NCBI GenBank assembly: GCA_028689025.1 | Contig: JAQTXA010000005.1 | Span: forward strand, 100,955 to 164,954 | From: Aliarcobacter sp. | Lineage (GTDB): Bacteria; Campylobacterota; Campylobacteria; Campylobacterales; Arcobacteraceae | Direction: 5' to 3' | Length of the DNA: 64,000 bases | Part shown: in pieces, positions 1 to 64,000 of the stretch | Position numbering within the stretch: the first letter of the stretch is position 1 | How the letters are laid out: each line of letters begins with the position of its first letter | Made by a program: the position numbers and the translations under genes | The notes under the pieces: model-generated | Databases searched by the model: none | What the model was told of the DNA's origin: nothing | Seen by the model: the letters and a program-made list of their open reading frames with translations, nothing else

Positions 1-182
1 TCATCATATTTAATATTTAATACTTTTACAATGTCTCTAATATGATTTTCTTTTGGGAATCTTGTACCATTTGACCAATGTATAGCCGTTGCTTTAGTAA
101 CACCTACTAATTCACCTAGCTTTTCTCCTGTAAGTTTTTTATTATCCATTATTCTTCTTAAATTTTTAGCAAAAGTATCCAA
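1..182 (-). CDS. Partial XRE-family HTH (cI-like) repressor of outer prophage, truncated by window edge
   Basis: Reverse-strand reading from TTG at 182..180: LDTFAKNLRRIMDNKKLTGEKLGELVGVTKATAIHWSNGTRFPKENHIRDIVKVLNIKYD, no stop to the edge; typical XRE HTH, divergent from the next gene. Confidence 0.7.
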   Translation of the reverse strand, partial: MDTFAKNLRRIMDNKKLTGEKLGELVGVTKATAIHWSNGTRFPKENHIRDIVKVLNIKYD

Positions 183-226
183 CCTAAATCCTTTTTAAAT
201 TTATAAATTATTGTAGCTAATCAAAA

Positions 227-267
227 AATACTATTAGTATTCTTTTTATTTATTATTAAGAATACTA
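227..267. promoter_or_regulatory. Candidate cI/Cro-type operator region
   Basis: AATACTA-T-TAGTATT palindrome (227-241) plus perfect 10-bp inverted repeat TAGTATTCTT(235-244)/AAGAATACTA(258-267) between divergent regulator genes. Confidence 0.55.
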
Positions 268-282
268 AATGTATCATTCTGC

Positions 283-489
283 ATGGAAAGAGAAAAATTA
301 AAACAAATACTTTTAAATTTTTATTCAATAGCTATGATAGATATGATTTTAAGAGGTGCTAGAAAACCATCTTATGAAACTATCTGTGAATTAAATAAAA
401 AATTTGACATACCATTTGATGTATGGCTTGATATTAAATCTTTTATAAATAATACAAAAGATAAAAGTAGTTCAACAACTACACTTTAA
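283..489 (+). CDS. Small HTH/Cro-like phage regulator
   Basis: 68 aa, divergent from repressor; HTH-like 'ARKPSYETICELNKKFDIPFDVW'. Confidence 0.45.
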   Translation: MEREKLKQILLNFYSIAMIDMILRGARKPSYETICELNKKFDIPFDVWLDIKSFINNTKDKSSSTTTL

Positions 490-590
490 ATTAATTTTAT
501 AGGTGCAATTAATATTTGTTTTTTTCATTCTAAAATGTTTTTCATTCAAAAATATTTTAGAGTGAAAACTCAATTTTTAGGAGTTGTTAG

Positions 591-1088
591 ATGCTAGATA
601 AAATATTTAATACTGACGAAATGCCAAATTATAAAGTTTATGAAATGGCGCATCAAGTGGTATCAGACTATATGGAACTTAAAAGATGCAAAATAGATTT
701 AGTTGCAACTGAACTTGGAACAACTACAGGTGTCCTGTATAGACAATTAAATCCAAAAGATACGCAAATGCCTTTGAGTATTGATAGGATTATTGCAATT
801 ACAAGATTAACTAAAGACAACAGGATAATAGAAGAAATAAACAAAGAATTTGATTTGATTGCTATTCCAAAAGTTTGTGAGAATGCAAATACATCAGATA
901 TTAACCTGCTAGTAGATATTGCAAATATTGAAAATAATGATGTATTTAAAATAATTAAAATGTCTATGGAAAATGGAGTCATAAGCGAAGAAGAACAGCA
1001 GGCTATTTTGAAAGAAATAGATGAAGCACAAAAAGCAAATGCAAGATTAAAAGATATGGTTCTTCATATTGCTATAAAAAATTCATAG
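591..1088 (+). CDS. CII-like phage regulatory protein
   Basis: 165 aa; 'MAHQVVSDYMELKRCKIDLVATELGTTTGVLYRQLNP' resembles phage CII/CP76-type regulators; early-operon position. Confidence 0.55.
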   Translation: MLDKIFNTDEMPNYKVYEMAHQVVSDYMELKRCKIDLVATELGTTTGVLYRQLNPKDTQMPLSIDRIIAITRLTKDNRIIEEINKEFDLIAIPKVCENANTSDINLLVDIANIENNDVFKIIKMSMENGVISEEEQQAILKEIDEAQKANARLKDMVLHIAIKNS

Positions 1089-1110
1089 AGCTTATTTTAA
1101 ATAAGTTCTA

Positions 1111-1260
1111 TTGAGTTTTTACTCAAAAAATAGGTAAGCGCTCGGTCGAATGTTTGCTTACCTACCCATACTAAAATGTAACTCCATAGTGAAGTTAGTT
1201 GTAATTTTAACAGTTCCTTATTTACAACTGGCTTCAACAAACTAATTTCACTATGGAGTT
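1111..1260. promoter_or_regulatory. Highly structured intergenic region (three consecutive inverted repeats)
   Basis: TTGAGT-TTTT-ACTCAA (1111-1126); TAGGTAAGC/GCTTACCTA (1131-1164); 21-bp arms AACTCCATAGTGAAGTTAGTT/AACTAATTTCACTATGGAGTT with one mismatch (1180-1260). Confidence 0.75.
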
Positions 1261-1277
1261 GAGAGGAAATTAAACTA

Positions 1278-2147
1278 ATGAGTCTCGAACTTATGAATAA
1301 AACTTGGAAGACTAGTTTTAATGGAAATGATTTATTGATACTTTTAGCATTAGCTGATAATGCAAGTGATGAAGGTTTTTGTTTTCCATCTTGGAAAACT
1401 ATCATGAAAAAAACAAAAGTATCAAAAGCAACATTAAGTTATACATTAAACGCTTTTGAACATTTTGGAATAGTTAAAAGGTCTCATAGAAAAAGGGAAA
1501 ATGGTAGTAATGCTTCAAATGAATATATAGTTAATATCTTAGATATAGATATTAAAGATTTTAAAAATTATAAGCAAAAAATATCATCAAAAAAGAACCA
1601 GAGTTCAGAATCTGAACTACACCCCACAGTTCAGAATCTGAACTACCCTAGTTCAGAATCTGAACTAGACCCTAGTTCAGAATCTGAACTAACTATAGAA
1701 CCATCACTATATGAACCATCAATAGAATCTATTAAAAAAGAAAATAAAGAAAAAGATTTATCACCTTTAATTTTCGAATTAGAAAATATTGAAGAAATAA
1801 ATCAAAGTGAAAAATTAATTTTAAATGGATTTATTGGATATAGAAAAAAAATTAAAAAATCAATAAAAACTACAGGTCCATTAAAAATATTTTTAGATGA
1901 ACTTAGAAAAATAAATATTGCAGGAATAGATATTAAAAACGCAATAGAAATAATGAAAAATAATGAATGGCAAACTATCAAGCTTGACTGGATTCAAAAA
2001 ATATTAAATTTAAATTCATCTTTAGTAGCACCTGGAATAAATAAAACATTTTTTGAAAAAACGGAAGAACAAAAATTCGAGAAACAAAAATCGACTTTAG
2101 CAAATATTGCAAATGTTAGAAAACTTAGAGAGGAAGGATTACTATGA
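1278..2147 (+). CDS. Phage replication initiator with N-terminal winged HTH (O-like)
   Basis: 289 aa; HTH N-terminus 'LLILLALADNASDEGFCFPSWKTIMKKTKVSKATLSYTLNAFEHFGIVKR'; internal iteron-like DNA repeats. Confidence 0.6.
   Translation: MSLELMNKTWKTSFNGNDLLILLALADNASDEGFCFPSWKTIMKKTKVSKATLSYTLNAFEHFGIVKRSHRKRENGSNASNEYIVNILDIDIKDFKNYKQKISSKKNQSSESELHPTVQNLNYPSSESELDPSSESELTIEPSLYEPSIESIKKENKEKDLSPLIFELENIEEINQSEKLILNGFIGYRKKIKKSIKTTGPLKIFLDELRKINIAGIDIKNAIEIMKNNEWQTIKLDWIQKILNLNSSLVAPGINKTFFEKTEEQKFEKQKSTLANIANVRKLREEGLL
1602..1690. repeat. Four copies of 17-bp palindromic repeat AGTTCAGAATCTGAACT (iteron-like)
   Basis: Identical copies at 1602-1618, 1628-1644, 1650-1666, 1674-1690; start-to-start spacing 26/22/24 bp. 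Confidence 0.9.
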
Positions 2148-2728
2148 ATAATAATACACCAAACGCAAGAGATTATTTTGTTGGGTCATTAATGGACCTT
2201 TTAAAAATAGATACTATTAATCCAATAAATATTGGAGTAGTTGAGCAAATGACTAATTCAATACCACAAAAAGAATTTATTAATTTCATTTCATTTATTG
2301 CAAAAAGCAATAATGAATATAAAAAACCTATTGAAATAATCGGAACAGCAGTAAAAGAATTTGAAAAGATAAGAATCGAACAAATTAAAAATACTGGTCT
2401 TGAAGATGAAATGAGAAAGCTAGTTGATAAATGCAGATATATTGCAACATCAGCTTATGACAATAAACCAAAAGGTTTAAATTTTACAGTTTTTGCACTT
2501 CATGCAAATTTTTTAAATTTTCCAAATGCGTTTACTTTGGAAGAACAGGAGATATTATCTAAAGTTGGTGGATGTAAGCGGTGGTTAATTTCTCATGATG
2601 ATAATAGTTTTTTAACAGATCTAATACAAGAAAAAATAAAAAGCTTAATTAATTATCAATCTCTATCAAGTATAAGCTATGAATCACCTTCTATATTTAG
2701 AAAATTACAGATAAAACAAACAGCTTAA
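2144..2728 (+). CDS. Phage protein, possibly replication (helicase-loader position)
   Basis: 194 aa ORF overlapping the initiator by 4 bp; position only. Confidence 0.35.
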   Translation: MNNNTPNARDYFVGSLMDLLKIDTINPINIGVVEQMTNSIPQKEFINFISFIAKSNNEYKKPIEIIGTAVKEFEKIRIEQIKNTGLEDEMRKLVDKCRYIATSAYDNKPKGLNFTVFALHANFLNFPNAFTLEEQEILSKVGGCKRWLISHDDNSFLTDLIQEKIKSLINYQSLSSISYESPSIFRKLQIKQTA

Positions 2729-2935
2729 ATGGAAATATCTATTGAAATATTAGTTATAAATGGTGCAAAAGCCCATGTAATCTACAAGGTAGAAAATGGA
2801 ATTAAATTCTATTTAACACCAAAACTAAAATTCAATAGACATCTTGGTTCAAGAGGATATATCAGAGAATGGAAAAAAGTGACAAAAATTATTGAGAAAA
2901 TTTTCGCCGGGGAAATAAGTAATGATTGCATCTAA
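2729..2935 (+). CDS. Hypothetical phage protein
   Basis: 68 aa, starts immediately after previous stop and overlaps integrase start. Confidence 0.35.
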   Translation: MEISIEILVINGAKAHVIYKVENGIKFYLTPKLKFNRHLGSRGYIREWKKVTKIIEKIFAGEISNDCI

Positions 2936-4007
2936 AAGATATGGTTCAAAAGTTCAATTAAATTATTTACAAAATGGAGATATTTCATATTTTATAACTT
3001 ATAAAACTAATAAAAAAACAGTATTTAAAAAAGTTGGAAAAAAATCAGAAGGCATAAATGAAGCTAAAGCAATAGAGTTAAGAAATCAAATTTTATCAGA
3101 GATTAGACACGGTATAGATTTAAGTCAAAAAAGTATTAAAACTTTAAGCTTTCAGAAATTAGCAGACATTTATTTTTCTAGTAATGATGGACATAATAAA
3201 AGCAATAAAAAATATAAACAACAATACGAACTACATATAAAAGCTTCTTTTGGTGATTTGCCTATTATCAAACTAGAAGATAGTTTAATATATGAATTTC
3301 AATCTTTAAAAATAGCAGAGGGATTAAGTGAAAGCACCACTAATATTTTAGTTAAATTGATTAAAAGAATTATTGGATTTGGAATAAAAAGAGGTGTTTT
3401 AACCTACAGCCCATTTAAAAACATTAAACTTTTTAAAGTTGATAATTCAAGAATTAGATATTTAAATAACAATGAAATAAAAATGCTAAATGATTTAATA
3501 AAAGATGATTTAGTTTTAAAACTTTTTATAAAAATTGCTTTAACAACAGGTGCAAGAGCTGTTAGTGTTTTGAGCCTACAAAAGAAACATTTTAGTTCAG
3601 AAAATAGAAATTTATTAATAACGGACTTTAAAAGAAATAATACTTATTTAGGCTATTTAGATAATGAAACATTTGAATTAATTAAAAATCATACTAACAA
3701 ATTTATGGCAAATCATTTTATTGTTTCTGCTGATGGAAAAAGCTACAAATATCAAACAATATATAAAAAACTAACAAAAATTTTAAAAATATTTAATGAA
3801 CAATTATCAAAAAATGATAGAGCAAATAGAGTTGTAATTCATACATTAAGACATACATTTGCAAGTCATTTAGCAAAAAGTGGAGTATCAATTCAAAAAA
3901 TTCAAAAACTAATGAATCATAAAGATATTAAACAAACTTTGAAATATGCAAAATTAAATCCAGATAGTGGGCAAATTGAAGTAGAAGATTTATACAAGGA
4001 AATATAA
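2922..4007 (+). CDS. Tyrosine recombinase / phage integrase
   Basis: C-terminal 'HTLRHTFASHLAKSGVSIQKIQKLMNHKDIKQTLKYAKL' catalytic HxLRH...Y motif. Confidence 0.95.
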   Translation: MIASKRYGSKVQLNYLQNGDISYFITYKTNKKTVFKKVGKKSEGINEAKAIELRNQILSEIRHGIDLSQKSIKTLSFQKLADIYFSSNDGHNKSNKKYKQQYELHIKASFGDLPIIKLEDSLIYEFQSLKIAEGLSESTTNILVKLIKRIIGFGIKRGVLTYSPFKNIKLFKVDNSRIRYLNNNEIKMLNDLIKDDLVLKLFIKIALTTGARAVSVLSLQKKHFSSENRNLLITDFKRNNTYLGYLDNETFELIKNHTNKFMANHFIVSADGKSYKYQTIYKKLTKILKIFNEQLSKNDRANRVVIHTLRHTFASHLAKSGVSIQKIQKLMNHKDIKQTLKYAKLNPDSGQIEVEDLYKEI

Positions 4008-4528
4008 TGGATATTAAAATTAAAGGTATTGATGAACTAATAGTAAAGCTGAACCCAAAAGTTGCAAAACAAGCAGTCAATAGAACAATTAATGAACTGG
4101 GTTCGAAAACAAGAACTTTCTTAGTAAAGGAAGTAAGACTCAACTATAACATATCAGCAAAAGATTTAAAGCAATTTATAAAAATAAAGAAATCAAGATA
4201 TGCAGATTTAAGTTATGTGATGGATATTAGAAGTTCTAGTTTTAACGCAAAAAGATTTAATGCAAAGAAATTAAAAGCCAAAGGAAAAATGAGTGTTTTA
4301 ATTAAAAAAACAGATGGTAGAAAGGTTTTTAAAAAAGGAACTTTTGTTGCAAAGAATGGCGCAGTTCTTCAAAGAAAAGGAAATACCCAAGAAATAGAAG
4401 GTGTAAAGACTGTATCAATTCCACAAATGTTTAATGAGAAAACACTACAAAAAGCAGATAAGTTAATAGAAAATGAACATGAAAGAATATTTAAAAACAA
4501 CTTTAATTTTTATATTGGAAAAGAATAA
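4007..4528 (+). CDS. Prophage minor tail protein Z-like (GpZ)
   Basis: 173 aa; 'KQAVNRTINELGSKTRTFLVKEVRLNYNISAKDLKQFIKIKKS' typical of GpZ family. Confidence 0.65.
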   Translation: MDIKIKGIDELIVKLNPKVAKQAVNRTINELGSKTRTFLVKEVRLNYNISAKDLKQFIKIKKSRYADLSYVMDIRSSSFNAKRFNAKKLKAKGKMSVLIKKTDGRKVFKKGTFVAKNGAVLQRKGNTQEIEGVKTVSIPQMFNEKTLQKADKLIENEHERIFKNNFNFYIGKE

Positions 4529-4885
4529 AAACATGATAAAAATTATATATAGAAATAGGTTAGAAATGAAGTGTAAATATTATCTTGCTAAAACATTGTC
4601 TATTGCTTTTATAATGGGCATTGCAAAGCTTAGTATTGTATTAGCTATGAAAAGTAACTATAGGGAATATATAAAGGAAAAGAAGATAGAGCTAAAGACT
4701 CGATTTAAAGGTACTCCTGGGAGTTTCAGTCATGAGGGTGCTTGCGAGCGCAAAAAGATTCTATTTATCAGTTTTGAAACTTGGTTATATTTTGTTAGTA
4801 CACTAAAACAACTACTAAGCCTTAGTGCATCGGCTTTATGCTTGGTTATATGTCTTGGTTATATTTTTAAAAAAGTGGTTATAAA

Positions 4886-5524
4886 ATGAGTAAAAAGTAT
4901 TTATCTCAAAGTGAATTAGCTGCTTTTTGTGGAGTAACACAGCCTTATATTTCAAAGCTTAAAAATAAAGGTTTATTTGATGATATTCTTGAAGATGGAA
5001 AATTCCCAAGAACAAAATCAACAGAACTTGCAAGGGTAATTGAAGATAATAAAGATGAAACAAGAGAACCCCAAAGGCAAGCTAATCTAAATAAAAAAAA
5101 TGGAAACAATATTTCGCCGGCGAAAAAAGATAATCAACCAACAGAACCTTTAAAAAATAATTTTGGAATGTTTGATGTTTCATATATGGGTGGTGATGCT
5201 CAAATAGAATTAGTTGCATTGATTGAAACAGGAAAATCAGCAGTTCAAAAAATACAGATTAAAGATGCATTTATAGAATCCAAAAAAAAAGAAATTGAAT
5301 TTAAAAAAGAACTTGGAGTTTTGATTGAATTAGAACAAGCGCAGGCAGTAATGGAATTGGTTGCTTCTAATATGAAGACAAAAATGTATAACGCCGCACA
5401 TAGTTTTAAATCTAAATATTCAAAAACAACCAAAGAGCAAATAGAATTTTTATATTCATTAATTGATGAAGCTTTTAATGAATTTAATAAATATGGACTT
5501 GATGATATTGAGGTTGATGAATGA
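4886..5524 (+). CDS. Terminase small subunit, Nu1-like HTH
   Basis: N-terminal 'YLSQSELAAFCGVTQPYISKLKNKGLF'; directly upstream of GpA terminase. Confidence 0.7.
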   Translation: MSKKYLSQSELAAFCGVTQPYISKLKNKGLFDDILEDGKFPRTKSTELARVIEDNKDETREPQRQANLNKKNGNNISPAKKDNQPTEPLKNNFGMFDVSYMGGDAQIELVALIETGKSAVQKIQIKDAFIESKKKEIEFKKELGVLIELEQAQAVMELVASNMKTKMYNAAHSFKSKYSKTTKEQIEFLYSLIDEAFNEFNKYGLDDIEVDE

Positions 5525-7374
5525 GTTGTAATGAGAAACTAACGGAACAACAATATAAATTACTCCAATATGCCCAGGCTTTATTAAAGCCAAAACCTAG
5601 GCTTAGTGGAGCAGATTGGGCAGACAAATATTTTCACTTATCTCCTGAAAGTAGTGCAAGTCCAGGTAAGTGGAAAACATTACCATACCAAATAGAACCA
5701 ATAAATTGTATGACTGATGAAATAACAGAACAGGTAACTTGGTTTAAATCTGCAAGGGTAGGTTATACAAAATGCATAAATGTAGCTGTTGGTTATCATA
5801 TACATCAAAATCCCGCATCAATACTATTAGCACAACCAACAGACGGTGAAGCATTAGGATATGCAGAAGATGAAATAGAACCAATGATAAGAGATAATGA
5901 TGTTATCTCTGAACTAATAGGTAAAACAACTAAAAAAGGAAAAAACAAAAAAGAAAAAACTGCTAAAAAAATGTATCCAGGTGGAATACTAGAATTAGTT
6001 GGAGCGCATTCACCTAAAAACTTTAGAAGAAGAACAGTTAGAGTATTTATAGGTGATGAAATTGACGGATGGGAGCAACAAGCAGGGCAAGAAGGTGACC
6101 AAATTTCTTTAGGTAAAAAAAGAACTAATGATTTTTGGAATAGAAAAATTATTCTTGGTTCTTCCCCAGGTGTAAAAGAATTATCTAAAATTGAACCAGA
6201 ATTTTATAAAGGTGATCAAAGATATTTTTATTTACCTTGCCCTTTTTGTGGACACAAACATAAACTAGAATTTAGCAATATGGATATGCCTAGAGATGAA
6301 CATGACCAAATAATAGAGGAAGAAGTTGGATTCTTTTGTCCGGATTGTGGCTCTAAATATACCGAAGATTACAAAGTGGAAATGATAGAAAAAGGAGAGT
6401 GGATTGCCCAAAAACCTTTTAGAGGACATGCTAGTTTTCATATATGGGCTGCGTATTCATACAATGCAAACTCATCATGGGCTGCAATAGCAAAAGAATG
6501 GTTTGAAGCGCAAGGAAATATATTAAAACTAAAAGCATTCACCATGTTAGTTCTAGGTGAAACATGGGAAAGTGAACAAGGTGAAAAGATAGAAGATGAT
6601 GAACTGTTACAAAGGAGAGAAGATTATACTGCCATACCAAATGAAGCCCTGGTATTAACTTGTAGTGTAGATACGCAAGATAATAGACTTGAAGGAGAAG
6701 TTAAAGCATGGGGTATTGACAATGAAAACTGGGGAATATTTCCTTTTAGAATAGAGGGGATTCCTAGTCAAAAAGAAGTTTGGGAAGACTTAGACAATAT
6801 TTTGAATGATACATATAAAAGATTAGATGGAACAGAATTAAGAATTAGCTGTACTTGTATTGATAGTGGGGGACACTTTACAGATGAAGTGTATAAGTTT
6901 TGTAAAAAAAGAGAAATTAAAAGAGTTTTTGCAATAAAAGGTGCGAATACTCCTGGAAAACCAATTGTTTCAAGACCTTCAACCTCCAATAAATATAAAG
7001 CAAAACTTTTTACTATAGGAACAGATACAGCAAAAGAATTAATATTTGCAAGACTTAGGCTAGATTCTTTTGGTGAAGGGTATATGCATTTTAATAAAAA
7101 ATATAATGAAGAATATTTTAAACAATTAACAGCCGAAAAAGTTATAAATACTTATAAAAATGGAAGACATGTAAGGGTTTGGAAAAAAACCAGGGCAAGA
7201 AATGAAGCATTGGATATAACGGTTTATGGTTTAGCTGCGCTAAGTATATTAAACCCTAACTATAAAAAAATAAAAGAAAACTTTAGTTTAATAAAAAAAG
7301 AAAAACAAGAACAAAAAATACAAAAAAATAAATCTACAACAAAAAAAGGAGGTTGGGTTAATGGATGGAAATAA
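5521..7374 (+). CDS. Phage terminase large subunit, GpA family
   Basis: 617 aa; 'GADWADKYFHLSPESSASPGKWKTLPYQIEP', 'VRVFIGDEIDGW', zinc-binding CPFCG/CPDCG. Confidence 0.93.
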   Translation: MSCNEKLTEQQYKLLQYAQALLKPKPRLSGADWADKYFHLSPESSASPGKWKTLPYQIEPINCMTDEITEQVTWFKSARVGYTKCINVAVGYHIHQNPASILLAQPTDGEALGYAEDEIEPMIRDNDVISELIGKTTKKGKNKKEKTAKKMYPGGILELVGAHSPKNFRRRTVRVFIGDEIDGWEQQAGQEGDQISLGKKRTNDFWNRKIILGSSPGVKELSKIEPEFYKGDQRYFYLPCPFCGHKHKLEFSNMDMPRDEHDQIIEEEVGFFCPDCGSKYTEDYKVEMIEKGEWIAQKPFRGHASFHIWAAYSYNANSSWAAIAKEWFEAQGNILKLKAFTMLVLGETWESEQGEKIEDDELLQRREDYTAIPNEALVLTCSVDTQDNRLEGEVKAWGIDNENWGIFPFRIEGIPSQKEVWEDLDNILNDTYKRLDGTELRISCTCIDSGGHFTDEVYKFCKKREIKRVFAIKGANTPGKPIVSRPSTSNKYKAKLFTIGTDTAKELIFARLRLDSFGEGYMHFNKKYNEEYFKQLTAEKVINTYKNGRHVRVWKKTRARNEALDITVYGLAALSILNPNYKKIKENFSLIKKEKQEQKIQKNKSTTKKGGWVNGWK

Positions 7375-7558
7375 AAAAAATGTAGGGCGACCAAAAACAA
7401 CAGACCCAAAAATAAAGCTAGATAATGTAAGGCTTAAAACATCAACAATATTAGATATTCAAGCAGTTGCAGAAAAATTAAAAGTTTCACCAAGCTCTTT
7501 AGTACAAACATTATTGGAAACAGAAATGCAAAAATATAAAAAAATATTAAATTTATAA
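7361..7558 (+). CDS. Small RHH/CopG-like protein
   Basis: 65 aa 'VRLKTSTILDIQAVAEKLKVSPSSLVQTLLETEM'. Confidence 0.45.
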   Translation: MDGNKKNVGRPKTTDPKIKLDNVRLKTSTILDIQAVAEKLKVSPSSLVQTLLETEMQKYKKILNL

Positions 7559-7629
7559 TTTTTGTCCCCTTTTTAAATACCCATACTTTTTGAAATAATG
7601 CCATTAATAAAATATAAAAAGGCATTATT

Positions 7630-7857
7630 TTGACTGATGTAGAAAAAATAGCACTTTACGAAGAAAGACTAGAAAAAATAGATTCTTTATTATCTGGAAT
7701 TTCAGATAACAATATTGAACAATATACTATTAATGGACGAGAATTAAAAAAATACTCAATTCCAGATTTAATTCAACTTTCTAAACATTTTCAAAATAAA
7801 TTAACTTCTTTAAAAAATAAAAATAAATCTAGAAAAATATTGACTAGGTTTATATAA
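7630..7857 (+). CDS. Head-tail joining protein (gpW-like)
   Basis: 75 aa between terminase and portal; TTG start. Confidence 0.5.
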   Translation: MTDVEKIALYEERLEKIDSLLSGISDNNIEQYTINGRELKKYSIPDLIQLSKHFQNKLTSLKNKNKSRKILTRFI

Positions 7858-9302
7858 TGAAAATATTTGGATATGAATTTAAAAAATCAGAAAAAAATAT
7901 ACAAAAAAAATCTTTCCATGGAGCTTCTACAGGTAATTTATATGCAACATGGTTAGCTAGCAATACAACTGCAGATGTTGATATAAAAAAAGACCTAAAA
8001 ACAATGAGAGCAAGAAGTCGTGAATTAATGAGAAATGACGACTATGCAAAAAAATTTAAAAGAATGGTTAAAACAAATGTTGTTGGTCAAAATGGGATTA
8101 GATTGCAAAATAAAGCAAAAGACACTAATGGAAATTTAGATAAAACAGCAAATGATATTATTGAAGAATCTTGGAAAAAATGGAGTAAAAAAGGTATTTG
8201 TGATGTATCTGGAAAATACTCTTTAAGAGAAATACAAAAAATGGTTATGGGAACACTTGCAGAAGATGGAGAAGTGTTAATAAGAAAAATAAAAGGCTAT
8301 GACAATGAATTTGGTTTTGCTTTACAATTATTAGAAGCAGACCATTTAGATGAACAATATACGATACCAGAATTAAATATATTCATGGGTATTGAGTTTG
8401 ACAAATGGAATAAACCAATTGCTTATCATCTTCATAAAAATCATCCAGGAAAACTAATAAACGGTACAGATACAACAAGAGAACGAATTAGTGCAAATGA
8501 AATAAATCATTTATTTTTACCTTTAAGAATATCTGCAACAAGAGGTGTTCCTTGGATGCATACTGCAATGACTAGAATGAAAATGGTTAATGGATATGAA
8601 GAAGCAGAATTAACAGCTTCAAGAATTGCAGCCGCAAAAGGTGGTTTTTATATTTCAAAAGATGGCGCAGAAGAATATTCAGGCGATAGTGTAGATGATA
8701 GAGGAAATATTGTAAATGAATTAGAACCAGGTCAAATTGAATTATTACCAAAAGGTATAGAGTTCCAAAATTATGACCCACAACATCCAACTACTGCGTT
8801 TAAAGATTTTATGAAAGTGGTTTTAAGAGGAATATCAAGCGGTATTGATGTTTCATACAATACTTTAGCAAATGATTTAGAGGGTGTAAATTTTAGCTCA
8901 TTAAGAAGCGGTGTTTTAGATGAAAGAGAAGTTTGGAAAGATTTACAAACATGGTTAGGTGAAAATTTACTTGATGATATTTTTGCTGATTGGTTAGACA
9001 TGGCTTTATTAACAAAAGCTGTACCTTTGCCATATTTTAAATACGATAAATTTAATGCTCCAAGTTGGTTGTCAAGAGGTTTTGCATGGGTGGACCCTTT
9101 AAAAGATATGCAGTCAAATATTTTAGCAGTAAAAGAAGGGTTAAAAACACATACACAAATTGCAAGTGAAATGGGTATGGATATAGAGGAACTATATCAG
9201 CAAATAGCCAAAGAAAAAGAATTAAGAGCTAAATATGGAATTACAACAATTAGCGAGGCGGAATTATTACAGCTTTTGCAAACAACAAATACAGGAGATT
9301 AA
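7857..9302 (+). CDS. Phage portal protein, lambda family
   Basis: 481 aa; 'RARSRELMRNDDYAKKFKRMVKTNVVGQNGIRLQ', 'GVNFSSLRSGVLDEREVWK'. Confidence 0.93.
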   Translation: MKIFGYEFKKSEKNIQKKSFHGASTGNLYATWLASNTTADVDIKKDLKTMRARSRELMRNDDYAKKFKRMVKTNVVGQNGIRLQNKAKDTNGNLDKTANDIIEESWKKWSKKGICDVSGKYSLREIQKMVMGTLAEDGEVLIRKIKGYDNEFGFALQLLEADHLDEQYTIPELNIFMGIEFDKWNKPIAYHLHKNHPGKLINGTDTTRERISANEINHLFLPLRISATRGVPWMHTAMTRMKMVNGYEEAELTASRIAAAKGGFYISKDGAEEYSGDSVDDRGNIVNELEPGQIELLPKGIEFQNYDPQHPTTAFKDFMKVVLRGISSGIDVSYNTLANDLEGVNFSSLRSGVLDEREVWKDLQTWLGENLLDDIFADWLDMALLTKAVPLPYFKYDKFNAPSWLSRGFAWVDPLKDMQSNILAVKEGLKTHTQIASEMGMDIEELYQQIAKEKELRAKYGITTISEAELLQLLQTTNTGD

Positions 9303-9305
9303 AAA

Positions 9306-11072
9306 ATGAAGCTTAAACCGCAGTTTAGAGATTTAGAACTTAAAAGTTTTAATGAAGAGAACAAAACAGTAGAACTTACTTTTAGTTCAGAAGAACCTTA
9401 TGAAAGATGGTGGGGAATAGAAATATTAGATCACTCATCTACATCAGTAAATATGAATAGATTAAATAACTCTGCACCACTACTATTTAATCATGATAGA
9501 GATGTTGTTATTGGTGTTGTTGAATTTGCCAAAATTGAAAATAAAAAAGGTCATGCTGTTGTTAGATTTGGTAATAGTGAAAAAGCAAAAGAAGTATTTA
9601 GTGATGTGGTTGATGGGATAATGAAAAATGTATCTGTGGGATACCAGATAAACGAAATGAAACTAGAGAGCGAATCTAAAGGTTTGGAAACTTATAGAGT
9701 AACTCAATGGGAGCCTTTTGAAATTTCAATAGTTTCTATACCAGCAGATAATACGGTAGGTGTAGGTCGAATTAGTGACCTAGAAGAACAAGAGGTAAAA
9801 ATATTAAATCAAAAAAAGGAAGTAAAAAAAATGCCAGATGAAATTAAACAAACTGATACTCAAACTGTTGAAGCAGCTAGAACACTTGCAACTAACAATG
9901 AAAGAACAAGAGTAAGAGAAATAAATGCAATTGCTTCAAAACATGGCTTACAAGATTTAGCAGCTAAAGCAATTGATGAAGGTACAACAGCTGATACTTT
10001 TAGAGGTATGGCTTTGGATGTTATTGGTAAAAAGCAAACACATATAGATAGTAAATCAAGTGATATTGGTTTAAATCAAAAAGAGTTAAAAGCCTATTCT
10101 TTTAGTAAAGCATTAACTGCAGCTATTACGGGTGATTGGTCAAAAGCTGCTTTTGAAAGAGAAGCAAGTGAAGCTGTTGCAAAAATGTTAGGTCAATCTT
10201 CAAAAGGATTCTATATTCCACATGAAGTTTTAAAAAGAGATATATCAACTGCAAATAATGGAAATTTAGTTGCAACGCAACACATGGGCGGTAATTTTAT
10301 TGATATTTTAAGAAACAAATTAATTATTGCTAGATTAGGTGGTCAGGTTTTAACTGGATTAAGTGGAAATGTTGCAATTCCAAAACAAACAGGTACGGCT
10401 ACAGCTTATTGGGTTATAGAAGGTGAAGATACTACTGAAAGTGAATTAACAATCGGTATGATGAATTTATCTCCAAAAACAGTAAGTGGTGCAACTGCAT
10501 ATACTAGACAAATGTTACTACAGGGTAATCCTTCTATTGAAAATTTAGTAATGCTAGATTTAGCAACAAATATTGCTTTAGCAATTGATAAAGCTGCTAT
10601 TAGTGGAACAGGAACAAACGGACAACCTTTAGGTATTTTAAATACAACAGGTGTAAATGCTGTAAATTGTGCTACTTCAAATGGTGGTTTAAATTGGAAA
10701 AATACTGTTGATTTCGAAACAAAAACAGCTGCAGGTAATGCTGATGTTAATAATATGAATTATATTGCCGGAGCAGGAGTAACAGGAATTTTAAAAACGA
10801 CAGAAAAAACTCCAAATAGTGGTAAGTTTTTATTAGAAGACGGGCAAGTTAATGGGTATAACTTTTCAAGAACAAATCAAGTAGATGCGAATACTATGCT
10901 TTTTGGTGATTTTAGTCAAATGATAACAGGTTTATGGGGTGGGCTAGATATTATGATTGACCCATATACTAAAGCTGCATCTGGTGGTGTAGTTATTAGA
11001 GCATTCCAAAGTTTAGACATAGGTCTTAGACATGCGCAAGCATTTAGTGCATCAAAAAATATAAATCAATAA
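9306..11072 (+). CDS. Fused prohead protease (S78-like) - HK97-type major capsid protein
   Basis: 588 aa; protease-like N-terminus and capsid C-terminus ('KAAISGTGTNGQPLGILNTTGVN'). Confidence 0.88.
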   Translation: MKLKPQFRDLELKSFNEENKTVELTFSSEEPYERWWGIEILDHSSTSVNMNRLNNSAPLLFNHDRDVVIGVVEFAKIENKKGHAVVRFGNSEKAKEVFSDVVDGIMKNVSVGYQINEMKLESESKGLETYRVTQWEPFEISIVSIPADNTVGVGRISDLEEQEVKILNQKKEVKKMPDEIKQTDTQTVEAARTLATNNERTRVREINAIASKHGLQDLAAKAIDEGTTADTFRGMALDVIGKKQTHIDSKSSDIGLNQKELKAYSFSKALTAAITGDWSKAAFEREASEAVAKMLGQSSKGFYIPHEVLKRDISTANNGNLVATQHMGGNFIDILRNKLIIARLGGQVLTGLSGNVAIPKQTGTATAYWVIEGEDTTESELTIGMMNLSPKTVSGATAYTRQMLLQGNPSIENLVMLDLATNIALAIDKAAISGTGTNGQPLGILNTTGVNAVNCATSNGGLNWKNTVDFETKTAAGNADVNNMNYIAGAGVTGILKTTEKTPNSGKFLLEDGQVNGYNFSRTNQVDANTMLFGDFSQMITGLWGGLDIMIDPYTKAASGGVVIRAFQSLDIGLRHAQAFSASKNINQ

Positions 11073-11081
11073 GGTTGAAAT

Positions 11082-11390
11082 ATGAAAGATACAGTATTAG
11101 TTTTAATTCTATCTACAATTTTTGTTAGAGGTGAAATGTATGAGGAAGGGTCTCATGTTGAAGTAAATACAAGAGAAGCAAAAGAATTAATCAATAGGGG
11201 AGTTGCCTCTTTGGAAGTAGAAACGGATGTAGAAATAACAGAAGATGAAACTTTAGGAGATATAACAAAACCTATAGAAAAAATGAATAAAACAGAGCTT
11301 TTAAACTATGCAGCTGAATTAAATTTAGAAGTTAATGAAACAATGACTAAAGCAGATTTAATTAAATTAATTAATGAAGATGCAGAATAA
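11082..11390 (+). CDS. Phage structural/head-associated protein with Rho-N-like C-terminus
   Basis: 102 aa; 'MNKTELLNYAAELNLEVNETMTKADLIKLI'. Confidence 0.4.
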   Translation: MKDTVLVLILSTIFVRGEMYEEGSHVEVNTREAKELINRGVASLEVETDVEITEDETLGDITKPIEKMNKTELLNYAAELNLEVNETMTKADLIKLINEDAE

Positions 11391-11392
11391 AA

Positions 11393-11719
11393 ATGGACTT
11401 TGATCAAATGGTAGAAAAAGATTTATCAAACTGTAAAGAGTTTGGCGGTTCTTTTATTTTGAAAAATAAAGATATTTCAGTTGAAATTGAATATTTATGT
11501 TTTGATGAAAATACAGATGTTATATTTGAAGGTAAAGCGGTTGAAGATTTTAGTGATATGGAAGCTAGTATCCCTTCACTTACTGTTCAAACAATTAAAA
11601 CTAACAAAATTACCAACAGGTCAAAAATAGAAGTAAAAAACTCATCTTATGGAGTTATAAAAAAAGATAACAAAAAAGATGGAACAACAATTATTTATTT
11701 GGAATTAGAAGATGTATAG
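11393..11719 (+). CDS. Head-tail connector-type protein
   Basis: 108 aa, position in head-tail joining region. Confidence 0.35.
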   Translation: MDFDQMVEKDLSNCKEFGGSFILKNKDISVEIEYLCFDENTDVIFEGKAVEDFSDMEASIPSLTVQTIKTNKITNRSKIEVKNSSYGVIKKDNKKDGTTIIYLELEDV

Positions 11720-12131
11720 ACAATCAATAGTATCTGAACTTTTACTAAAACTAGAAGAAATAAAAATAAATAATGGTTTTTATTCTGATGCAGGAGCAAA
11801 TGTTCTTGAATGGTTTGATAAACCATTAGAGGAAGAAGACTTTCCTGCATTAATAGTAAGAGATCCATCTGATAATGTTGTTGATTCAACTTCACTTGAA
11901 CATAAATTGAAAATAGAAATAGACATAGCCCATAAGGGTAAAAATTGTATTTGGAATATGAGAGAAGCATCAAGTGATGTATTGAAGGCATTTAAAAACC
12001 TAGAAGATTCAATAGGTCATCAATGTAAATATTTAGGTAGTGAATCATTGGTTGAACAAAAAGAAAAGTTATACGGTGGGATGAGATTAGAATTTGAAAT
12101 AATCTATCATACTAGAAGATGGGAACAATAA
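11712..12131 (+). CDS. Minor tail / tail-completion protein
   Basis: 139 aa upstream of baseplate V; position. Confidence 0.4.
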   Translation: MYRQSIVSELLLKLEEIKINNGFYSDAGANVLEWFDKPLEEEDFPALIVRDPSDNVVDSTSLEHKLKIEIDIAHKGKNCIWNMREASSDVLKAFKNLEDSIGHQCKYLGSESLVEQKEKLYGGMRLEFEIIYHTRRWEQ

Positions 12132-12754
12132 TGCCTCCTGAAATATTAAGATTAATTTCTAATATATGCCTTTTTGGAACTGTATCTGAAACAAAAAGCG
12201 CAGACGGATATGCTTTAGCAAAAGTTAAAATTGATGATAGGGTTACTGATTTTTTTCCGGTTCTAAGTCAAGCAAATAGTTTCAAAAAGCATTTTATACC
12301 AATAAGAGTAGGTGAACAAGTTATGGTTCTTTGTCCATACGGTGAAGCTAATATAGGACTTGTTTTTAGAAGTATTTTTAATAAGAGCATAAAAGAACCA
12401 TCTGGTTCAACAAATGAAAGAGAAGTAGTTACATACGAAGATGGAACAACTTTCTTTTATGATACTAAACTCAAAGAATTAAATATAAATGCAATTGGTG
12501 CAATTAACATTGTATGTAAAGAAGCAACAGTAAAAGCAGATAAATTAGATATTACTGCAACAACTTCCAATACAGGTAATGTAACCATAAAAGGAACTTT
12601 ATCTGTTAGTGGGAAAATAGTTGGACAAAGCGGTATATCTATAAGTGGTGGTCAAGGAGCTACTTTTGACGGGAACATTACATCAACAGGTGAAATTAGT
12701 GACTCAAAAGGTTCTTTAACTAATCATACTAATCATGGATATGGTAGAGATTAA
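12119..12754 (+). CDS. Baseplate assembly protein V (outer phage)
   Basis: 211 aa; 'RVTDFFPVLSQANSFKKHFIPIRVGEQVMVLCPYGEAN', homologous to inner 39592..40116. Confidence 0.85.
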   Translation: MGTIMPPEILRLISNICLFGTVSETKSADGYALAKVKIDDRVTDFFPVLSQANSFKKHFIPIRVGEQVMVLCPYGEANIGLVFRSIFNKSIKEPSGSTNEREVVTYEDGTTFFYDTKLKELNINAIGAINIVCKEATVKADKLDITATTSNTGNVTIKGTLSVSGKIVGQSGISISGGQGATFDGNITSTGEISDSKGSLTNHTNHGYGRD

Positions 12755-13041
12755 TGTTTGCTGTATCTATTGAAGATAGTATTAATAGAATACTAAAAAC
12801 ACCATTGGGCAGTAGGGTTATGAGACCTTTATATGGAAGTAAACTTTATGAGTTAAGAGATAGACAATTTGATGAAAGATTTAAAACTCTTGCAACAAAG
12901 TATATATTTGAAGCAATAAAAGTAAACGAGCCAAGAGTGCAAGTAGAAGAAGTAAATTTTAAATTAGAACCAATTAGCGGAAAAGTAGTGTTTCTAATTT
13001 ATTTGACAAATCAAGAAGAAGTAGAGGTAAGCAATGTTTGA
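12754..13041 (+). CDS. Baseplate protein W / gp25-like (outer phage)
   Basis: 95 aa; 'SIEDSINRILKTPLGSRVMRPLYGSKL' homologous to inner 40126..40419. Confidence 0.88.
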   Translation: MFAVSIEDSINRILKTPLGSRVMRPLYGSKLYELRDRQFDERFKTLATKYIFEAIKVNEPRVQVEEVNFKLEPISGKVVFLIYLTNQEEVEVSNV

Positions 13042-14128
13042 TATTAATAGTTTAGCAACACCAAAAGTATTAAATGAATTAAGTTATGAAGATATTTTAA
13101 ATCAAAACATTGCAAATTTCAAAATTCTAGTTCCAGACTGGGAACCATTAGAAAGTGATGAGTTTAAAATCATACTGGAAGCAATGTCTTATAGAGAACT
13201 TTTTCTAAGAAATGAATTTAATCAATCAGCATTAGCTTTTTTCTTATCAACTACAACAGGTAGCGATTTAGAAAATTATGCAATGTTTTACAATATAGAA
13301 AGATTAAAAGGCGCTTATCCTTATGCAGAATATGATTTTGAATTAAGTGAAACAGCTAAACAAGAAATAGTTATTCCAAAAAATCTTGTATTAATGGATG
13401 CTAATGGTAAATACGAATCAAAACTTTTACAAGATGGAATCATTCCTATTGGAAGTAAAAAAAGTACAGGTTTAGTTGAACTTCAAACAGCAATATCAAC
13501 AACAGATATTAAAACAGAAGTAATTACAACAACTTTACCATATCTGGTAACTGCAACTGCTACAGCTATGTTTAAAAATGGTTCTAATCCTGAAACTGAT
13601 ACAGAATTAAGAGAAAGAATACTTTTGAGCATGTCTGATAAATCAACTGCAGGTAGTGAAGAAACTTATAAATCTTATACTTTTTCAGCTGATGAAAGAA
13701 TCAAAGATGTGAATATTATAAATGGTGGTCCAGGAGTAGTAAAAGTTTTTTATTATAGTACAAATAGTGATAGTTTAATGCAAAGCAGAATAGAAGAAAA
13801 ATTGAACGCTAAAGATATTCGACCAATAACAGATAATGTAATTGTCGAGCAATGCGAAGAAATAAATTTTGTTATTGCAGCAGAACTTAAAATAAATGGA
13901 AATCAAGAGACAGCAGAAATATATCTAGCTGCAATAAACAATCTTGAAAAAGGTCTTGAAAGTTTAAAAAAAATTGGTGTGAGAATTACTTTAAGTGAAG
14001 TGAACAATTTTTTAAAAGTTCCAGGCGTAAAAGAAGTAGTTATATCTTTACCAATTGTAAATGTTGAAGTTCAGGAAAACCAAATAGGAGTATGTAGTGC
14101 AAAAACAATCACTTATACCATCATTTGA
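13034..14128 (+). CDS. Baseplate protein J (outer phage)
   Basis: 364 aa; homologous to inner 40397..41482. Confidence 0.9.
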   Translation: MFDINSLATPKVLNELSYEDILNQNIANFKILVPDWEPLESDEFKIILEAMSYRELFLRNEFNQSALAFFLSTTTGSDLENYAMFYNIERLKGAYPYAEYDFELSETAKQEIVIPKNLVLMDANGKYESKLLQDGIIPIGSKKSTGLVELQTAISTTDIKTEVITTTLPYLVTATATAMFKNGSNPETDTELRERILLSMSDKSTAGSEETYKSYTFSADERIKDVNIINGGPGVVKVFYYSTNSDSLMQSRIEEKLNAKDIRPITDNVIVEQCEEINFVIAAELKINGNQETAEIYLAAINNLEKGLESLKKIGVRITLSEVNNFLKVPGVKEVVISLPIVNVEVQENQIGVCSAKTITYTII

Positions 14129-15110
14129 AAAAATAGAACTTCATAGTTTAGATTTAACTGCTGAAAAAGCAATTAATTTTTTAAACAATGAGATACAAGC
14201 TTTTAGGACTTTAGCAAATCCTCTTATTTGTGATGAAAAATATCTTCCTTTTTTAGCTTATGCTTTTAAGGTTGATTTTTGGGATGAAAGATTAAGCACT
14301 ACAAAAAAAAGAGCATTAATAAAAGAATCTATTTTGCTACATCAGAAAAAAGGAACACTTTGGGCGATAGAAAGAGTTCTGGAAATACTTGAAGTAAAAG
14401 CAGAAATTAGAGAGTGGTTTCAGTATGGTGGTGAACCTTATTTTTTTAAAATAAAGTTATCAATAGAACAAGAATTTCCACACTTAAACCAACTACAAAA
14501 ATTGATAGATGTGTATAAAAATGTAAGAAGTATTTTTGAAATAGATTTTGATTTATTTCTTAAAACACCTTTTACTATTTCTGGCGCAACAAACACAGAT
14601 TTAGAAATTTGTGAAGACATGATAATTAAAAGAGAATCAGTTACTAATATACATTTTGGGTGTAATTATGATTATGAACCTTATGAAATTATTCATATTA
14701 GTAAACAAGCTAACTATGCTTTAGTTTGTTCAAATATTGCAGATGTAGAAGTTGAGATTAAAGGTTTTAATATCGATAGAGATACTTATATTTCTTTAAA
14801 TGCAGGTGCAATAGCAAATTTACATTTTGGAAACATAGATAGTGATGTTATGCACTTACCAATACCGCCTATTGAGTTAAATACAAAAATTATGGACGGT
14901 TCAAATCTTATTGTAAATATAGGATTTGAACAAAATAATACAAGTGATTTATTTCATTTGGATTATCACAAACACTATGAAGCTATATCTTCATTTAATT
15001 TTATTTCATTAACAAAATTTGGAATAGAGTTTCAAGATAGTGGATTAAATACAAATATCAATGCAAAAACAAATATTACCAATGTTTGTTTTTTAAATCT
15101 TAATATATAG
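14097..15110 (+). CDS. Tail protein I (outer phage)
   Basis: 337 aa; 'ALIKESILLHQKKGTLWAIERVLEILEVKAEIREWFQYGGEPYFFKI'. Confidence 0.85.
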   Translation: MQKQSLIPSFEKIELHSLDLTAEKAINFLNNEIQAFRTLANPLICDEKYLPFLAYAFKVDFWDERLSTTKKRALIKESILLHQKKGTLWAIERVLEILEVKAEIREWFQYGGEPYFFKIKLSIEQEFPHLNQLQKLIDVYKNVRSIFEIDFDLFLKTPFTISGATNTDLEICEDMIIKRESVTNIHFGCNYDYEPYEIIHISKQANYALVCSNIADVEVEIKGFNIDRDTYISLNAGAIANLHFGNIDSDVMHLPIPPIELNTKIMDGSNLIVNIGFEQNNTSDLFHLDYHKHYEAISSFNFISLTKFGIEFQDSGLNTNINAKTNITNVCFLNLNI

Positions 15111-15120
15111 GAGAAAATAT

Positions 15121-16266
15121 ATGGCAGTTTCAGGATTACCTACAAATCAAGGTGTTTCGATTTTATCGAATGAACTTAGAGTACAGGTTAAAAAGTTTTG
15201 TCTTTTTGGGACAAATAATAGTGGTGATGTAATTAATTTTAATGAGACTTCAACACTTACATCTTTGGCAAATTATTTAGTTGGAAAGTTTGATATAAGC
15301 AGGTCTTATTTTGATGATAACGGAACACTAACTTTTGAATGCCCAATTCCTTATGATTTTAATAATACTAAGTGGATAGGAAGCACAGGATTAATTTATA
15401 TAGATCCAACAAATGGTAATGAAACATTAGTAGCTATTAGCTCAATGCCTAGATTCCAAAAAACCTCCGGTATAGGTGGAACAATACACTATAAAGTACC
15501 AATTGCAGGTAGTGCAAGTACGGTTGTTTTTGAAGATATGCCTTATGTTACTAGACAGGAATTAGATGTTGTTTTGAATGAACAACATTCAGCTTTAGCA
15601 ATGGCTTTAGATTTAGGAGCTATGGCAAATAAAGAACTTATGAAGACTTTAACTCAACGAGTTCAAACAGGTGAAGTGGTTATCTACAATAGAGGAATAA
15701 AATCAGGATGTACAATTGTTAAATCAACAACAGCTACAAGAAATCTTACTTTAACAAATGGAACACTTTTTATGAATGGACAGATTCATAGTGTTTTTGA
15801 TATGGCTAATACAGCCAATGTTCCACAAAATCAAACAGCGGAAACAAAATATAGCTATGTTTTTTTATGGAAAGATTTAGACGGTAAATTCCAGGTTGAT
15901 TGTACAAACTTAAATGAATTACCGCCAGAAGATTCTTTGACTTTATATAAGGTTACAGTTCCTGCAAATTCAACAGAAGCTACAGATCCATATTTAAATA
16001 ATTGTGCATTAACAGATTTGCGAAAATTAGAACCAAACTATCCAAAGATTTTAATAAATGCACCTTTTGTATATGTACCATTTAAATATGACTTAATAGA
16101 TTTAGATTATTCGGTTGATTTAGACATTGTTAGTTTTTTAGGTGGTGGGTTCCAACTGGGATATTGTTATTCTTCGGACAGGGCAAAAAATGGATTTAAC
16201 ATAAATGTAAATGGTACTGCTGATGTAGTAAAAGTTAAATATACAATAAAAAAATTTAATTTATAG
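15121..16266 (+). CDS. Tail fibre protein (outer phage)
   Basis: 381 aa; N-terminus 'GLPTNQGVSILSNELRVQVKKFCLFGTN' homologous to inner 42204..42758. Confidence 0.75.
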   Translation: MAVSGLPTNQGVSILSNELRVQVKKFCLFGTNNSGDVINFNETSTLTSLANYLVGKFDISRSYFDDNGTLTFECPIPYDFNNTKWIGSTGLIYIDPTNGNETLVAISSMPRFQKTSGIGGTIHYKVPIAGSASTVVFEDMPYVTRQELDVVLNEQHSALAMALDLGAMANKELMKTLTQRVQTGEVVIYNRGIKSGCTIVKSTTATRNLTLTNGTLFMNGQIHSVFDMANTANVPQNQTAETKYSYVFLWKDLDGKFQVDCTNLNELPPEDSLTLYKVTVPANSTEATDPYLNNCALTDLRKLEPNYPKILINAPFVYVPFKYDLIDLDYSVDLDIVSFLGGGFQLGYCYSSDRAKNGFNINVNGTADVVKVKYTIKKFNL

Positions 16267-16274
16267 GAGTAAAT

Positions 16275-16601
16275 ATGAATGTAATTTATATTCATGGGGA
16301 AGATGAACAATATGCAAATTTTGTTTTAGATGATGCAGTTTTGACAATAGATGGTCTTCAATATAATTTAGTATCTTTGCAAAAAGATGAACAATCAATT
16401 ATCAATGTTATTGAGGAAGATATGTTTATTGCGAATATTATTATTCCGCCGGCGAAATATGAAGAAATAGAAACAAGTGAAATGGATGATGAAGAAAGAC
16501 CTATTTATAAAAAGATAAAGAATCCTTTAGATTTAGAAAGTGTAACTTTAAATCTTTGGAAAAAAGAAATTAAAATTAAAAATGAAAGTGAGAAAATATA
16601 A
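16275..16601 (+). CDS. Tail fibre-associated hypothetical protein
   Basis: 108 aa ORF between fibre and DGR variable protein. Confidence 0.4.
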   Translation: MNVIYIHGEDEQYANFVLDDAVLTIDGLQYNLVSLQKDEQSIINVIEEDMFIANIIIPPAKYEEIETSEMDDEERPIYKKIKNPLDLESVTLNLWKKEIKIKNESEKI

Positions 16602-17587
16602 TGCCAACAATTTTTACAAAAGATACATTAAGAGCAGGCGTAGAAGCTGCAACAGGTGGTAAAGTAACTGTACTTTATGATGATAAAGGTTATCCATCAT
16701 ATATGAATGTTATTCCAAAATTTAAAGTAGAAGATATTGATGCTTCTTTAGGTACAGGTGTACATCCTGCATTTATTGTTGGTGGTGTTGAAAAATCAGA
16801 AATCTTTATCGGTCAATATCAAGCACATGTAAAAGATAGTAGAGCTGTTTCTTTACCAGGATTAGACCCAACTGCATCAGTTAATTTTGATACGGCTAAA
16901 GCTTATTGTAAAAACAAAGGTCAAGGTTGGCATTTAATGACTAACTGGGAATGGGCTGCAATAGCTTTATGGTCTTTAAAAAATGGGTATCAACCAAGAG
17001 GTAATACTTATTATGGAAAAAATGATGTTGCAGGATATGAAACAGGAGTAAGACAAGATGGTGTAGCACCTGGAACAACTTCCGGAACAGCAAGACATTT
17101 AACAGGCTCTGGTCCTGCTAGTTGGAGACATGATAATACTTATGCAGGAATATCTGATTTAGTTGGAAATGTATGGGAGTGGAATGATGGTCTTAAAATT
17201 GTAGATGGAAAGATTTTTATGCCTGCAGATAATAATTATGCTTTAGATGAAGCACAATGGAATGATACAGGTATTTTTATTGATACAGGAGCTATTTTAA
17301 GTAATACAAAAACTGCAAACTGGGCTTCAAGCATTCCAAATTGGAAAGGAATGACAACTAAAGCAGGTGTTACCGTTCCTACAAGTTTAAAACAAGCTGC
17401 AATAGCACCTTATGATGTTACAAATCCAAAAGGAGCATTCTGGGCAGATAATACAGGCGAAAGGTTGCCGTTGCGTGGTGGGGGTTGGTACAATGGTTCG
17501 TTTGCAGGGCTTTTCGCTCTGATTCTGGATAATCCTCGTTCTCTTGTGGGCGCGACTGTTGGGTTTCGTCCAGCCTATATTGGTTGA
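16601..17587 (+). CDS. DGR variable protein 1 (C-type lectin/FGE-sulfatase-like fold)
   Basis: 328 aa; 'DLVGNVWEWNDG', C-terminal 'LPLRGGGWYNGSFAGLF...NPRS...VGFRPAYIG' with VR at 17464-17576. Confidence 0.92.
   Translation: MPTIFTKDTLRAGVEAATGGKVTVLYDDKGYPSYMNVIPKFKVEDIDASLGTGVHPAFIVGGVEKSEIFIGQYQAHVKDSRAVSLPGLDPTASVNFDTAKAYCKNKGQGWHLMTNWEWAAIALWSLKNGYQPRGNTYYGKNDVAGYETGVRQDGVAPGTTSGTARHLTGSGPASWRHDNTYAGISDLVGNVWEWNDGLKIVDGKIFMPADNNYALDEAQWNDTGIFIDTGAILSNTKTANWASSIPNWKGMTTKAGVTVPTSLKQAAIAPYDVTNPKGAFWADNTGERLPLRGGGWYNGSFAGLFALILDNPRSLVGATVGFRPAYIG
17464..17576 (+). repeat. DGR1 variable repeat (VR1)
   Basis: 113 bp matching TR1 (17977-18089), 14 mismatches all at TR adenines. Confidence 0.95.
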
Positions 17588-17604
17588 TGTAAAAGCGAAC
17601 GATA

Positions 17605-17952
17605 GTGAGTGATAAAACAGGTGGAAGACATCTTTTATTGGAAAAGAAAATAAGAGATTTAAAAATTTATATAGGGGTAATGCTAAGACATTACCCTAGA
17701 TATGAAAAATTTGCATTAGCAAATGAGATAAGAATAAATGTAGTTAATATGCAAAAAATGGTTCTTATTGCAGGTAAAAAATATCATAAAAAAACAGATT
17801 TAAGAGACTTGGATATTGAACATGAAATGTTAAGACAAAATATTTTAATTTCTTTTCAATGTGAATATATCAATGAAAAAAGATTTGAATTTGTCAATAA
17901 AAATATTGATGAAATAGGTAGGCTGTTAGGCGACTGGTTTACTAAATTATAA
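17605..17952 (+). CDS. DGR accessory variability determinant (Avd-like), four-helix bundle
   Basis: 115 aa; 'MLRHYPRYEKFALANEIR...KYHKKTDLRDLDIEHEMLRQNI...IGRLLGDWF'; between VP and TR/RT. Confidence 0.85.
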   Translation: MSDKTGGRHLLLEKKIRDLKIYIGVMLRHYPRYEKFALANEIRINVVNMQKMVLIAGKKYHKKTDLRDLDIEHEMLRQNILISFQCEYINEKRFEFVNKNIDEIGRLLGDWFTKL

Positions 17953-17976
17953 ATTAAAGGGTTGTATTTCTCTTAT

Positions 17977-18089
17977 GTTGCCGTTGCGTGGTGGGAATTG
18001 GAACAATGGTTCGAATGCAGGGCTTTTCGCTCTGAATCTGAATAATCCTCGTTCTAATGTGAACACGAATGTTGGGTTTCGTCCAGACT
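17977..18089 (+). repeat. DGR1 template repeat (TR1)
   Basis: Non-coding copy of VR1 with AAY-rich codons at variable positions. Confidence 0.95.
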
Positions 18090-18156
18090 GTATAGCTTTT
18101 CTTGAAGTCTTTAATTAAATATTAAAGAATGTATGTTGTATAGGGTAGAAATATGA

Positions 18157-18173
18157 CCCGTATCCTTTACGGG
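18157..18173 (+). ncRNA. Hairpin in putative DGR1 RNA spacer
   Basis: CCCGTA-TCCTT-TACGGG between TR1 and RT1. Confidence 0.5.
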
Positions 18174-18243
18174 ACAAAGTAAGTGCTAGAACAATATTAG
18201 TTTTAAACTTTATATTTTCTGTAAGTCACATAAAAGGTATTAA

Positions 18244-19317
18244 ATGGGAAAGATATTTGAACAAATTATAAAAGTTGAAAATGCTTTAAAATCTTTTAAA
18301 ATGATAAGAAGAGGTCATTCTGAAAACTATTCAATGTTAAAGTTTGAAAGCAATCTAATGACTAATATATCAAATATTTTAGAAAGTGTTACAAATAAAC
18401 TTTATAGCGTTACAGGATATAGAACTCTTGTTGTAAGAGAGCCTAAAGAGAGAAATATATACGCCCCATATATTCAGGATAGATTAGTTCAACAAATGAT
18501 TTATTCTGTTATTGAGCCTTTTCTTGATAAAAAAATGGATAACTATTCTTGTGCATGTAGAACTGGCAAAGGTGTAGATTATGCCAGAAATAAATGCCAA
18601 AGAATTATGAGAAAAAAAACTTCAATTTGGTATGTAAAACTAGATATAGATAAATATTTTGCTTCAATAAATCATGAAGTATTAAGAAATATATTGAGCA
18701 AACATATCAAAGATAAAGAAGTTATTGAATTGTTAAATAAATTTATAGGCAATGGTTTTGGTGAAAAAGGCATTCCTATAGGTAATTTATTAAGTCAATT
18801 GTTTGCAAATTTATATCTTAATGAATTAGATAATTTTATTAGACATAAAACAGCAACAAAAGATTATGTTAGATATATGGATGATTTTATTTGTTTTACT
18901 GATACAAAAGAAGAAGCAAATGAAATAAAAAAACAAATTTTTAAGTTTATTGAAGAAAAATTAAAATTATCAATTGATAATAGAAAAGTAAAACTTCAAC
19001 AAACTAAGTATGGAATAGTATTTTTAGGTCATAAAATAAAACCAAAAAATCAAATTTTATCAAGAACAAAAACTAGAAAGTTAAGACAAAACATAAAAAA
19101 ATATATTAGAAGCAATATGGGTATAAACCTGCATCATACTTTTACGAATATTATTCCAAAAGATGATACCGGTTTTTTAAAAACAATTATTGCTCAATAT
19201 AACAGCGTGAATTTTAATCTTATACAAAAGATTCTAATTCTGAAAGCACTATGTAAAAAATTTAATATTTTCTTATGTGGTGGAAAATTCAATTTAAAGG
19301 AAAAATTATGGATTTAA
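18244..19317 (+). CDS. DGR reverse transcriptase 1
   Basis: 357 aa; 'GIPIGNLLSQLFANLYLNELDNFI', 'YVRYMDDFICF'. Confidence 0.95.
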   Translation: MGKIFEQIIKVENALKSFKMIRRGHSENYSMLKFESNLMTNISNILESVTNKLYSVTGYRTLVVREPKERNIYAPYIQDRLVQQMIYSVIEPFLDKKMDNYSCACRTGKGVDYARNKCQRIMRKKTSIWYVKLDIDKYFASINHEVLRNILSKHIKDKEVIELLNKFIGNGFGEKGIPIGNLLSQLFANLYLNELDNFIRHKTATKDYVRYMDDFICFTDTKEEANEIKKQIFKFIEEKLKLSIDNRKVKLQQTKYGIVFLGHKIKPKNQILSRTKTRKLRQNIKKYIRSNMGINLHHTFTNIIPKDDTGFLKTIIAQYNSVNFNLIQKILILKALCKKFNIFLCGGKFNLKEKLWI

Positions 19318-20429
19318 ACTTTGGTATAAATGGAAGTTTTGGTGTAGCTGCTGCAAGACCAATAACAATAAGTTCTTCAACTCCAATTGGAATTGTTGCA
19401 ACTGCAGATGTGGGTGATTTTGGATTAATGAAATTTAACAATGCAGATGAAGGTTTGGAATATATTAAAAGTAAGAATATTGCTAATGGAACACTTGAAG
19501 CAGTATTAACAGGAATATCACTTCAAGCTGTAAATTGTCCATTAGTAGTATTTGTTTGTTTATTAAGCCAGGATGCAGCAATAAATAAAACAAATGTATT
19601 AGATGGATTAGATGAATTAAAGAAAGCAGACCCATTGACTGGAATTAATCTTAAAAATGGACTTATTATTGCACCTTTTTATTCAACTGATATTGAAGTT
19701 GCAGCCAAAATGGACAGCATTTCTACAAAATTATGGACAACAGGAATTACTGATAATTTTAGTGATGATGAAGCCGGTGTATCAGATTATGTAAGTAATT
19801 TTGGTAGTAAATATTTATTAATTGGTCATGGTAAATATAAGGCTGATGGGAAAATTATTCCATTTAGCGCACTTATGGCAGGACTTATTGCTTATCATGA
19901 TGGAAATACTACTTTTGGATGGTCTCAAAATCATTCAAACAGAATTGCATTAGGCGTAGCAGGAACTGAAAGAGTTATTGAATACCTGGAAGGTAGTGAT
20001 TGTGAAGCAAGAAGATTAAGACAAAAATCAGTATCTATGATTGTTAAAGATGTAGGTTGGAGAACTTACGGATTTGAAACAACAGACATTGATCCAATAT
20101 GGCAGTCTTTAGATAGAGTTAGAACTTTCCATAGACTTTTAGCTGCAATTATAACTGCTAGTAAATGGGCAAGAGATAGAGAGGCAGACCAACTTATTTG
20201 GGTAAAAAAATCTATAGTTGAATTTATGAATGAGCTAAAAGGAAATAGTGTAGTAATTGGTTTTGATGTTTATTTTGATTCTGAAAAAAATACTAAAGCA
20301 ACAGTAACTGCAGGTAAATTTTATTTAACTGTAAAAGTTCAAGATATGCCAAGTATTAGAGAATTAAATATAGAGTTAGTTTATGCAGATGATTGGGGTG
20401 ACACTCTAATCAATTATATTAATGGTTAA
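19308..20429 (+). CDS. Tail sheath protein (outer phage)
   Basis: Homologous to inner 47403..48605; 'ETTDIDPIWQSLDRVRTFHRL'; start set at ATG 19308 (AAGG upstream). Confidence 0.9.
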   Translation: MDLNFGINGSFGVAAARPITISSSTPIGIVATADVGDFGLMKFNNADEGLEYIKSKNIANGTLEAVLTGISLQAVNCPLVVFVCLLSQDAAINKTNVLDGLDELKKADPLTGINLKNGLIIAPFYSTDIEVAAKMDSISTKLWTTGITDNFSDDEAGVSDYVSNFGSKYLLIGHGKYKADGKIIPFSALMAGLIAYHDGNTTFGWSQNHSNRIALGVAGTERVIEYLEGSDCEARRLRQKSVSMIVKDVGWRTYGFETTDIDPIWQSLDRVRTFHRLLAAIITASKWARDREADQLIWVKKSIVEFMNELKGNSVVIGFDVYFDSEKNTKATVTAGKFYLTVKVQDMPSIRELNIELVYADDWGDTLINYING

Positions 20430-20440
20430 GGAGTTTTAAA

Positions 20441-20944
20441 ATGAGTAATTTACCACAAACAATGAGAGATATAAATATCTTTATTGATGGAATAGGACAT
20501 CTAGGTACAAGTGAAGAATTTGAATTACCAAAGATAAATCAAAAGAAGTTTTCACAGGAATTTGGTGGGTTTGAAAGAGAAGTTTTAACTGGTTCTTTTG
20601 AAAAGATGGAAGCAAATGTTACTTTAAATGAATATTCAGCAGCTGTTTTTACTGCAATGGCATTAGGTAATGTTACAGGCTTAGGAGTAAATTTAACTGT
20701 AAAAGGTTCTATTTTCCAAGATGGAAAAAGTAAACAGGCATTAGCAACTATTCAAGGGAACATAGATATTGATGACGGTTCTTGGAAAGCAAACGAGCAA
20801 GTAAAAAGAAAATTAAAAATTTCTGTAAATATGTATGCAATGGAAATAGATGGTAAACAAGCATGCCTATTTGATGTAAACCACATGATAGCAATTATTG
20901 ACGGTGTTGATTTTTTAGCAACACTTAGAAGCCATATACAATAA
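20441..20944 (+). CDS. Major tail tube protein (outer phage)
   Basis: 167 aa; homologous to inner 48618..49124. Confidence 0.88.
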   Translation: MSNLPQTMRDINIFIDGIGHLGTSEEFELPKINQKKFSQEFGGFEREVLTGSFEKMEANVTLNEYSAAVFTAMALGNVTGLGVNLTVKGSIFQDGKSKQALATIQGNIDIDDGSWKANEQVKRKLKISVNMYAMEIDGKQACLFDVNHMIAIIDGVDFLATLRSHIQ

Positions 20945-20948
20945 AAAG

Positions 20949-20953
20949 GTAAA
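20949..20953. repeat. Target site duplication GTAAA (left copy)
   Basis: GTAAA abuts 5'-TGTAAGGGGG; identical GTAAA at 54820-54824 after ...TTTTACA-3'. Confidence 0.88.
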
Positions 20954-20979
20954 TGTAAGGGGGTAGATGAAATGATAGT
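20954..20979 (+). repeat. Left terminal inverted repeat of Mu-like phage
   Basis: TGTAA...GG.T...TGAAATGATAGT, mirrored at 54794-54819. Confidence 0.88.
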
Positions 20980-21269
20980 GCCAAATATTTTGCGCTTACC
21001 TTTTTGAAGCCCCATTTTTAGGGCGTTTGTTTGAAGTTGTAGTTTATTTCATCTGCAAATTTTAGGACGCTTTTTTTCCTACCACTCCCAAAAGCCGTTT
21101 ATTTCTCCCAAAAGCCCACTCAAAAGCGATACTTTTTCCAATGTATAAAGAGCCTTTAAACGCCGTATAAAGCGATTTTAAACGGTATTTTATAGCTCAT
21201 CCCGCCGTGATGGAAAATAGGCGGAATTTTAGAGCGTGTGATGAGGTGATGTGAAATTGCAAAAAGTAG

Positions 21270-21338
21270 AGAAACGAACATACTATTTTTAAGAAACGAA
21301 CATTTTAAAAAGAGAAACGAACATTGAGAAACGAACAT
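21270..21338 (+). promoter_or_regulatory. Four direct repeats AGAAACGAACAT near left end (transposase or repressor binding array)
   Basis: Copies at 21270-21281, 21292-21303, 21313-21324, 21327-21338. Confidence 0.7.
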
Positions 21339-21355
21339 TTCACCGTTTAAAATTT

Positions 21356-22009
21356 TTATCGACAAAGTGACTCGCACGGAGTACCGTCTTTGTCTTTGTC
21401 AAGAGCAGACACGCCACACTCCTCAAGATAAAATCTCGCCTCGGCACATGTTGTCATTTGCTTACATGTACGCTTTGAGCCACACTCTTTTTTTGATGAG
21501 GTCTTTTGAGCTGTCGGCTTTGAGTCTTGTTTGGCTGATTTTTTGCCTTTGCGGTACTCCCACGGAGGTGTCGTCTCCGACATACTCCATAAACCCTCTT
21601 TTGACGCTTTTGCCTCTGCCTCTGCTTTGAAGTATCGCTGGTCTGATGCGTACTGACGATAAACCCATGCTAAGCCCTCTTTGACTTGCTGAAGATTTGC
21701 CTCGGTTCCCTCACAATATACAATCGCAACGCTTCTTTGGTATCTGTCTGTCGTTTCGACTTTGGCTTTGGCTTCTTTGCCGTAGCACATTCGGGAGAGG
21801 CTTTGTTTTGATGCACTGCCAAAGTCTTGAGTGCTTTCGGGTGCGTCTATCTGAGCGAGACGGATTTTGTGTTGTGTCTTTGAGCTGTCGAGAATGGTGA
21901 GCGTGTCGCCGTCGTGAACTCCGACAACCTTGCCGGTGATGTCTGCTCCATATAAAGATGAAAGAAGAGCTACGAAAAGCAGTGTTTTAGAAAGGACGGA
22001 ATTTTGCAC
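21356..22009 (-). CDS. Secreted staphylococcal-nuclease-like protein with Excalibur-like C-terminus
   Basis: 217 aa; signal-like N-terminus; 'VHDGDTLTI...IRLAQIDAPE...DRYQRSVAIVYCEG'; C-terminal 'CAEARFYLEECGVSALDKDKDGTPCESLC'. Confidence 0.88.
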   Translation of the reverse strand: MQNSVLSKTLLFVALLSSLYGADITGKVVGVHDGDTLTILDSSKTQHKIRLAQIDAPESTQDFGSASKQSLSRMCYGKEAKAKVETTDRYQRSVAIVYCEGTEANLQQVKEGLAWVYRQYASDQRYFKAEAEAKASKEGLWSMSETTPPWEYRKGKKSAKQDSKPTAQKTSSKKECGSKRTCKQMTTCAEARFYLEECGVSALDKDKDGTPCESLCR

Positions 22010-22652
22010 GGACGACTCCTATTATATTAATGTATTGAAGCTCATCATCTTTGAGCATGATGTCTTCGTAGCTTTTGTTTGTTGAGATGAGCTTGACCCA
22101 TTTTTGGAACGGGTCACGGAGGAGTCTTTTGACATAGACTTCGCCGTTGACATTTGCGATCACTATCTCATTATTTCTTGCTTCATCGGTACGCTCGACG
22201 ATGACATACTCTCCGTTTGATATGAACGGCTCCATGCTGTCGCCTTGGACTCCTATGATGTCAAGATTTTTAAAGACCTTGAGTCCGAGGATATTTGAGA
22301 GGAATGAGCGGCTTATCTCAAGCGGCTCCGGTAGCTCATCGCCATTGATGTAACCATAGCCAGCGGCAGCAGTAGTATCGTGGTAAAAGTTTATTGTAAC
22401 GATGTCGCTACTGTAGCTTTTAATCATATTTTTATGCTCATTTACATCAGGCTCTTTGCCCGTCAATAGATATTCAAGAGAGATACCTTCATTTTTTGAA
22501 AGTAAGTCAAGTCTCTTTGTTGGTATGTTGTCTCTATTCTTCCAAGTGTCGAGCGTGCCGTATGGTATGCCCCACTTCTCGCATAGTTCCTTATCCGTAA
22601 AAACGCCAAAATGCTTTCTTATCCTCTCAAGGATACTTTCAATTCTTTTCAT
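21987..22652 (-). CDS. S24-family (LexA/cI-type) phage repressor with N-terminal HTH
   Basis: 221 aa; 'IIGVQGDSMEPFISNGEYVIVER...NVNGEVYVKRLL'. Confidence 0.9.
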   Translation of the reverse strand: MKRIESILERIRKHFGVFTDKELCEKWGIPYGTLDTWKNRDNIPTKRLDLLSKNEGISLEYLLTGKEPDVNEHKNMIKSYSSDIVTINFYHDTTAAAGYGYINGDELPEPLEISRSFLSNILGLKVFKNLDIIGVQGDSMEPFISNGEYVIVERTDEARNNEIVIANVNGEVYVKRLLRDPFQKWVKLISTNKSYEDIMLKDDELQYINIIGVVRAKFRPF

Positions 22653-22668
22653 TTTCCCTCCAAACTAC

Positions 22669-22697
22669 TTGACAATACTTTCAAAACACATTATAAT
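22669..22697 (+). promoter_or_regulatory. Consensus sigma70 promoter, candidate early promoter of Mu-like phage
   Basis: TTGACA-17 bp-TATAAT, divergent from repressor. Confidence 0.75.
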
Positions 22698-22998
22698 TAC
22701 TGCAATATATGAGGCAATTATATCAGAAATGACAGTAATTTCCTCTAAATATTGTGTTTTTTTACAATCTGCGGTGTGCTTATGCTTAAAACTACGACCA
22801 GCACCGCCATTTTTGAATGTAAATACTTTCAAAAATGATGTCAAAAGATTAGGACTGGGGATAGAGTGCCTAATTGCCGATGCCCACACTAAAGCCGCTC
22901 CTTTATGGGCAGCTTCACTGTGGACATCTGTTTGCTCCAAAACCTCCATTTGTGGGCGGTTTTGGTGTGAATAAAACACACACGAAAGGATAAGAGAG

Positions 22999-23277
22999 AT
23001 GAAAGAAATGCCGGACATGAGACAGTATTTTATTGATAACTGCATCAATTTTGCGGCTTTTGCACGAAAACACGAACTCGACGAAACGATACTCTCAAAA
23101 GTGCTCAGCGGAAAGCTGAAAGGTGAGAGAGACCGTGGAGGCGAAGACGGACGAACTGCAAAAGTAGTCAAGGTTCTTTGGGAACTTGGGATTTGGAAAG
23201 GCGAGAAGCCGAAAATATTACAAAAAATCGAAAATGACGAGCGGGGGGGGGTAACACCTCTAACGCACTCTAACTAA
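22999..23277 (+). CDS. Ner-position regulator (small HTH-like protein) with poly-G tract near 3' end
   Basis: 92 aa directly upstream of MuA; G9 at 23243-23251. Confidence 0.6.
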   Translation: MKEMPDMRQYFIDNCINFAAFARKHELDETILSKVLSGKLKGERDRGGEDGRTAKVVKVLWELGIWKGEKPKILQKIENDERGGVTPLTHSN

Positions 23278-23290
23278 AGGAGCGTTGCCC

Positions 23291-25360
23291 ATGTATGTAG
23301 AAACGAAAATCGCATCGGTAGTGTATGGAGTAACTGAGAGGGCTTTGCAAAATGCCGTCAAAAGAGACTCCGACAAATACAACTATCGCTACATCGACGG
23401 TGTGGGCAGAGGCGGCAAAAAACTACTTATTAAAGTTGACGAGGTCGAGCTTGCAGTCGCAATCGACAAAGGCGAACTTGAGGAGTCAATCACTATTTAT
23501 GAAGAGCTGCCCGAGGGCGGTCTTGGAGAGGTAGCTTGGAATGACTTTAACGGCGAACCAAAAGAGATAAGCGTCAAGGAAGAGCCGGAGATAAAAACGG
23601 CAAAACCTAAAGCAGACAAAGAGGTCAAATACTTTGAGCTTGACGAAGAGCAAAAGCGAGAGGCTACTGAGCGTCTGCGAATACTCAAAGACTGGGATGA
23701 GTACAGAAAAGAGGGAGTGGCGACCTCGAAATTTTGCGATAACAAAAACCGCTTCGATCCTACACTAAAGCTAAGCGAGCAAAAGCTGTATCGCTGGCAG
23801 AGAGACTATAAAGAAAAAGGGATTGTCGGCTTGGCTGATATGAGAGGCAAGGCAAGAGCGGGTAAGACAACGCTCAAGCCTTGGATGCAAGACTTTGTGT
23901 TAGCACAATTCAGAGCCTTTGGAGCCGGAGGTATCAACTATCTCCAGTTATGGGATGCGTTGCATGAGGAGGCAGCTCGCAAAGGCGAGTGCGATTATAT
24001 CAAGTTCATCAAAAAAGAGCAAAAGCCTCTTTGCGACTACGGCACCATCAAACGCTTTATTGACAACTACTATAAAAACAATCGGCTTGAGTATGTGATG
24101 GTCACGCTGGGCGAAGACAAAGCGAAAAGCTACTTGCAACCTGCAATGGGCAATCAAAAAGAGCTCATCATCAGACGCAATCAGTGCTGGCAAGTTGACT
24201 CATCGCCTCTTGACGCAATGGTACGAGATGGAGATAACGGGACTGCCTTTAGACCAAACATCCTCTCAATCGTGGATGTGTTCAGCGGTCGAAGCGTGAT
24301 GAGCTTAGAGCGAACATCAAACGCTCTCTCACTTGTCCGCTTGCTATGGAAAGCGTTGGAGAAATTTGGAAAGCCTGAGTACATCAAAGGTGACAACGGA
24401 AAAGACTATCTATCCAAACAGTTTCAAGAGCTGCTGAGCGGTCTTGGTATCGACTACGACAGAGCGATTGCTTATGCCGGTGATGAGAAAGGATTTGTTG
24501 AGAGACACTTCCGAACGGTTCAGCATAGCGGTATCAGCTTTACACCAGGATACATCGGAAACAGCTTGGCAAAGCGTGAGATGATAGAGCAGAGAACGCC
24601 AAAGCGAGACCGAAAAGCAAAAGACCAATTTGGGAATGTGAAAAAGACAAACCAGCTGCACCTTTTGACATTCGAGCAAATGAAGATGAGGCTTGACACT
24701 GAGGTTGCCAAATGGGACATCATGCGTATCAGACGCAAAAATGAGTCTCCGATGGATAGATGGAACTCGGACGATACGGCAATCAGAAAAGTCGCTTACG
24801 AAGAGTTCATCTTGTATGCGGGTAGAGCCGACATCAGAACGGTCGCTAAAAAAGGTATCGAATACGAAGCGTTGCGCTTTGTTGGAGACTCACTGCCTCC
24901 GGTCGGTACCAAAGTGGTATGCAGAGCAAACATCGACAACGCTCAAGAGATATTTGTTTTCTCGCTCACTGGAGATTTTATCTGCCGAGCCTACGACAAA
25001 GAGATTGCTCTTATGTCAGCAGAGCAGTACAAGGCGGTCAAAAAGGTTTTCAAAGAGGAGATGCGTCAAGTCAGAGGCGTTATCAAATCAGCGGAGTTCA
25101 GTGCATTTACACGGCTTGCAATCGAGGAGGACTTCGAGCGTATGCTGGAGGAGCACAAAGAGTCGCTTAAACCTCAGAAAATAGAAGCGGTCAATAGTGA
25201 TGTCGTCGCAGATGTCAGAGAGAAGCTTCGAGAGCAAAGAGAGGTTGACAGCATAAAAGAGCGTGTCTTTGACATAGACTCAATGATGATGCCAAACAGC
25301 GAAAAGCGAAACAAGCTGAGCTGGGACAGCGTCATCGAGCGAGCGGTCAATTGGAGTTGA
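23291..25360 (+). CDS. Mu-type transposase A (DDE integrase)
   Basis: about 690 aa; 'RRNQCWQVDSSPLDAMV...NILSIVDVFSGRSVMSL...IKGDNGKDYLSKQFQELLSGLGID'; ATG 23291 (TTG 23285 also possible). Confidence 0.95.
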   Translation: MYVETKIASVVYGVTERALQNAVKRDSDKYNYRYIDGVGRGGKKLLIKVDEVELAVAIDKGELEESITIYEELPEGGLGEVAWNDFNGEPKEISVKEEPEIKTAKPKADKEVKYFELDEEQKREATERLRILKDWDEYRKEGVATSKFCDNKNRFDPTLKLSEQKLYRWQRDYKEKGIVGLADMRGKARAGKTTLKPWMQDFVLAQFRAFGAGGINYLQLWDALHEEAARKGECDYIKFIKKEQKPLCDYGTIKRFIDNYYKNNRLEYVMVTLGEDKAKSYLQPAMGNQKELIIRRNQCWQVDSSPLDAMVRDGDNGTAFRPNILSIVDVFSGRSVMSLERTSNALSLVRLLWKALEKFGKPEYIKGDNGKDYLSKQFQELLSGLGIDYDRAIAYAGDEKGFVERHFRTVQHSGISFTPGYIGNSLAKREMIEQRTPKRDRKAKDQFGNVKKTNQLHLLTFEQMKMRLDTEVAKWDIMRIRRKNESPMDRWNSDDTAIRKVAYEEFILYAGRADIRTVAKKGIEYEALRFVGDSLPPVGTKVVCRANIDNAQEIFVFSLTGDFICRAYDKEIALMSAEQYKAVKKVFKEEMRQVRGVIKSAEFSAFTRLAIEEDFERMLEEHKESLKPQKIEAVNSDVVADVREKLREQREVDSIKERVFDIDSMMMPNSEKRNKLSWDSVIERAVNWS

Positions 25361-25418
25361 ATTAACAGACTCTCCCATGGGAGGGTCGCTTAATCCAACA
25401 ATAAAAAGGAGAAAGATT

Positions 25419-26357
25419 ATGGATTTACAAAGTCAGATTTTGGAGTTTTTAGAAGCTCAGGGGATTAGTCAAAATAGGTTCGCAAAGACAATCGGAGTTA
25501 ATCCGGCTTATTTGAGTGGGTATATGCAGCAAGGAGATGATTACCAGTACAAAGATAAAGTCATCGCCCCTGCTAAAACATACATCGCAAATTATATCGA
25601 AAAGACAAGTAAAAGAAAAGAGGCAGAGCTTGAATTTGTGATGACAAGAGACGCAAAAAGCGTCTTTGCGGTTATCGAATGGGCGGTGATGGATGAGGAT
25701 ATGGCGGTCATCGTAGGTAAAGCCGGAACGGGCAAGAGTCGAACGCTCAGGGAGTTTGCAAAAAATCATCCTGAGTCCATCTTGATTGAAGCAACCATCA
25801 GCACCACGGCAAGAGACCTTTTCAAAAAGATTGCTGAGCTGCTTGGCTCTCAATACAAAGGAAGCCTCGACCTAACGGTGCGAGAGTGCGCTTCGATACT
25901 TCAAAAAAGCGAGAAGTTTATCATCATCGATGAGGCAGAGCACTTGCCTTATCGGGCTTTGGAGCTGCTTCGACGGATGTATGACTTCTCAAAGAGTCCT
26001 TTGATACTTGCCGGAACCAAAAAGCTCATCAAAAACCTCACCGGTGGCGAGAGTGATTATGACGAATATGAGCAGCTCAGCTCAAGAGTCGGTGGCAAGT
26101 GGATACTTCAAGGGCTCACTTATGCCAAAGAGAGCGAGGGCAAAGTCGTTGAGATAGACGATGACCTCAAGGCGGTCTGCAAGCTCTTTGGAATAAACGA
26201 CATTGCGACAGCGAAAACAATCAAACAGTTCACAAAAGGGAACTTCAGAAAAACAGAAAAGCTGCTCAAGCGTTCTGAGAGACTGGCAAAAAGCTACGGC
26301 ACGGAGATCACAAAAGATGTTATCGAGACTGCGGTCGAGATGTTACTGCTGAGATAG
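25419..26357 (+). CDS. MuB-like AAA ATPase target activator
   Basis: Walker A 'VGKAGTGKSRTL', 'IIIDEAEHL', N-terminal HTH; SD AAGGAG before ATG 25419. Confidence 0.92.
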   Translation: MDLQSQILEFLEAQGISQNRFAKTIGVNPAYLSGYMQQGDDYQYKDKVIAPAKTYIANYIEKTSKRKEAELEFVMTRDAKSVFAVIEWAVMDEDMAVIVGKAGTGKSRTLREFAKNHPESILIEATISTTARDLFKKIAELLGSQYKGSLDLTVRECASILQKSEKFIIIDEAEHLPYRALELLRRMYDFSKSPLILAGTKKLIKNLTGGESDYDEYEQLSSRVGGKWILQGLTYAKESEGKVVEIDDDLKAVCKLFGINDIATAKTIKQFTKGNFRKTEKLLKRSERLAKSYGTEITKDVIETAVEMLLLR

Positions 26358-26366
26358 GAGGCGAAT

Positions 26367-26591
26367 ATGTTGTTTGTAGGCGTTGATAAGGACGGAGTGA
26401 CTCACATGGTTATGACTGACGACTGGAAGGTACTCGAAGAGTTTGCCGGAATGGTTGAGAGGTACGAATTTGTTGCGGGGGGGGGGGTCGAGATGTTTGA
26501 GCTTATAGGAACTGGCATAGGAAGCTTTGTGCTTGGATGGCTTGGCTGTGAAATATGGATGGAATACAAAAAGAGAGGTAGATGGAAATGA
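26367..26591 (+). CDS. Small putative membrane protein with in-frame G11 tract (candidate phase-variable)
   Basis: 74 aa; G11 at 26477-26487; 'LIGTGIGSFVLGWLGCEIW' TM-like. Confidence 0.6.
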   Translation: MLFVGVDKDGVTHMVMTDDWKVLEEFAGMVERYEFVAGGGVEMFELIGTGIGSFVLGWLGCEIWMEYKKRGRWK

Positions 26592-26791
26592 CTGCGACAC
26601 GACTTGGAAACGACACTTTGTGCCTCAATGAGGGGAAGTTTATTGTCTCTTTGAGCGTTGATGAAGCCAAAGAGCTTGCACGACAACTGGTTAGAGAGAC
26701 CGGAATGCCTATCTCCGAGCTGTTAAGACAACACACCGGAGGAGACCAGGCGAGAAAGCTGCGAGCGATTGCGGCTTATGGGGATAAATGA
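26582..26791 (+). CDS. Hypothetical phage protein
   Basis: 69 aa ORF in early operon. Confidence 0.4.
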   Translation: MEMTATRLGNDTLCLNEGKFIVSLSVDEAKELARQLVRETGMPISELLRQHTGGDQARKLRAIAAYGDK

Positions 26792-26800
26792 AGCGTTGCT

Positions 26801-26822
26801 AAAGACCGTCACGGCGGTCTTT
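26801..26822 (+). terminator. Hairpin, possible terminator
   Basis: AAAGACCG-TCACGG-CGGTCTTT. Confidence 0.5.
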
Positions 26823-26862
26823 ATGGAGTGCTTACACTCACAAAATAGGAAAAAGGAGAGCA

Positions 26863-26979
26863 ATGTCAATCAGGATTATACGAAAAAACAAAGATAACTT
26901 GCCGGTCGCATTGAAATATGGCTTTGTGTGCAAGAAGTCATTTTGTGACAAGCATCAACTTTCGGGAGAAAGGAAATGA
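26863..26979 (+). CDS. Small hypothetical protein (38 aa)
   Basis: ATG after AAAGGAGAGC; MSIRIIRKNKDNLPVALKYGFVCKKSFCDKHQLSGERK. Confidence 0.35.
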   Translation: MSIRIIRKNKDNLPVALKYGFVCKKSFCDKHQLSGERK

Positions 26980-27164
26980 TGAAGTTTGGCGCAATATCTG
27001 CCGCAGTCATGGCGGCATTAGGTTTTGGAGCAAGAGTCGCAGAGACTCCGACACTCAAAACGCAAAAGAGTTTTGGACTTTCAAAGGCACCGGTAACAAA
27101 AGGCAAACGCCATAAGAGTCAAAAAATCAGGTCAAACAGACGCAAAGCAAAGATGAGGAGCTGA
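26976..27164 (+). CDS. Small hypothetical phage protein
   Basis: 62 aa ORF with SD AGAAAGG. Confidence 0.35.
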   Translation: MMKFGAISAAVMAALGFGARVAETPTLKTQKSFGLSKAPVTKGKRHKSQKIRSNRRKAKMRS

Positions 27165-27165
27165 G

Positions 27166-27384
27166 ATGGATTTGATAAAGCTTGAAGCCAAAGTGCTTGA
27201 GATGGTCGGCAGACCTTTTACCGTATCGACACAATCGCTTTTCAAAAACAAGCGACTGTTTTTGAGAGTTGAGCCTGAGGGTGATGCCGAGTCGATTGAC
27301 TTTGTGATCTACGGTGAGAAGTGGGAGCAAATAGAGGTGGAGTTCTTTGAAGAGCTCGAAAAACAAATCAAACCTAAGGAGTGA
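27166..27384 (+). CDS. Hypothetical phage protein
   Basis: 72 aa ORF in early operon. Confidence 0.4.
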   Translation: MDLIKLEAKVLEMVGRPFTVSTQSLFKNKRLFLRVEPEGDAESIDFVIYGEKWEQIEVEFFEELEKQIKPKE

Positions 27385-27386
27385 GA

Positions 27387-28007
27387 ATGGCTTTAACGGA
27401 TGAAAAAGGATGGTGGCTCAACAATCGTGGCGAGTCAGTACACAAAGACCTTGTAAGAGTCAACGAACAATTGAGAGATGAGATGGTTGAGGGGCTTATT
27501 GGTGATGCAAGACAAATATCAAAAAGTATCTTGGATTTTAAAGGATATTCGGCTGAAAAAATAGACAGCTATTTTGGGCTTTTGCTTCAAAATTACGGGA
27601 TAGACGAAAAGGCAAAAACCAAAAAAGGAAATATCACTCTTGAGAACTTTTCAGGGACAAAACGAGTCGAAGTTCGTGTCTCAGAGACGCTTCATTTTGA
27701 TGAAAAGATACAAATTGCAAAGCTCAAAATAGATGAGTATTTGATGGATGTAACAAAAGACTCTCTTCCCGAAATAATTACCTTAATTACAAGGGCGTTT
27801 GAAGTTGACAAAGAGGGGAATATTGACTCTAAAAAGATTTTTGCTTTGAAGAGCTACGACATCAAAGACCCTAGATGGGTTGAAGCAATGGAGATCATCG
27901 ATGAGAGTAAAAAAATAGCATACACAAAAAGCTATATCAGGTTTTATACAAGAGAGAATATCGAAGATGCGTGGAAGCTGATACCTATTGACATGGCGGC
28001 AGTGTAA
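27387..28007 (+). CDS. DUF3164 family Mu-like phage protein
   Basis: 'MALTDEKGWWLNNRGESVHKDLVRVNEQLRDEMVEGLI' typical of DUF3164. Confidence 0.75.
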   Translation: MALTDEKGWWLNNRGESVHKDLVRVNEQLRDEMVEGLIGDARQISKSILDFKGYSAEKIDSYFGLLLQNYGIDEKAKTKKGNITLENFSGTKRVEVRVSETLHFDEKIQIAKLKIDEYLMDVTKDSLPEIITLITRAFEVDKEGNIDSKKIFALKSYDIKDPRWVEAMEIIDESKKIAYTKSYIRFYTRENIEDAWKLIPIDMAAV

Positions 28008-28039
28008 TAAAAAAATTATCATAAAAAAAGGAGTTAAAA

Positions 28040-28465
28040 ATGCCAAAGTTTGGAGAAACATCAAGGAGTCGTCTTGACACATGTCACCCCGATTTGCAAA
28101 GAATTTGCGAGAGAGTTATTACGGTGTTTGATTTTAGCGTCCTTGAGGGCGAAAGAACATTAGAGCTACAACAAAAGTATTTCAAAGAGGGTAAGAGCAA
28201 GCTTGACGGTGTCAACCAAAAGAGCAAACATCAAAGCAAGCCGAGCAACGCCGTTGACATTGCTCCTTATCCGATTGATTTCAACGAAAAAGAGAAAGCC
28301 CGAGCACGGTTCTATCATCTTGCCGGTTATATGTTTATGGCGGCAGCTCAGCTCAAAGCCGAGGGTGTTATCACCCATGAGCTCAGATGGGGCGGTGACT
28401 GGGACAGCGACAAAGATTTTGCAGACCAAAACTTTGACGACTTACCACACTTCGAGCTTGCATAA
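28040..28465 (+). CDS. M15-like peptidoglycan peptidase (endolysin)
   Basis: 141 aa; 'DFSVLEGERTLELQQ...HQSKPSNAVDIAPYP...HELRWGGDWD...LPHFEL' (HxxxxAxD, HxE-type motifs). Confidence 0.85.
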   Translation: MPKFGETSRSRLDTCHPDLQRICERVITVFDFSVLEGERTLELQQKYFKEGKSKLDGVNQKSKHQSKPSNAVDIAPYPIDFNEKEKARARFYHLAGYMFMAAAQLKAEGVITHELRWGGDWDSDKDFADQNFDDLPHFELA

Positions 28466-28476
28466 TAAGTTTAAAA

Positions 28477-28502
28477 GCCCGTTTAACACTGTTTAAACGG
28501 GC
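28477..28502. terminator. Hairpin, possible terminator
   Basis: GCCCGTTTAA-CACTGT-TTAAACGGGC. Confidence 0.55.
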
Positions 28503-28682
28503 ATTAAAACGCTTTTTAAAGTCTCCAAATTGCTTGGCGACTTTCAAGATCGTTTATAGGAGAGAGAATGGATTTAGGAAAACCGAACGCAAGATTTTTA
28601 ACCGCAAAAGAAAAGGCGGCTCTTTGGAGAGCTCTCAAGGACGGCAAAGCAAAAGTGATCCCTATCAAACAAAGGAGACCAC

Positions 28683-28910
28683 ATGCAAAGCAAAACTGAG
28701 AGCTTGATTGAAAGCTTACTAAACACCGCAACTGGCTTTTTACTTTCACTGGTACTTGTCAATGTCGTATTGCCTCTTTATGGCTTCCCCGTTAAGCCTG
28801 GTCAATCTTTGGAGATAGTCACTATCTTTACGGTCGCATCTGTCGGTCGCTCTTATCTTTGGAGGAGATTTTTCAATAAAAAGGCTAAACGAATGGAGGC
28901 TAAAAAGTGA
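28683..28910 (+). CDS. Small membrane protein (DUF7220-like)
   Basis: 75 aa; 'ESLIESLLNTATGFLLSLVLVNVVLPLYGFP'. Confidence 0.55.
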   Translation: MQSKTESLIESLLNTATGFLLSLVLVNVVLPLYGFPVKPGQSLEIVTIFTVASVGRSYLWRRFFNKKAKRMEAKK

Positions 28911-29818
28911 ATAATGTTTTTGAATATCTGCAAACGCTCAAGCTGCAAGACACTCATTTTAATGCAGAGGTTGAGTTTTTAATCCCCGACTTTTTGCCAA
29001 AAAAGCTCATAACAATGTATTACGCAGACGGAGGCAACGGCAAGAGCTGGCTTGCTCAAGCGATTACAAATCATTTGCTTGATGAAAAAAAGGTCGCAAT
29101 GTTGACTTATATCGACTTCGACAATCCGGTGAGCATCTTGAAAGACCGGAATATTTATGATCTACTCATCAAGAAGCATAAGAACCTAAACTATATCCAA
29201 CGCTCAACACTCAACATGCCGCCGTTTGACTTGCTCTTAAAGCTTGAAGAGCATGCCTACAATGGAGCTTATGAAGATTGTGTTTTTATGATTGACAGTT
29301 TGCGAAATGTGGTTGACATCATGCACGACGGCAAGGTGATGAGAGTGATGGATGCCCTGATGAATATCAGGGAAGCCGGAGCAACAATCGTACTCTTGCA
29401 CCATAGCAACAAAGACGGTCGAAACTATCAAGGCTCAAACAACATCAGAAACTCTATCGACTGCATGTATAGACTCGATAAGAGACCGAGTCAAGAGAAT
29501 GAGATTAATTTTTTGCTTGAAGTGCAAAAAGAGCGTGCCGGTATCAAAGACCGTGCGTTTTGTGTCAAGACGAAAGAGCTGAGCCTGCAAGAGATGGATT
29601 TTGATATTGCTTGCATGAACGAGTATGAGCTTGAGTTTGTCGAGAAAGTTAAAAAGGCTTTGACGCTTTACAAAGAGGGCTTGAATAAAACCGAGCTGCT
29701 TGAGAATACTGGTCACAAAAAAGATGATAAGACGGCGAGAGACACGCTAGATAAGTTCACCGACAAGTTTTGGAAGTCCAAAAAAGCGGGTAACAAATAT
29801 GTTTATAGTTTGGGTTGA
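28907..29818 (+). CDS. RepA/AAA_25-like RecA-fold ATPase
   Basis: Walker A 'YYADGGNGKSWLA', 'VFMIDSL', 'ATIVLLHHSNKDGRNYQGSNNIRNSID'. Confidence 0.75.
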   Translation: MNNVFEYLQTLKLQDTHFNAEVEFLIPDFLPKKLITMYYADGGNGKSWLAQAITNHLLDEKKVAMLTYIDFDNPVSILKDRNIYDLLIKKHKNLNYIQRSTLNMPPFDLLLKLEEHAYNGAYEDCVFMIDSLRNVVDIMHDGKVMRVMDALMNIREAGATIVLLHHSNKDGRNYQGSNNIRNSIDCMYRLDKRPSQENEINFLLEVQKERAGIKDRAFCVKTKELSLQEMDFDIACMNEYELEFVEKVKKALTLYKEGLNKTELLENTGHKKDDKTARDTLDKFTDKFWKSKKAGNKYVYSLG

Positions 29819-29863
29819 TACAACCTTTACAACTTCTACAACTTGCAAGTTGTAAAGGTTGTA
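29819..29863. repeat. 17-bp perfect inverted repeat built from TACAACYT units
   Basis: TACAACCTTTACAACTT-CTACAACTTGC-AAGTTGTAAAGGTTGTA. Confidence 0.85.
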
Positions 29864-29904
29864 GATGTTGTATGCCCCTGAGCTACAACTTGGAAGGATA
29901 AGAG

Positions 29905-30375
29905 ATGACAGCAAAACAAAAAGAGCTTAAAAAGCACCTTATCAAGGTGTGTCATACGCTCAAAAGCAGTAAGTTCCCCGATGATGATATACGCAAAGAT
30001 TATCTCTTCGTGACCTACGGCAAAACATCAATGAGTGAGCTGAGTATTGACCAGCTCAAAGAGTTTGCAATTTTCCTCGGTTATGGAAGAGCTGCTAAAG
30101 AGAAAAAGCCTTTTATCAAAGATAAGAGCGAGAAGACAGTGCAAAACGCAACCCAAAGTCAGATTGATACTATCGAGGGCGTTTGGTTTAGGATTGCTAG
30201 AGAGCCGAGCGATTTTGCGCTGAGAAACTACATCCACCGAATAACTGGCATGAGACCGCTTTATTTGCGCTTTTTAAGTCGCACGGATGCTCAAAAAGTC
30301 ATAACTGGTCTTTTGAAAATGCAAGAGGATTGGAACGAAAAGAGAAATGATGTAGATTTTAAAAGTGGAGAGTGA
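29905..30375 (+). CDS. Mu gp16/GemA-like regulatory protein
   Basis: 156 aa; 'RNYIHRITGMRPLYLRFLSRTDAQKVITGLLKM'. Confidence 0.78.
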   Translation: MTAKQKELKKHLIKVCHTLKSSKFPDDDIRKDYLFVTYGKTSMSELSIDQLKEFAIFLGYGRAAKEKKPFIKDKSEKTVQNATQSQIDTIEGVWFRIAREPSDFALRNYIHRITGMRPLYLRFLSRTDAQKVITGLLKMQEDWNEKRNDVDFKSGE

Positions 30376-30439
30376 GACCTGCCAATCCCGCTCCCCAAAG
30401 TAATAGAACTGCCAATTATATCACAGGAGGAGTTAAGGA

Positions 30440-30718
30440 ATGGTTACAACCGTGGAGCTATTTGAAGAGTTTTTTAATAAAATCAAAGAGTGCGACTCTA
30501 TAACCGACATTTACAAAGAGTTTGGTGGCAGTTCTATTTATGTGCCTTCTTATAAGTCCGTATGCAGAAACGAAGAGATATTGAACGAATACGAAGCCAT
30601 GAGCAAAGACGGAAGGTCGGGCTCAGGTATCATCCGAAAGCTTGCCTCAAAATATGACTTGTCTGTCTCTCAAATATACGCTATTACAAAAGACATCAGA
30701 GAGCCTTCACTTTTTTAA
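30440..30718 (+). CDS. Mor-family transcription activator
   Basis: 92 aa; 'FGGSSIYVPS...GSGIIRKLASKYDLSVSQIYAITKDIRE'. Confidence 0.8.
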   Translation: MVTTVELFEEFFNKIKECDSITDIYKEFGGSSIYVPSYKSVCRNEEILNEYEAMSKDGRSGSGIIRKLASKYDLSVSQIYAITKDIREPSLF

Positions 30719-31384
30719 TAGGCTCTGAGCGTCCGCTTTTGCTTTTTCAGTCTTTACGCTTTGCTGGGCTGATAACTCACTTAACTTCTTATCATACGAT
30801 TTTCCTGCGTTATAATTCCAACCATCATCCGCAAATCCTACCTTAGCCACATCCGGCGTTACTCCAAACTTTTTGGCTTTGCTCTCTGTTATGGCATACG
30901 CCTGACAGCGACAGTTGAACCCGTTTGGAGGATAAAAACTATCCCAAAACTTATCATCTATCGGCAAAACCTTACCGTGCATCATTGCGTGTGATGGACG
31001 AGTGTGATTGTCTAAAATCGCAGAGTACCTCAAATAAGGAAAGTCCTCTTTCGTCTCTTGCATTTGCTTCCATGATCCGATTGATTTTGCTTGGTGCATA
31101 TTGGTCTGATAAACTGTCTTGACCCTAAAATCGCTCCAGCCCTTTTGCTTCCAAAGCTCCTTTGTCTGCTTTTTCCATTCCGCAAACCCCTGACCCTCTT
31201 CCAATGCCTTTTTGATAGAACCAAACACAAACTCAAGCTCTGAGCTCTTGGTGAGTTCGCTGACTGTAAAAGCGAAGACCTTTGCGTCTTGCTCAAGAGC
31301 TGCAAACTCTTCGGGTGACAAGAGCAGCTTTTTTACAAAGTATTCAATCGCCTCATCGGGAGTGATTTTGCCAAAGTTAATCAT
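30707..31384 (-). CDS. Mu gpF-like head morphogenesis protein
   Basis: 225 aa; 'SAILDNHTRPSHAMMHGKVLPIDDKFWDSFYPPNGFNCRC'. Confidence 0.92.
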   Translation of the reverse strand: MINFGKITPDEAIEYFVKKLLLSPEEFAALEQDAKVFAFTVSELTKSSELEFVFGSIKKALEEGQGFAEWKKQTKELWKQKGWSDFRVKTVYQTNMHQAKSIGSWKQMQETKEDFPYLRYSAILDNHTRPSHAMMHGKVLPIDDKFWDSFYPPNGFNCRCQAYAITESKAKKFGVTPDVAKVGFADDGWNYNAGKSYDKKLSELSAQQSVKTEKAKADAQSLLKK

Positions 31385-32762
31385 CTTTGCTCATCCCATA
31401 AAGCTCAGAGATAAGGATTGCTTGCTCTATGGTCTTTTGATCCACATTCTCAAGTGAGTCCAGCGCATCAAGCAAATCCTCAAAGCTCTCCGACTTATCA
31501 AGCAGCTCGATAAAGTTTGATTTGCTCAAGCTTGCATTTTCGAGAAACGATGAGACGAGTTCGTCAAATAGTATGGCTCTTGCCGCTGCTTTCTGCTCGT
31601 CTGTATCTGTTTTATTCGCTATTAAATGGGCTTTAAACGGTGTTTTATTTGCCGTTACCGTTTCTTGTTGCTGCATCTCTTCGACCGTGATATTGTAGGT
31701 CGCTTCGATGTATTCTTTTGTTGGTCGGTATCCCATGTCGTAGATTGTTTTGTCTCTCGTTGCGAGCTCGGTGCGTGGATCATCCTCATCTTTGAGCATC
31801 ACATACATTTCGTCAGTGATACCGTTGACCTCTTTGAAATAGCCTATTGCACGATTTAAGACATGCTCAAGTATCTTTCGGTCTGCATTTGCCAAATCCT
31901 CTCTGATTTCGTTGTGAACCTGAGTTGCTGCCAAAGAGCCTGAGCTGACATTGCCGGTTAGATTGCCTCCAAGTATCGCACGATTGATTTGAGAGTCGCA
32001 GTAATCAATGAGCTTGTCAAAGTCGCCTTTGTTGGAGCTTGGATGGATGAGCTCTATTTTCTCATCAGGGTCAATAACTGCCGTGTCCCCGCTGAGCATT
32101 GCGTTAATCTCATTTGCCAACTCATCTGCATCAGAGTCGGTCTTACCAATCGCCCACGGGCTTCCAAACTTCTCAAGGAACCTAACCCAAAACTCCATTG
32201 AAGCATTTTTGAGTTTAACTGGAAAATAAATCTTTGCAATCGTTCCATCACCATAGGGCTTATTAAACCGTTTGCGGTATGTAGCGGTGATTATTTTGTA
32301 TTCAGGTATATCATAGAGCGTGCCTTGGTTTCTCCACTTCAAAACGCCCTCGCTGTCATATACAAAGGTGCGATAATCTCTTTGGATGAGTTCCGGCAAG
32401 TAAAGTCCGTCTTTGAGTTTCCAGTTGATTTCAAAAACATTGAAGCCGTACATGTAAGTGTCGAGAATTTGAGAGATGACATCCGGGGTGAATGCCTCCT
32501 CAAGAGCTGCAATGTGCTTGTCGTTTTTGCTGACAATCTGAAGCTCTTTTTTTTCGGTGACGCTCTTTCGGCTTTCGTCTGCTTGAGAGACACTCAAATC
32601 CCTGATAATTTTATCCATCTGCTCATCGCTCAGCCCTCCGATTATAGACGAAGTGTCAATCGAAAAAAGCTGCTCAACAAGACTATTATTTGAACTTACA
32701 AGTCTGCTTTTTTTGTTTGCATCGACTTTATTTGAGAAAAATCCCTTAAACATCTTAATCAT
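31377..32762 (-). CDS. Mu gp29-like portal (DUF935)
   Basis: 461 aa; 'DEQMDKIIRDLSVSQADESRKSVTEKKELQI', 'RFLEKFGSPWAIGK'. Confidence 0.92.
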   Translation of the reverse strand: MIKMFKGFFSNKVDANKKSRLVSSNNSLVEQLFSIDTSSIIGGLSDEQMDKIIRDLSVSQADESRKSVTEKKELQIVSKNDKHIAALEEAFTPDVISQILDTYMYGFNVFEINWKLKDGLYLPELIQRDYRTFVYDSEGVLKWRNQGTLYDIPEYKIITATYRKRFNKPYGDGTIAKIYFPVKLKNASMEFWVRFLEKFGSPWAIGKTDSDADELANEINAMLSGDTAVIDPDEKIELIHPSSNKGDFDKLIDYCDSQINRAILGGNLTGNVSSGSLAATQVHNEIREDLANADRKILEHVLNRAIGYFKEVNGITDEMYVMLKDEDDPRTELATRDKTIYDMGYRPTKEYIEATYNITVEEMQQQETVTANKTPFKAHLIANKTDTDEQKAAARAILFDELVSSFLENASLSKSNFIELLDKSESFEDLLDALDSLENVDQKTIEQAILISELYGMSKDD

Positions 32763-34446
32763 CCATCACTCCTGGTCGTTTTCTAATTATGCGGTTTGTC
32801 CGTTTTTTCTTTTTATTCTTGCTCTTTTCGAGCTTGCTGAGCTTATAGGCTCCATGTAAACTATCGGGTGCGTCATCGTGCTCTCCTTCAGGAAACTCCT
32901 CAAGCTGCTCAATGAGAAGCGTGTGGCTCTTATGGAACATAATCTCTCCGTTTTCAATCGGAAGCTCAAGCTCTTCAATCCTCGCCTCTTTGTTTTGATA
33001 GTTATCCATCCCTCTGAGCGGTAAGTGTACTCCGGCATCAAATGCCGCCTCAAGCATCCAGCCCTTGAGGAAAAATTGACCGCCGTTTGTCTCAACGCCG
33101 ATAATCTTGCAGCGGTAGAGCTGCTGAAGCTTGATGACGGTGTTGATGATTTCTCTTGCTGGCATAACTTTGACTTTGCTCTCAAGAACATAGCCTTTGC
33201 GTTCACTGTCTTTTATTCCAAGGACAGTGATTGCCGTGTAGTCGCTTTTCTTTTTCTCTCCAGCTGGGTCAACCCACATAACATGGCGGTCGCATTTTGG
33301 AGCAGTGAGGTAAAAGTGCATATTCTCTTTTTTGAACTTTTGAGCCTCACTGAGAGGATTATTCATCTGCTCTTTGTTGAAAGCTTTGGGGTTTTCTGCT
33401 CTGATTTGCATGAGTTTATTGATCGGGAGAGCTTCTTTCCAAAGAACCTCTGCACCCTCGTCCATTTCGGTTTTATGCTTGAGATAGAAAGCCTCTGCCT
33501 CATGCGTCCCCATGTTTTTGTAAAGAAAGCCATATCTATCCCATAAGTCCATGCGCTTTGGAAAAGTGATAACGGACTGAAACTTTTTAGGGTTCCAAAA
33601 CTGGAGCTTGAGCTTTCGTGCGAGTACGCTGTCTCGGTGTAGAATGGTTCCGATGTAAAGAATATCCATCGACCTATCGGCTGAGCCTAAGTTCAAGACT
33701 GCTTCGTCTAGCCACTCTTCAAGCTTATCTCTTTGCGGTTTGCTTCTTACATTCGTGTCGTTCTCAAGGTCGTCAAGGATTGTGAGGTCGGGTCGATATA
33801 CGCCGAACTTTACACCCCTTAGTCTTTTGCCGCTACCAAACGCTTTGAACTTAACACCGTTGCGAGTGACAAACTCTCCAACTTTCCAGCTGGTACCGAC
33901 ACCGCAGACATCAGGAAAGTCAGCTTTGAGGTTTTCATTGTCCTCAAGCTCGACCTTGATTGCCTCAAGGTTTCCCTCGACCAGTTCGACTGCGTCTGAT
34001 ATTTCGACAATAAAGCGTTTCTTTTTGTATGTCGCACACCATAGTGGGAAGAGCTGCGAAACATAAGTAGTCTTTGCATGTCCCCTTGGTGCAGCTATGG
34101 CGTTCTTGGTTCCCTCAAGCGTTGTCGTAATCTCGACAAACTTTTCCTCAAGGTATTCGTGAAGAGCATTTTTGCCAGGTATGCTGAAATAATGTGGGAA
34201 GTATGTTCTTGACCAAAACTCAAAGTCATGCTCACCTCTTGCAACACGCTCGTCTCTCGTTTTCGGGTCAAGGGTGGCGTTGCATAGGATTTGAGCTCTC
34301 AGCTCCTCTTTGAGGTCATCCAACCAATCAACAAAATCTTTGCGTGTTAGCTTTCGGATAGTCTTCTCATCCTTGCCATCAAGCTCATAGCTGAGTCGTG
34401 TCTCCTCTAAGAACGAGTCCAGCTCTTCTTTACTAAACAACATCAA
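32755..34446 (-). CDS. Mu gp28-like terminase large subunit
   Basis: 563 aa; 'AIAAPRGHAKTTYVSQLFPLW', 'MWVDPAGEKKKSDYTAITVLG'. Confidence 0.9.
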   Translation of the reverse strand: MMLFSKEELDSFLEETRLSYELDGKDEKTIRKLTRKDFVDWLDDLKEELRAQILCNATLDPKTRDERVARGEHDFEFWSRTYFPHYFSIPGKNALHEYLEEKFVEITTTLEGTKNAIAAPRGHAKTTYVSQLFPLWCATYKKKRFIVEISDAVELVEGNLEAIKVELEDNENLKADFPDVCGVGTSWKVGEFVTRNGVKFKAFGSGKRLRGVKFGVYRPDLTILDDLENDTNVRSKPQRDKLEEWLDEAVLNLGSADRSMDILYIGTILHRDSVLARKLKLQFWNPKKFQSVITFPKRMDLWDRYGFLYKNMGTHEAEAFYLKHKTEMDEGAEVLWKEALPINKLMQIRAENPKAFNKEQMNNPLSEAQKFKKENMHFYLTAPKCDRHVMWVDPAGEKKKSDYTAITVLGIKDSERKGYVLESKVKVMPAREIINTVIKLQQLYRCKIIGVETNGGQFFLKGWMLEAAFDAGVHLPLRGMDNYQNKEARIEELELPIENGEIMFHKSHTLLIEQLEEFPEGEHDDAPDSLHGAYKLSKLEKSKNKKKKRTNRIIRKRPGVMDD

Positions 34447-34921
34447 TCGTTCCTAAGCTGTCGGTAAATTCTTTGCTGCCAAGCATGTCAACCATCTTCT
34501 CAATGCACTTTTTGTCGCCGGTATTTTTAAACTCTCCGACGATCAGCTGCACAACTCTTTTTGCGATTGCGAGTTTATAGCTCTCAGGGTCTTCAAAACT
34601 TGCCACTTTTTTCATTTTGGCAAATGAGTCTCCGAGCTGAGAGAGTGCTGATGCTTTCTCGTTTGCTTTTAGACTGGACTCATTTATCTCTTTGACTGCG
34701 AGATACATTTGCTCGATGAAGTTTTGATAAATCACAACTTTGTCATCGCCACGCTTATTCAGATAACCGGCAGCTCTGAGCTCATCCCAATCACCGTCTT
34801 GGCTTTTGTAGTTTTTGATAGTCTTTGCATTCTTTGACAATATCTGAGCGATTTTGTCGATGTCAAAGCCTTTTAAGTAAAGCTCTTTTGCGAGCTCTTT
34901 TGTATTAGTTGTTGGTGCCAA
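34433..34921 (-). CDS. Mu gp27-like small terminase subunit (DUF1804-like)
   Basis: 162 aa; 'AKELYLKGFDIDKIAQILSKNAKTIKNYKSQDGDWDELR'. Confidence 0.8.
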   Translation of the reverse strand: MAPTTNTKELAKELYLKGFDIDKIAQILSKNAKTIKNYKSQDGDWDELRAAGYLNKRGDDKVVIYQNFIEQMYLAVKEINESSLKANEKASALSQLGDSFAKMKKVASFEDPESYKLAIAKRVVQLIVGEFKNTGDKKCIEKMVDMLGSKEFTDSLGTIDVV

Positions 34922-35336
34922 AATGTTTCCTTAGTTGATTTGTTAGAATTTCGGTGATTTCATCATAGTCGTCTTTGTTGATGCCTAAAAACGCTCTTGC
35001 TGGCATCTTCTTTGTGCCGAACTGATGGAAGACTCCGTAATTGACTGATGCACCTATCTTGACAAATCCTTTACCCGTGATATATGTCACCCTTTTTAGC
35101 TGACCGCTGTTATGCAGTATTTTTCTGCCTTGAGTCTTCTTTGTCTCTACCTTTCGACGCTTCCATTTGTTGCCGTCGGGGTCAACCTCATTCTCAAACC
35201 GTTCTATCGTTTGACCGACAACTGCTTGACCTATACTCTTGAGAGCTCTTGTAAGTGGAGCATCGCCAAAGCGTCCGAGCATTTCAAGACTGGCATTGAG
35301 TTCATCGAGTCCGCTTACTTTTACTTCGAGCGTCAT
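34905..35336 (-). CDS. Phage virion morphogenesis protein (gpG-like)
   Basis: 143 aa; 'VNYGVFHQFGTKKMPARAFLGIN'. Confidence 0.88.
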   Translation of the reverse strand: MTLEVKVSGLDELNASLEMLGRFGDAPLTRALKSIGQAVVGQTIERFENEVDPDGNKWKRRKVETKKTQGRKILHNSGQLKRVTYITGKGFVKIGASVNYGVFHQFGTKKMPARAFLGINKDDYDEITEILTNQLRKHFGTNN

Positions 35337-35347
35337 TTAAACACCTT

Positions 35348-35743
35348 TTAAAGACCAGTTAAATCCAAACGCTGGCTATTGTGGACAAAGCTGCGTTTCT
35401 TTTGCACCGGACTCTTTGCACCGCTTGTTGTTACCTCTGTCGGTATTTTCTTTGCCGCCATTTTAAGAAGGAGCGACTCGCACTTCTCTTGAACCTCTTT
35501 GACTGCCTCTTTCGGAAAGCCGTTGCGCTTTTTTAGCTCAATTACTGTCAGGTCAACGGCGATGTCTTTGAGTAGAGGCGACGGGTTTGAAGGTATAGTG
35601 ATAAAAGAGCTAATAAAAGAGATAGTGTCTTGCATACAGTCGTCAATGATGTTTTGGTCAATATCGCCAGTCGCATTAACATCGCTAAGCTGTAAAAGCT
35701 CTTTTTGAGATACCTCTTTTAGTAGGTCTTCGTTAGTTATCAT
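35348..35743 (-). CDS. Mu gp36-like protein (DUF1320)
   Basis: 131 aa; position and 'DCMQDTISFISSFITIP'. Confidence 0.65.
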   Translation of the reverse strand: MITNEDLLKEVSQKELLQLSDVNATGDIDQNIIDDCMQDTISFISSFITIPSNPSPLLKDIAVDLTVIELKKRNGFPKEAVKEVQEKCESLLLKMAAKKIPTEVTTSGAKSPVQKKRSFVHNSQRLDLTGL

Positions 35744-35838
35744 CTTAGTCCTTTGTGTAGTACCGTTTAAATGCCGTTTAAAATCGCCGTAAATCGTTTA
35801 AAATCTTTTTTTGGTATCTTTTACCGTCTTAGATAAGA

Positions 35839-35859
35839 AAAGGGCTTTTAAGCCCCTTT
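35839..35859 (-). terminator. Hairpin, possible terminator downstream of capsid gene
   Basis: AAAGGGCTTTTAAGCCCCTTT. Confidence 0.55.
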
Positions 35860-35868
35860 CTGTTCGTT

Positions 35869-36849
35869 TTATGCAGTTTGATACTTCAACTTGATTAAAG
35901 CACCCGGTCTGACACATACCGGAATAGGTCTTGTTTCACTCACGACAGAGTATCCACGACCTTTTGGCAGCTCTTCAGGCGTAGCTGTAAAGAATAGCAC
36001 TGGAGCTTTATTCAATGCTTGAGTGTGATTTGCTCGTCCGTAGAAGAGTTTGTAAACATCAGCACTGTCAGGCGTTACGATTGCTTCATTTTCGGCAATA
36101 AAGCTTTTTGTAGCACCGTTTGCATTTTTGTACTTCGCAGTGTAAGGGATGAACTTTTTGCCATGCACCTCAAGGATTCGTTTTTCGCCCTCACTGATCC
36201 ACTTAGCTTGACCTTGAGTAAATAGCTCTTCAGTTGTAGCTCTTGCAGCAACCCCGCTGATAAACGAACGACTTGCAAGGATTGTATAACCAACCTCGGT
36301 GCCAAGCTCTTCAACCAAAGCGTCATCGATTTCGTTTAGACTTTGGATAATCGGTTTTGCATTTGTGAATGTTTTTTGAGCAGCTCCGCTTGAGAACTCA
36401 AATAGCACATTGCCTTTTCCGTCCATTACTTTTCCAAAAAGCGCACCGACAGACATAAACTCGATAGTTGTCATAAAAGAGTCTTTATGCTCTTTGACGA
36501 GTTCTCCGATTTTTTGAGAGAGAGCTTGAGCTTGATCGTTCGCTCCTTCAAGTGCTTTGATTTCGTTCATATCGCTTGCACTGATAACAGACTCAAGCGG
36601 GAAACGAGGCAGCGTGACAGTCAGCATATAAGTATCGCCCTCATCATGGATCAAGTGTTCCGCATTTGGTGATACGCTCTCAAGAACGATACCGGCACCC
36701 TTTTTGATTGGAATGTTTACGCTTGTCCCCATAACGCCTTTTTGAGATTTTGCAAAGTATGTGTCAAATGCAAAACTCGGTGCAACTTTAATTTGGTTGA
36801 TGATTGCAATCATTGATTGCAGTGTGAAAAGTTTAAGAATATCTTTCAT
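35869..36849 (-). CDS. Major capsid protein E-like
   Basis: 326 aa; 'VAPSFAFDTYFAKSQKGVMGTSVNIPIKKGAGIVLESVSPNA', 'RPIPVCVRPGALIKLKYQTA'. Confidence 0.85.
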   Translation of the reverse strand: MKDILKLFTLQSMIAIINQIKVAPSFAFDTYFAKSQKGVMGTSVNIPIKKGAGIVLESVSPNAEHLIHDEGDTYMLTVTLPRFPLESVISASDMNEIKALEGANDQAQALSQKIGELVKEHKDSFMTTIEFMSVGALFGKVMDGKGNVLFEFSSGAAQKTFTNAKPIIQSLNEIDDALVEELGTEVGYTILASRSFISGVAARATTEELFTQGQAKWISEGEKRILEVHGKKFIPYTAKYKNANGATKSFIAENEAIVTPDSADVYKLFYGRANHTQALNKAPVLFFTATPEELPKGRGYSVVSETRPIPVCVRPGALIKLKYQTA

Positions 36850-36859
36850 AGTGCCTTCC

Positions 36860-37294
36860 TTATTTCAAGATGATTTTGTTGCCGAAAAGAGTTGCTCTTA
36901 GAGCCTCTTCAAAGCCGCTTAGATTGTGCTCAACCACAACACCGCTTACCAGTACATTTGCAGTGCTTGTCGTTTCGATGTAATCGCAAAGCACCCCGTT
37001 TGCGTTCCATGCGCCTTTGTCTTCCCATTTTACTGGGTCGCTTCCAGGTACTGCGGTGTTTGCGTCTGCAAGACTTTCCCAAATATGTCCGAGATGATAA
37101 ACCTCTTCAGCCGTATCGTATGAACCAGCTGCATAAGCAGGTGTTGTTTGAGTAGTGAAAGTTACTCCTCCATCGTTACTTGATAGAAGTGTTCCGATGT
37201 CAAGCGTTGCGTCTTCCGGTACTGTTACCGTTGCGTTTACACTTAAAGCCTTTGTGACAACCACATCGCTGTGTTTTAATCCCATTTTTTCCAT
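36860..37294 (-). CDS. Head decoration protein
   Basis: 144 aa between capsid and protease. Confidence 0.65.
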   Translation of the reverse strand: MEKMGLKHSDVVVTKALSVNATVTVPEDATLDIGTLLSSNDGGVTFTTQTTPAYAAGSYDTAEEVYHLGHIWESLADANTAVPGSDPVKWEDKGAWNANGVLCDYIETTSTANVLVSGVVVEHNLSGFEEALRATLFGNKIILK

Positions 37295-37305
37295 GAGGTC
37301 TCCTT

Positions 37306-38163
37306 TTATTTAGTATTGCCGGTTGCAAGTGCTACGACATCAATGCCATCACCTTGACCGCTTTTGTTTGCAAACATATTGCTTCCCGGTAAATCTTTTT
37401 GCTCTTTTTGAAATGACAAAAATTGCGTAAAGCCTTCAGGGTCTTGCTTGCAGTATTTAACTGCCCATGCTTTTTGATCTGCCGTGATTTTGTTTGCGGC
37501 GATTGCTGCTTCAACTTTGGTCTCTGCTAACTGCTCTTTGAGCTTTTCGTTTTCAGTTGCAAGGTCTGCATCTGTTCCGGTTTGGCTCGCAGCGTCTCCA
37601 TCTTTTTCATCAGGTTTTTTCTGATCTTCGGCGTTTGCTGGATTTTTATCTTTATCCATGTTTTTCTCCTTTTGGGTATTTTTGTTGGCGTGAACTTCTC
37701 CTAATTCATCGAGAAACGGCGTGTTTGTCAATGCTACGGAATGCAGTTTGATTCCAATATAGGCATTTGTTTTGTTGTCAAAACTATCAAAAACATAGAC
37801 TGGCGAGACATACTTGTACTCTCCGTTTTTGATGTACTCGGCGGCTTTTTCCGTCCAGGTGATTTTTGCGAGCAGTTTGTCACCTTCAATCATCAGCTCG
37901 CTAATCCATCCCGCAGCGGGTGCCTCAGTTCCGTATAGTGTTTGGTGTTCGTAATCGATGACGATTTCTGTCTTTTGTTTGTCGAAGTTCTCCTTTATGG
38001 TTTTTAGGTCTTCAGCCGTGATTTTAAACGAACCCGACGGATGACCGTGCCACTCCCCTACAACTCCTACAACTATTACAACTTCACTCTCTGAACCCGT
38101 ACTCTTTGGGCTTTCCTTGAGAGGGAAGATTGTATTTGAATACAAAGTATTTTTCATTCTCAC
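37306..38163 (-). CDS. Mu gpI-like prohead protease/scaffold
   Basis: 285 aa; 'EIVIDYEHQTLYGTEAPAAGWISEL', 'SPVYVFD'. Confidence 0.88.
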   Translation of the reverse strand: MRMKNTLYSNTIFPLKESPKSTGSESEVVIVVGVVGEWHGHPSGSFKITAEDLKTIKENFDKQKTEIVIDYEHQTLYGTEAPAAGWISELMIEGDKLLAKITWTEKAAEYIKNGEYKYVSPVYVFDSFDNKTNAYIGIKLHSVALTNTPFLDELGEVHANKNTQKEKNMDKDKNPANAEDQKKPDEKDGDAASQTGTDADLATENEKLKEQLAETKVEAAIAANKITADQKAWAVKYCKQDPEGFTQFLSFQKEQKDLPGSNMFANKSGQGDGIDVVALATGNTK

Positions 38164-38612
38164 TCCTCTTCTAAAATTTCAACTTCATCCTCAAATAACA
38201 CGGCAGAGAAGTTTCTGACATAAACAGTCAAATAACCTTGATTGGTTACCCCGTCAAAAATCTTCTTTGCAGCAATGAGTTTGATGCTTCCGCTATTGCT
38301 AAAACTTCTATCAATAAGGCTTTTGTCAACCTTTTCCATAAAATCTATGAGCTCATGTCTGCTTGCCTCCCTGTATTTTTCTGCCTTGCTCGCCGTTGAA
38401 CCGACAATATAAAGGTTCCATCGACACTCTTTTTTGTAAGTGTCAATGACCTCGTCACCGTCATAATCAATGAAAATGACCGGAGCGGATTTAATACAAC
38501 TCTCAAGACGCTCAGGGTCGTCGAACTCTCCGAGATAAGCTCTTACAGATTCGGGCGACTCAGTGAGCGTTTGTAGATGTTGTTTGAGCTCGTTTTCAAA
38601 TACTGCAACCAT
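38160..38612 (-). CDS. Mu gp37-like (DUF1834)
   Basis: 150 aa; 'FIDYDGDEVIDTYKKECRWNLYIVGS'. Confidence 0.7.
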   Translation of the reverse strand: MVAVFENELKQHLQTLTESPESVRAYLGEFDDPERLESCIKSAPVIFIDYDGDEVIDTYKKECRWNLYIVGSTASKAEKYREASRHELIDFMEKVDKSLIDRSFSNSGSIKLIAAKKIFDGVTNQGYLTVYVRNFSAVLFEDEVEILEEE

Positions 38613-38805
38613 TACAACTCCCCGAATTTTTGCGCCATTTTTACATTTACATTGTCGGCATATCTATTAAGGCTTTATGCTCAAGCAGTGTAATCGTAGA
38701 TTTGAGCCGCCGCCTTTTCAAAAGCATTTGTCTGAAAAATAAGAATAGATTTAAGAAAAGCCTTTTGCCTAAGATGTCGCCAAAAGTTAAAAAAAGGATT
38801 TAAAG

Positions 38806-39372
38806 ATGGATTGGAAAGGCGTTGCGGAGGTAGTTGGTAAAGCAGCTCCGATGGTAGGCACTCTTCTTGGTGGCTCAATGGGAGGCACAATCGGTTCAAT
38901 GGTGGCATCACTTCTTGGAGTAGAGCAAACGCCTGACAGCATCGCTCAAGCCTTAAAAGACAATCCTGATGCTTTACTGAAAATCAAACAATTTGAGCTT
39001 GATAATGAAAAAGACCTCAGAGCGCATGTGTTTAAAATGAGTGAACTCGACCTAAAAGAAAAAGAGCTCTATATCAACGACAGAATGAATGCACGAACGA
39101 GAGAAGTGCAAATGGCTCAAACTGGCAAAAAAGACTACACACAACCTATTCTCGCTTATATAGGTGTCATGGCTTTTTTTGCAATCGTTGGCTATGTGGT
39201 TGCCATAGGTCTTGCAGATATGAGCAAAGAGGCAAGCTTTATTATCGGTAACTTGACCGGTATCGCAGCTGCTATCGCAAAAGATGTCTATGGCTATTAC
39301 TTTGGCAGCTCTGAGGGAAGCAAAACAAAAACCGACATTATGACAAAGGCTTCAAGTGGAACAAGCAATTAA
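38806..39372 (+). CDS. Holin, 3-TM family
   Basis: 188 aa; glycine-rich N-terminus, 'KDYTQPILAYIGVMAFFAIVGYVVAIGL'. Confidence 0.75.
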   Translation: MDWKGVAEVVGKAAPMVGTLLGGSMGGTIGSMVASLLGVEQTPDSIAQALKDNPDALLKIKQFELDNEKDLRAHVFKMSELDLKEKELYINDRMNARTREVQMAQTGKKDYTQPILAYIGVMAFFAIVGYVVAIGLADMSKEASFIIGNLTGIAAAIAKDVYGYYFGSSEGSKTKTDIMTKASSGTSN

Positions 39373-39595
39373 TTACTTACCGCTTTTAAACTTTCTGATT
39401 GTGTTTTTTGTGGTTCCGGTTTGGAAGCTAATCGCAAACTCGCAAAAGACAATCGAAAAGCAACAACAAGAGATTGAGCAGCTTAAAAAGATTGTCAAAC
39501 AGCAGAGCGAAGAGCTAAAGCTGTTAAGGGCGATCTTTTTCAAACATTTGCCGCCAGATGACTTTAAGCAATATATGCTGGAGATAGAAAAATGA
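39356..39595 (+). CDS. Membrane-anchored coiled-coil protein (spanin-like?)
   Basis: 79 aa; one TM then Gln/Lys-rich coiled coil. Confidence 0.5.
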   Translation: MEQAINYLPLLNFLIVFFVVPVWKLIANSQKTIEKQQQEIEQLKKIVKQQSEELKLLRAIFFKHLPPDDFKQYMLEIEK

Positions 39596-40116
39596 ATGCA
39601 GAACTACTCCGAAAGCTTGGAAACATAGCAGCCGTTGGAACTATCAGCGAGGTTGTTGAAGCTAAAGCCCTGGTCAGGGTGACGCTACTTGATAGGGTGA
39701 CTGATTTGCTGCCGGTGCTGATGTTTGCAAATACTTTTAAAAAGCATTTTATGCCGCTTCGAGTCGGAGAGCAAGTGATTGTCATTTCTCCATACGGTGA
39801 GGCAAGCAGCGGTTTTGTGATCCGTGGTATTTTTAATCGTGGATGCAGAGAGCCCGAGCTTGCAAACGACACGACCGAGGTCATGGAGTTTGAAGACGGC
39901 ACGGTTGTTTTGTATGACACAAAAGCAAAGGTTCTTTTTCTTAATTGCGTACAAGACATAAAAGTGGTTGCCGGAGGAAAAATAGAGATTAAATGCCCGT
40001 CCGTAAGCATTGAAGGCAATGTCAATGTCATTGGCAATTTAAAAGTAAGCGGAACGATTGAAGATGTGAAAGGCGACTTGACATCACACAATCATCCCGA
40101 CGCATCTGCAAGGTAA
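39592..40116 (+). CDS. Baseplate assembly protein V (inner phage)
   Basis: 174 aa; 'FANTFKKHFMPLRVGEQVIVISPYGEASSGFVIRGIFN'. Confidence 0.88.
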   Translation: MNAELLRKLGNIAAVGTISEVVEAKALVRVTLLDRVTDLLPVLMFANTFKKHFMPLRVGEQVIVISPYGEASSGFVIRGIFNRGCREPELANDTTEVMEFEDGTVVLYDTKAKVLFLNCVQDIKVVAGGKIEIKCPSVSIEGNVNVIGNLKVSGTIEDVKGDLTSHNHPDASAR

Positions 40117-40125
40117 AGGAAAGTC

Positions 40126-40419
40126 ATGTACCAAGTAGGAATTGCAGAGTCAATTAGCAGAATACTTGAAACGCCTATCGGTACAAGAGTGATGCGTCCC
40201 GAGTTTGGAAGTAGGCTCCATGAGCTTATCGACAAACGAATGGATGAGAAGTGGAAACTTGATTTTGTGCGCTTTACTGCTGAAGCGATTGACAAGTGGG
40301 AAAAACGAGTGAAGCTCACTGATGTCGAGCTTCGCAAATTAGAAGACGGCAAGGTTTATTACACATTGCACTTTGACAATGGAGAGGAGATAGAGCGTGA
40401 ATTTATCGGCGTTGCCTAA
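40126..40419 (+). CDS. Baseplate protein W / gp25-like (inner phage)
   Basis: 97 aa; 'GIAESISRILETPIGTRVMRPEFGSRLHEL'. Confidence 0.88.
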   Translation: MYQVGIAESISRILETPIGTRVMRPEFGSRLHELIDKRMDEKWKLDFVRFTAEAIDKWEKRVKLTDVELRKLEDGKVYYTLHFDNGEEIEREFIGVA

Positions 40420-41482
40420 ACCGGCAGTAATTGAAGAGCTTGAATACGAGACGCTTCTTGCTCAAAACATAGCTCAAGTTCAGCTTATCTTCCCTGCATG
40501 GAAGCCTATCGAGTCAGATGACTGGATGGTGCTTATCGAAAGCTTTACATATAAAGAGATGTTTCTTAGAGCGAGAATAAATGAGGCAATCAAAGCGATG
40601 CTACTGCCTACTTCGACCGGAACTGACCTTGACAACTTTGTTGCCGGTCTTGGAGTTGAGCGTCTTCCTGGTGCCTATCCTTATGCACAATATGAATTTG
40701 AGCTCAGTCGCATCTCATCCTCTGATGTAATCATTCCAGCTGGTCTGTCTTTAATCAGTGACGATGGAGCGTTTAAAAGCCGTTTAAAAAGCAATTTAAT
40801 GATTGTTGCCGGAGAGATAAAAGCCGTCGGAGTTGTTGAGCTTGAGTCATTTATTGAGTTTGATGCTGCCAAAACAGAGAATATCACAACGCCATTGCCC
40901 TATGTGCTTAAAGCTAAATCACTTGATCCGTTCGCAAATGGAAGCAGACCGGAGAGTGATGAGGAACTGCGTGAGCGGTATCTTTTGTCTCTCTCAAGAT
41001 TTAGCACTGCCGGAAGTGTTGGTAGTTACATTTATCACACAATGAGCTCCGATGAGCGTGTCGATGATGTGAGCGTTGTTTCTCCTTCACCTGGTGTCGT
41101 TAATGTTTATCTTGCATCAGCTGACGGCGTGGATGAGCAAATGATTGATCGTGTCGAAGTTGCCTTGAACCATGAAAAAGTAAGACCTTTGACGGACACC
41201 GTCAATGTAACGGCGGCAAATCCGGTCAATATTATTATCAATGCGTCAATAACTGTTTTTGACTTGAGTCGTGCTGTCAATATTGAAAGCACAATCAGAA
41301 CCAATTTAAACCGCAGATTTAGAATAAAACAAAACCTCACGCTCTCGGACATCATAAGAAGCTGTCATGTTGACGGAGTTTATAAAGTCGTTATCAATGA
41401 GCCGACAAGCGATGTTGTTGCGACGGCTGCGGATGTAATTATCATAAATGAAGTCCAGCTCTCATTTGAGGTGACTGCATGA
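40397..41482 (+). CDS. Baseplate protein J (inner phage)
   Basis: 361 aa; homologous to outer 13034..14128. Confidence 0.92.
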   Translation: MNLSALPKPAVIEELEYETLLAQNIAQVQLIFPAWKPIESDDWMVLIESFTYKEMFLRARINEAIKAMLLPTSTGTDLDNFVAGLGVERLPGAYPYAQYEFELSRISSSDVIIPAGLSLISDDGAFKSRLKSNLMIVAGEIKAVGVVELESFIEFDAAKTENITTPLPYVLKAKSLDPFANGSRPESDEELRERYLLSLSRFSTAGSVGSYIYHTMSSDERVDDVSVVSPSPGVVNVYLASADGVDEQMIDRVEVALNHEKVRPLTDTVNVTAANPVNIIINASITVFDLSRAVNIESTIRTNLNRRFRIKQNLTLSDIIRSCHVDGVYKVVINEPTSDVVATAADVIIINEVQLSFEVTA

Positions 41483-42216
41483 CGCTCTTGCCTCAAAATG
41501 AAAGCTCGACACTTAAAGGGCTTGATAGTGTTTTTGAGAATGCTTCAACGCTTGATATTTCAGGCGTAACCATATTGCCTCAAGATGCAAGGGCTGAGCT
41601 GCTCCCATATCTAGCGCACATGCTTGATGTAAATATTTCGGGGTTATCTGAGACAGAGAGCAGAGCATTAATCGCAAATGCAATCGAAATACATCGTTAT
41701 CAAGGGACTCTTTACGCAGTAAAAAAAGTATTGCTGTCGGTGTTTTCTGAAGCGGAGATTTTAGAGTGGTTTGACATCGGTGGGGAGCCTTACACTTTTA
41801 ACGCAAAAGTAACCATTGGTGTGTCGCTTGATGCTGTCTTTGACGCAAAGAAGTTCGAGAAGTGCAGAGAGCTTATCAATTCTGCCAAAAATGCCCGTTC
41901 GCATTTTCTCAACTTTTATGTAGAGCTGCCAAAAAGCAAAGGTCTTCTCGGATGTGATACTGGCTTAAACTGGATAACTGACACATCGGGTCAAACAGAC
42001 CTCAAGCAGAGTTCAGGCGGTGCTTTAAATAACTACTGGGGAGCAGCTTATGTTGATGGATCACGGCTAACAACGACAAAAAAAGACAATGCAAAGGCTG
42101 ACCTTTCTCTTGCATGTGCAAGCGTGCAAAGAGTCGAGAGTCAAACAGACCTCTTGCTCCAAAAGAGCATGGGGTTTGAATTTAACGCAATAGGAGGAAT
42201 TACATGGCGAATCTGA
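41479..42216 (+). CDS. Tail protein I (inner phage)
   Basis: 245 aa; 'HRYQGTLYAVKKVLLSVFSEAEILEWFDIGGEPYTF'. Confidence 0.88.
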   Translation: MTLLPQNESSTLKGLDSVFENASTLDISGVTILPQDARAELLPYLAHMLDVNISGLSETESRALIANAIEIHRYQGTLYAVKKVLLSVFSEAEILEWFDIGGEPYTFNAKVTIGVSLDAVFDAKKFEKCRELINSAKNARSHFLNFYVELPKSKGLLGCDTGLNWITDTSGQTDLKQSSGGALNNYWGAAYVDGSRLTTTKKDNAKADLSLACASVQRVESQTDLLLQKSMGFEFNAIGGITWRI

Positions 42217-42758
42217 CCGCTGTACCAACCAATCAGGGTATCGGCATATTAAACACTGAGCTGAGAAATCAGGTCACTAAGTTCGTACTCATTGGTGCAA
42301 CTAATTACACGAACGCAACGCTTGACGCAATCTTAACCGACACCGAGGTCGTGACTTATGCCGACATTCAGGGATATGTTTTTTATCACGGTGTTGTTGA
42401 GACTGCATATTTTGATGATGAGGGCGTGCTTACTTTTGAGCTGCTTTTGCCACTCGAGGAGGACTTGCAAAAATATACTTTTGCGGTAGGTCTTGTCTCG
42501 ACTGACAATCAGCTGGTAAGTATCACGCCGACTCCAAAGATAGTGCTTATCTCAGGTGTCGGCGGCACATTTGTCGTCAAGGTGGCGGTAAAGGGCAGTC
42601 CTGGCGTGATTGTCTTTAAAAATAGTGAGTATGTGACACCGGCTGAGCTCTTGAACCATAAACAAAATGTTTTAAGACCAGTCGTAGCAAATGCAACAAA
42701 CTATTTTGATTTGACAAATAAACTAATTGATAAAGGAGTAATCGATGTTAACAACTGA
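42204..42758 (+). CDS. Tail fibre protein N-terminal part (inner phage)
   Basis: 184 aa; 'VPTNQGIGILNTELRNQVTKFVLIGATN'. Confidence 0.72.
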   Translation: MANLTAVPTNQGIGILNTELRNQVTKFVLIGATNYTNATLDAILTDTEVVTYADIQGYVFYHGVVETAYFDDEGVLTFELLLPLEEDLQKYTFAVGLVSTDNQLVSITPTPKIVLISGVGGTFVVKVAVKGSPGVIVFKNSEYVTPAELLNHKQNVLRPVVANATNYFDLTNKLIDKGVIDVNN

Positions 42759-44706
42759 GGAGTTGAATTTAGCAATTGAAGAGTTGCTAAATAAAGCAAG
42801 AGAGGTTTTCAATAAATACGACGGAGCTTTCGCTGCAATCGGAAGTCAATCAGGTGCGGCAGTGCAAGGATTGAACGCTTTGCATTATGAGCTTATGTCT
42901 GAACTGCAAGAGTTGGCAAATGGTGTCGGTCTTGAGCATGAGTGGGACGGTACATCTGTGCGTTTCAAACAAAACGACGGCACTTGGGGTCAATGGGTAA
43001 ATCTTCAAGCTCCATCGGGCTTTGATTATGAGGATGCTGCAAATCCTGGCATTAATGTCAATCCTACTGTCTTGAATGCAAAATGGCTCAATATCACTAC
43101 AGCTGAGCTTTTTGTTTGCTCAGATAATACACCAGGTGCGAACATGTGGACTGGGAGCAATGGCACGACTATTCAGCCGAACCAACTGCCGACAAATCCG
43201 ACAAATACATTTCCGGCGACGCTTTACAATAACCAAACATACAATCACACCTTTGCGGGTGCTACTGATGCAGACGGCACCGTAACGCATTACATTGTGG
43301 ATCAAATCTCAAGCGCACATTTGAGTGTTGCAACTTTTGAGGTTGCCGCTGGCTCTGCTCATGTGTTTACGGTCGGAAGCGTGACAACGGATGAGACTGT
43401 AACCTTCAGGGTTCGTGCAAAAGACAATTATGGCTCTTATAGCTCAGGTATCACAGTAACGGCTCAACTGAAGCTCTCAAGCATTGGGGTACCTGGAGGA
43501 GTTGGATTTGGTGTCGGTGTTGCACCTGATACGCTTGTCACTTCTTTTGGCTTGACTCCGATGACCGGATACAATGACCCGGCACACGCAAACTTTGGAA
43601 ACTATACTGATGCTTCAGGCTCGGTGATGGTTTATATTCCTAAGCACTATGTGAAGCTTTCGCTCAACACGGCTGCACCTTACAACGGCTTGCAAGTTGA
43701 CATCAGCGGCTCTGCTCAAGCTGGGTACGGCTTGCCGAGATGTTTTGTCAATAACGGTGTAGAGGTTGCCGGTATTTTTGTTGATAAGTACCTTGGTGGT
43801 AAAGAGGGAACGGTGATGGTTTCTAAGCGAAACCTTGATCCAGTCAGTACGGCAGCAGCTCACAATCCTATTACAACACTGACTGCAAACTCTCAATCAC
43901 CGGCAGCGACTTATGAGGGTATGTATGCAGCAGTTAAAACGAGAGGAGCTAACTACTCGCTCACGACCATTTTTACTTATACGATGCTGGCAAACCTTGC
44001 CGATGCTCATTATCAAGCGTGCTATCGCAACAATAACTTTGCTCCGTGTGCATGGGCTGACATTGCACCTTATCAGCCGAAAGGGTGTAACAACAATGCT
44101 CTCAAGGATGTCAATGATGCGAATGTCGTTTATACGACTTCTCCATACAGTACATGCGGTCTGACTGGAGGCGTAACAGATACGGTATTTGCAAAAATTG
44201 CTCATAACGGTCAAAAGTGCGGTGTTGTTGACTTAAACGGAAACATGTGGGAGGTTGCAGCCGGTTACATTACAAGTGCCGCTGGAGCTCACTTGGTGCT
44301 TAAAGAGAGCATTGATGTCAAAAACCTAACTGCGGCGGTAGCCTACACAACAACCAATTATGATGCACTCACTATGCCTCTGACTCTGAGCAATACTCAA
44401 GTCGCTTTTGGCAACGGAACAAATCAGTTTTTTAGCGGTGATACCGTCCGAACTAACAACGCTTATCATCTTGATAATCTTGGCTTGCCTCTCAACGATA
44501 GTGCGGTCGGTGCAAGTGGTACGGATAGATTTGGTGGTGATGGTTTTTGGCGATACCAGGTGAACGAAATGTGTCCGATTGTCGGCGGCTATTGGGGCGA
44601 TTCCGGTCTGTCCGGCGTGCGGACTCGGAATTTGTCTTCTGTTCGCTCGAGCTCGGACGTCCATGTTGGCGGGCGTGCCTGTTTGGTGCCTTCTGTAGCA
44701 GGGTGA
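42745..44706 (+). CDS. DGR variable protein 2 (tail fibre with C-type lectin-like C-terminus)
   Basis: 653 aa; 'GVVDLNGNMWEV', C-terminal 'CPIVGGYWGDSGLSGVRTRNLSSVRSSSDVHVGGRAC' = VR2. Confidence 0.92.
   Translation: MLTTEELNLAIEELLNKAREVFNKYDGAFAAIGSQSGAAVQGLNALHYELMSELQELANGVGLEHEWDGTSVRFKQNDGTWGQWVNLQAPSGFDYEDAANPGINVNPTVLNAKWLNITTAELFVCSDNTPGANMWTGSNGTTIQPNQLPTNPTNTFPATLYNNQTYNHTFAGATDADGTVTHYIVDQISSAHLSVATFEVAAGSAHVFTVGSVTTDETVTFRVRAKDNYGSYSSGITVTAQLKLSSIGVPGGVGFGVGVAPDTLVTSFGLTPMTGYNDPAHANFGNYTDASGSVMVYIPKHYVKLSLNTAAPYNGLQVDISGSAQAGYGLPRCFVNNGVEVAGIFVDKYLGGKEGTVMVSKRNLDPVSTAAAHNPITTLTANSQSPAATYEGMYAAVKTRGANYSLTTIFTYTMLANLADAHYQACYRNNNFAPCAWADIAPYQPKGCNNNALKDVNDANVVYTTSPYSTCGLTGGVTDTVFAKIAHNGQKCGVVDLNGNMWEVAAGYITSAAGAHLVLKESIDVKNLTAAVAYTTTNYDALTMPLTLSNTQVAFGNGTNQFFSGDTVRTNNAYHLDNLGLPLNDSAVGASGTDRFGGDGFWRYQVNEMCPIVGGYWGDSGLSGVRTRNLSSVRSSSDVHVGGRACLVPSVAG
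44570..44681 (+). repeat. DGR2 variable repeat (VR2)
   Basis: 112 bp matching TR2 (45167-45278), 14 mismatches all at TR adenines. Confidence 0.95.
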
Positions 44707-44715
44707 GAACCCTGC
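44698..44715 (+). promoter_or_regulatory. Hairpin/cruciform downstream of VR2 (candidate DGR target-recognition element)
   Basis: GCAGGG-TGAGAA-CCCTGC overlapping the VP2 stop codon; absent after TR2. Confidence 0.65.
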
Positions 44716-44737
44716 GAATCCTAAATAAAGGAGAGCC

Positions 44738-45139
44738 ATGACAGTTGATGCGGAGACTGCATTTGTCAGAAAATACATTGATTTTCTCAAGCAGTTAAAT
44801 CTCTATCTCAATCACTTTCCAAGGCATGAGAAATATGCTTTGTGTCAGTCAATCAGGCAAGACGCTTACAATGTCTTTGACTTGATGGTTGAGGGTCAAA
44901 AGAGATATTACAAAAAGACCTCTTTGTCAAATATGGATGTTCAATTTGAGCAGCTCAAGGCAAAGATTTTGTTGGCTTATCATCTCGGTTACTTTGAGTT
45001 CAAAGACGGGAAGACGGATGAAAAAAATCCAACGACCATGAGCGAAAAGCGTTTTGCCGTTCTTTCAAGAATGGCTGATGAGCTCGGGCGCATGATCGGA
45101 GGATGGATTAAAAAGGTCAAAGAAGAAAATCAATGGTAA
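44738..45139 (+). CDS. DGR accessory variability determinant (Avd-like)
   Basis: 133 aa; 'YLNHFPRHEKYALCQSIRQDAYNVFDLMVEGQKRYYKKTSLSNMDVQFEQLKAKILLAYHLGY'. Confidence 0.88.
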   Translation: MTVDAETAFVRKYIDFLKQLNLYLNHFPRHEKYALCQSIRQDAYNVFDLMVEGQKRYYKKTSLSNMDVQFEQLKAKILLAYHLGYFEFKDGKTDEKNPTTMSEKRFAVLSRMADELGRMIGGWIKKVKEENQW

Positions 45140-45166
45140 CACCATCAGGCACCATACGATTATGTT

Positions 45167-45278
45167 TGTGTCCGATTGTCGGCGGCAATTGGAACAATTC
45201 CGGTCTGTCCGGCGTGCGGACTCGGAATTTGAATAATGTTCGCTCGAACTCGAACAACAATGTTGGCGGGCGTGACTG
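45167..45278 (+). repeat. DGR2 template repeat (TR2)
   Basis: Copy of VR2 with adenines at every mismatch position. Confidence 0.95.
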
Positions 45279-45393
45279 CAAATCCTCGTATTTCAAAAAG
45301 TGGATCGACAGGGATATGGTGTCTGGCTTTTTAGCGAAATATACTAAGACCTCGATTGTGGTAGGCACAGCCGAAGCTCTAAAGGGATTACAT

Positions 45394-46389
45394 TTGAAGC
45401 GTTATGGAAATTTATACGAAGAGGTCATAAGCAGTGAGAATATGTTTAATGCCTTTCGAGACTCAAAGAACAATAAGCGAAACAAAAAGACCGTTTACCA
45501 GTTTGAGCTCAACTTTGGAAAAGAGATGGGCGACTTAATCCTTGAGTTAAGACAAGGCACTTATGAGCCGAAACCGTACAACAAATTTATAGTTTATGAA
45601 CCAAAAAAGAGAGAGATATTTGCTCCGGCGTTTAGAGATATTGTTGTGCAGCATGCTTTGTATAGAGTGGTTTATCCTATCTTTGAAAAGGGTTTTATCA
45701 CACAATCACATGGATGCAGAAAACATCACGGATGTCAAAGTGCGAGTGAGTATTTGCAAACGGTGATGAGAGACTCTGACCCGGAGAGCTACTTTCTCCA
45801 GCTGGACATTAGAAAGTATTTTTACTCGTTTGACAGAGCAGCTTTAAAAGGCATGCTTGAGAGAAAAATCAAAGACAAGGCGGTCATTGATCTGCTGATG
45901 CAATTTACCAAATATGACTCTGACAAGGGCGTGCCTATTGGAAACTTGCTGTCTCAGCTTTATGGCTTGATTTACCTTAACCCTCTCGACCATTTTGTGA
46001 AGAGAGAACTCAAGGTTAAAAATTATGTCAGATATGTTGATGATTTTGTCCTGGTCGGTTTGACGCTTGAGCAGTCAAAAGAGTATCTGTCCCGGATTAC
46101 GGATTTTCTAAAAAGTGAGCTTGGTCTTGAGCTATCAAAAGCAACAAGAGCCAAAATCAAACGGGGCATTAACTTCGTAGGGTATCGCACTTGGCAATCT
46201 CATAGGCTTGTCAGAAAGTATGCGATGCACAAATTTAGAAGAGCGTGCAAAAAAGAAAAAGTGGAGTCTATTGCGAGCATGCTTGGTCATGCGAAAAACA
46301 CGCAAACAATTCCCTATTACAAAAGAATCTTGGAGGAGTGCGACATGGTTCAAAAGTTACCCACAAAAATTCAAAGGAGTCTGACATGA
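45394..46389 (+). CDS. DGR reverse transcriptase 2
   Basis: 'GVPIGNLLSQLYGLIYLNPLDHFV', 'YVRYVDDFVLV'; likely TTG start 45394 after AAAGGGA ('LKRYGNLYEEVISSENMFNAF'); ORF track start 45133 runs through TR2. Confidence 0.92.
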   Translation: MKRYGNLYEEVISSENMFNAFRDSKNNKRNKKTVYQFELNFGKEMGDLILELRQGTYEPKPYNKFIVYEPKKREIFAPAFRDIVVQHALYRVVYPIFEKGFITQSHGCRKHHGCQSASEYLQTVMRDSDPESYFLQLDIRKYFYSFDRAALKGMLERKIKDKAVIDLLMQFTKYDSDKGVPIGNLLSQLYGLIYLNPLDHFVKRELKVKNYVRYVDDFVLVGLTLEQSKEYLSRITDFLKSELGLELSKATRAKIKRGINFVGYRTWQSHRLVRKYAMHKFRRACKKEKVESIASMLGHAKNTQTIPYYKRILEECDMVQKLPTKIQRSLT

Positions 46390-46937
46390 GATATTTTAGT
46401 TTTGTTGATGAAAAGACAAGCGATGCAACACTGAGCTTGGTTTATCACAACTTGCCAAATGACAAAATCAAAATCTATCCGACAGCAGAGGGCAAGGTTT
46501 GCTCGGTTGATGGTACGGATGAAGAAATCTTGGAGTGGCTCGATGCTCAGGTTGTCGAAATGACTGACATCGATGTTGCTGCTTTTACGCTTGGAAAATC
46601 ACAAAGCGAGCAGTGGATGCTCGAGTGGCAGTTTATGAAAAAACAGCGTGCGTCTGAGCTTACAATCGCAACCGTTGTCGTGAACTCTATTGAGTACGAT
46701 GCTGATGAGACCGCAATGGATAGGGTTGACCGTATCCTTACGCTGGCAAATTGGAAGTTCAATCAAGCCGTTGCTGGAGGTGCTACAGCAGCTGAAGCTT
46801 ATGCGGCTGTTTACAAGACGACCGTTGTTTGGAAAGGCAAAGATAATGAGTTCCACGACATTCAAATTGAAAGCCTTGCTAAAGCTCAAGAAGCGGCAAT
46901 CAATAAAATGAAAACCGTTTGGGAGAAATACGAATGA
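46386..46937 (+). CDS. DUF4376-like tail protein (inner phage)
   Basis: 'AETAMDRVDRILTLANWKF' region; start moved to ATG 46386 (AAAGGAG upstream). Confidence 0.6.
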   Translation: MRYFSFVDEKTSDATLSLVYHNLPNDKIKIYPTAEGKVCSVDGTDEEILEWLDAQVVEMTDIDVAAFTLGKSQSEQWMLEWQFMKKQRASELTIATVVVNSIEYDADETAMDRVDRILTLANWKFNQAVAGGATAAEAYAAVYKTTVVWKGKDNEFHDIQIESLAKAQEAAINKMKTVWEKYE

Positions 46938-47401
46938 AAGTAGCTTTTTACAAAGTCACTCAGCAAAATGCAACCGCTCTTGACAAAGTGATTGCTTGGT
47001 GGACGAGTGATTTTAAAGAAAAGTTTAACGGTGGCTGGAAGCTCGGATACTCTCACACTGAGATTGTTTTCTCGGATGGAGTGATGATTTCATCATCTCC
47101 AAGAGAAGCGACAGTTAGAGCCAAAGAGCATACGATCAACACTGAAGCATGGGATTATATTGATGTTTCAGGCTTGGACGAGTCAACTGCTCGGGTATTT
47201 GCCGAGACATAGCTTGGTAAGTCTTATGACTGGTTCGGTGTTTCAGGCTTTGTTGTGGCGGTCAGGGATAATGAGTCAAAGTGGTTTTGCTCAGAGCTCT
47301 CAAGCCGAATACTTCAAATCGCCGGTTGCGTCAAATTAGGTGAGTTTAATCCAGGGCGAATAAGCCCAAATAGACTCTATAAACTACTTCAAAGGAGATA
47401 A
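46934..47401 (+). pseudogene. Papain-like/NlpC-type hydrolase interrupted by in-frame TAG at 47210-47212
   Basis: Frame continues after TAG: LGKSYDWFGVSGFVVAVRDNESKWFCSELSSRILQIAGCVKLGEFNPGRISPNRLYKLLQRR*. Confidence 0.75.
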
Positions 47402-47402
47402 C

Positions 47403-48605
47403 ATGTCATCAAATTACGGTGTAAATACCATCACAACGGTCAACGCTGCGAGACCAATTAAAATCGCAAGCTCAACTCCAATCGGTATCGCTGCGACAGC
47501 GTTACTTGACATAAACAATACGGCTGATGCTGCAATCATTGCAGAGCTTACAGAAAACAGCGGTCTTTTGTATTACGGAAGTCCTGACGAAGCTCTTGAG
47601 GTATTCAGTGAGAACCTAGGAACCGTGCGAAATGCGCTTGACGGTATTGTGGATCAAAATGTAAATTGTCCGGTTGTTCTCTCAATCGTTCAAATCACTG
47701 AGCTACAAAAAGCAGCTGGAGAGCCGGAGGAGTTTTACGCTGAGCCTGAGATTAAAAGTGACATCATCACTGCAATCGGAGCTTTGAGAAAATCGTCTGC
47801 AAGATTTGGAGTTAAACCAAACTTGCTAATCGCTCCATATTTCTCTCATGACCTTGATGTTAATGCTGAACTCAAAGCGGTTGCAGATGGACTTCTTGCA
47901 ACTGGTATCATCGATCTAAATGCAGACGATGAGGCTGACGCAAACACTAAGATTGCAAATTACGGCACAAAACGCCTTTTGATTTGTGACCCTTATGTCA
48001 AGGTTTGGAATACGGTTACAAGTGCAGCAGCTTATGAGCCTATGTCTGCAAGAGTAGCGGGTATGATCGCACGAACTGACAGCGAGGTTGAGTATGGATG
48101 GGCTGACAGCTTCTCCAATAGAGTTGTAAACGGCATCAGTGGAACAAAGCGTGATGTTGAGTTTACTCCAGGACAAGAGTGTGAAGCTGATCGCTTGAGA
48201 ACCAAAGCGGTAACAACGCTTATTCGTTATCAAGGCTTCAGAGCATGGGGAGGCGAGACGACTGATATTGACCCGATTTGGCAAGACCTTACAAGAGTGC
48301 GTGTATTCGACCGTGTATGCGAGGCTGCTCTTGAGGGATTGTTTTGGGCAATTGACCGTCGAGCTGACATTTTAAAAAGTGCAAAAGACTCCGTTGAGCA
48401 AATGCTCTTGGCTCTTAAAGGCTCTCAAGTATTGCTCGGCTTCAATGTGTACTGGGATCCAAACAAGAATACCAGGGCGAACATTACAGCTGGTAAGTTT
48501 TACATGGTTGCTGAGATGCAAAACATGCCTATCGTCAAGCGTCTTGAGGTCAACTTCAGCTATGTTGACAAATACGCTGATGTTCTCATCAAACAAATTT
48601 CATAA
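47403..48605 (+). CDS. Tail sheath protein (inner phage)
   Basis: 400 aa; 'ETTDIDPIWQDLTRVRVFDRV'. Confidence 0.93.
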   Translation: MSSNYGVNTITTVNAARPIKIASSTPIGIAATALLDINNTADAAIIAELTENSGLLYYGSPDEALEVFSENLGTVRNALDGIVDQNVNCPVVLSIVQITELQKAAGEPEEFYAEPEIKSDIITAIGALRKSSARFGVKPNLLIAPYFSHDLDVNAELKAVADGLLATGIIDLNADDEADANTKIANYGTKRLLICDPYVKVWNTVTSAAAYEPMSARVAGMIARTDSEVEYGWADSFSNRVVNGISGTKRDVEFTPGQECEADRLRTKAVTTLIRYQGFRAWGGETTDIDPIWQDLTRVRVFDRVCEAALEGLFWAIDRRADILKSAKDSVEQMLLALKGSQVLLGFNVYWDPNKNTRANITAGKFYMVAEMQNMPIVKRLEVNFSYVDKYADVLIKQIS

Positions 48606-48617
48606 AAGGAGTAGATC

Positions 48618-49124
48618 ATGGCTGATGTAAGAAAATCACAAACAATCAACGGGGCGGTAGTTTATGTTGAGGGAATGGGCTTTGTCGGCACAACCTCAGA
48701 GGTTGAGCTTCCGGCAATTGAGTTCGAGACATTTGAAGGGAACGGCGGCGTTTATAAAAGAGACATTAACACTTTGATGCTCAAGGCGTTGACAACAAAG
48801 CTAAAGTTCAGCGAATACAATAAGGTTCTTTACGAGAGCTTAGGCAAACATGGGACGGAAGAGACAAGCATTTATGTTAAATGGAATGTCACCGGTAAAA
48901 AAGGAAACTTCTCTCATGTAGCAACCTTCAGAGGAGAAATTAAGAAGTTTGAGTCTCCAAAGGTTGAATACGGCAAAGAGACGGCGGTTAGTATGGAGCT
49001 GGCTTGCTCATTCTATAAGCTTGAGGAGGACGGCACGACTCAACTGCTTATTGACCTTGACGCTTATGTGTGTGAGATTGACGGCAAAGATGTGTGGCAA
49101 GAGCTTCGAGAAAACATTTTATAA
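48618..49124 (+). CDS. Major tail tube protein (inner phage)
   Basis: 168 aa; homologous to outer 20441..20944. Confidence 0.88.
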   Translation: MADVRKSQTINGAVVYVEGMGFVGTTSEVELPAIEFETFEGNGGVYKRDINTLMLKALTTKLKFSEYNKVLYESLGKHGTEETSIYVKWNVTGKKGNFSHVATFRGEIKKFESPKVEYGKETAVSMELACSFYKLEEDGTTQLLIDLDAYVCEIDGKDVWQELRENIL

Positions 49125-49134
49125 GGAGTAAACA

Positions 49135-49344
49135 GTGAAAAAAATTACTATTAACGGAAAAGAAGTAACGGTTAGAGAGCCAAAAGTGCGAGATATGCGT
49201 GCAGTTGCGCATCATGCAAGCGAAGAGGATAAAGAGGTACATTTGATTGCAAATCTTACCGGTATGAGTGTCGATGAGATTGATGACTTAAGTGTCCAAG
49301 ATTACAAGAAGCTACAAAAAGAGTTGCATGATTTTTTGGCTTAA
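49135..49344 (+). CDS. Tail assembly chaperone E (inner phage)
   Basis: 69 aa; 'REPKVRDMR...LTGMSVDEIDDLSVQDYKKLQ'. Confidence 0.8.
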   Translation: MKKITINGKEVTVREPKVRDMRAVAHHASEEDKEVHLIANLTGMSVDEIDDLSVQDYKKLQKELHDFLA

Positions 49345-49499
49345 TTGGCGTGCCGTGGAGCGACATGCTCATCGGCATAGCTTCTTTGGGCAATATGTTT
49401 AATCAAGGGTATTGCGACTCTCTCGAGATGTTTGTTTCGGACTTTGTGGTTCTTAATAAAATGGCTCAAGATGAGATGATAAGAAGAGCTGAGGGTTAA
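49332..49499 (+). other. -1 frameshift site T_TTT_TTG (49332-49338) and E' extension
   Basis: -1 frame open 49338-49499: GLIGVPWSDMLIGIASLGNMFNQGYCDSLEMFVSDFVVLNKMAQDEMIRRAEG*. Confidence 0.82.
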
Positions 49500-49706
49500 A
49501 TAAACCCTCGCTTTAAACGGTGTTTAAACGGTTGAAAAAAGTGTTTTATCAGCTGTTTACAGAGTGTTTAAAAGAAGCAATGATTTTATAAAAGAGTGGA
49601 ACGAAAAAGAAAATGCTGAAGCTGATTGCAAAAGGTAAATTGTAATCCGGTAGCGTTCTCCAGTAGTAGTTCACCGCAATAGTTAATAAAATAGAAAGGA
49701 TAAGAG

Positions 49707-52310
49707 ATGTCATTGAAAGCGATGGGACTTGGTATCGTAATTGGAGCAGCTGTTTCATCATCTTTTAAATCCTCAATTGGTACCGCAATTAATAGCATAG
49801 GTGGACTTAAAGAAAAGATAAACGGACTCAACTCTCAAAGGGTTGAGCTTCGTAAAATGGACACTGAGTCTTCAAAAATTGAACTTAGAAAAGTTAATGC
49901 GGAGCTTCTAAAGCTCAAAAAAGATGCAATTATTCAGCTGAAATTTGAGACCAAAAAAGAAGAGCTTTTGGCTCAGAAAAACGCTATTTTGGGAGTGCTT
50001 GGAACTGCAATGGTTATCAGGGCTCCCATTATGGCTCAAATGCAAGTCGAGCAAGCTCAAGGCGAAATATCATCTCTTGGCATTAACGAAGCCGGTATCC
50101 AAAAAATCACAAAAGCCGGTCGAGAATTTAGTAATCAGTTTGCCGGTACAACTACAAGCGATTTTATCAAAGCAAGCTACGACATTAAATCCGGTATAGC
50201 CTCTTTATCTGATGAGGGTGTTGCTAAGTTTACGAGTTTAGCAGCGATGACAGCTACTGCGACAAAAGCTTCAACATCTGAAATGACAAAGCTTTTTGCA
50301 CTTGGATATGGAATTTATAGAGACCAGTTTAAAAGTGACTTTGATTTTGGTGAGAAATTCAGTGCAGCAATCTCTACCTCGGTTATGGCATTTAGAACAG
50401 ATGGTGTTGACTTAAGCACAGGCTTATCAACTCTTGGTGCAGTCGCAACAAAATTCGGCGTTAGTTTATCTGAGCAGCTTTCAATTATAGGAAATGCCAA
50501 AGGTGCGTTTAACTCAGCAACTGAAGCCGCAACCAGTTATCGTGCGTTCTTGATGAATGTTGGAAAAGCTCAAGAGAAGCTCGGAGTCCAAATGACAGAC
50601 TCTCAAGGCAAGATGCTTCCTATGTCTCAAATTCTTGAGAGTTTAAAAGATAAGTTTGGAGACTTGGAAAAAGTTGAAAACATGGACAAGCTCAAAGAAG
50701 CTTTCGGAAGTGATGAAGCAGTTAAGATCGTAACCGCTCTTATTGATAAAACAAAAGATTTGACAGCGAGCCAAAAACAGATTAATGATGAGATGGAAAA
50801 AGGCACTAGTATAACCAAGCAAATGGCTGATGCAATGCAAAGAGGTAAGGGGTTTGAGCTGCTTGGTCAGCAAATTGGAAATCTCGGAGCGAGCATAGGA
50901 AAAATATTCATGCCGGCAGCGACTTTACTTGCAAGCGGTATCGGCGTGATGGTAAACGGCGTTGATGGTTTTATCAATACATTTCCCGTTCTTAGCTCTG
51001 TTATCGGCGGTGTTGCAATGGGATTTTTTGGACTTGTCGCAGTCATTAAAATTGCTACGATAACAAAAACACTTTTCCAAATGGCAACAATTGTTTTGAG
51101 GGGCTCATTGCTTGCTCAAATACCGGTCGTAAATGGTCTCAGACTCGCCTTTAACAGATTGAGTCTCACAAAGATGCTGACATCTGCAAAAACTGGAGTT
51201 TTAACAGCTATGCAATGGGCTTACAATACGGCTGCAACTGTTGGAAGTGGTGCATCATTAAAGCTTGGTGCCGCTTTGAGATTTGTTGGCAGTGGCATTG
51301 CTTGGATTGGTAGAGCTTTGTTTGCAAATCCAATCGGCTTGGCAGTTCTCGCAATAGCTGGAGCCGCTTACGCTATTTATACCTACTGGGAACCAATTAA
51401 AGGTTTTTTCTCAAGCGTTTGGAATAGTGTTTTATCGATATTTGGTGCAGCTAAAGACGGGATAAAAATGGCTTTATCTTTTAGCCCTATTGGTTTAATT
51501 GCTATGCACTGGGAGCCAATCAGAGGCTTTTTTGTTTGGGTTTGGAACTCTGTTTTATCCGTATTTGGTCAGGCTTGGACGGCAATCACTGGAGTCCTTG
51601 GCTTTAATCCAATTGGTATCGTCATGCAAAGCTGGGAAGGGATAAAGACTTATTTTATCAATCTATGGCAAGGGCTTGTTGCTGGATTTGTCAAGACATT
51701 TGAGAAAGTCGGAGAGATGTGGGGAAGTGTCAAAAGCTTCTTGGGCTTTGGGGATGACAAAGACACAAAGAAAACCGTCAAGCTGACAAATAATACCCAA
51801 AACATAGGCAGTGAGGTATTTAAAAAAGACGTAAAGGTCACCGAGAGCAAGACAGTGGCTCCAGTCATTAAGCCGATTGCGGTATCGGATAAGGGGTATC
51901 AGGCACCTCAACCAAAACCAATCGCATTATCTGAGTCAAAGAAACAAAGCATAAAACCAGCAAACAACACTGAGGTAAGTGCTGAAGGCGGTTCATCTGC
52001 TGCCAAAAAAACTGCGGCTGCTGTTATGATCGGAGGCTCTCTCGTTGCTGCGCCTCAAAGTATGCCAGCAAGTACCGTAATGCCTAAGACTCACATTGCA
52101 CCGGCTACACAAACAGCTAAAGAGTCAAAGTCTCCACAGCAGTATAAAATCGATGTCACTTTCACCGGAGACATCATCGTCAAAGCTACTGACGGTAAAG
52201 TGGTCGAAGCCGGGCAGTTAAAAAGCAATCTTGAAGACCAGGTTAGAGTTGCTCTTTCAAGGATTAAAGACAGTGCAAAAAATAGAAGTTTTGAAGACGA
52301 GGTGATTTGA
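49707..52310 (+). CDS. Tail tape measure protein (inner phage)
   Basis: 867 aa with repeated hydrophobic/Trp-rich 'YWEPIKGFFSSVWNSVLSIFG'. Confidence 0.92.
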   Translation: MSLKAMGLGIVIGAAVSSSFKSSIGTAINSIGGLKEKINGLNSQRVELRKMDTESSKIELRKVNAELLKLKKDAIIQLKFETKKEELLAQKNAILGVLGTAMVIRAPIMAQMQVEQAQGEISSLGINEAGIQKITKAGREFSNQFAGTTTSDFIKASYDIKSGIASLSDEGVAKFTSLAAMTATATKASTSEMTKLFALGYGIYRDQFKSDFDFGEKFSAAISTSVMAFRTDGVDLSTGLSTLGAVATKFGVSLSEQLSIIGNAKGAFNSATEAATSYRAFLMNVGKAQEKLGVQMTDSQGKMLPMSQILESLKDKFGDLEKVENMDKLKEAFGSDEAVKIVTALIDKTKDLTASQKQINDEMEKGTSITKQMADAMQRGKGFELLGQQIGNLGASIGKIFMPAATLLASGIGVMVNGVDGFINTFPVLSSVIGGVAMGFFGLVAVIKIATITKTLFQMATIVLRGSLLAQIPVVNGLRLAFNRLSLTKMLTSAKTGVLTAMQWAYNTAATVGSGASLKLGAALRFVGSGIAWIGRALFANPIGLAVLAIAGAAYAIYTYWEPIKGFFSSVWNSVLSIFGAAKDGIKMALSFSPIGLIAMHWEPIRGFFVWVWNSVLSVFGQAWTAITGVLGFNPIGIVMQSWEGIKTYFINLWQGLVAGFVKTFEKVGEMWGSVKSFLGFGDDKDTKKTVKLTNNTQNIGSEVFKKDVKVTESKTVAPVIKPIAVSDKGYQAPQPKPIALSESKKQSIKPANNTEVSAEGGSSAAKKTAAAVMIGGSLVAAPQSMPASTVMPKTHIAPATQTAKESKSPQQYKIDVTFTGDIIVKATDGKVVEAGQLKSNLEDQVRVALSRIKDSAKNRSFEDEVI

Positions 52311-52684
52311 TGTTTTACGCAATGATAGGAGAGTATCAGCTGGAGCTCACGAAGCATCAGCTTGATGAGCTTTCATACTCACTTGAGTTTGGTTGGAAAA
52401 AGATTGATCGTCTTGCAACACTACCGGCTTTTCAGTCTGTCAATGAATATTCGGAAACGATAGAGCTCAAGGCTTCTTTGATTATGCAAAAGCAAAGCGT
52501 GCTTGATGAGTTCATACAGACCGCAAAAGAGAAAAAGCCTCTTTTTATGGTGCTTGGATACGGCAAGGTAATCGGAAATGTATTGGTGCAGTCTATTCAG
52601 GTTACAAGTAGAGACTTTGTGCGAGACGGCAAGGCTGTCAAGCGTGATGTATCAATCTCACTGGCAAGGTATTACGATGCTTAG
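52307..52684 (+). CDS. Tail protein U (inner phage)
   Basis: 125 aa; position after tape measure. Confidence 0.8.
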   Translation: MMFYAMIGEYQLELTKHQLDELSYSLEFGWKKIDRLATLPAFQSVNEYSETIELKASLIMQKQSVLDEFIQTAKEKKPLFMVLGYGKVIGNVLVQSIQVTSRDFVRDGKAVKRDVSISLARYYDA

Positions 52685-52880
52685 ATATATAGCAAATGAT
52701 GGCGATAGATTAGACAAAATCATTTATGACAATTACAAGACGCTTGATGTTTTTAAGTCGGTTATGGATGTTAATAAACATATATACGGCAAGACAATAC
52801 TTGACGCTGGAGATATTGTCTATCTACCGACAATAGAAAATCAAATCAAAGTAAAAGAGCTTAAATCACTATGGAATTGA
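52677..52880 (+). CDS. Tail protein X, LysM-like (inner phage)
   Basis: 'NDGDRLDKIIYDNYKTLDVFKSVMDVN...LDAGDIVYLP'; ATG at 52677. Confidence 0.82.
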   Translation: MLRYIANDGDRLDKIIYDNYKTLDVFKSVMDVNKHIYGKTILDAGDIVYLPTIENQIKVKELKSLWN

Positions 52881-53818
52881 CACCAATTTTCGCCATTCAG
52901 GCAAACGGTACCGATGTTACCGGTCATATCGCCAAGAACCTTATTGATTTACAATTTAAAGATGAGGACGGGAATGTTAGTGATGAGCTGACAATCAATG
53001 TTTATGGAGACTTCCAGCGTCCAAAGTATCAAGATGAGCTCAAGCTTTGGCTTGGCTACAAAGAAAGCGGTGTTTTTTATTGCGGTCTCTTTAAGGTGCA
53101 GACCAGCGAGCGAACCGACAACCATATACTCAAAATAACTGCAACCGGTGCGGACTTTGGTGACTCTATAAAGCAAAAGAAGAGTCGAAGTTTTGAGAAG
53201 ATGAGTGTTAAGGCTTTGTGCGAGCAAATAGCATCTCACAACGGTCTTACGCTTAATAGTGACTATGATGATGTCTTCATCTCTCATCAGGCTCAAAACA
53301 ATGAAAGCGACTTGCATTTTTTAAAGCGACTCGCTGGAGAGCTTAATGCGATTTTTAGCATAAAAAATAATGTCCTGGTCTTTCTGAAGAAACAAAAAGA
53401 CGGCAAAAAGAATGATGCGCTCCCTGAGTTCTTTATTGACGCAAACAAAGTCTCAGGTCTTACCATAAAGCACTCAAATAAGCTTTTGTACTACTCTTGC
53501 AAAGCTGTTTGGCACGACACAAAAGACAATGTAAAAAAGGAAGTTGTTGTCGGTTCAGGTGCTCCTCAATTAGTCCTCGAGGGAAGTTTCAAGGATAAAG
53601 TAGACGCAAAGATAAAAGCAGAGGCGAAGCTTCAAAAAGCAAATCAAGGCATAAAATCAGGCTCATTCTCATGTGCTGGCGTTGAGATATATGCCGGAGG
53701 CAAGTTGACTCTATCAAATACATTAGGAGGTGAAGACGATGAAACTTACAGCATAAAAAGCGTGAGCCACACATTTTCGTCAAGTGGCTGGGAAACATCC
53801 GTAGAATTTGAAAATTAA
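52871..53818 (+). CDS. Late control/tail hub protein D (inner phage)
   Basis: 315 aa; homologous to outer 58122..59069. Confidence 0.88.
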   Translation: MELTPIFAIQANGTDVTGHIAKNLIDLQFKDEDGNVSDELTINVYGDFQRPKYQDELKLWLGYKESGVFYCGLFKVQTSERTDNHILKITATGADFGDSIKQKKSRSFEKMSVKALCEQIASHNGLTLNSDYDDVFISHQAQNNESDLHFLKRLAGELNAIFSIKNNVLVFLKKQKDGKKNDALPEFFIDANKVSGLTIKHSNKLLYYSCKAVWHDTKDNVKKEVVVGSGAPQLVLEGSFKDKVDAKIKAEAKLQKANQGIKSGSFSCAGVEIYAGGKLTLSNTLGGEDDETYSIKSVSHTFSSSGWETSVEFEN

Positions 53819-53910
53819 CTAAGCGAGAAGCAGCCACACCCTCAACTCCTCATGGCTGCTTTGACTATATCGGCATTTGCGCCGTTAATCTTTATCAATG
53901 AGGAGTACAC

Positions 53911-54705
53911 ATGAACACTACAAATAAACAGCTCAAGGCACCTTTCGGTTGGGTCGGCGGTAAGTCGAAACTTGCAAAAGACATCGTTGCAGCAATGCCG
54001 GATCATAGGCTATATGTTGAAGTCTTTGGAGGCGCATTAAATGTTCTTTATGCAAAACCAAAGCCTACCGGAACAAAGCAAGCAGAGGTCGTCAATGACA
54101 TCAACGGAGACCTTATCAATCTGCACCGAATGATACAAACTCAGCCTCAAACACTCTCGTTCTATCTCAATAACATGCTTATAAGCCGTGCTATATTCGA
54201 CGGCATCAAAAAAGGCTTTTATCGCCCACGCAATAAGATAGAGAGAGCGGCTTATTATTTCTACCAGTTGACTCAAAGCTTTGGCTCAAAAGGAGATAAC
54301 TTTGCTATGTCTGCCAAGAGTAGAAAGCCTAAAAACATTTATAAAAGCTTTCAGGTGTGGAGCTCTCGTCTCAAGATGGTTACTATTGAGAATATGAGCT
54401 TTGAAGAGCTAATCCGAACCTATGACAGCGATGACGCTTTCTTTTATTGTGACCCGCCTTATGTTGACACTGAGTCATATTATAAGAACACTGGAGGCTT
54501 TGGTCATGCAGAGCATGAAAAACTTGCAAGCGCACTGGCAAAAGCAAAAGGAAAGTTCCTTGTATCATATAATGATTGTCAGCTGGTTAGAGAGCTATAT
54601 AAGGAGTTCACTATCACAAAGACCAAAGCGATTGATTATACACTTGGTGCGAATGTGTCCGGGGTTAAGAAAAGCGTTCAAGAAGTCTTTATAACTAACT
54701 ATTAA
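53911..54705 (+). CDS. D12-class DNA adenine methyltransferase (orphan)
   Basis: 'FGWVGGKSKLAKDIVAAMP', 'YVEVFGGALNVL', 'FFYCDPPYVDTESYY'. Confidence 0.92.
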   Translation: MNTTNKQLKAPFGWVGGKSKLAKDIVAAMPDHRLYVEVFGGALNVLYAKPKPTGTKQAEVVNDINGDLINLHRMIQTQPQTLSFYLNNMLISRAIFDGIKKGFYRPRNKIERAAYYFYQLTQSFGSKGDNFAMSAKSRKPKNIYKSFQVWSSRLKMVTIENMSFEELIRTYDSDDAFFYCDPPYVDTESYYKNTGGFGHAEHEKLASALAKAKGKFLVSYNDCQLVRELYKEFTITKTKAIDYTLGANVSGVKKSVQEVFITNY

Positions 54706-54739
54706 ATACCATTTAAACGGTGTTTAATTTCGCACATAG

Positions 54740-54780
54740 AATGAAAGTATCCGACCCGTTTTAAAGGTTGGACTTTCATT
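54740..54780. repeat. Long hairpin near right end
   Basis: AATGAAAGT..CCGACC/GGTTGGACTTTCATT. Confidence 0.7.
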
Positions 54781-54793
54781 TTAAATACAAAAT

Positions 54794-54819
54794 ACTATCA
54801 TTTCAAAAACCGTTTTACA
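54794..54819 (-). repeat. Right terminal inverted repeat of Mu-like phage
   Basis: ACTATCATTTCA...TTACA mirrored at left end. Confidence 0.88.
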
Positions 54820-54824
54820 GTAAA
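54820..54824. repeat. Target site duplication GTAAA (right copy)
   Basis: Identical to 20949-20953. Confidence 0.88.
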
Positions 54825-54826
54825 AG

Positions 54827-55036
54827 ATGAAAGATATAACATTAGCAAATGGTAAAACTGTACAAATGAGAGAACCAAAGGTAAGAGATATGAGAATATC
54901 TCAAGAGGCAAAAACTGATGCAGAACAAGAAATTAAATTAATTGGTAATTTAACAAATATGACAATGGATGAAATTGATGAGTTATCTTTAAAAGATTAC
55001 ACTTCATTGCAAACGGCGTTAAAAAGTTTTTTGTAA
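54827..55036 (+). CDS. Tail assembly chaperone E (outer phage), separated from its ribosome-binding site by the Mu-like insertion
   Basis: 69 aa; homologous to 49135..49344. Confidence 0.82.
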   Translation: MKDITLANGKTVQMREPKVRDMRISQEAKTDAEQEIKLIGNLTNMTMDEIDELSLKDYTSLQTALKSFL

Positions 55037-55170
55037 TAACCTGGGAAGATGCAAGAAAAGGTATAGCTATGATAGGTTATACCTTTTCTTTTGGATATGA
55101 AGAAATCTTAGGAATGGATTTAAATGATTTCTTCTATTTTGTAAAGGAATGTAAGGATTATAAAAAATGA
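55027..55170 (+). other. -1 frameshift site T_TTT_TTG (55027-55033) and E' extension (outer phage)
   Basis: -1 frame open 55033-55170: VITWEDARKGIAMIGYTFSFGYEEILGMDLNDFFYFVKECKDYKK*. Confidence 0.82.
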
Positions 55171-57563
55171 AAACCTTCGCTTTAGGTATTACCATTGGTG
55201 CTGTTTTTGGTGGAGCTAATGCTTTTGGTTCTGCACTAAAAAGTACAAATATGCTTAATTCCAAATTACAAGAGCTGAAAGACAAACGAATTGATTTGGG
55301 CAGTAAATTTGGAAAAGCTTCAAATGAAGCTACTAAATTAAATTCTACAATTATTGGGCTTACTAGAAATATTAAACTGATGGATAAAAGCTTTAATTTA
55401 GATAAAGGGCTTAGTGAATATAGAAAAAAATTTAAAGAAAGCTTTGTAGATAAATTAGCTCTTGGAACTTCTATTGTAATGCCTTTTAAAGTAGCAATAG
55501 ATTTTGAATCAGCAATGGCTGATGTAAAAAAAGTAGTTGATTTTGCAAATGATTTAGAGTTTAAAGATTTTGAAAAGAGTTTATTAAGTTTATCTCAAAC
55601 TATTCCTTTAAGCGCAACAGAATTAGCAACAATAAGTGCAAGTGGTGGTCAATTAGGTATAGCAAAAGAAAACTTACTTGAATTTACGGTAACAGTTGCA
55701 AAGATGAGTACAGCCTTTGATATGAATGCTGAACATGCAGGTGATAGCATAGCTAAACTTATGAATATATATGGATTAAGTCAATCTCAAATAGTTGAAT
55801 TAGGCGATAGTATAAACCATTTAAGTGATACTAGCGCTTCAAAAGCTTCTGATGTAGTAGAAACACTTGGTCGTATAGGTGGAATAGCTAAAATATTTGG
55901 TTTAACTACAGTTCAAGCAGGTGCATTAAGTAGTGCTTTTTTATCACTTGGAAAACCGCCAGAAGTTGCAGCAACAGCAATAAATGCATTATTATTAAAA
56001 CTTCAAACAGCAGAAAAACAACCAAAATCCTTTGGAGAAGGGTTAAAATATATAGGAATGTCTGCTAAACAATTAAAAATGAATATAGAAGATGATGCAC
56101 AAGGTGCATTAATTGGATTTTTAGAGACTTTAAAAGAAATTCCAAAAGAAGATCAAATGGGTGTTTTATCTGATTTATTTGGTGCTGAATATAGTGATGA
56201 TATTGCATTATTAGTTGGTGGATTAGAAAATTATACAAAAGCTTTAGATAGTGTAGCTGATAAAACTAAGTATCTTGGAAGCATGAATAAAGAATTTGAA
56301 ACTAGAAGTAAAACATCTGCAAATAATTTAAAATTATTGGGTAATACTATTACAAAAATAGCTATTAATTTTGGAACACTTTTACTACCTGCTTTAAATA
56401 GTGTAATTGCACCACTTAGAGTTATTGGCGATTTTGTTGGTGATTTTGTAGTTGCCTTTCCAAATCTTAGTAGAGTTTTAGGAATAGCGGTAGTTGGAGC
56501 TATAGCTCTATCACTTTCTTTTAGTGCAATAGGGTTTATGAGTAGTTTTGTTATTACAGGTCTTTTAAGTCTAGGTAGAGCGCTAATTGTTCTAAACAGC
56601 ATATTTTTAGCAAATCCAATTGGAGTTGCAATTGCAGCAATTGGTTTAGCAGTAGGTTTAATCTATATTTATTGGGAACCGATAAAAGCTTTTTTTATTG
56701 ATTTATGGGCAGATGTTAGCAATATTTTTAGTAATACCTGGAATGGTATAAAAAGTACAATTAGTATATTTTCAGATGTAATAGGAAATATATTTATTTC
56801 TGTATGGTCTGGGGTAACTAATTTATTTTCTAATATTTGGAATGGTATAAAAAATATTTTTTCTTCATCAATATATGTGATTAAAACTTATTTAGGTTGG
56901 ACTCCAATTGGTATGATAATGAACAACTGGGGCGTAATAACTTATTTTTTCACAAACCTTTGGGATGGAGTTATTCAAATCTTTAGCAATGCCTGGACTG
57001 GAATTAAAAATATAGTTACTGATGTTTCTAATATAGCCAAAAGCATAATTGTATCTATATGGTCTCCAATAGAAAATTTCTTTAGTTCTTTATGGAATAG
57101 TGTGACTGCAATATTTATTAGCACCTGGGAAAATATAAAAAATAGTTTCATTGGTGTTGTTGAATTTATTAAAAAACCTTTTGAGGACTTCTTTAATTGG
57201 CTAGCAAGTAAATTTCAATGGATAAATGAACTAATAAGTAATACCCTTGGGGCATTAGCAAACATTGGAACTACGATAGGCAATAAAGCTGTTGAAATGG
57301 GTAGCGTAATAGGTGATGGTTTAAAATCAGCAAGTCAATTTTTTACAATTGATCACAAAGCAAATAAACCTGCAGAAAATGAATCAAAGTTAAATTATAC
57401 ACCCTTACCTATTGATAAAAAAGATGTAGTTAATAAAGATGTTCAGCAAACAAATCACATTCAAGTTACTGTAAATAATCCATCAAGTACAGTTGATGTT
57501 CAAAAAGGTGTAACAAATGCTTTGGCAAAAAAAACTAATTCACTAAATGATGAGGAATTATAA
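55167..57563 (+). CDS. Tail tape measure protein (outer phage)
   Basis: 798 aa; 'VDFANDLEFKDFEKSLLSLSQTIPLSATELATISASGGQLGIAKENL', TP901-type core. Confidence 0.93.
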   Translation: MKTFALGITIGAVFGGANAFGSALKSTNMLNSKLQELKDKRIDLGSKFGKASNEATKLNSTIIGLTRNIKLMDKSFNLDKGLSEYRKKFKESFVDKLALGTSIVMPFKVAIDFESAMADVKKVVDFANDLEFKDFEKSLLSLSQTIPLSATELATISASGGQLGIAKENLLEFTVTVAKMSTAFDMNAEHAGDSIAKLMNIYGLSQSQIVELGDSINHLSDTSASKASDVVETLGRIGGIAKIFGLTTVQAGALSSAFLSLGKPPEVAATAINALLLKLQTAEKQPKSFGEGLKYIGMSAKQLKMNIEDDAQGALIGFLETLKEIPKEDQMGVLSDLFGAEYSDDIALLVGGLENYTKALDSVADKTKYLGSMNKEFETRSKTSANNLKLLGNTITKIAINFGTLLLPALNSVIAPLRVIGDFVGDFVVAFPNLSRVLGIAVVGAIALSLSFSAIGFMSSFVITGLLSLGRALIVLNSIFLANPIGVAIAAIGLAVGLIYIYWEPIKAFFIDLWADVSNIFSNTWNGIKSTISIFSDVIGNIFISVWSGVTNLFSNIWNGIKNIFSSSIYVIKTYLGWTPIGMIMNNWGVITYFFTNLWDGVIQIFSNAWTGIKNIVTDVSNIAKSIIVSIWSPIENFFSSLWNSVTAIFISTWENIKNSFIGVVEFIKKPFEDFFNWLASKFQWINELISNTLGALANIGTTIGNKAVEMGSVIGDGLKSASQFFTIDHKANKPAENESKLNYTPLPIDKKDVVNKDVQQTNHIQVTVNNPSSTVDVQKGVTNALAKKTNSLNDEEL

Positions 57564-57934
57564 TGTTAGCAATGATTGATGATTATGAATTTGATGTAAG
57601 CAAAACAAGTTATGATGAATTTGAAAGCAGAATAACATATTTCTTTGCTACACATCAAAATTTAGGCGGTTTTGATACATATCAAAACACAGGAAGACAT
57701 GAAGAACAAATTTTATTAAAAGGCACTTTGATTTGTAAAAGTCAAAAACAATTAAATGCGTTTGAAAAAATGGCAGCTAGAAAAAGAGCAGTAACTATGG
57801 CTTTTTCAAATGGTAAAGCATTTGAAATTCTTATTTTTTCATTGAATAAGAAAAGGAATAATTTTTTAAATACAGGTGAATTTTTAAAACAAGAATACCA
57901 AATAGATTTACAAGTTATAGGTGGTTCAAAATGA
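57563..57934 (+). CDS. Tail protein U (outer phage)
   Basis: 123 aa. Confidence 0.8.
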   Translation: MLAMIDDYEFDVSKTSYDEFESRITYFFATHQNLGGFDTYQNTGRHEEQILLKGTLICKSQKQLNAFEKMAARKRAVTMAFSNGKAFEILIFSLNKKRNNFLNTGEFLKQEYQIDLQVIGGSK

Positions 57935-58128
57935 AAGAACTTACTGCTAAAAATGGAGAAAGGTTAGATGAAATAGTTTTTAGAGAATATGGAACACTTG
58001 ATTTCTTTGAAAAAGTTTTATCTGAAAATCAAAAACTATCAAAAAAAATATTTTTAGATGAATCAGACATTATTTATTTACCTGAAATAATGATAGTTTC
58101 AAGCAAAAAACAGGAAACCCTATGGTAA
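57931..58128 (+). CDS. Tail protein X (outer phage)
   Basis: 65 aa; 'KNGERLDEIVFREYGTLDFFEKVL...DIIYLPE'. Confidence 0.82.
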   Translation: MKELTAKNGERLDEIVFREYGTLDFFEKVLSENQKLSKKIFLDESDIIYLPEIMIVSSKKQETLW

Positions 58129-59069
58129 CAAATCCAGGTTATATCATTGTAATTAATGGAAGCGATAAAACAAGTATTATTCATGATAAATTAATTTCAT
58201 TAACATTAACAGATAATGCAAATAATGAAAGTGATGAATTAGAAATAATACTTTCTGGAAATTTTACAAGACCCAGATATGAAGATCAAATTAAAATATT
58301 TTTTGGATATGGAATAGATGTTCAGTTCATGGGATTGTTTAATGTTCAGAGTACATCAAAAACATTTACTCAACTTTCAATAAAAGCAACAGGAATAGAT
58401 TTTTCTGATAATTTTAAAGTAAAAAGAAATATTACTTATGAAAAGCTAAGCTTAAAACAATTAGCTAATCAAATAGCAGATAGGCATAATTTAAAATTAA
58501 AAAGTGATTTTGATGATATTTATTTAATAAGTCAATCTCAATCAAATGAAAGTGATATGCATTTTTTAAATAGATTAGCCAAAGAGTATAACGCTTTATT
58601 TAATATTAAAAATGACACATTATATTTTGTGAAAAAAATAAAAGAAAATAAAAAAAATGATGATTTGCCAAAGTATTCAATTGATGTTAATTATTGTACA
58701 GACATATCTATAGAACATTCAAATAAAACTTCTTATAACTCATGTGAAGTGACATGGCATGATACAAAAGAAAATAAAACTTTTACTAAAGTATATCCGC
58801 CAAATGGGGGAGAACCAATACTTAAATTTAAAGGCAGTTTTAAAAATGAAGCACATGCAATTGAAAGAGCTAAGGCTCAATTACAAAAAGCAAATCAAGG
58901 GTTAATTTCCGGAAATTTGAGAAAATCAGGAGATGTTATTTTCGCCGGCGGGATTCTTACTCTTTTGAATAATATAGATGAAGATGAAGAAGAATATCAA
59001 ATAACAAGAGTAACTCATAACTTAGACAAACAAAGCGGTTGGATAACTAGTTTAGAGTTTGAAAAATAA
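58122..59069 (+). CDS. Late control/tail hub protein D (outer phage)
   Basis: 315 aa. Confidence 0.88.
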   Translation: MVTNPGYIIVINGSDKTSIIHDKLISLTLTDNANNESDELEIILSGNFTRPRYEDQIKIFFGYGIDVQFMGLFNVQSTSKTFTQLSIKATGIDFSDNFKVKRNITYEKLSLKQLANQIADRHNLKLKSDFDDIYLISQSQSNESDMHFLNRLAKEYNALFNIKNDTLYFVKKIKENKKNDDLPKYSIDVNYCTDISIEHSNKTSYNSCEVTWHDTKENKTFTKVYPPNGGEPILKFKGSFKNEAHAIERAKAQLQKANQGLISGNLRKSGDVIFAGGILTLLNNIDEDEEEYQITRVTHNLDKQSGWITSLEFEK

Positions 59070-59087
59070 ATTAACATAGGAGAAGAT

Positions 59088-59459
59088 ATGGAACCTGTAA
59101 CAACAACAGCAGGAGCAAGTATAAGTGTAGGGCTATCAGCTTTTTTAATAGGATGGCTAGGACAGGTTGGAGCTGATGTAATGATGATAATTTTAAGCGC
59201 TATTGCAGGATGCAGCATTGCACTTACAGGTCAAACAAAAAGATATAGTGAAAGCTTAATTTTTATCTTAAAAGGTGTTCTTTTAGCTTTAGTTTTAGCA
59301 TGGAGTTCAAGCGAATTATTGGTGACGCAAATACCGTCAATTAAATCTCCGTATTTACCATCTGTTGTAGCTTTTGCATTAGGTTTTTGCGTAGATAAAT
59401 TGTCATTCGTATTAAATCGTTTAATTGATTCAAAAATAAAAAAAATAGGGGAGAGTTAA
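59088..59459 (+). CDS. Phage holin-like membrane protein
   Basis: 123 aa, several TM segments, start of lysis cassette. Confidence 0.6.
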   Translation: MEPVTTTAGASISVGLSAFLIGWLGQVGADVMMIILSAIAGCSIALTGQTKRYSESLIFILKGVLLALVLAWSSSELLVTQIPSIKSPYLPSVVAFALGFCVDKLSFVLNRLIDSKIKKIGES

Positions 59460-59460
59460 G

Positions 59461-59769
59461 ATGTTATTTAATTTAACAATGATGTCATATCTATGGCTAT
59501 TAATTTCTAGTATATTTATTATTGTTGGTGCATATATATCATATAGGCTATGTAGTAGTACAAAAAAACTAATTAAATTAATCGTTGTTTTACCTATGCT
59601 CGTAGCACTTTTTCAAATACATGTCATTTTAACAACCGGTACAATATATGATAATTTATTTCTAATTTGTGAAATTTCATACCTGGGCTTATATTTACTA
59701 TTAGCAGTAATGTTGTCCGGAAAAAGAATATTAAAAAATATAGAACAACAAAGGATGAAACATGCCTAA
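59461..59769 (+). CDS. Small phage membrane protein
   Basis: 102 aa, multiple TM segments. Confidence 0.45.
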   Translation: MLFNLTMMSYLWLLISSIFIIVGAYISYRLCSSTKKLIKLIVVLPMLVALFQIHVILTTGTIYDNLFLICEISYLGLYLLLAVMLSGKRILKNIEQQRMKHA

Positions 59770-60094
59770 AATTTATTTAGCAGCAATTTTATTTACTGTA
59801 GTTCTATCAGTAGGTGGATATGTAAAGTATCTTCAATCAGATTTAGAAGACAAAGAAGTAGAATTAAAAACTACTTCTACTAAATTGGAAGAAGCTAATA
59901 AAAATAATACTTTAATTATTGAAGCCTATGAAAAAACTTTAGCAATTGAAAGAGAAATAGCCAAAGAAAAAGCTGTTACTTCTGAACAAAAAGAAATAGT
60001 GGTAACAAAGTATAAAACATTAACAAAAACTGTTGAAAAAAGAGGAGAAATAAAAGCAGATGAAAAAAGCAATTTTACAATTATTAATTTTTAG
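59762..60094 (+). CDS. i-spanin-like (Rz-like) protein
   Basis: N-terminal TM plus long coiled coil. Confidence 0.65.
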   Translation: MPKIYLAAILFTVVLSVGGYVKYLQSDLEDKEVELKTTSTKLEEANKNNTLIIEAYEKTLAIEREIAKEKAVTSEQKEIVVTKYKTLTKTVEKRGEIKADEKSNFTIINF

Positions 60095-60320
60095 TTTTGT
60101 TTTTGTTGGATGTACTGCAGAAAAAGAAATAGTATTTCAAGACAAAATAGTTTGTTTTGAGCAACAAAAAGTAGAAAGAGTTCAACCAACCCAAATTAGA
60201 GTTTATAGAGATGATATTGATGTTGCAGTTGCATATAAAACTGCAATTGATTCTAATATTGAGTTCTATGAAAAGCAAGTAGATAGGACCAATGAATTTT
60301 GTAAAGGAGCAAACAAATGA
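60060..60320 (+). CDS. o-spanin-like (Rz1-like) lipoprotein
   Basis: Lipobox 'FVFVGC', overlaps previous gene in another frame. Confidence 0.65.
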   Translation: MKKAILQLLIFSFVFVGCTAEKEIVFQDKIVCFEQQKVERVQPTQIRVYRDDIDVAVAYKTAIDSNIEFYEKQVDRTNEFCKGANK

Positions 60321-60790
60321 ATTATGGTGTAATAAATTTAAAGAGAATTGATGAAGATGCAGAAATTATATGCAAATGTATAGGTCTTGGTAAGTATGGA
60401 ACTGCTAAAGAAATGATTATAGAGACTGCAATTGCTGAAACTGCATTAGGTCAAATTGAAGATAAAACTGTAGGCGCAGGCATGGGATTAACACAGTTTG
60501 ATGAACTTCCGTTTAACGATATTAGAAATAGATGCAAAAAATTACAACCTCAAATTTTAAAAGATTTACATATTGATATTTCTTTAGTAAATTGGGATGA
60601 TTTAAGATATAACCAATTTTTAGCACTTTTATTTACTAGGCTTCTTTATTGGCTAAAAGGTGATCCAATTCCTGAAACTATTGAAGAAAGAGCTGCCTAT
60701 TGGAAACTTCACTACAATACTAAATTAGGCAAAGGCACAATTGAGCATTATCTTGAAATGAATAAAATTTATGGAGTTAAAATCAATTAA
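60317..60790 (+). CDS. Phage endolysin, transglycosylase-like
   Basis: 157 aa; 'MIIETAIAETALGQIEDKT..GAGMGLTQFDELPFNDIRNR'. Confidence 0.65.
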   Translation: MNYGVINLKRIDEDAEIICKCIGLGKYGTAKEMIIETAIAETALGQIEDKTVGAGMGLTQFDELPFNDIRNRCKKLQPQILKDLHIDISLVNWDDLRYNQFLALLFTRLLYWLKGDPIPETIEERAAYWKLHYNTKLGKGTIEHYLEMNKIYGVKIN

Positions 60791-60851
60791 AATTTTATAC
60801 AGAATTATACGCTTTTTAAAATAACTGTATAAAAACTGTATAAAGCATAAA

Positions 60852-60883
60852 AAAAGGCAAGAGATAAAAACCTCTTACCTTTT
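60852..60883. terminator. Bidirectional terminator-like hairpin at phage/host boundary
   Basis: AAAAGGCAAGAG ... CTCTTACCTTTT. Confidence 0.65.
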
Positions 60884-60904
60884 CGATAATATAGAGCTTA
60901 GAGC

Positions 60905-61291
60905 TTATTCTGTAACTTCAACAGTAACAGGCGTACCTTCCCAGATACCGTGTTTTGTACAGTAACCATGAGCAACTAAGTTTAATTTTGAACCAGTTGG
61001 AATGATTGTAAATGTAGTTGTGTTATGAGCTTTAACATTTCCTAATGTTCCTGGAACATAAGAAGCTTTAGCTAATTGAACATCACCGTTATATAATGTT
61101 ACAGATTCAATATAATGATCAAAATCATCTGGATGAGTATATTCGTTACCCATTTTTACAGTTACTTCAAATGGTTCACCTTTTTTTGCAGTTGCTGCAC
61201 AGTGAATAAATGGACTGTGTCTATCTATTAAATCTTTTTTAGCTTCTCTTTCTACAGTATCGATATCAACATATTTGTTAATTTTTGGCAT
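60905..61291 (-). CDS. Superoxide reductase (desulfoferrodoxin/neelaredoxin family)
   Basis: 'RHSPFIHCAATAKKGEPFEVTVKMGNEYTHPDDFDHYIESVTLY...AHGYCTKHGIWEG'; start reset to MPKINK. Confidence 0.9.
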   Translation of the reverse strand: MPKINKYVDIDTVEREAKKDLIDRHSPFIHCAATAKKGEPFEVTVKMGNEYTHPDDFDHYIESVTLYNGDVQLAKASYVPGTLGNVKAHNTTTFTIIPTGSKLNLVAHGYCTKHGIWEGTPVTVEVTE

Positions 61292-61434
61292 CTTATCTCC
61301 TATTAAATTATTTAAAAAAATATTATACAATAATTTTTTTAAAATAAAGAGGAGATTTTTTATCCTCTATCTATAAATATTTAAATATATGAAAACAGCG
61401 TGTATATTTTGCTCATATTTGATATAATACGCGA

Positions 61435-62256
61435 ATGAACAAAGAAGAATATTTTATAAAACAATTTTCAAATAATAAAATTATTGGTGATGATGGTGCT
61501 TTTATTGATGGATTTGTTTACTCTATGGATGCTTTTTTTGAGAATGTTCATTTTAAAAAAGAGTGGATGAGTTTAAAGCAAATTGCCTATAAATCAATGA
61601 TTGTAAATATTTCAGATGCAATTGTAATGAATGCAATCCCTTTATATGCACTTCTTAGTGTTGCAATTCCAAAATCATATACAAATGAAGATTTAAAAGA
61701 GTTAGCAGATGGATTCAAAAAAGCTGCGAAGAAGTTTAATATTCAAATCATTGGTGGAGATACAATATCAAATGAAAAACTTGATATTTCAATAACTATC
61801 ATTTCAAAAACATCAAATCCAGTTTTAAGATCTGGCGTTAAAAAAAATGATTTGCTTTGTTATACAGGAACTTTAGGTTCATGTAAAAAAGATTTAGAGA
61901 CTCTTTTTGAGAATAAGCCAATTTCAGAAAAATCTAAATTTATCAAACCAAAGTTAAATCCAAACTTTTTTTATGAAGTTTCACCTTTTATAACAGCTTC
62001 AATGGATATTTCTGATGGGCTGTTTTTTGAATTAGAAAAATTATCAAAAGCAAGTAACATTGGTTTTGAGTTTTTTAATGAAATTGATGACAGTATTGGA
62101 AGTTCTGGTGAAGAGTATGAGATTCTTTTTTCTTTCGATGAGATAAATCTGGATAAAATAAAAAAAATAGCAAAAAAACATAAAGTAAAATTGAATATAT
62201 TTGCAAAAGCTATAAAGGGTAAATATAGAACTGCTTGTAAAAATCATCACTTTTAG
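61435..62256 (+). CDS. thiL: Thiamine-monophosphate kinase
   Basis: 'IIGDDGAFIDG', 'GGDTISNEKLDISITIIS', 'ASMDISDGLFFELEKLSKASNIGF'. Confidence 0.9.
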   Translation: MNKEEYFIKQFSNNKIIGDDGAFIDGFVYSMDAFFENVHFKKEWMSLKQIAYKSMIVNISDAIVMNAIPLYALLSVAIPKSYTNEDLKELADGFKKAAKKFNIQIIGGDTISNEKLDISITIISKTSNPVLRSGVKKNDLLCYTGTLGSCKKDLETLFENKPISEKSKFIKPKLNPNFFYEVSPFITASMDISDGLFFELEKLSKASNIGFEFFNEIDDSIGSSGEEYEILFSFDEINLDKIKKIAKKHKVKLNIFAKAIKGKYRTACKNHHF

Positions 62257-62299
62257 TCAATCAGTAAAAATTTAGGAACTTAATTTAAAGGAAAAATAA

Positions 62300-63364
62300 T
62301 TGGAACAATTACAAAGATATTTAAATCACTCAAAAATTGATGTGGTTTTTAAGCAAAACAAAGATGATTTCGTGGTTACAGAAATTCCTTTATATGAATT
62401 TTCAGGTGAGGGTGAACATCTAGTTTTAAAAATTAGAAAAAAAGATTTAGCAACTTGGGATGCTATTGAGATTTTAGCTAAGTTTCTAAATTGTAGTAGT
62501 AGAGAGTTTGGATATGCAGGTTTAAAAGATAAAAATGCAATGACTGTTCAATCTATTTCAGTTCATAGAAAATATGAAGAGGCTTTAAAATCTTTTCAAA
62601 ATGATAATTTAAAAATACTTGAAACAACTTATCATAATAACAAAATCAAAGTAGGGCACTTAAAAGGTAATAAGTTTTTTATTAGACTAAAAAGAGTTGG
62701 TTCTATTGAAAAAAGAAAAATTGAAGAAGCTTTAGGATCAATCGTAACTAATGGAATTCCTAACTATTTTGGTTTTCAAAGATTTGGAATTGATGGTGAC
62801 AACTATAAAAAAGGTAAAGATATTATTGATGGAAAACTAAAAGAAAAAAGAAGAAATTTAAAGCAAATGTATATCAACGCTTATCAAAGTTATCTTTTTA
62901 ACTCTTGGCTTTCAAAAAGAATCGAAATATCAAAATTAATTGAAGCTTTTGAGCCAAAAGAGATTTATCAAAGATTAAATTTACCACTTGATGTTGTAAA
63001 ACAGATGAAAAAACAAAAACATCCATTCAAATTAATGACTGGTGATTTACTTTCTCATTATCCATTTGGGAAGATTTTTACTATTGAAAATTTAGAAGAA
63101 GAATCACAAAAATTCAATGAAAGAGATAGAGTTCCAACAGGACTTTTAAGCGGAAATAGAGTTAAAAATTCAGTTGATTTAGCTTATGAAATTGAAAAAG
63201 AGTTTGAAGAAAAAACAGGTGAAGATGGTGCAAGAAGATTTGCATGGATTTTCCCAGAAGATATTTCAAGTAACTACAAAGAAGAAAAAAACTGGATGGA
63301 AATACAATTTTATTTACCAAAAGGTTCTTATGCAACTGAAGTAATTGCAGAAATAATTCATTAA
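62300..63364 (+). CDS. truD: tRNA pseudouridine synthase D
   Basis: 'REFGYAGLKDKNAMTVQ', 'GIPNYFGFQRFGIDGDN', 'YINAYQSYLFNSWLS'. Confidence 0.93.
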   Translation: MEQLQRYLNHSKIDVVFKQNKDDFVVTEIPLYEFSGEGEHLVLKIRKKDLATWDAIEILAKFLNCSSREFGYAGLKDKNAMTVQSISVHRKYEEALKSFQNDNLKILETTYHNNKIKVGHLKGNKFFIRLKRVGSIEKRKIEEALGSIVTNGIPNYFGFQRFGIDGDNYKKGKDIIDGKLKEKRRNLKQMYINAYQSYLFNSWLSKRIEISKLIEAFEPKEIYQRLNLPLDVVKQMKKQKHPFKLMTGDLLSHYPFGKIFTIENLEEESQKFNERDRVPTGLLSGNRVKNSVDLAYEIEKEFEEKTGEDGARRFAWIFPEDISSNYKEEKNWMEIQFYLPKGSYATEVIAEIIH

Positions 63365-63440
63365 TAACTAAATAACATAAATCTATTAAGTTAAAATAAG
63401 TTAAACTCTTCCTCACTATTTTACAAAATAAAGGAAGTTT

Positions 63441-63794
63441 ATGACATATGAAGAGTTAATAGCCCAACTATGTGAAGTTATAAAAGAATCAGAAGTTAAT
63501 GCCCAATTAATTTATGATAATACCGAATCAATTGAAGAAATAATAAATGGTTCGGAACTTCCTTTACATAAAAAAGATAAAATGATAGATAAGATTTCTG
63601 ATATTTTTGGTTTGTTACAACATCAAGATTTACATAGACAAAAGATTGAAAGAGTTGTTAATTTTGTTTGTGAGAAAAACGATATTGATAAAAGTCAGTA
63701 CAATATAGCACCGAGTGCGAAAAATATTGATTCTTGTGATGAAACATTATCAGAGGATGAATTAGAAGCTTTAATAAAACAGATGCAACAATAA
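63441..63794 (+). CDS. CheZ-like chemotaxis phosphatase
   Basis: 117 aa; 'LLQHQDLHRQKIERVVNFV' resembles CheZ active-site helix. Confidence 0.6.
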   Translation: MTYEELIAQLCEVIKESEVNAQLIYDNTESIEEIINGSELPLHKKDKMIDKISDIFGLLQHQDLHRQKIERVVNFVCEKNDIDKSQYNIAPSAKNIDSCDETLSEDELEALIKQMQQ

Positions 63795-63833
63795 AATAAA
63801 AGAAGTTAGCCTTCTTTTATTTCTTAGTCTTTT

Positions 63834-64000
63834 CTATTTCTTACAAGCCACTTTCTTAACATCGTTCAAATTTCCAAAAATACGTAAAGCATCCATTTCA
63901 ACTTCTTTAGCATTTTTATTTAATGTCTCATTTGATTCTTTATTTGAATTTGCATCTACTAAATTCTGTAAATTCTCAGTGAACTTTTTATCTAAAACTT
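63834..64000 (-). CDS. Partial hypothetical host protein (C-terminus)
   Basis: Reverse reading ...EVEMDALRIFGNLNDVKKVACKK*, open to edge. Confidence 0.4.
   Translation of the reverse strand, partial: VLDKKFTENLQNLVDANSNKESNETLNKNAKEVEMDALRIFGNLNDVKKVACKK

Follow-up and report, generated by a model that had tools for sequence, protein, structure and literature searches.

Between positions 42745 and 46389 of the window (the whole 64,000-nt stretch of Aliarcobacter sp. DNA that was analyzed) lies the second complete DGR, DGR2, that had been proposed for this locus. A TR/VR pair, a reverse transcriptase (RT), Avd, an IMH, a hairpin, a lectin-type target, and VR diversity were all found. The order of the parts is VP2, VR2, hairpin, Avd, TR2, spacer, and RT.

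Target gene, hairpin, Avd, and RT

The VP2 gene (42745 to 44706, plus strand) encodes a variable tail protein of 653 amino acids (aa). Its reading frame was as originally predicted, and its identity as a tail protein is supported by its fold and by its location after J-like and gpI-like baseplate genes, the usual position of a tail-fiber gene. Profile and fold comparisons assign residues ~249 to 653 to a C-type-lectin domain of the FGE subtype. The profile of this domain matched TaqVP (PDB 5vf4; E = 3.9e-7), and an AF2 model of the C-terminal 405 residues (pLDDT 94.4; 63 sequences) gave TaqVP as the best Foldseek match (6e-17), followed by Mtd (9e-5) and formylglycine-generating enzymes; the full-length model, made from ten sequences, had a pLDDT of 40.7. 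VR2 is at the C terminus of VP2, within the part modeled as a lectin fold. From this fold (TaqVP, then Mtd) and the place of the gene after the gpI-like gene, we infer that VP2 binds a receptor, which agrees with the prediction that VR2 targets a receptor-binding tip. Relatives of VP2 occur on at least 364 viral contigs, and of 79 loci examined from among the best, 52 have an adjacent TR/VR pair. The C-terminal domain (from residue 260) also has relatives, 31 to 32% identical and annotated as hypothetical, in Campylobacter phages (for example, CP220 and CPt10; records H32 to H46).

A DNA hairpin or cruciform, GCAGGGT-GAGA-ACCCTGC (44698 to 44715), which was absent from the original description, is predicted from sequence, conservation, and DNA folding (z = -3.6). 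It has a 7-bp stem, lies 16 nt past VR2, and overlaps the VP2 stop codon. Close relatives share an invariant stem, and their loops (GAGA, GACA, and GATA) differ solely in the N of GRNA. Published phage DGR hairpins have GC-rich stems of 7 to 10 bp and GRNA loops and lie 4 to 34 bp after the VR (PMC3240598); the hairpin described here agrees with them in stem, loop, and distance. The gene at 44738 to 45139 (plus strand) encodes a 133-aa protein of the bAvd family (PF22296, 2.9e-17, above the cut-off; phrog_3206, 9.4e-21), as expected from its earlier description as Avd-like.

The RT has the IGNLLSQ and YVDD motifs that had been noted and matches phrog_1423 at 1e-103, but its open reading frame, which begins at 45133, probably does not mark the start of the protein. 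The most likely start is the TTG at 45394, which gives an RT of 331 aa (45394 to 46389, plus strand; identified by phmmer and homologue starts) and a 115-nt spacer behind TR2. We put the start there because homologues in Bise, BalMu-1, L010, and a Helicobacter ganmani prophage have an ATG at that codon, before the same KR motif. A non-DGR RT (of a group II intron, retron, or defense system) that merely happened to lie beside a repeat would also have the Pfam RVT_1 domain, which all of these classes share, but we consider this highly improbable. The nearest solved structure is that of the RT 8ub7 (phmmer, 7.8e-57), a match that surpasses those to group II intron RTs by over 30 orders of magnitude; in addition, the IGNLLSQ motif is present, Avd and a TR are neighbors, and the protein is placed among the known phage DGR RTs that made up the taxa of our tree.

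The spacer (45279 to 45393, plus strand) is probably a noncoding part of the DGR RNA. Its divergence was equal over codon positions (7/39 versus 13/76; P = 1.0), and that of the RT was unequal (P = 2e-17). When folded as a single sequence, the spacer RNA was no more stable than shuffled sequences (z = 0.74), and the window gave no Rfam match and no tRNA. The RT frame is open through TR2, back to an ATG that overlaps the avd stop codon; ACA1 and the closest relatives likewise have this frame open, and three indels relative to L005 are all multiples of three. The stops found in L007, L009, and Bise, the aperiodic spacer, and the homologues' ATG at 45394 speak against reading the TR as translated N-terminal RT sequence. 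The open frame is thus probably incidental, though it may be translated.

The carrier prophage

DGR2 is carried by a transposable (Mu-like) prophage of 33,866 bp, prophage B (20954 to 54819), which lies inside a second prophage, prophage A; the nested Mu-like carrier that had been predicted is therefore present. Prophage B has the ends TGTAA...TTACA, plus an in-register inverted TGAAATGATAGT 14 bp inward, and is flanked by copies of the target-site duplication GTAAA at 20949 to 20953 (left) and 54820 to 54824 (right). It encodes a MuA-type transposase A (23285 to 25360, plus strand; Pfam rve and Mu-transpos_C) and a MuB-type transposition protein B (25377 to 26357, plus strand; phrog_296, 1.1e-69). 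The annotated head and packaging genes (portal, terminase, and major head protein; 30707 to 38612) are on the minus strand, and the tail genes are on the plus strand. We found 5-bp duplications at three different insertion sites: GTAAA in the window; GTATA in genome G151, where a related phage (L050), ~75% identical, has the same termini; and GGTGC in the Sulfurimonas genome G150. The presence of phages of this type in different genomes and at different insertion sites amounts to movement between genomes and sites.

The G+C content is 43% in prophage B and 29% in the DNA around it, both prophage A and host. Prophage B has the tail-tube-type gene of prophage A on one side and the tape-measure gene on the other, with its left junction at 20944 to 20953 and its right junction, at 54820 to 54830, just ahead of a prophage A gene that starts at 54828. 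The insertion parts this gene from the tube-type gene and probably breaks the tail operon of prophage A. Upstream of prophage A we noted by eye an integrase-like ORF (G000:C6:92906-94048; L044), and prophage A may integrate by site-specific recombination and not by transposition. The target gene of DGR1, the other DGR of the window, has a second, inverted copy upstream of the window (G000:C6:98361-98473; L044; minus strand; 93% identical over 377 bp). This copy has a VR of its own with 15 mismatches to TR1, all 15 at A. DGR1 may serve two oppositely oriented tail genes, an arrangement that recalls the invertible fiber segment of Mu.

Diversity of VR2

VR2, the variable repeat (44570 to 44681, plus strand), and TR2, the template repeat (45167 to 45278, plus strand), were located exactly where they had been predicted and align over 112 bp without gaps. 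All 14 mismatches fall on the 23 adenines of TR2 (6 A>G, 4 A>T, and 4 A>C); the chance that 14 random mismatches would all do so is 3.4e-12. The original prediction had counted all 14 alike, but one of them, A45275 in TR2 versus C44678 in VR2, recurs as the identical A/C difference in L004 to L007, L009, L010, L014, L050, and DGR1. Because mutagenesis would not yield the same base every time, we read it as a fixed IMH*/IMH mark, which puts the number of mutagenic differences at 13. It lies in the IMH-like 3' end of VR2 (GTTGGCGGGCGTGCCTG; 44665 to 44681, plus strand, the left boundary being approximate), where GCCTG in VR2 versus GACTG in TR2 is constant among relatives.

A scan of the whole window in all strand combinations, with A as a wildcard, gave just two pairs, VR2/TR2 and that of DGR1, and no additional VR for TR2 was found in the window's own genome. 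TR2 has codon periodicity in the VP frame (P = 0.006), and none of its adenine-containing codons in that frame can mutate to a stop codon; the 12 variable codons (excluding the IMH codon) allow ~10^13 possible proteins. Seven phages taken together have 91 VR/TR mismatches, 88 at A and 3 elsewhere, and two of the compared VRs differ from their own TRs at one or two non-A sites as well. At a non-adenine site, 44667/45264, both repeats have T in the window and both have G in L004, and L003 has G in its VR and T in its TR. This pattern suggests that a non-A marker was passed from TR to VR in the lineage of the window.

Two near-identical copies of the phage were available for comparison, L003, a viral contig (98.7% identical), and L049, from Sulfurimonas sp. 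RIFOXYD12 (98.6% over 15 kb). Between the window and L003, VR2 differs at 17 of the 23 TR-adenine sites and at 1 of 86 non-A VR sites; over all sites other than the VR adenines there were 41 differences in 4,405 (Fisher's test, P = 7e-29). Between the window and L049 the values are 17/23 for the A sites and 1/89 for the other VR sites (P = 2e-28), and L049 and L003 differ from each other at 18/23. In TR2 the window differs from L003 at a single site and from L049 at 0 of 112. There are thus three VR alleles in three phages with one shared backbone. In viral contigs the A-masked TR pattern matched only L003 and L043, the latter being the same contig as L004. The comparison with Mu-like relatives that the original prediction had called for therefore revealed A-biased VR2 diversity (17/23 A sites versus ~1% elsewhere) beside a constant TR2. 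Because copies that differ by ~1% elsewhere differ at 17 to 18 of 23 VR adenine sites, these sequences indicate that diversification of VR2 is recent relative to point mutation. The VR differences could predate the lysogeny of the compared copies.

That DGR2 is a decayed element, with old VR differences in a dead cassette, might be suspected from its location in a prophage that sits within another prophage. We judge this unlikely, since the RT, Avd, VP2, the hairpin, and the TR are each intact and under constraint and the VR adenine sites have diverged as described in copies ~1% apart. It is also conceivable that VR2 and TR2 are a duplicated fragment shaped by diversifying selection or ordinary recombination, with no retrohoming: the tips of tail proteins are commonly variable, and differences cluster elsewhere in the phage, suggesting recombination. 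Neither process, however, would confine changes to the A sites of a repeat ~500 bp away and leave the other VR sites at 1/86 and 1/89, and we give this explanation almost no weight. The reading we favor, with a probability of roughly 0.93, is that of a complete, recently active BPP-1-type DGR inside a Mu-like transposable prophage.

The cDNA mechanism, receptor binding, and present-day activity of DGR2 are presumed. An avd-TR-spacer-RT transcript would be copied into cDNA by an RT-Avd complex (by homology), with random bases entering opposite the TR adenines. With the IMH and the hairpin shortly after it as anchors, the cDNA would then take the place of VR2 in the 3'-terminal part of VP2. On the C-terminal lectin domain of VP2, the 12 variable codons would form an exposed binding surface, through which the phage could change its receptor specificity, and the phage would spread by transposition with 5-bp duplications.

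Known systems and two host families

DGR2 resembles the BPP-1 DGR (mtd-avd-TR-brt) in gene order, in Avd, in IMH/IMH*, in its C-type-lectin target, and in the GRNA-loop hairpin that overlaps the stop codon of the target; the two RTs are 36% identical. It differs in its spacer (115 nt versus 144 nt in BPP-1) and in its transposable carrier, and VP2 has an N-terminal region that Mtd lacks and a lectin domain nearer that of TaqVP. TaqVP, the variable protein of a DGR in a Thermus aquaticus prophage (PMC6328139), is the protein that the C-terminal domain of VP2 matches best in both profile and fold, but identity in the structural alignment is low (16 to 18%). Pseudomonas phage Bise, from a different host, has a DGR with a target, a TR/VR pair, a four-helix-bundle Avd, and an RT 52% identical to that of DGR2; in contrast to DGR2, the frame that leads from its TR to its RT is not open. 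Bacillus phage BalMu-1, named as Mu-like and also from a different host, has a DGR with a target, a TR/VR pair, and an RT that is 38% identical. The hankyphage, a transposable phage of Bacteroides with an active DGR (PMC12135933, PMC6199706), shares with DGR2 a tail-fiber target, diverse VRs with an identical TR, several host species, and a transposable carrier. It is a different phage in a different host phylum, and the near-identical copies of the DGR2 phage span two families. DGRs on transposable phages are thus already known (hankyphage, PMC12135933; BalMu-1), and DGR2 is ordinary in kind. Support for it is unusually good, and its notable part is the cross-family pair of phages with a turned-over VR2.

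In the Sulfurimonas genome G150, a phage copy 97 to 99% identical to prophage B interrupts a ferritin gene. The compared portion, ~17.5 kb in total, comprises a right part of ~15 kb (98.6% identical) and a left part of 2.5 kb (97.0%). The phage ends, with the same termini as prophage B, are on separate contigs, one of 246 kb and one of 375 kb. Because both ends are bordered by GGTGC, and because the flanks, when joined, make one ferritin-like reading frame, incorrect binning is an unlikely source of this insertion. The host genomes compared are at least partly MAGs. As to the hosts, the family of the window's genome includes G037, which has a contig identical to one from an Arcobacteraceae MAG, ychF on the window's own contig is 95 to 99% identical to that of several species of the same Arcobacteraceae genus, glmU on the phage-bearing G150 contig reaches 81% identity with that of Sulfurimonas members, and the RpoB proteins of the window's genome (G000) and G150 are 69.5% identical. 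Arcobacteraceae and Sulfurimonadaceae, both Campylobacterales, are separate families in the NCBI taxonomy. These markers and the taxonomy therefore place a near-identical phage in two families. A 16S search gave no match in any of the three genomes, and a search of the window's genome for the flank of the Sulfurimonas ferritin site gave no match, a result that is uninformative alone.

A survey that used CRISPR spacers found a statistical association of DGR phages with wider host diversity (PMC8144416). The phage described here is a concrete case: one transposable phage with a near-identical backbone (97 to 99% over ~17.5 kb), two host families, and several VR alleles, in which no other sites have diverged nearly as much as the TR-adenine sites of VR2. 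It is possible, but to our minds doubtful, that rewriting of the VP2 tip by the DGR let the phage cross between Arcobacteraceae and Sulfurimonadaceae. Turnover of VR2 is no proof that it caused a host jump, because L003, a viral contig with no host assigned, shows equal turnover. The natural VR2 alleles make it testable whether hypermutation of a tail tip opens new hosts. Our literature search, which covered open-licence papers, found no paper devoted mainly to Sulfurimonas or Campylobacterota DGR phages. Among other Campylobacterota-related DGR loci, L019 (in G051) and L017 (in G140) each have two VRs for a single TR.
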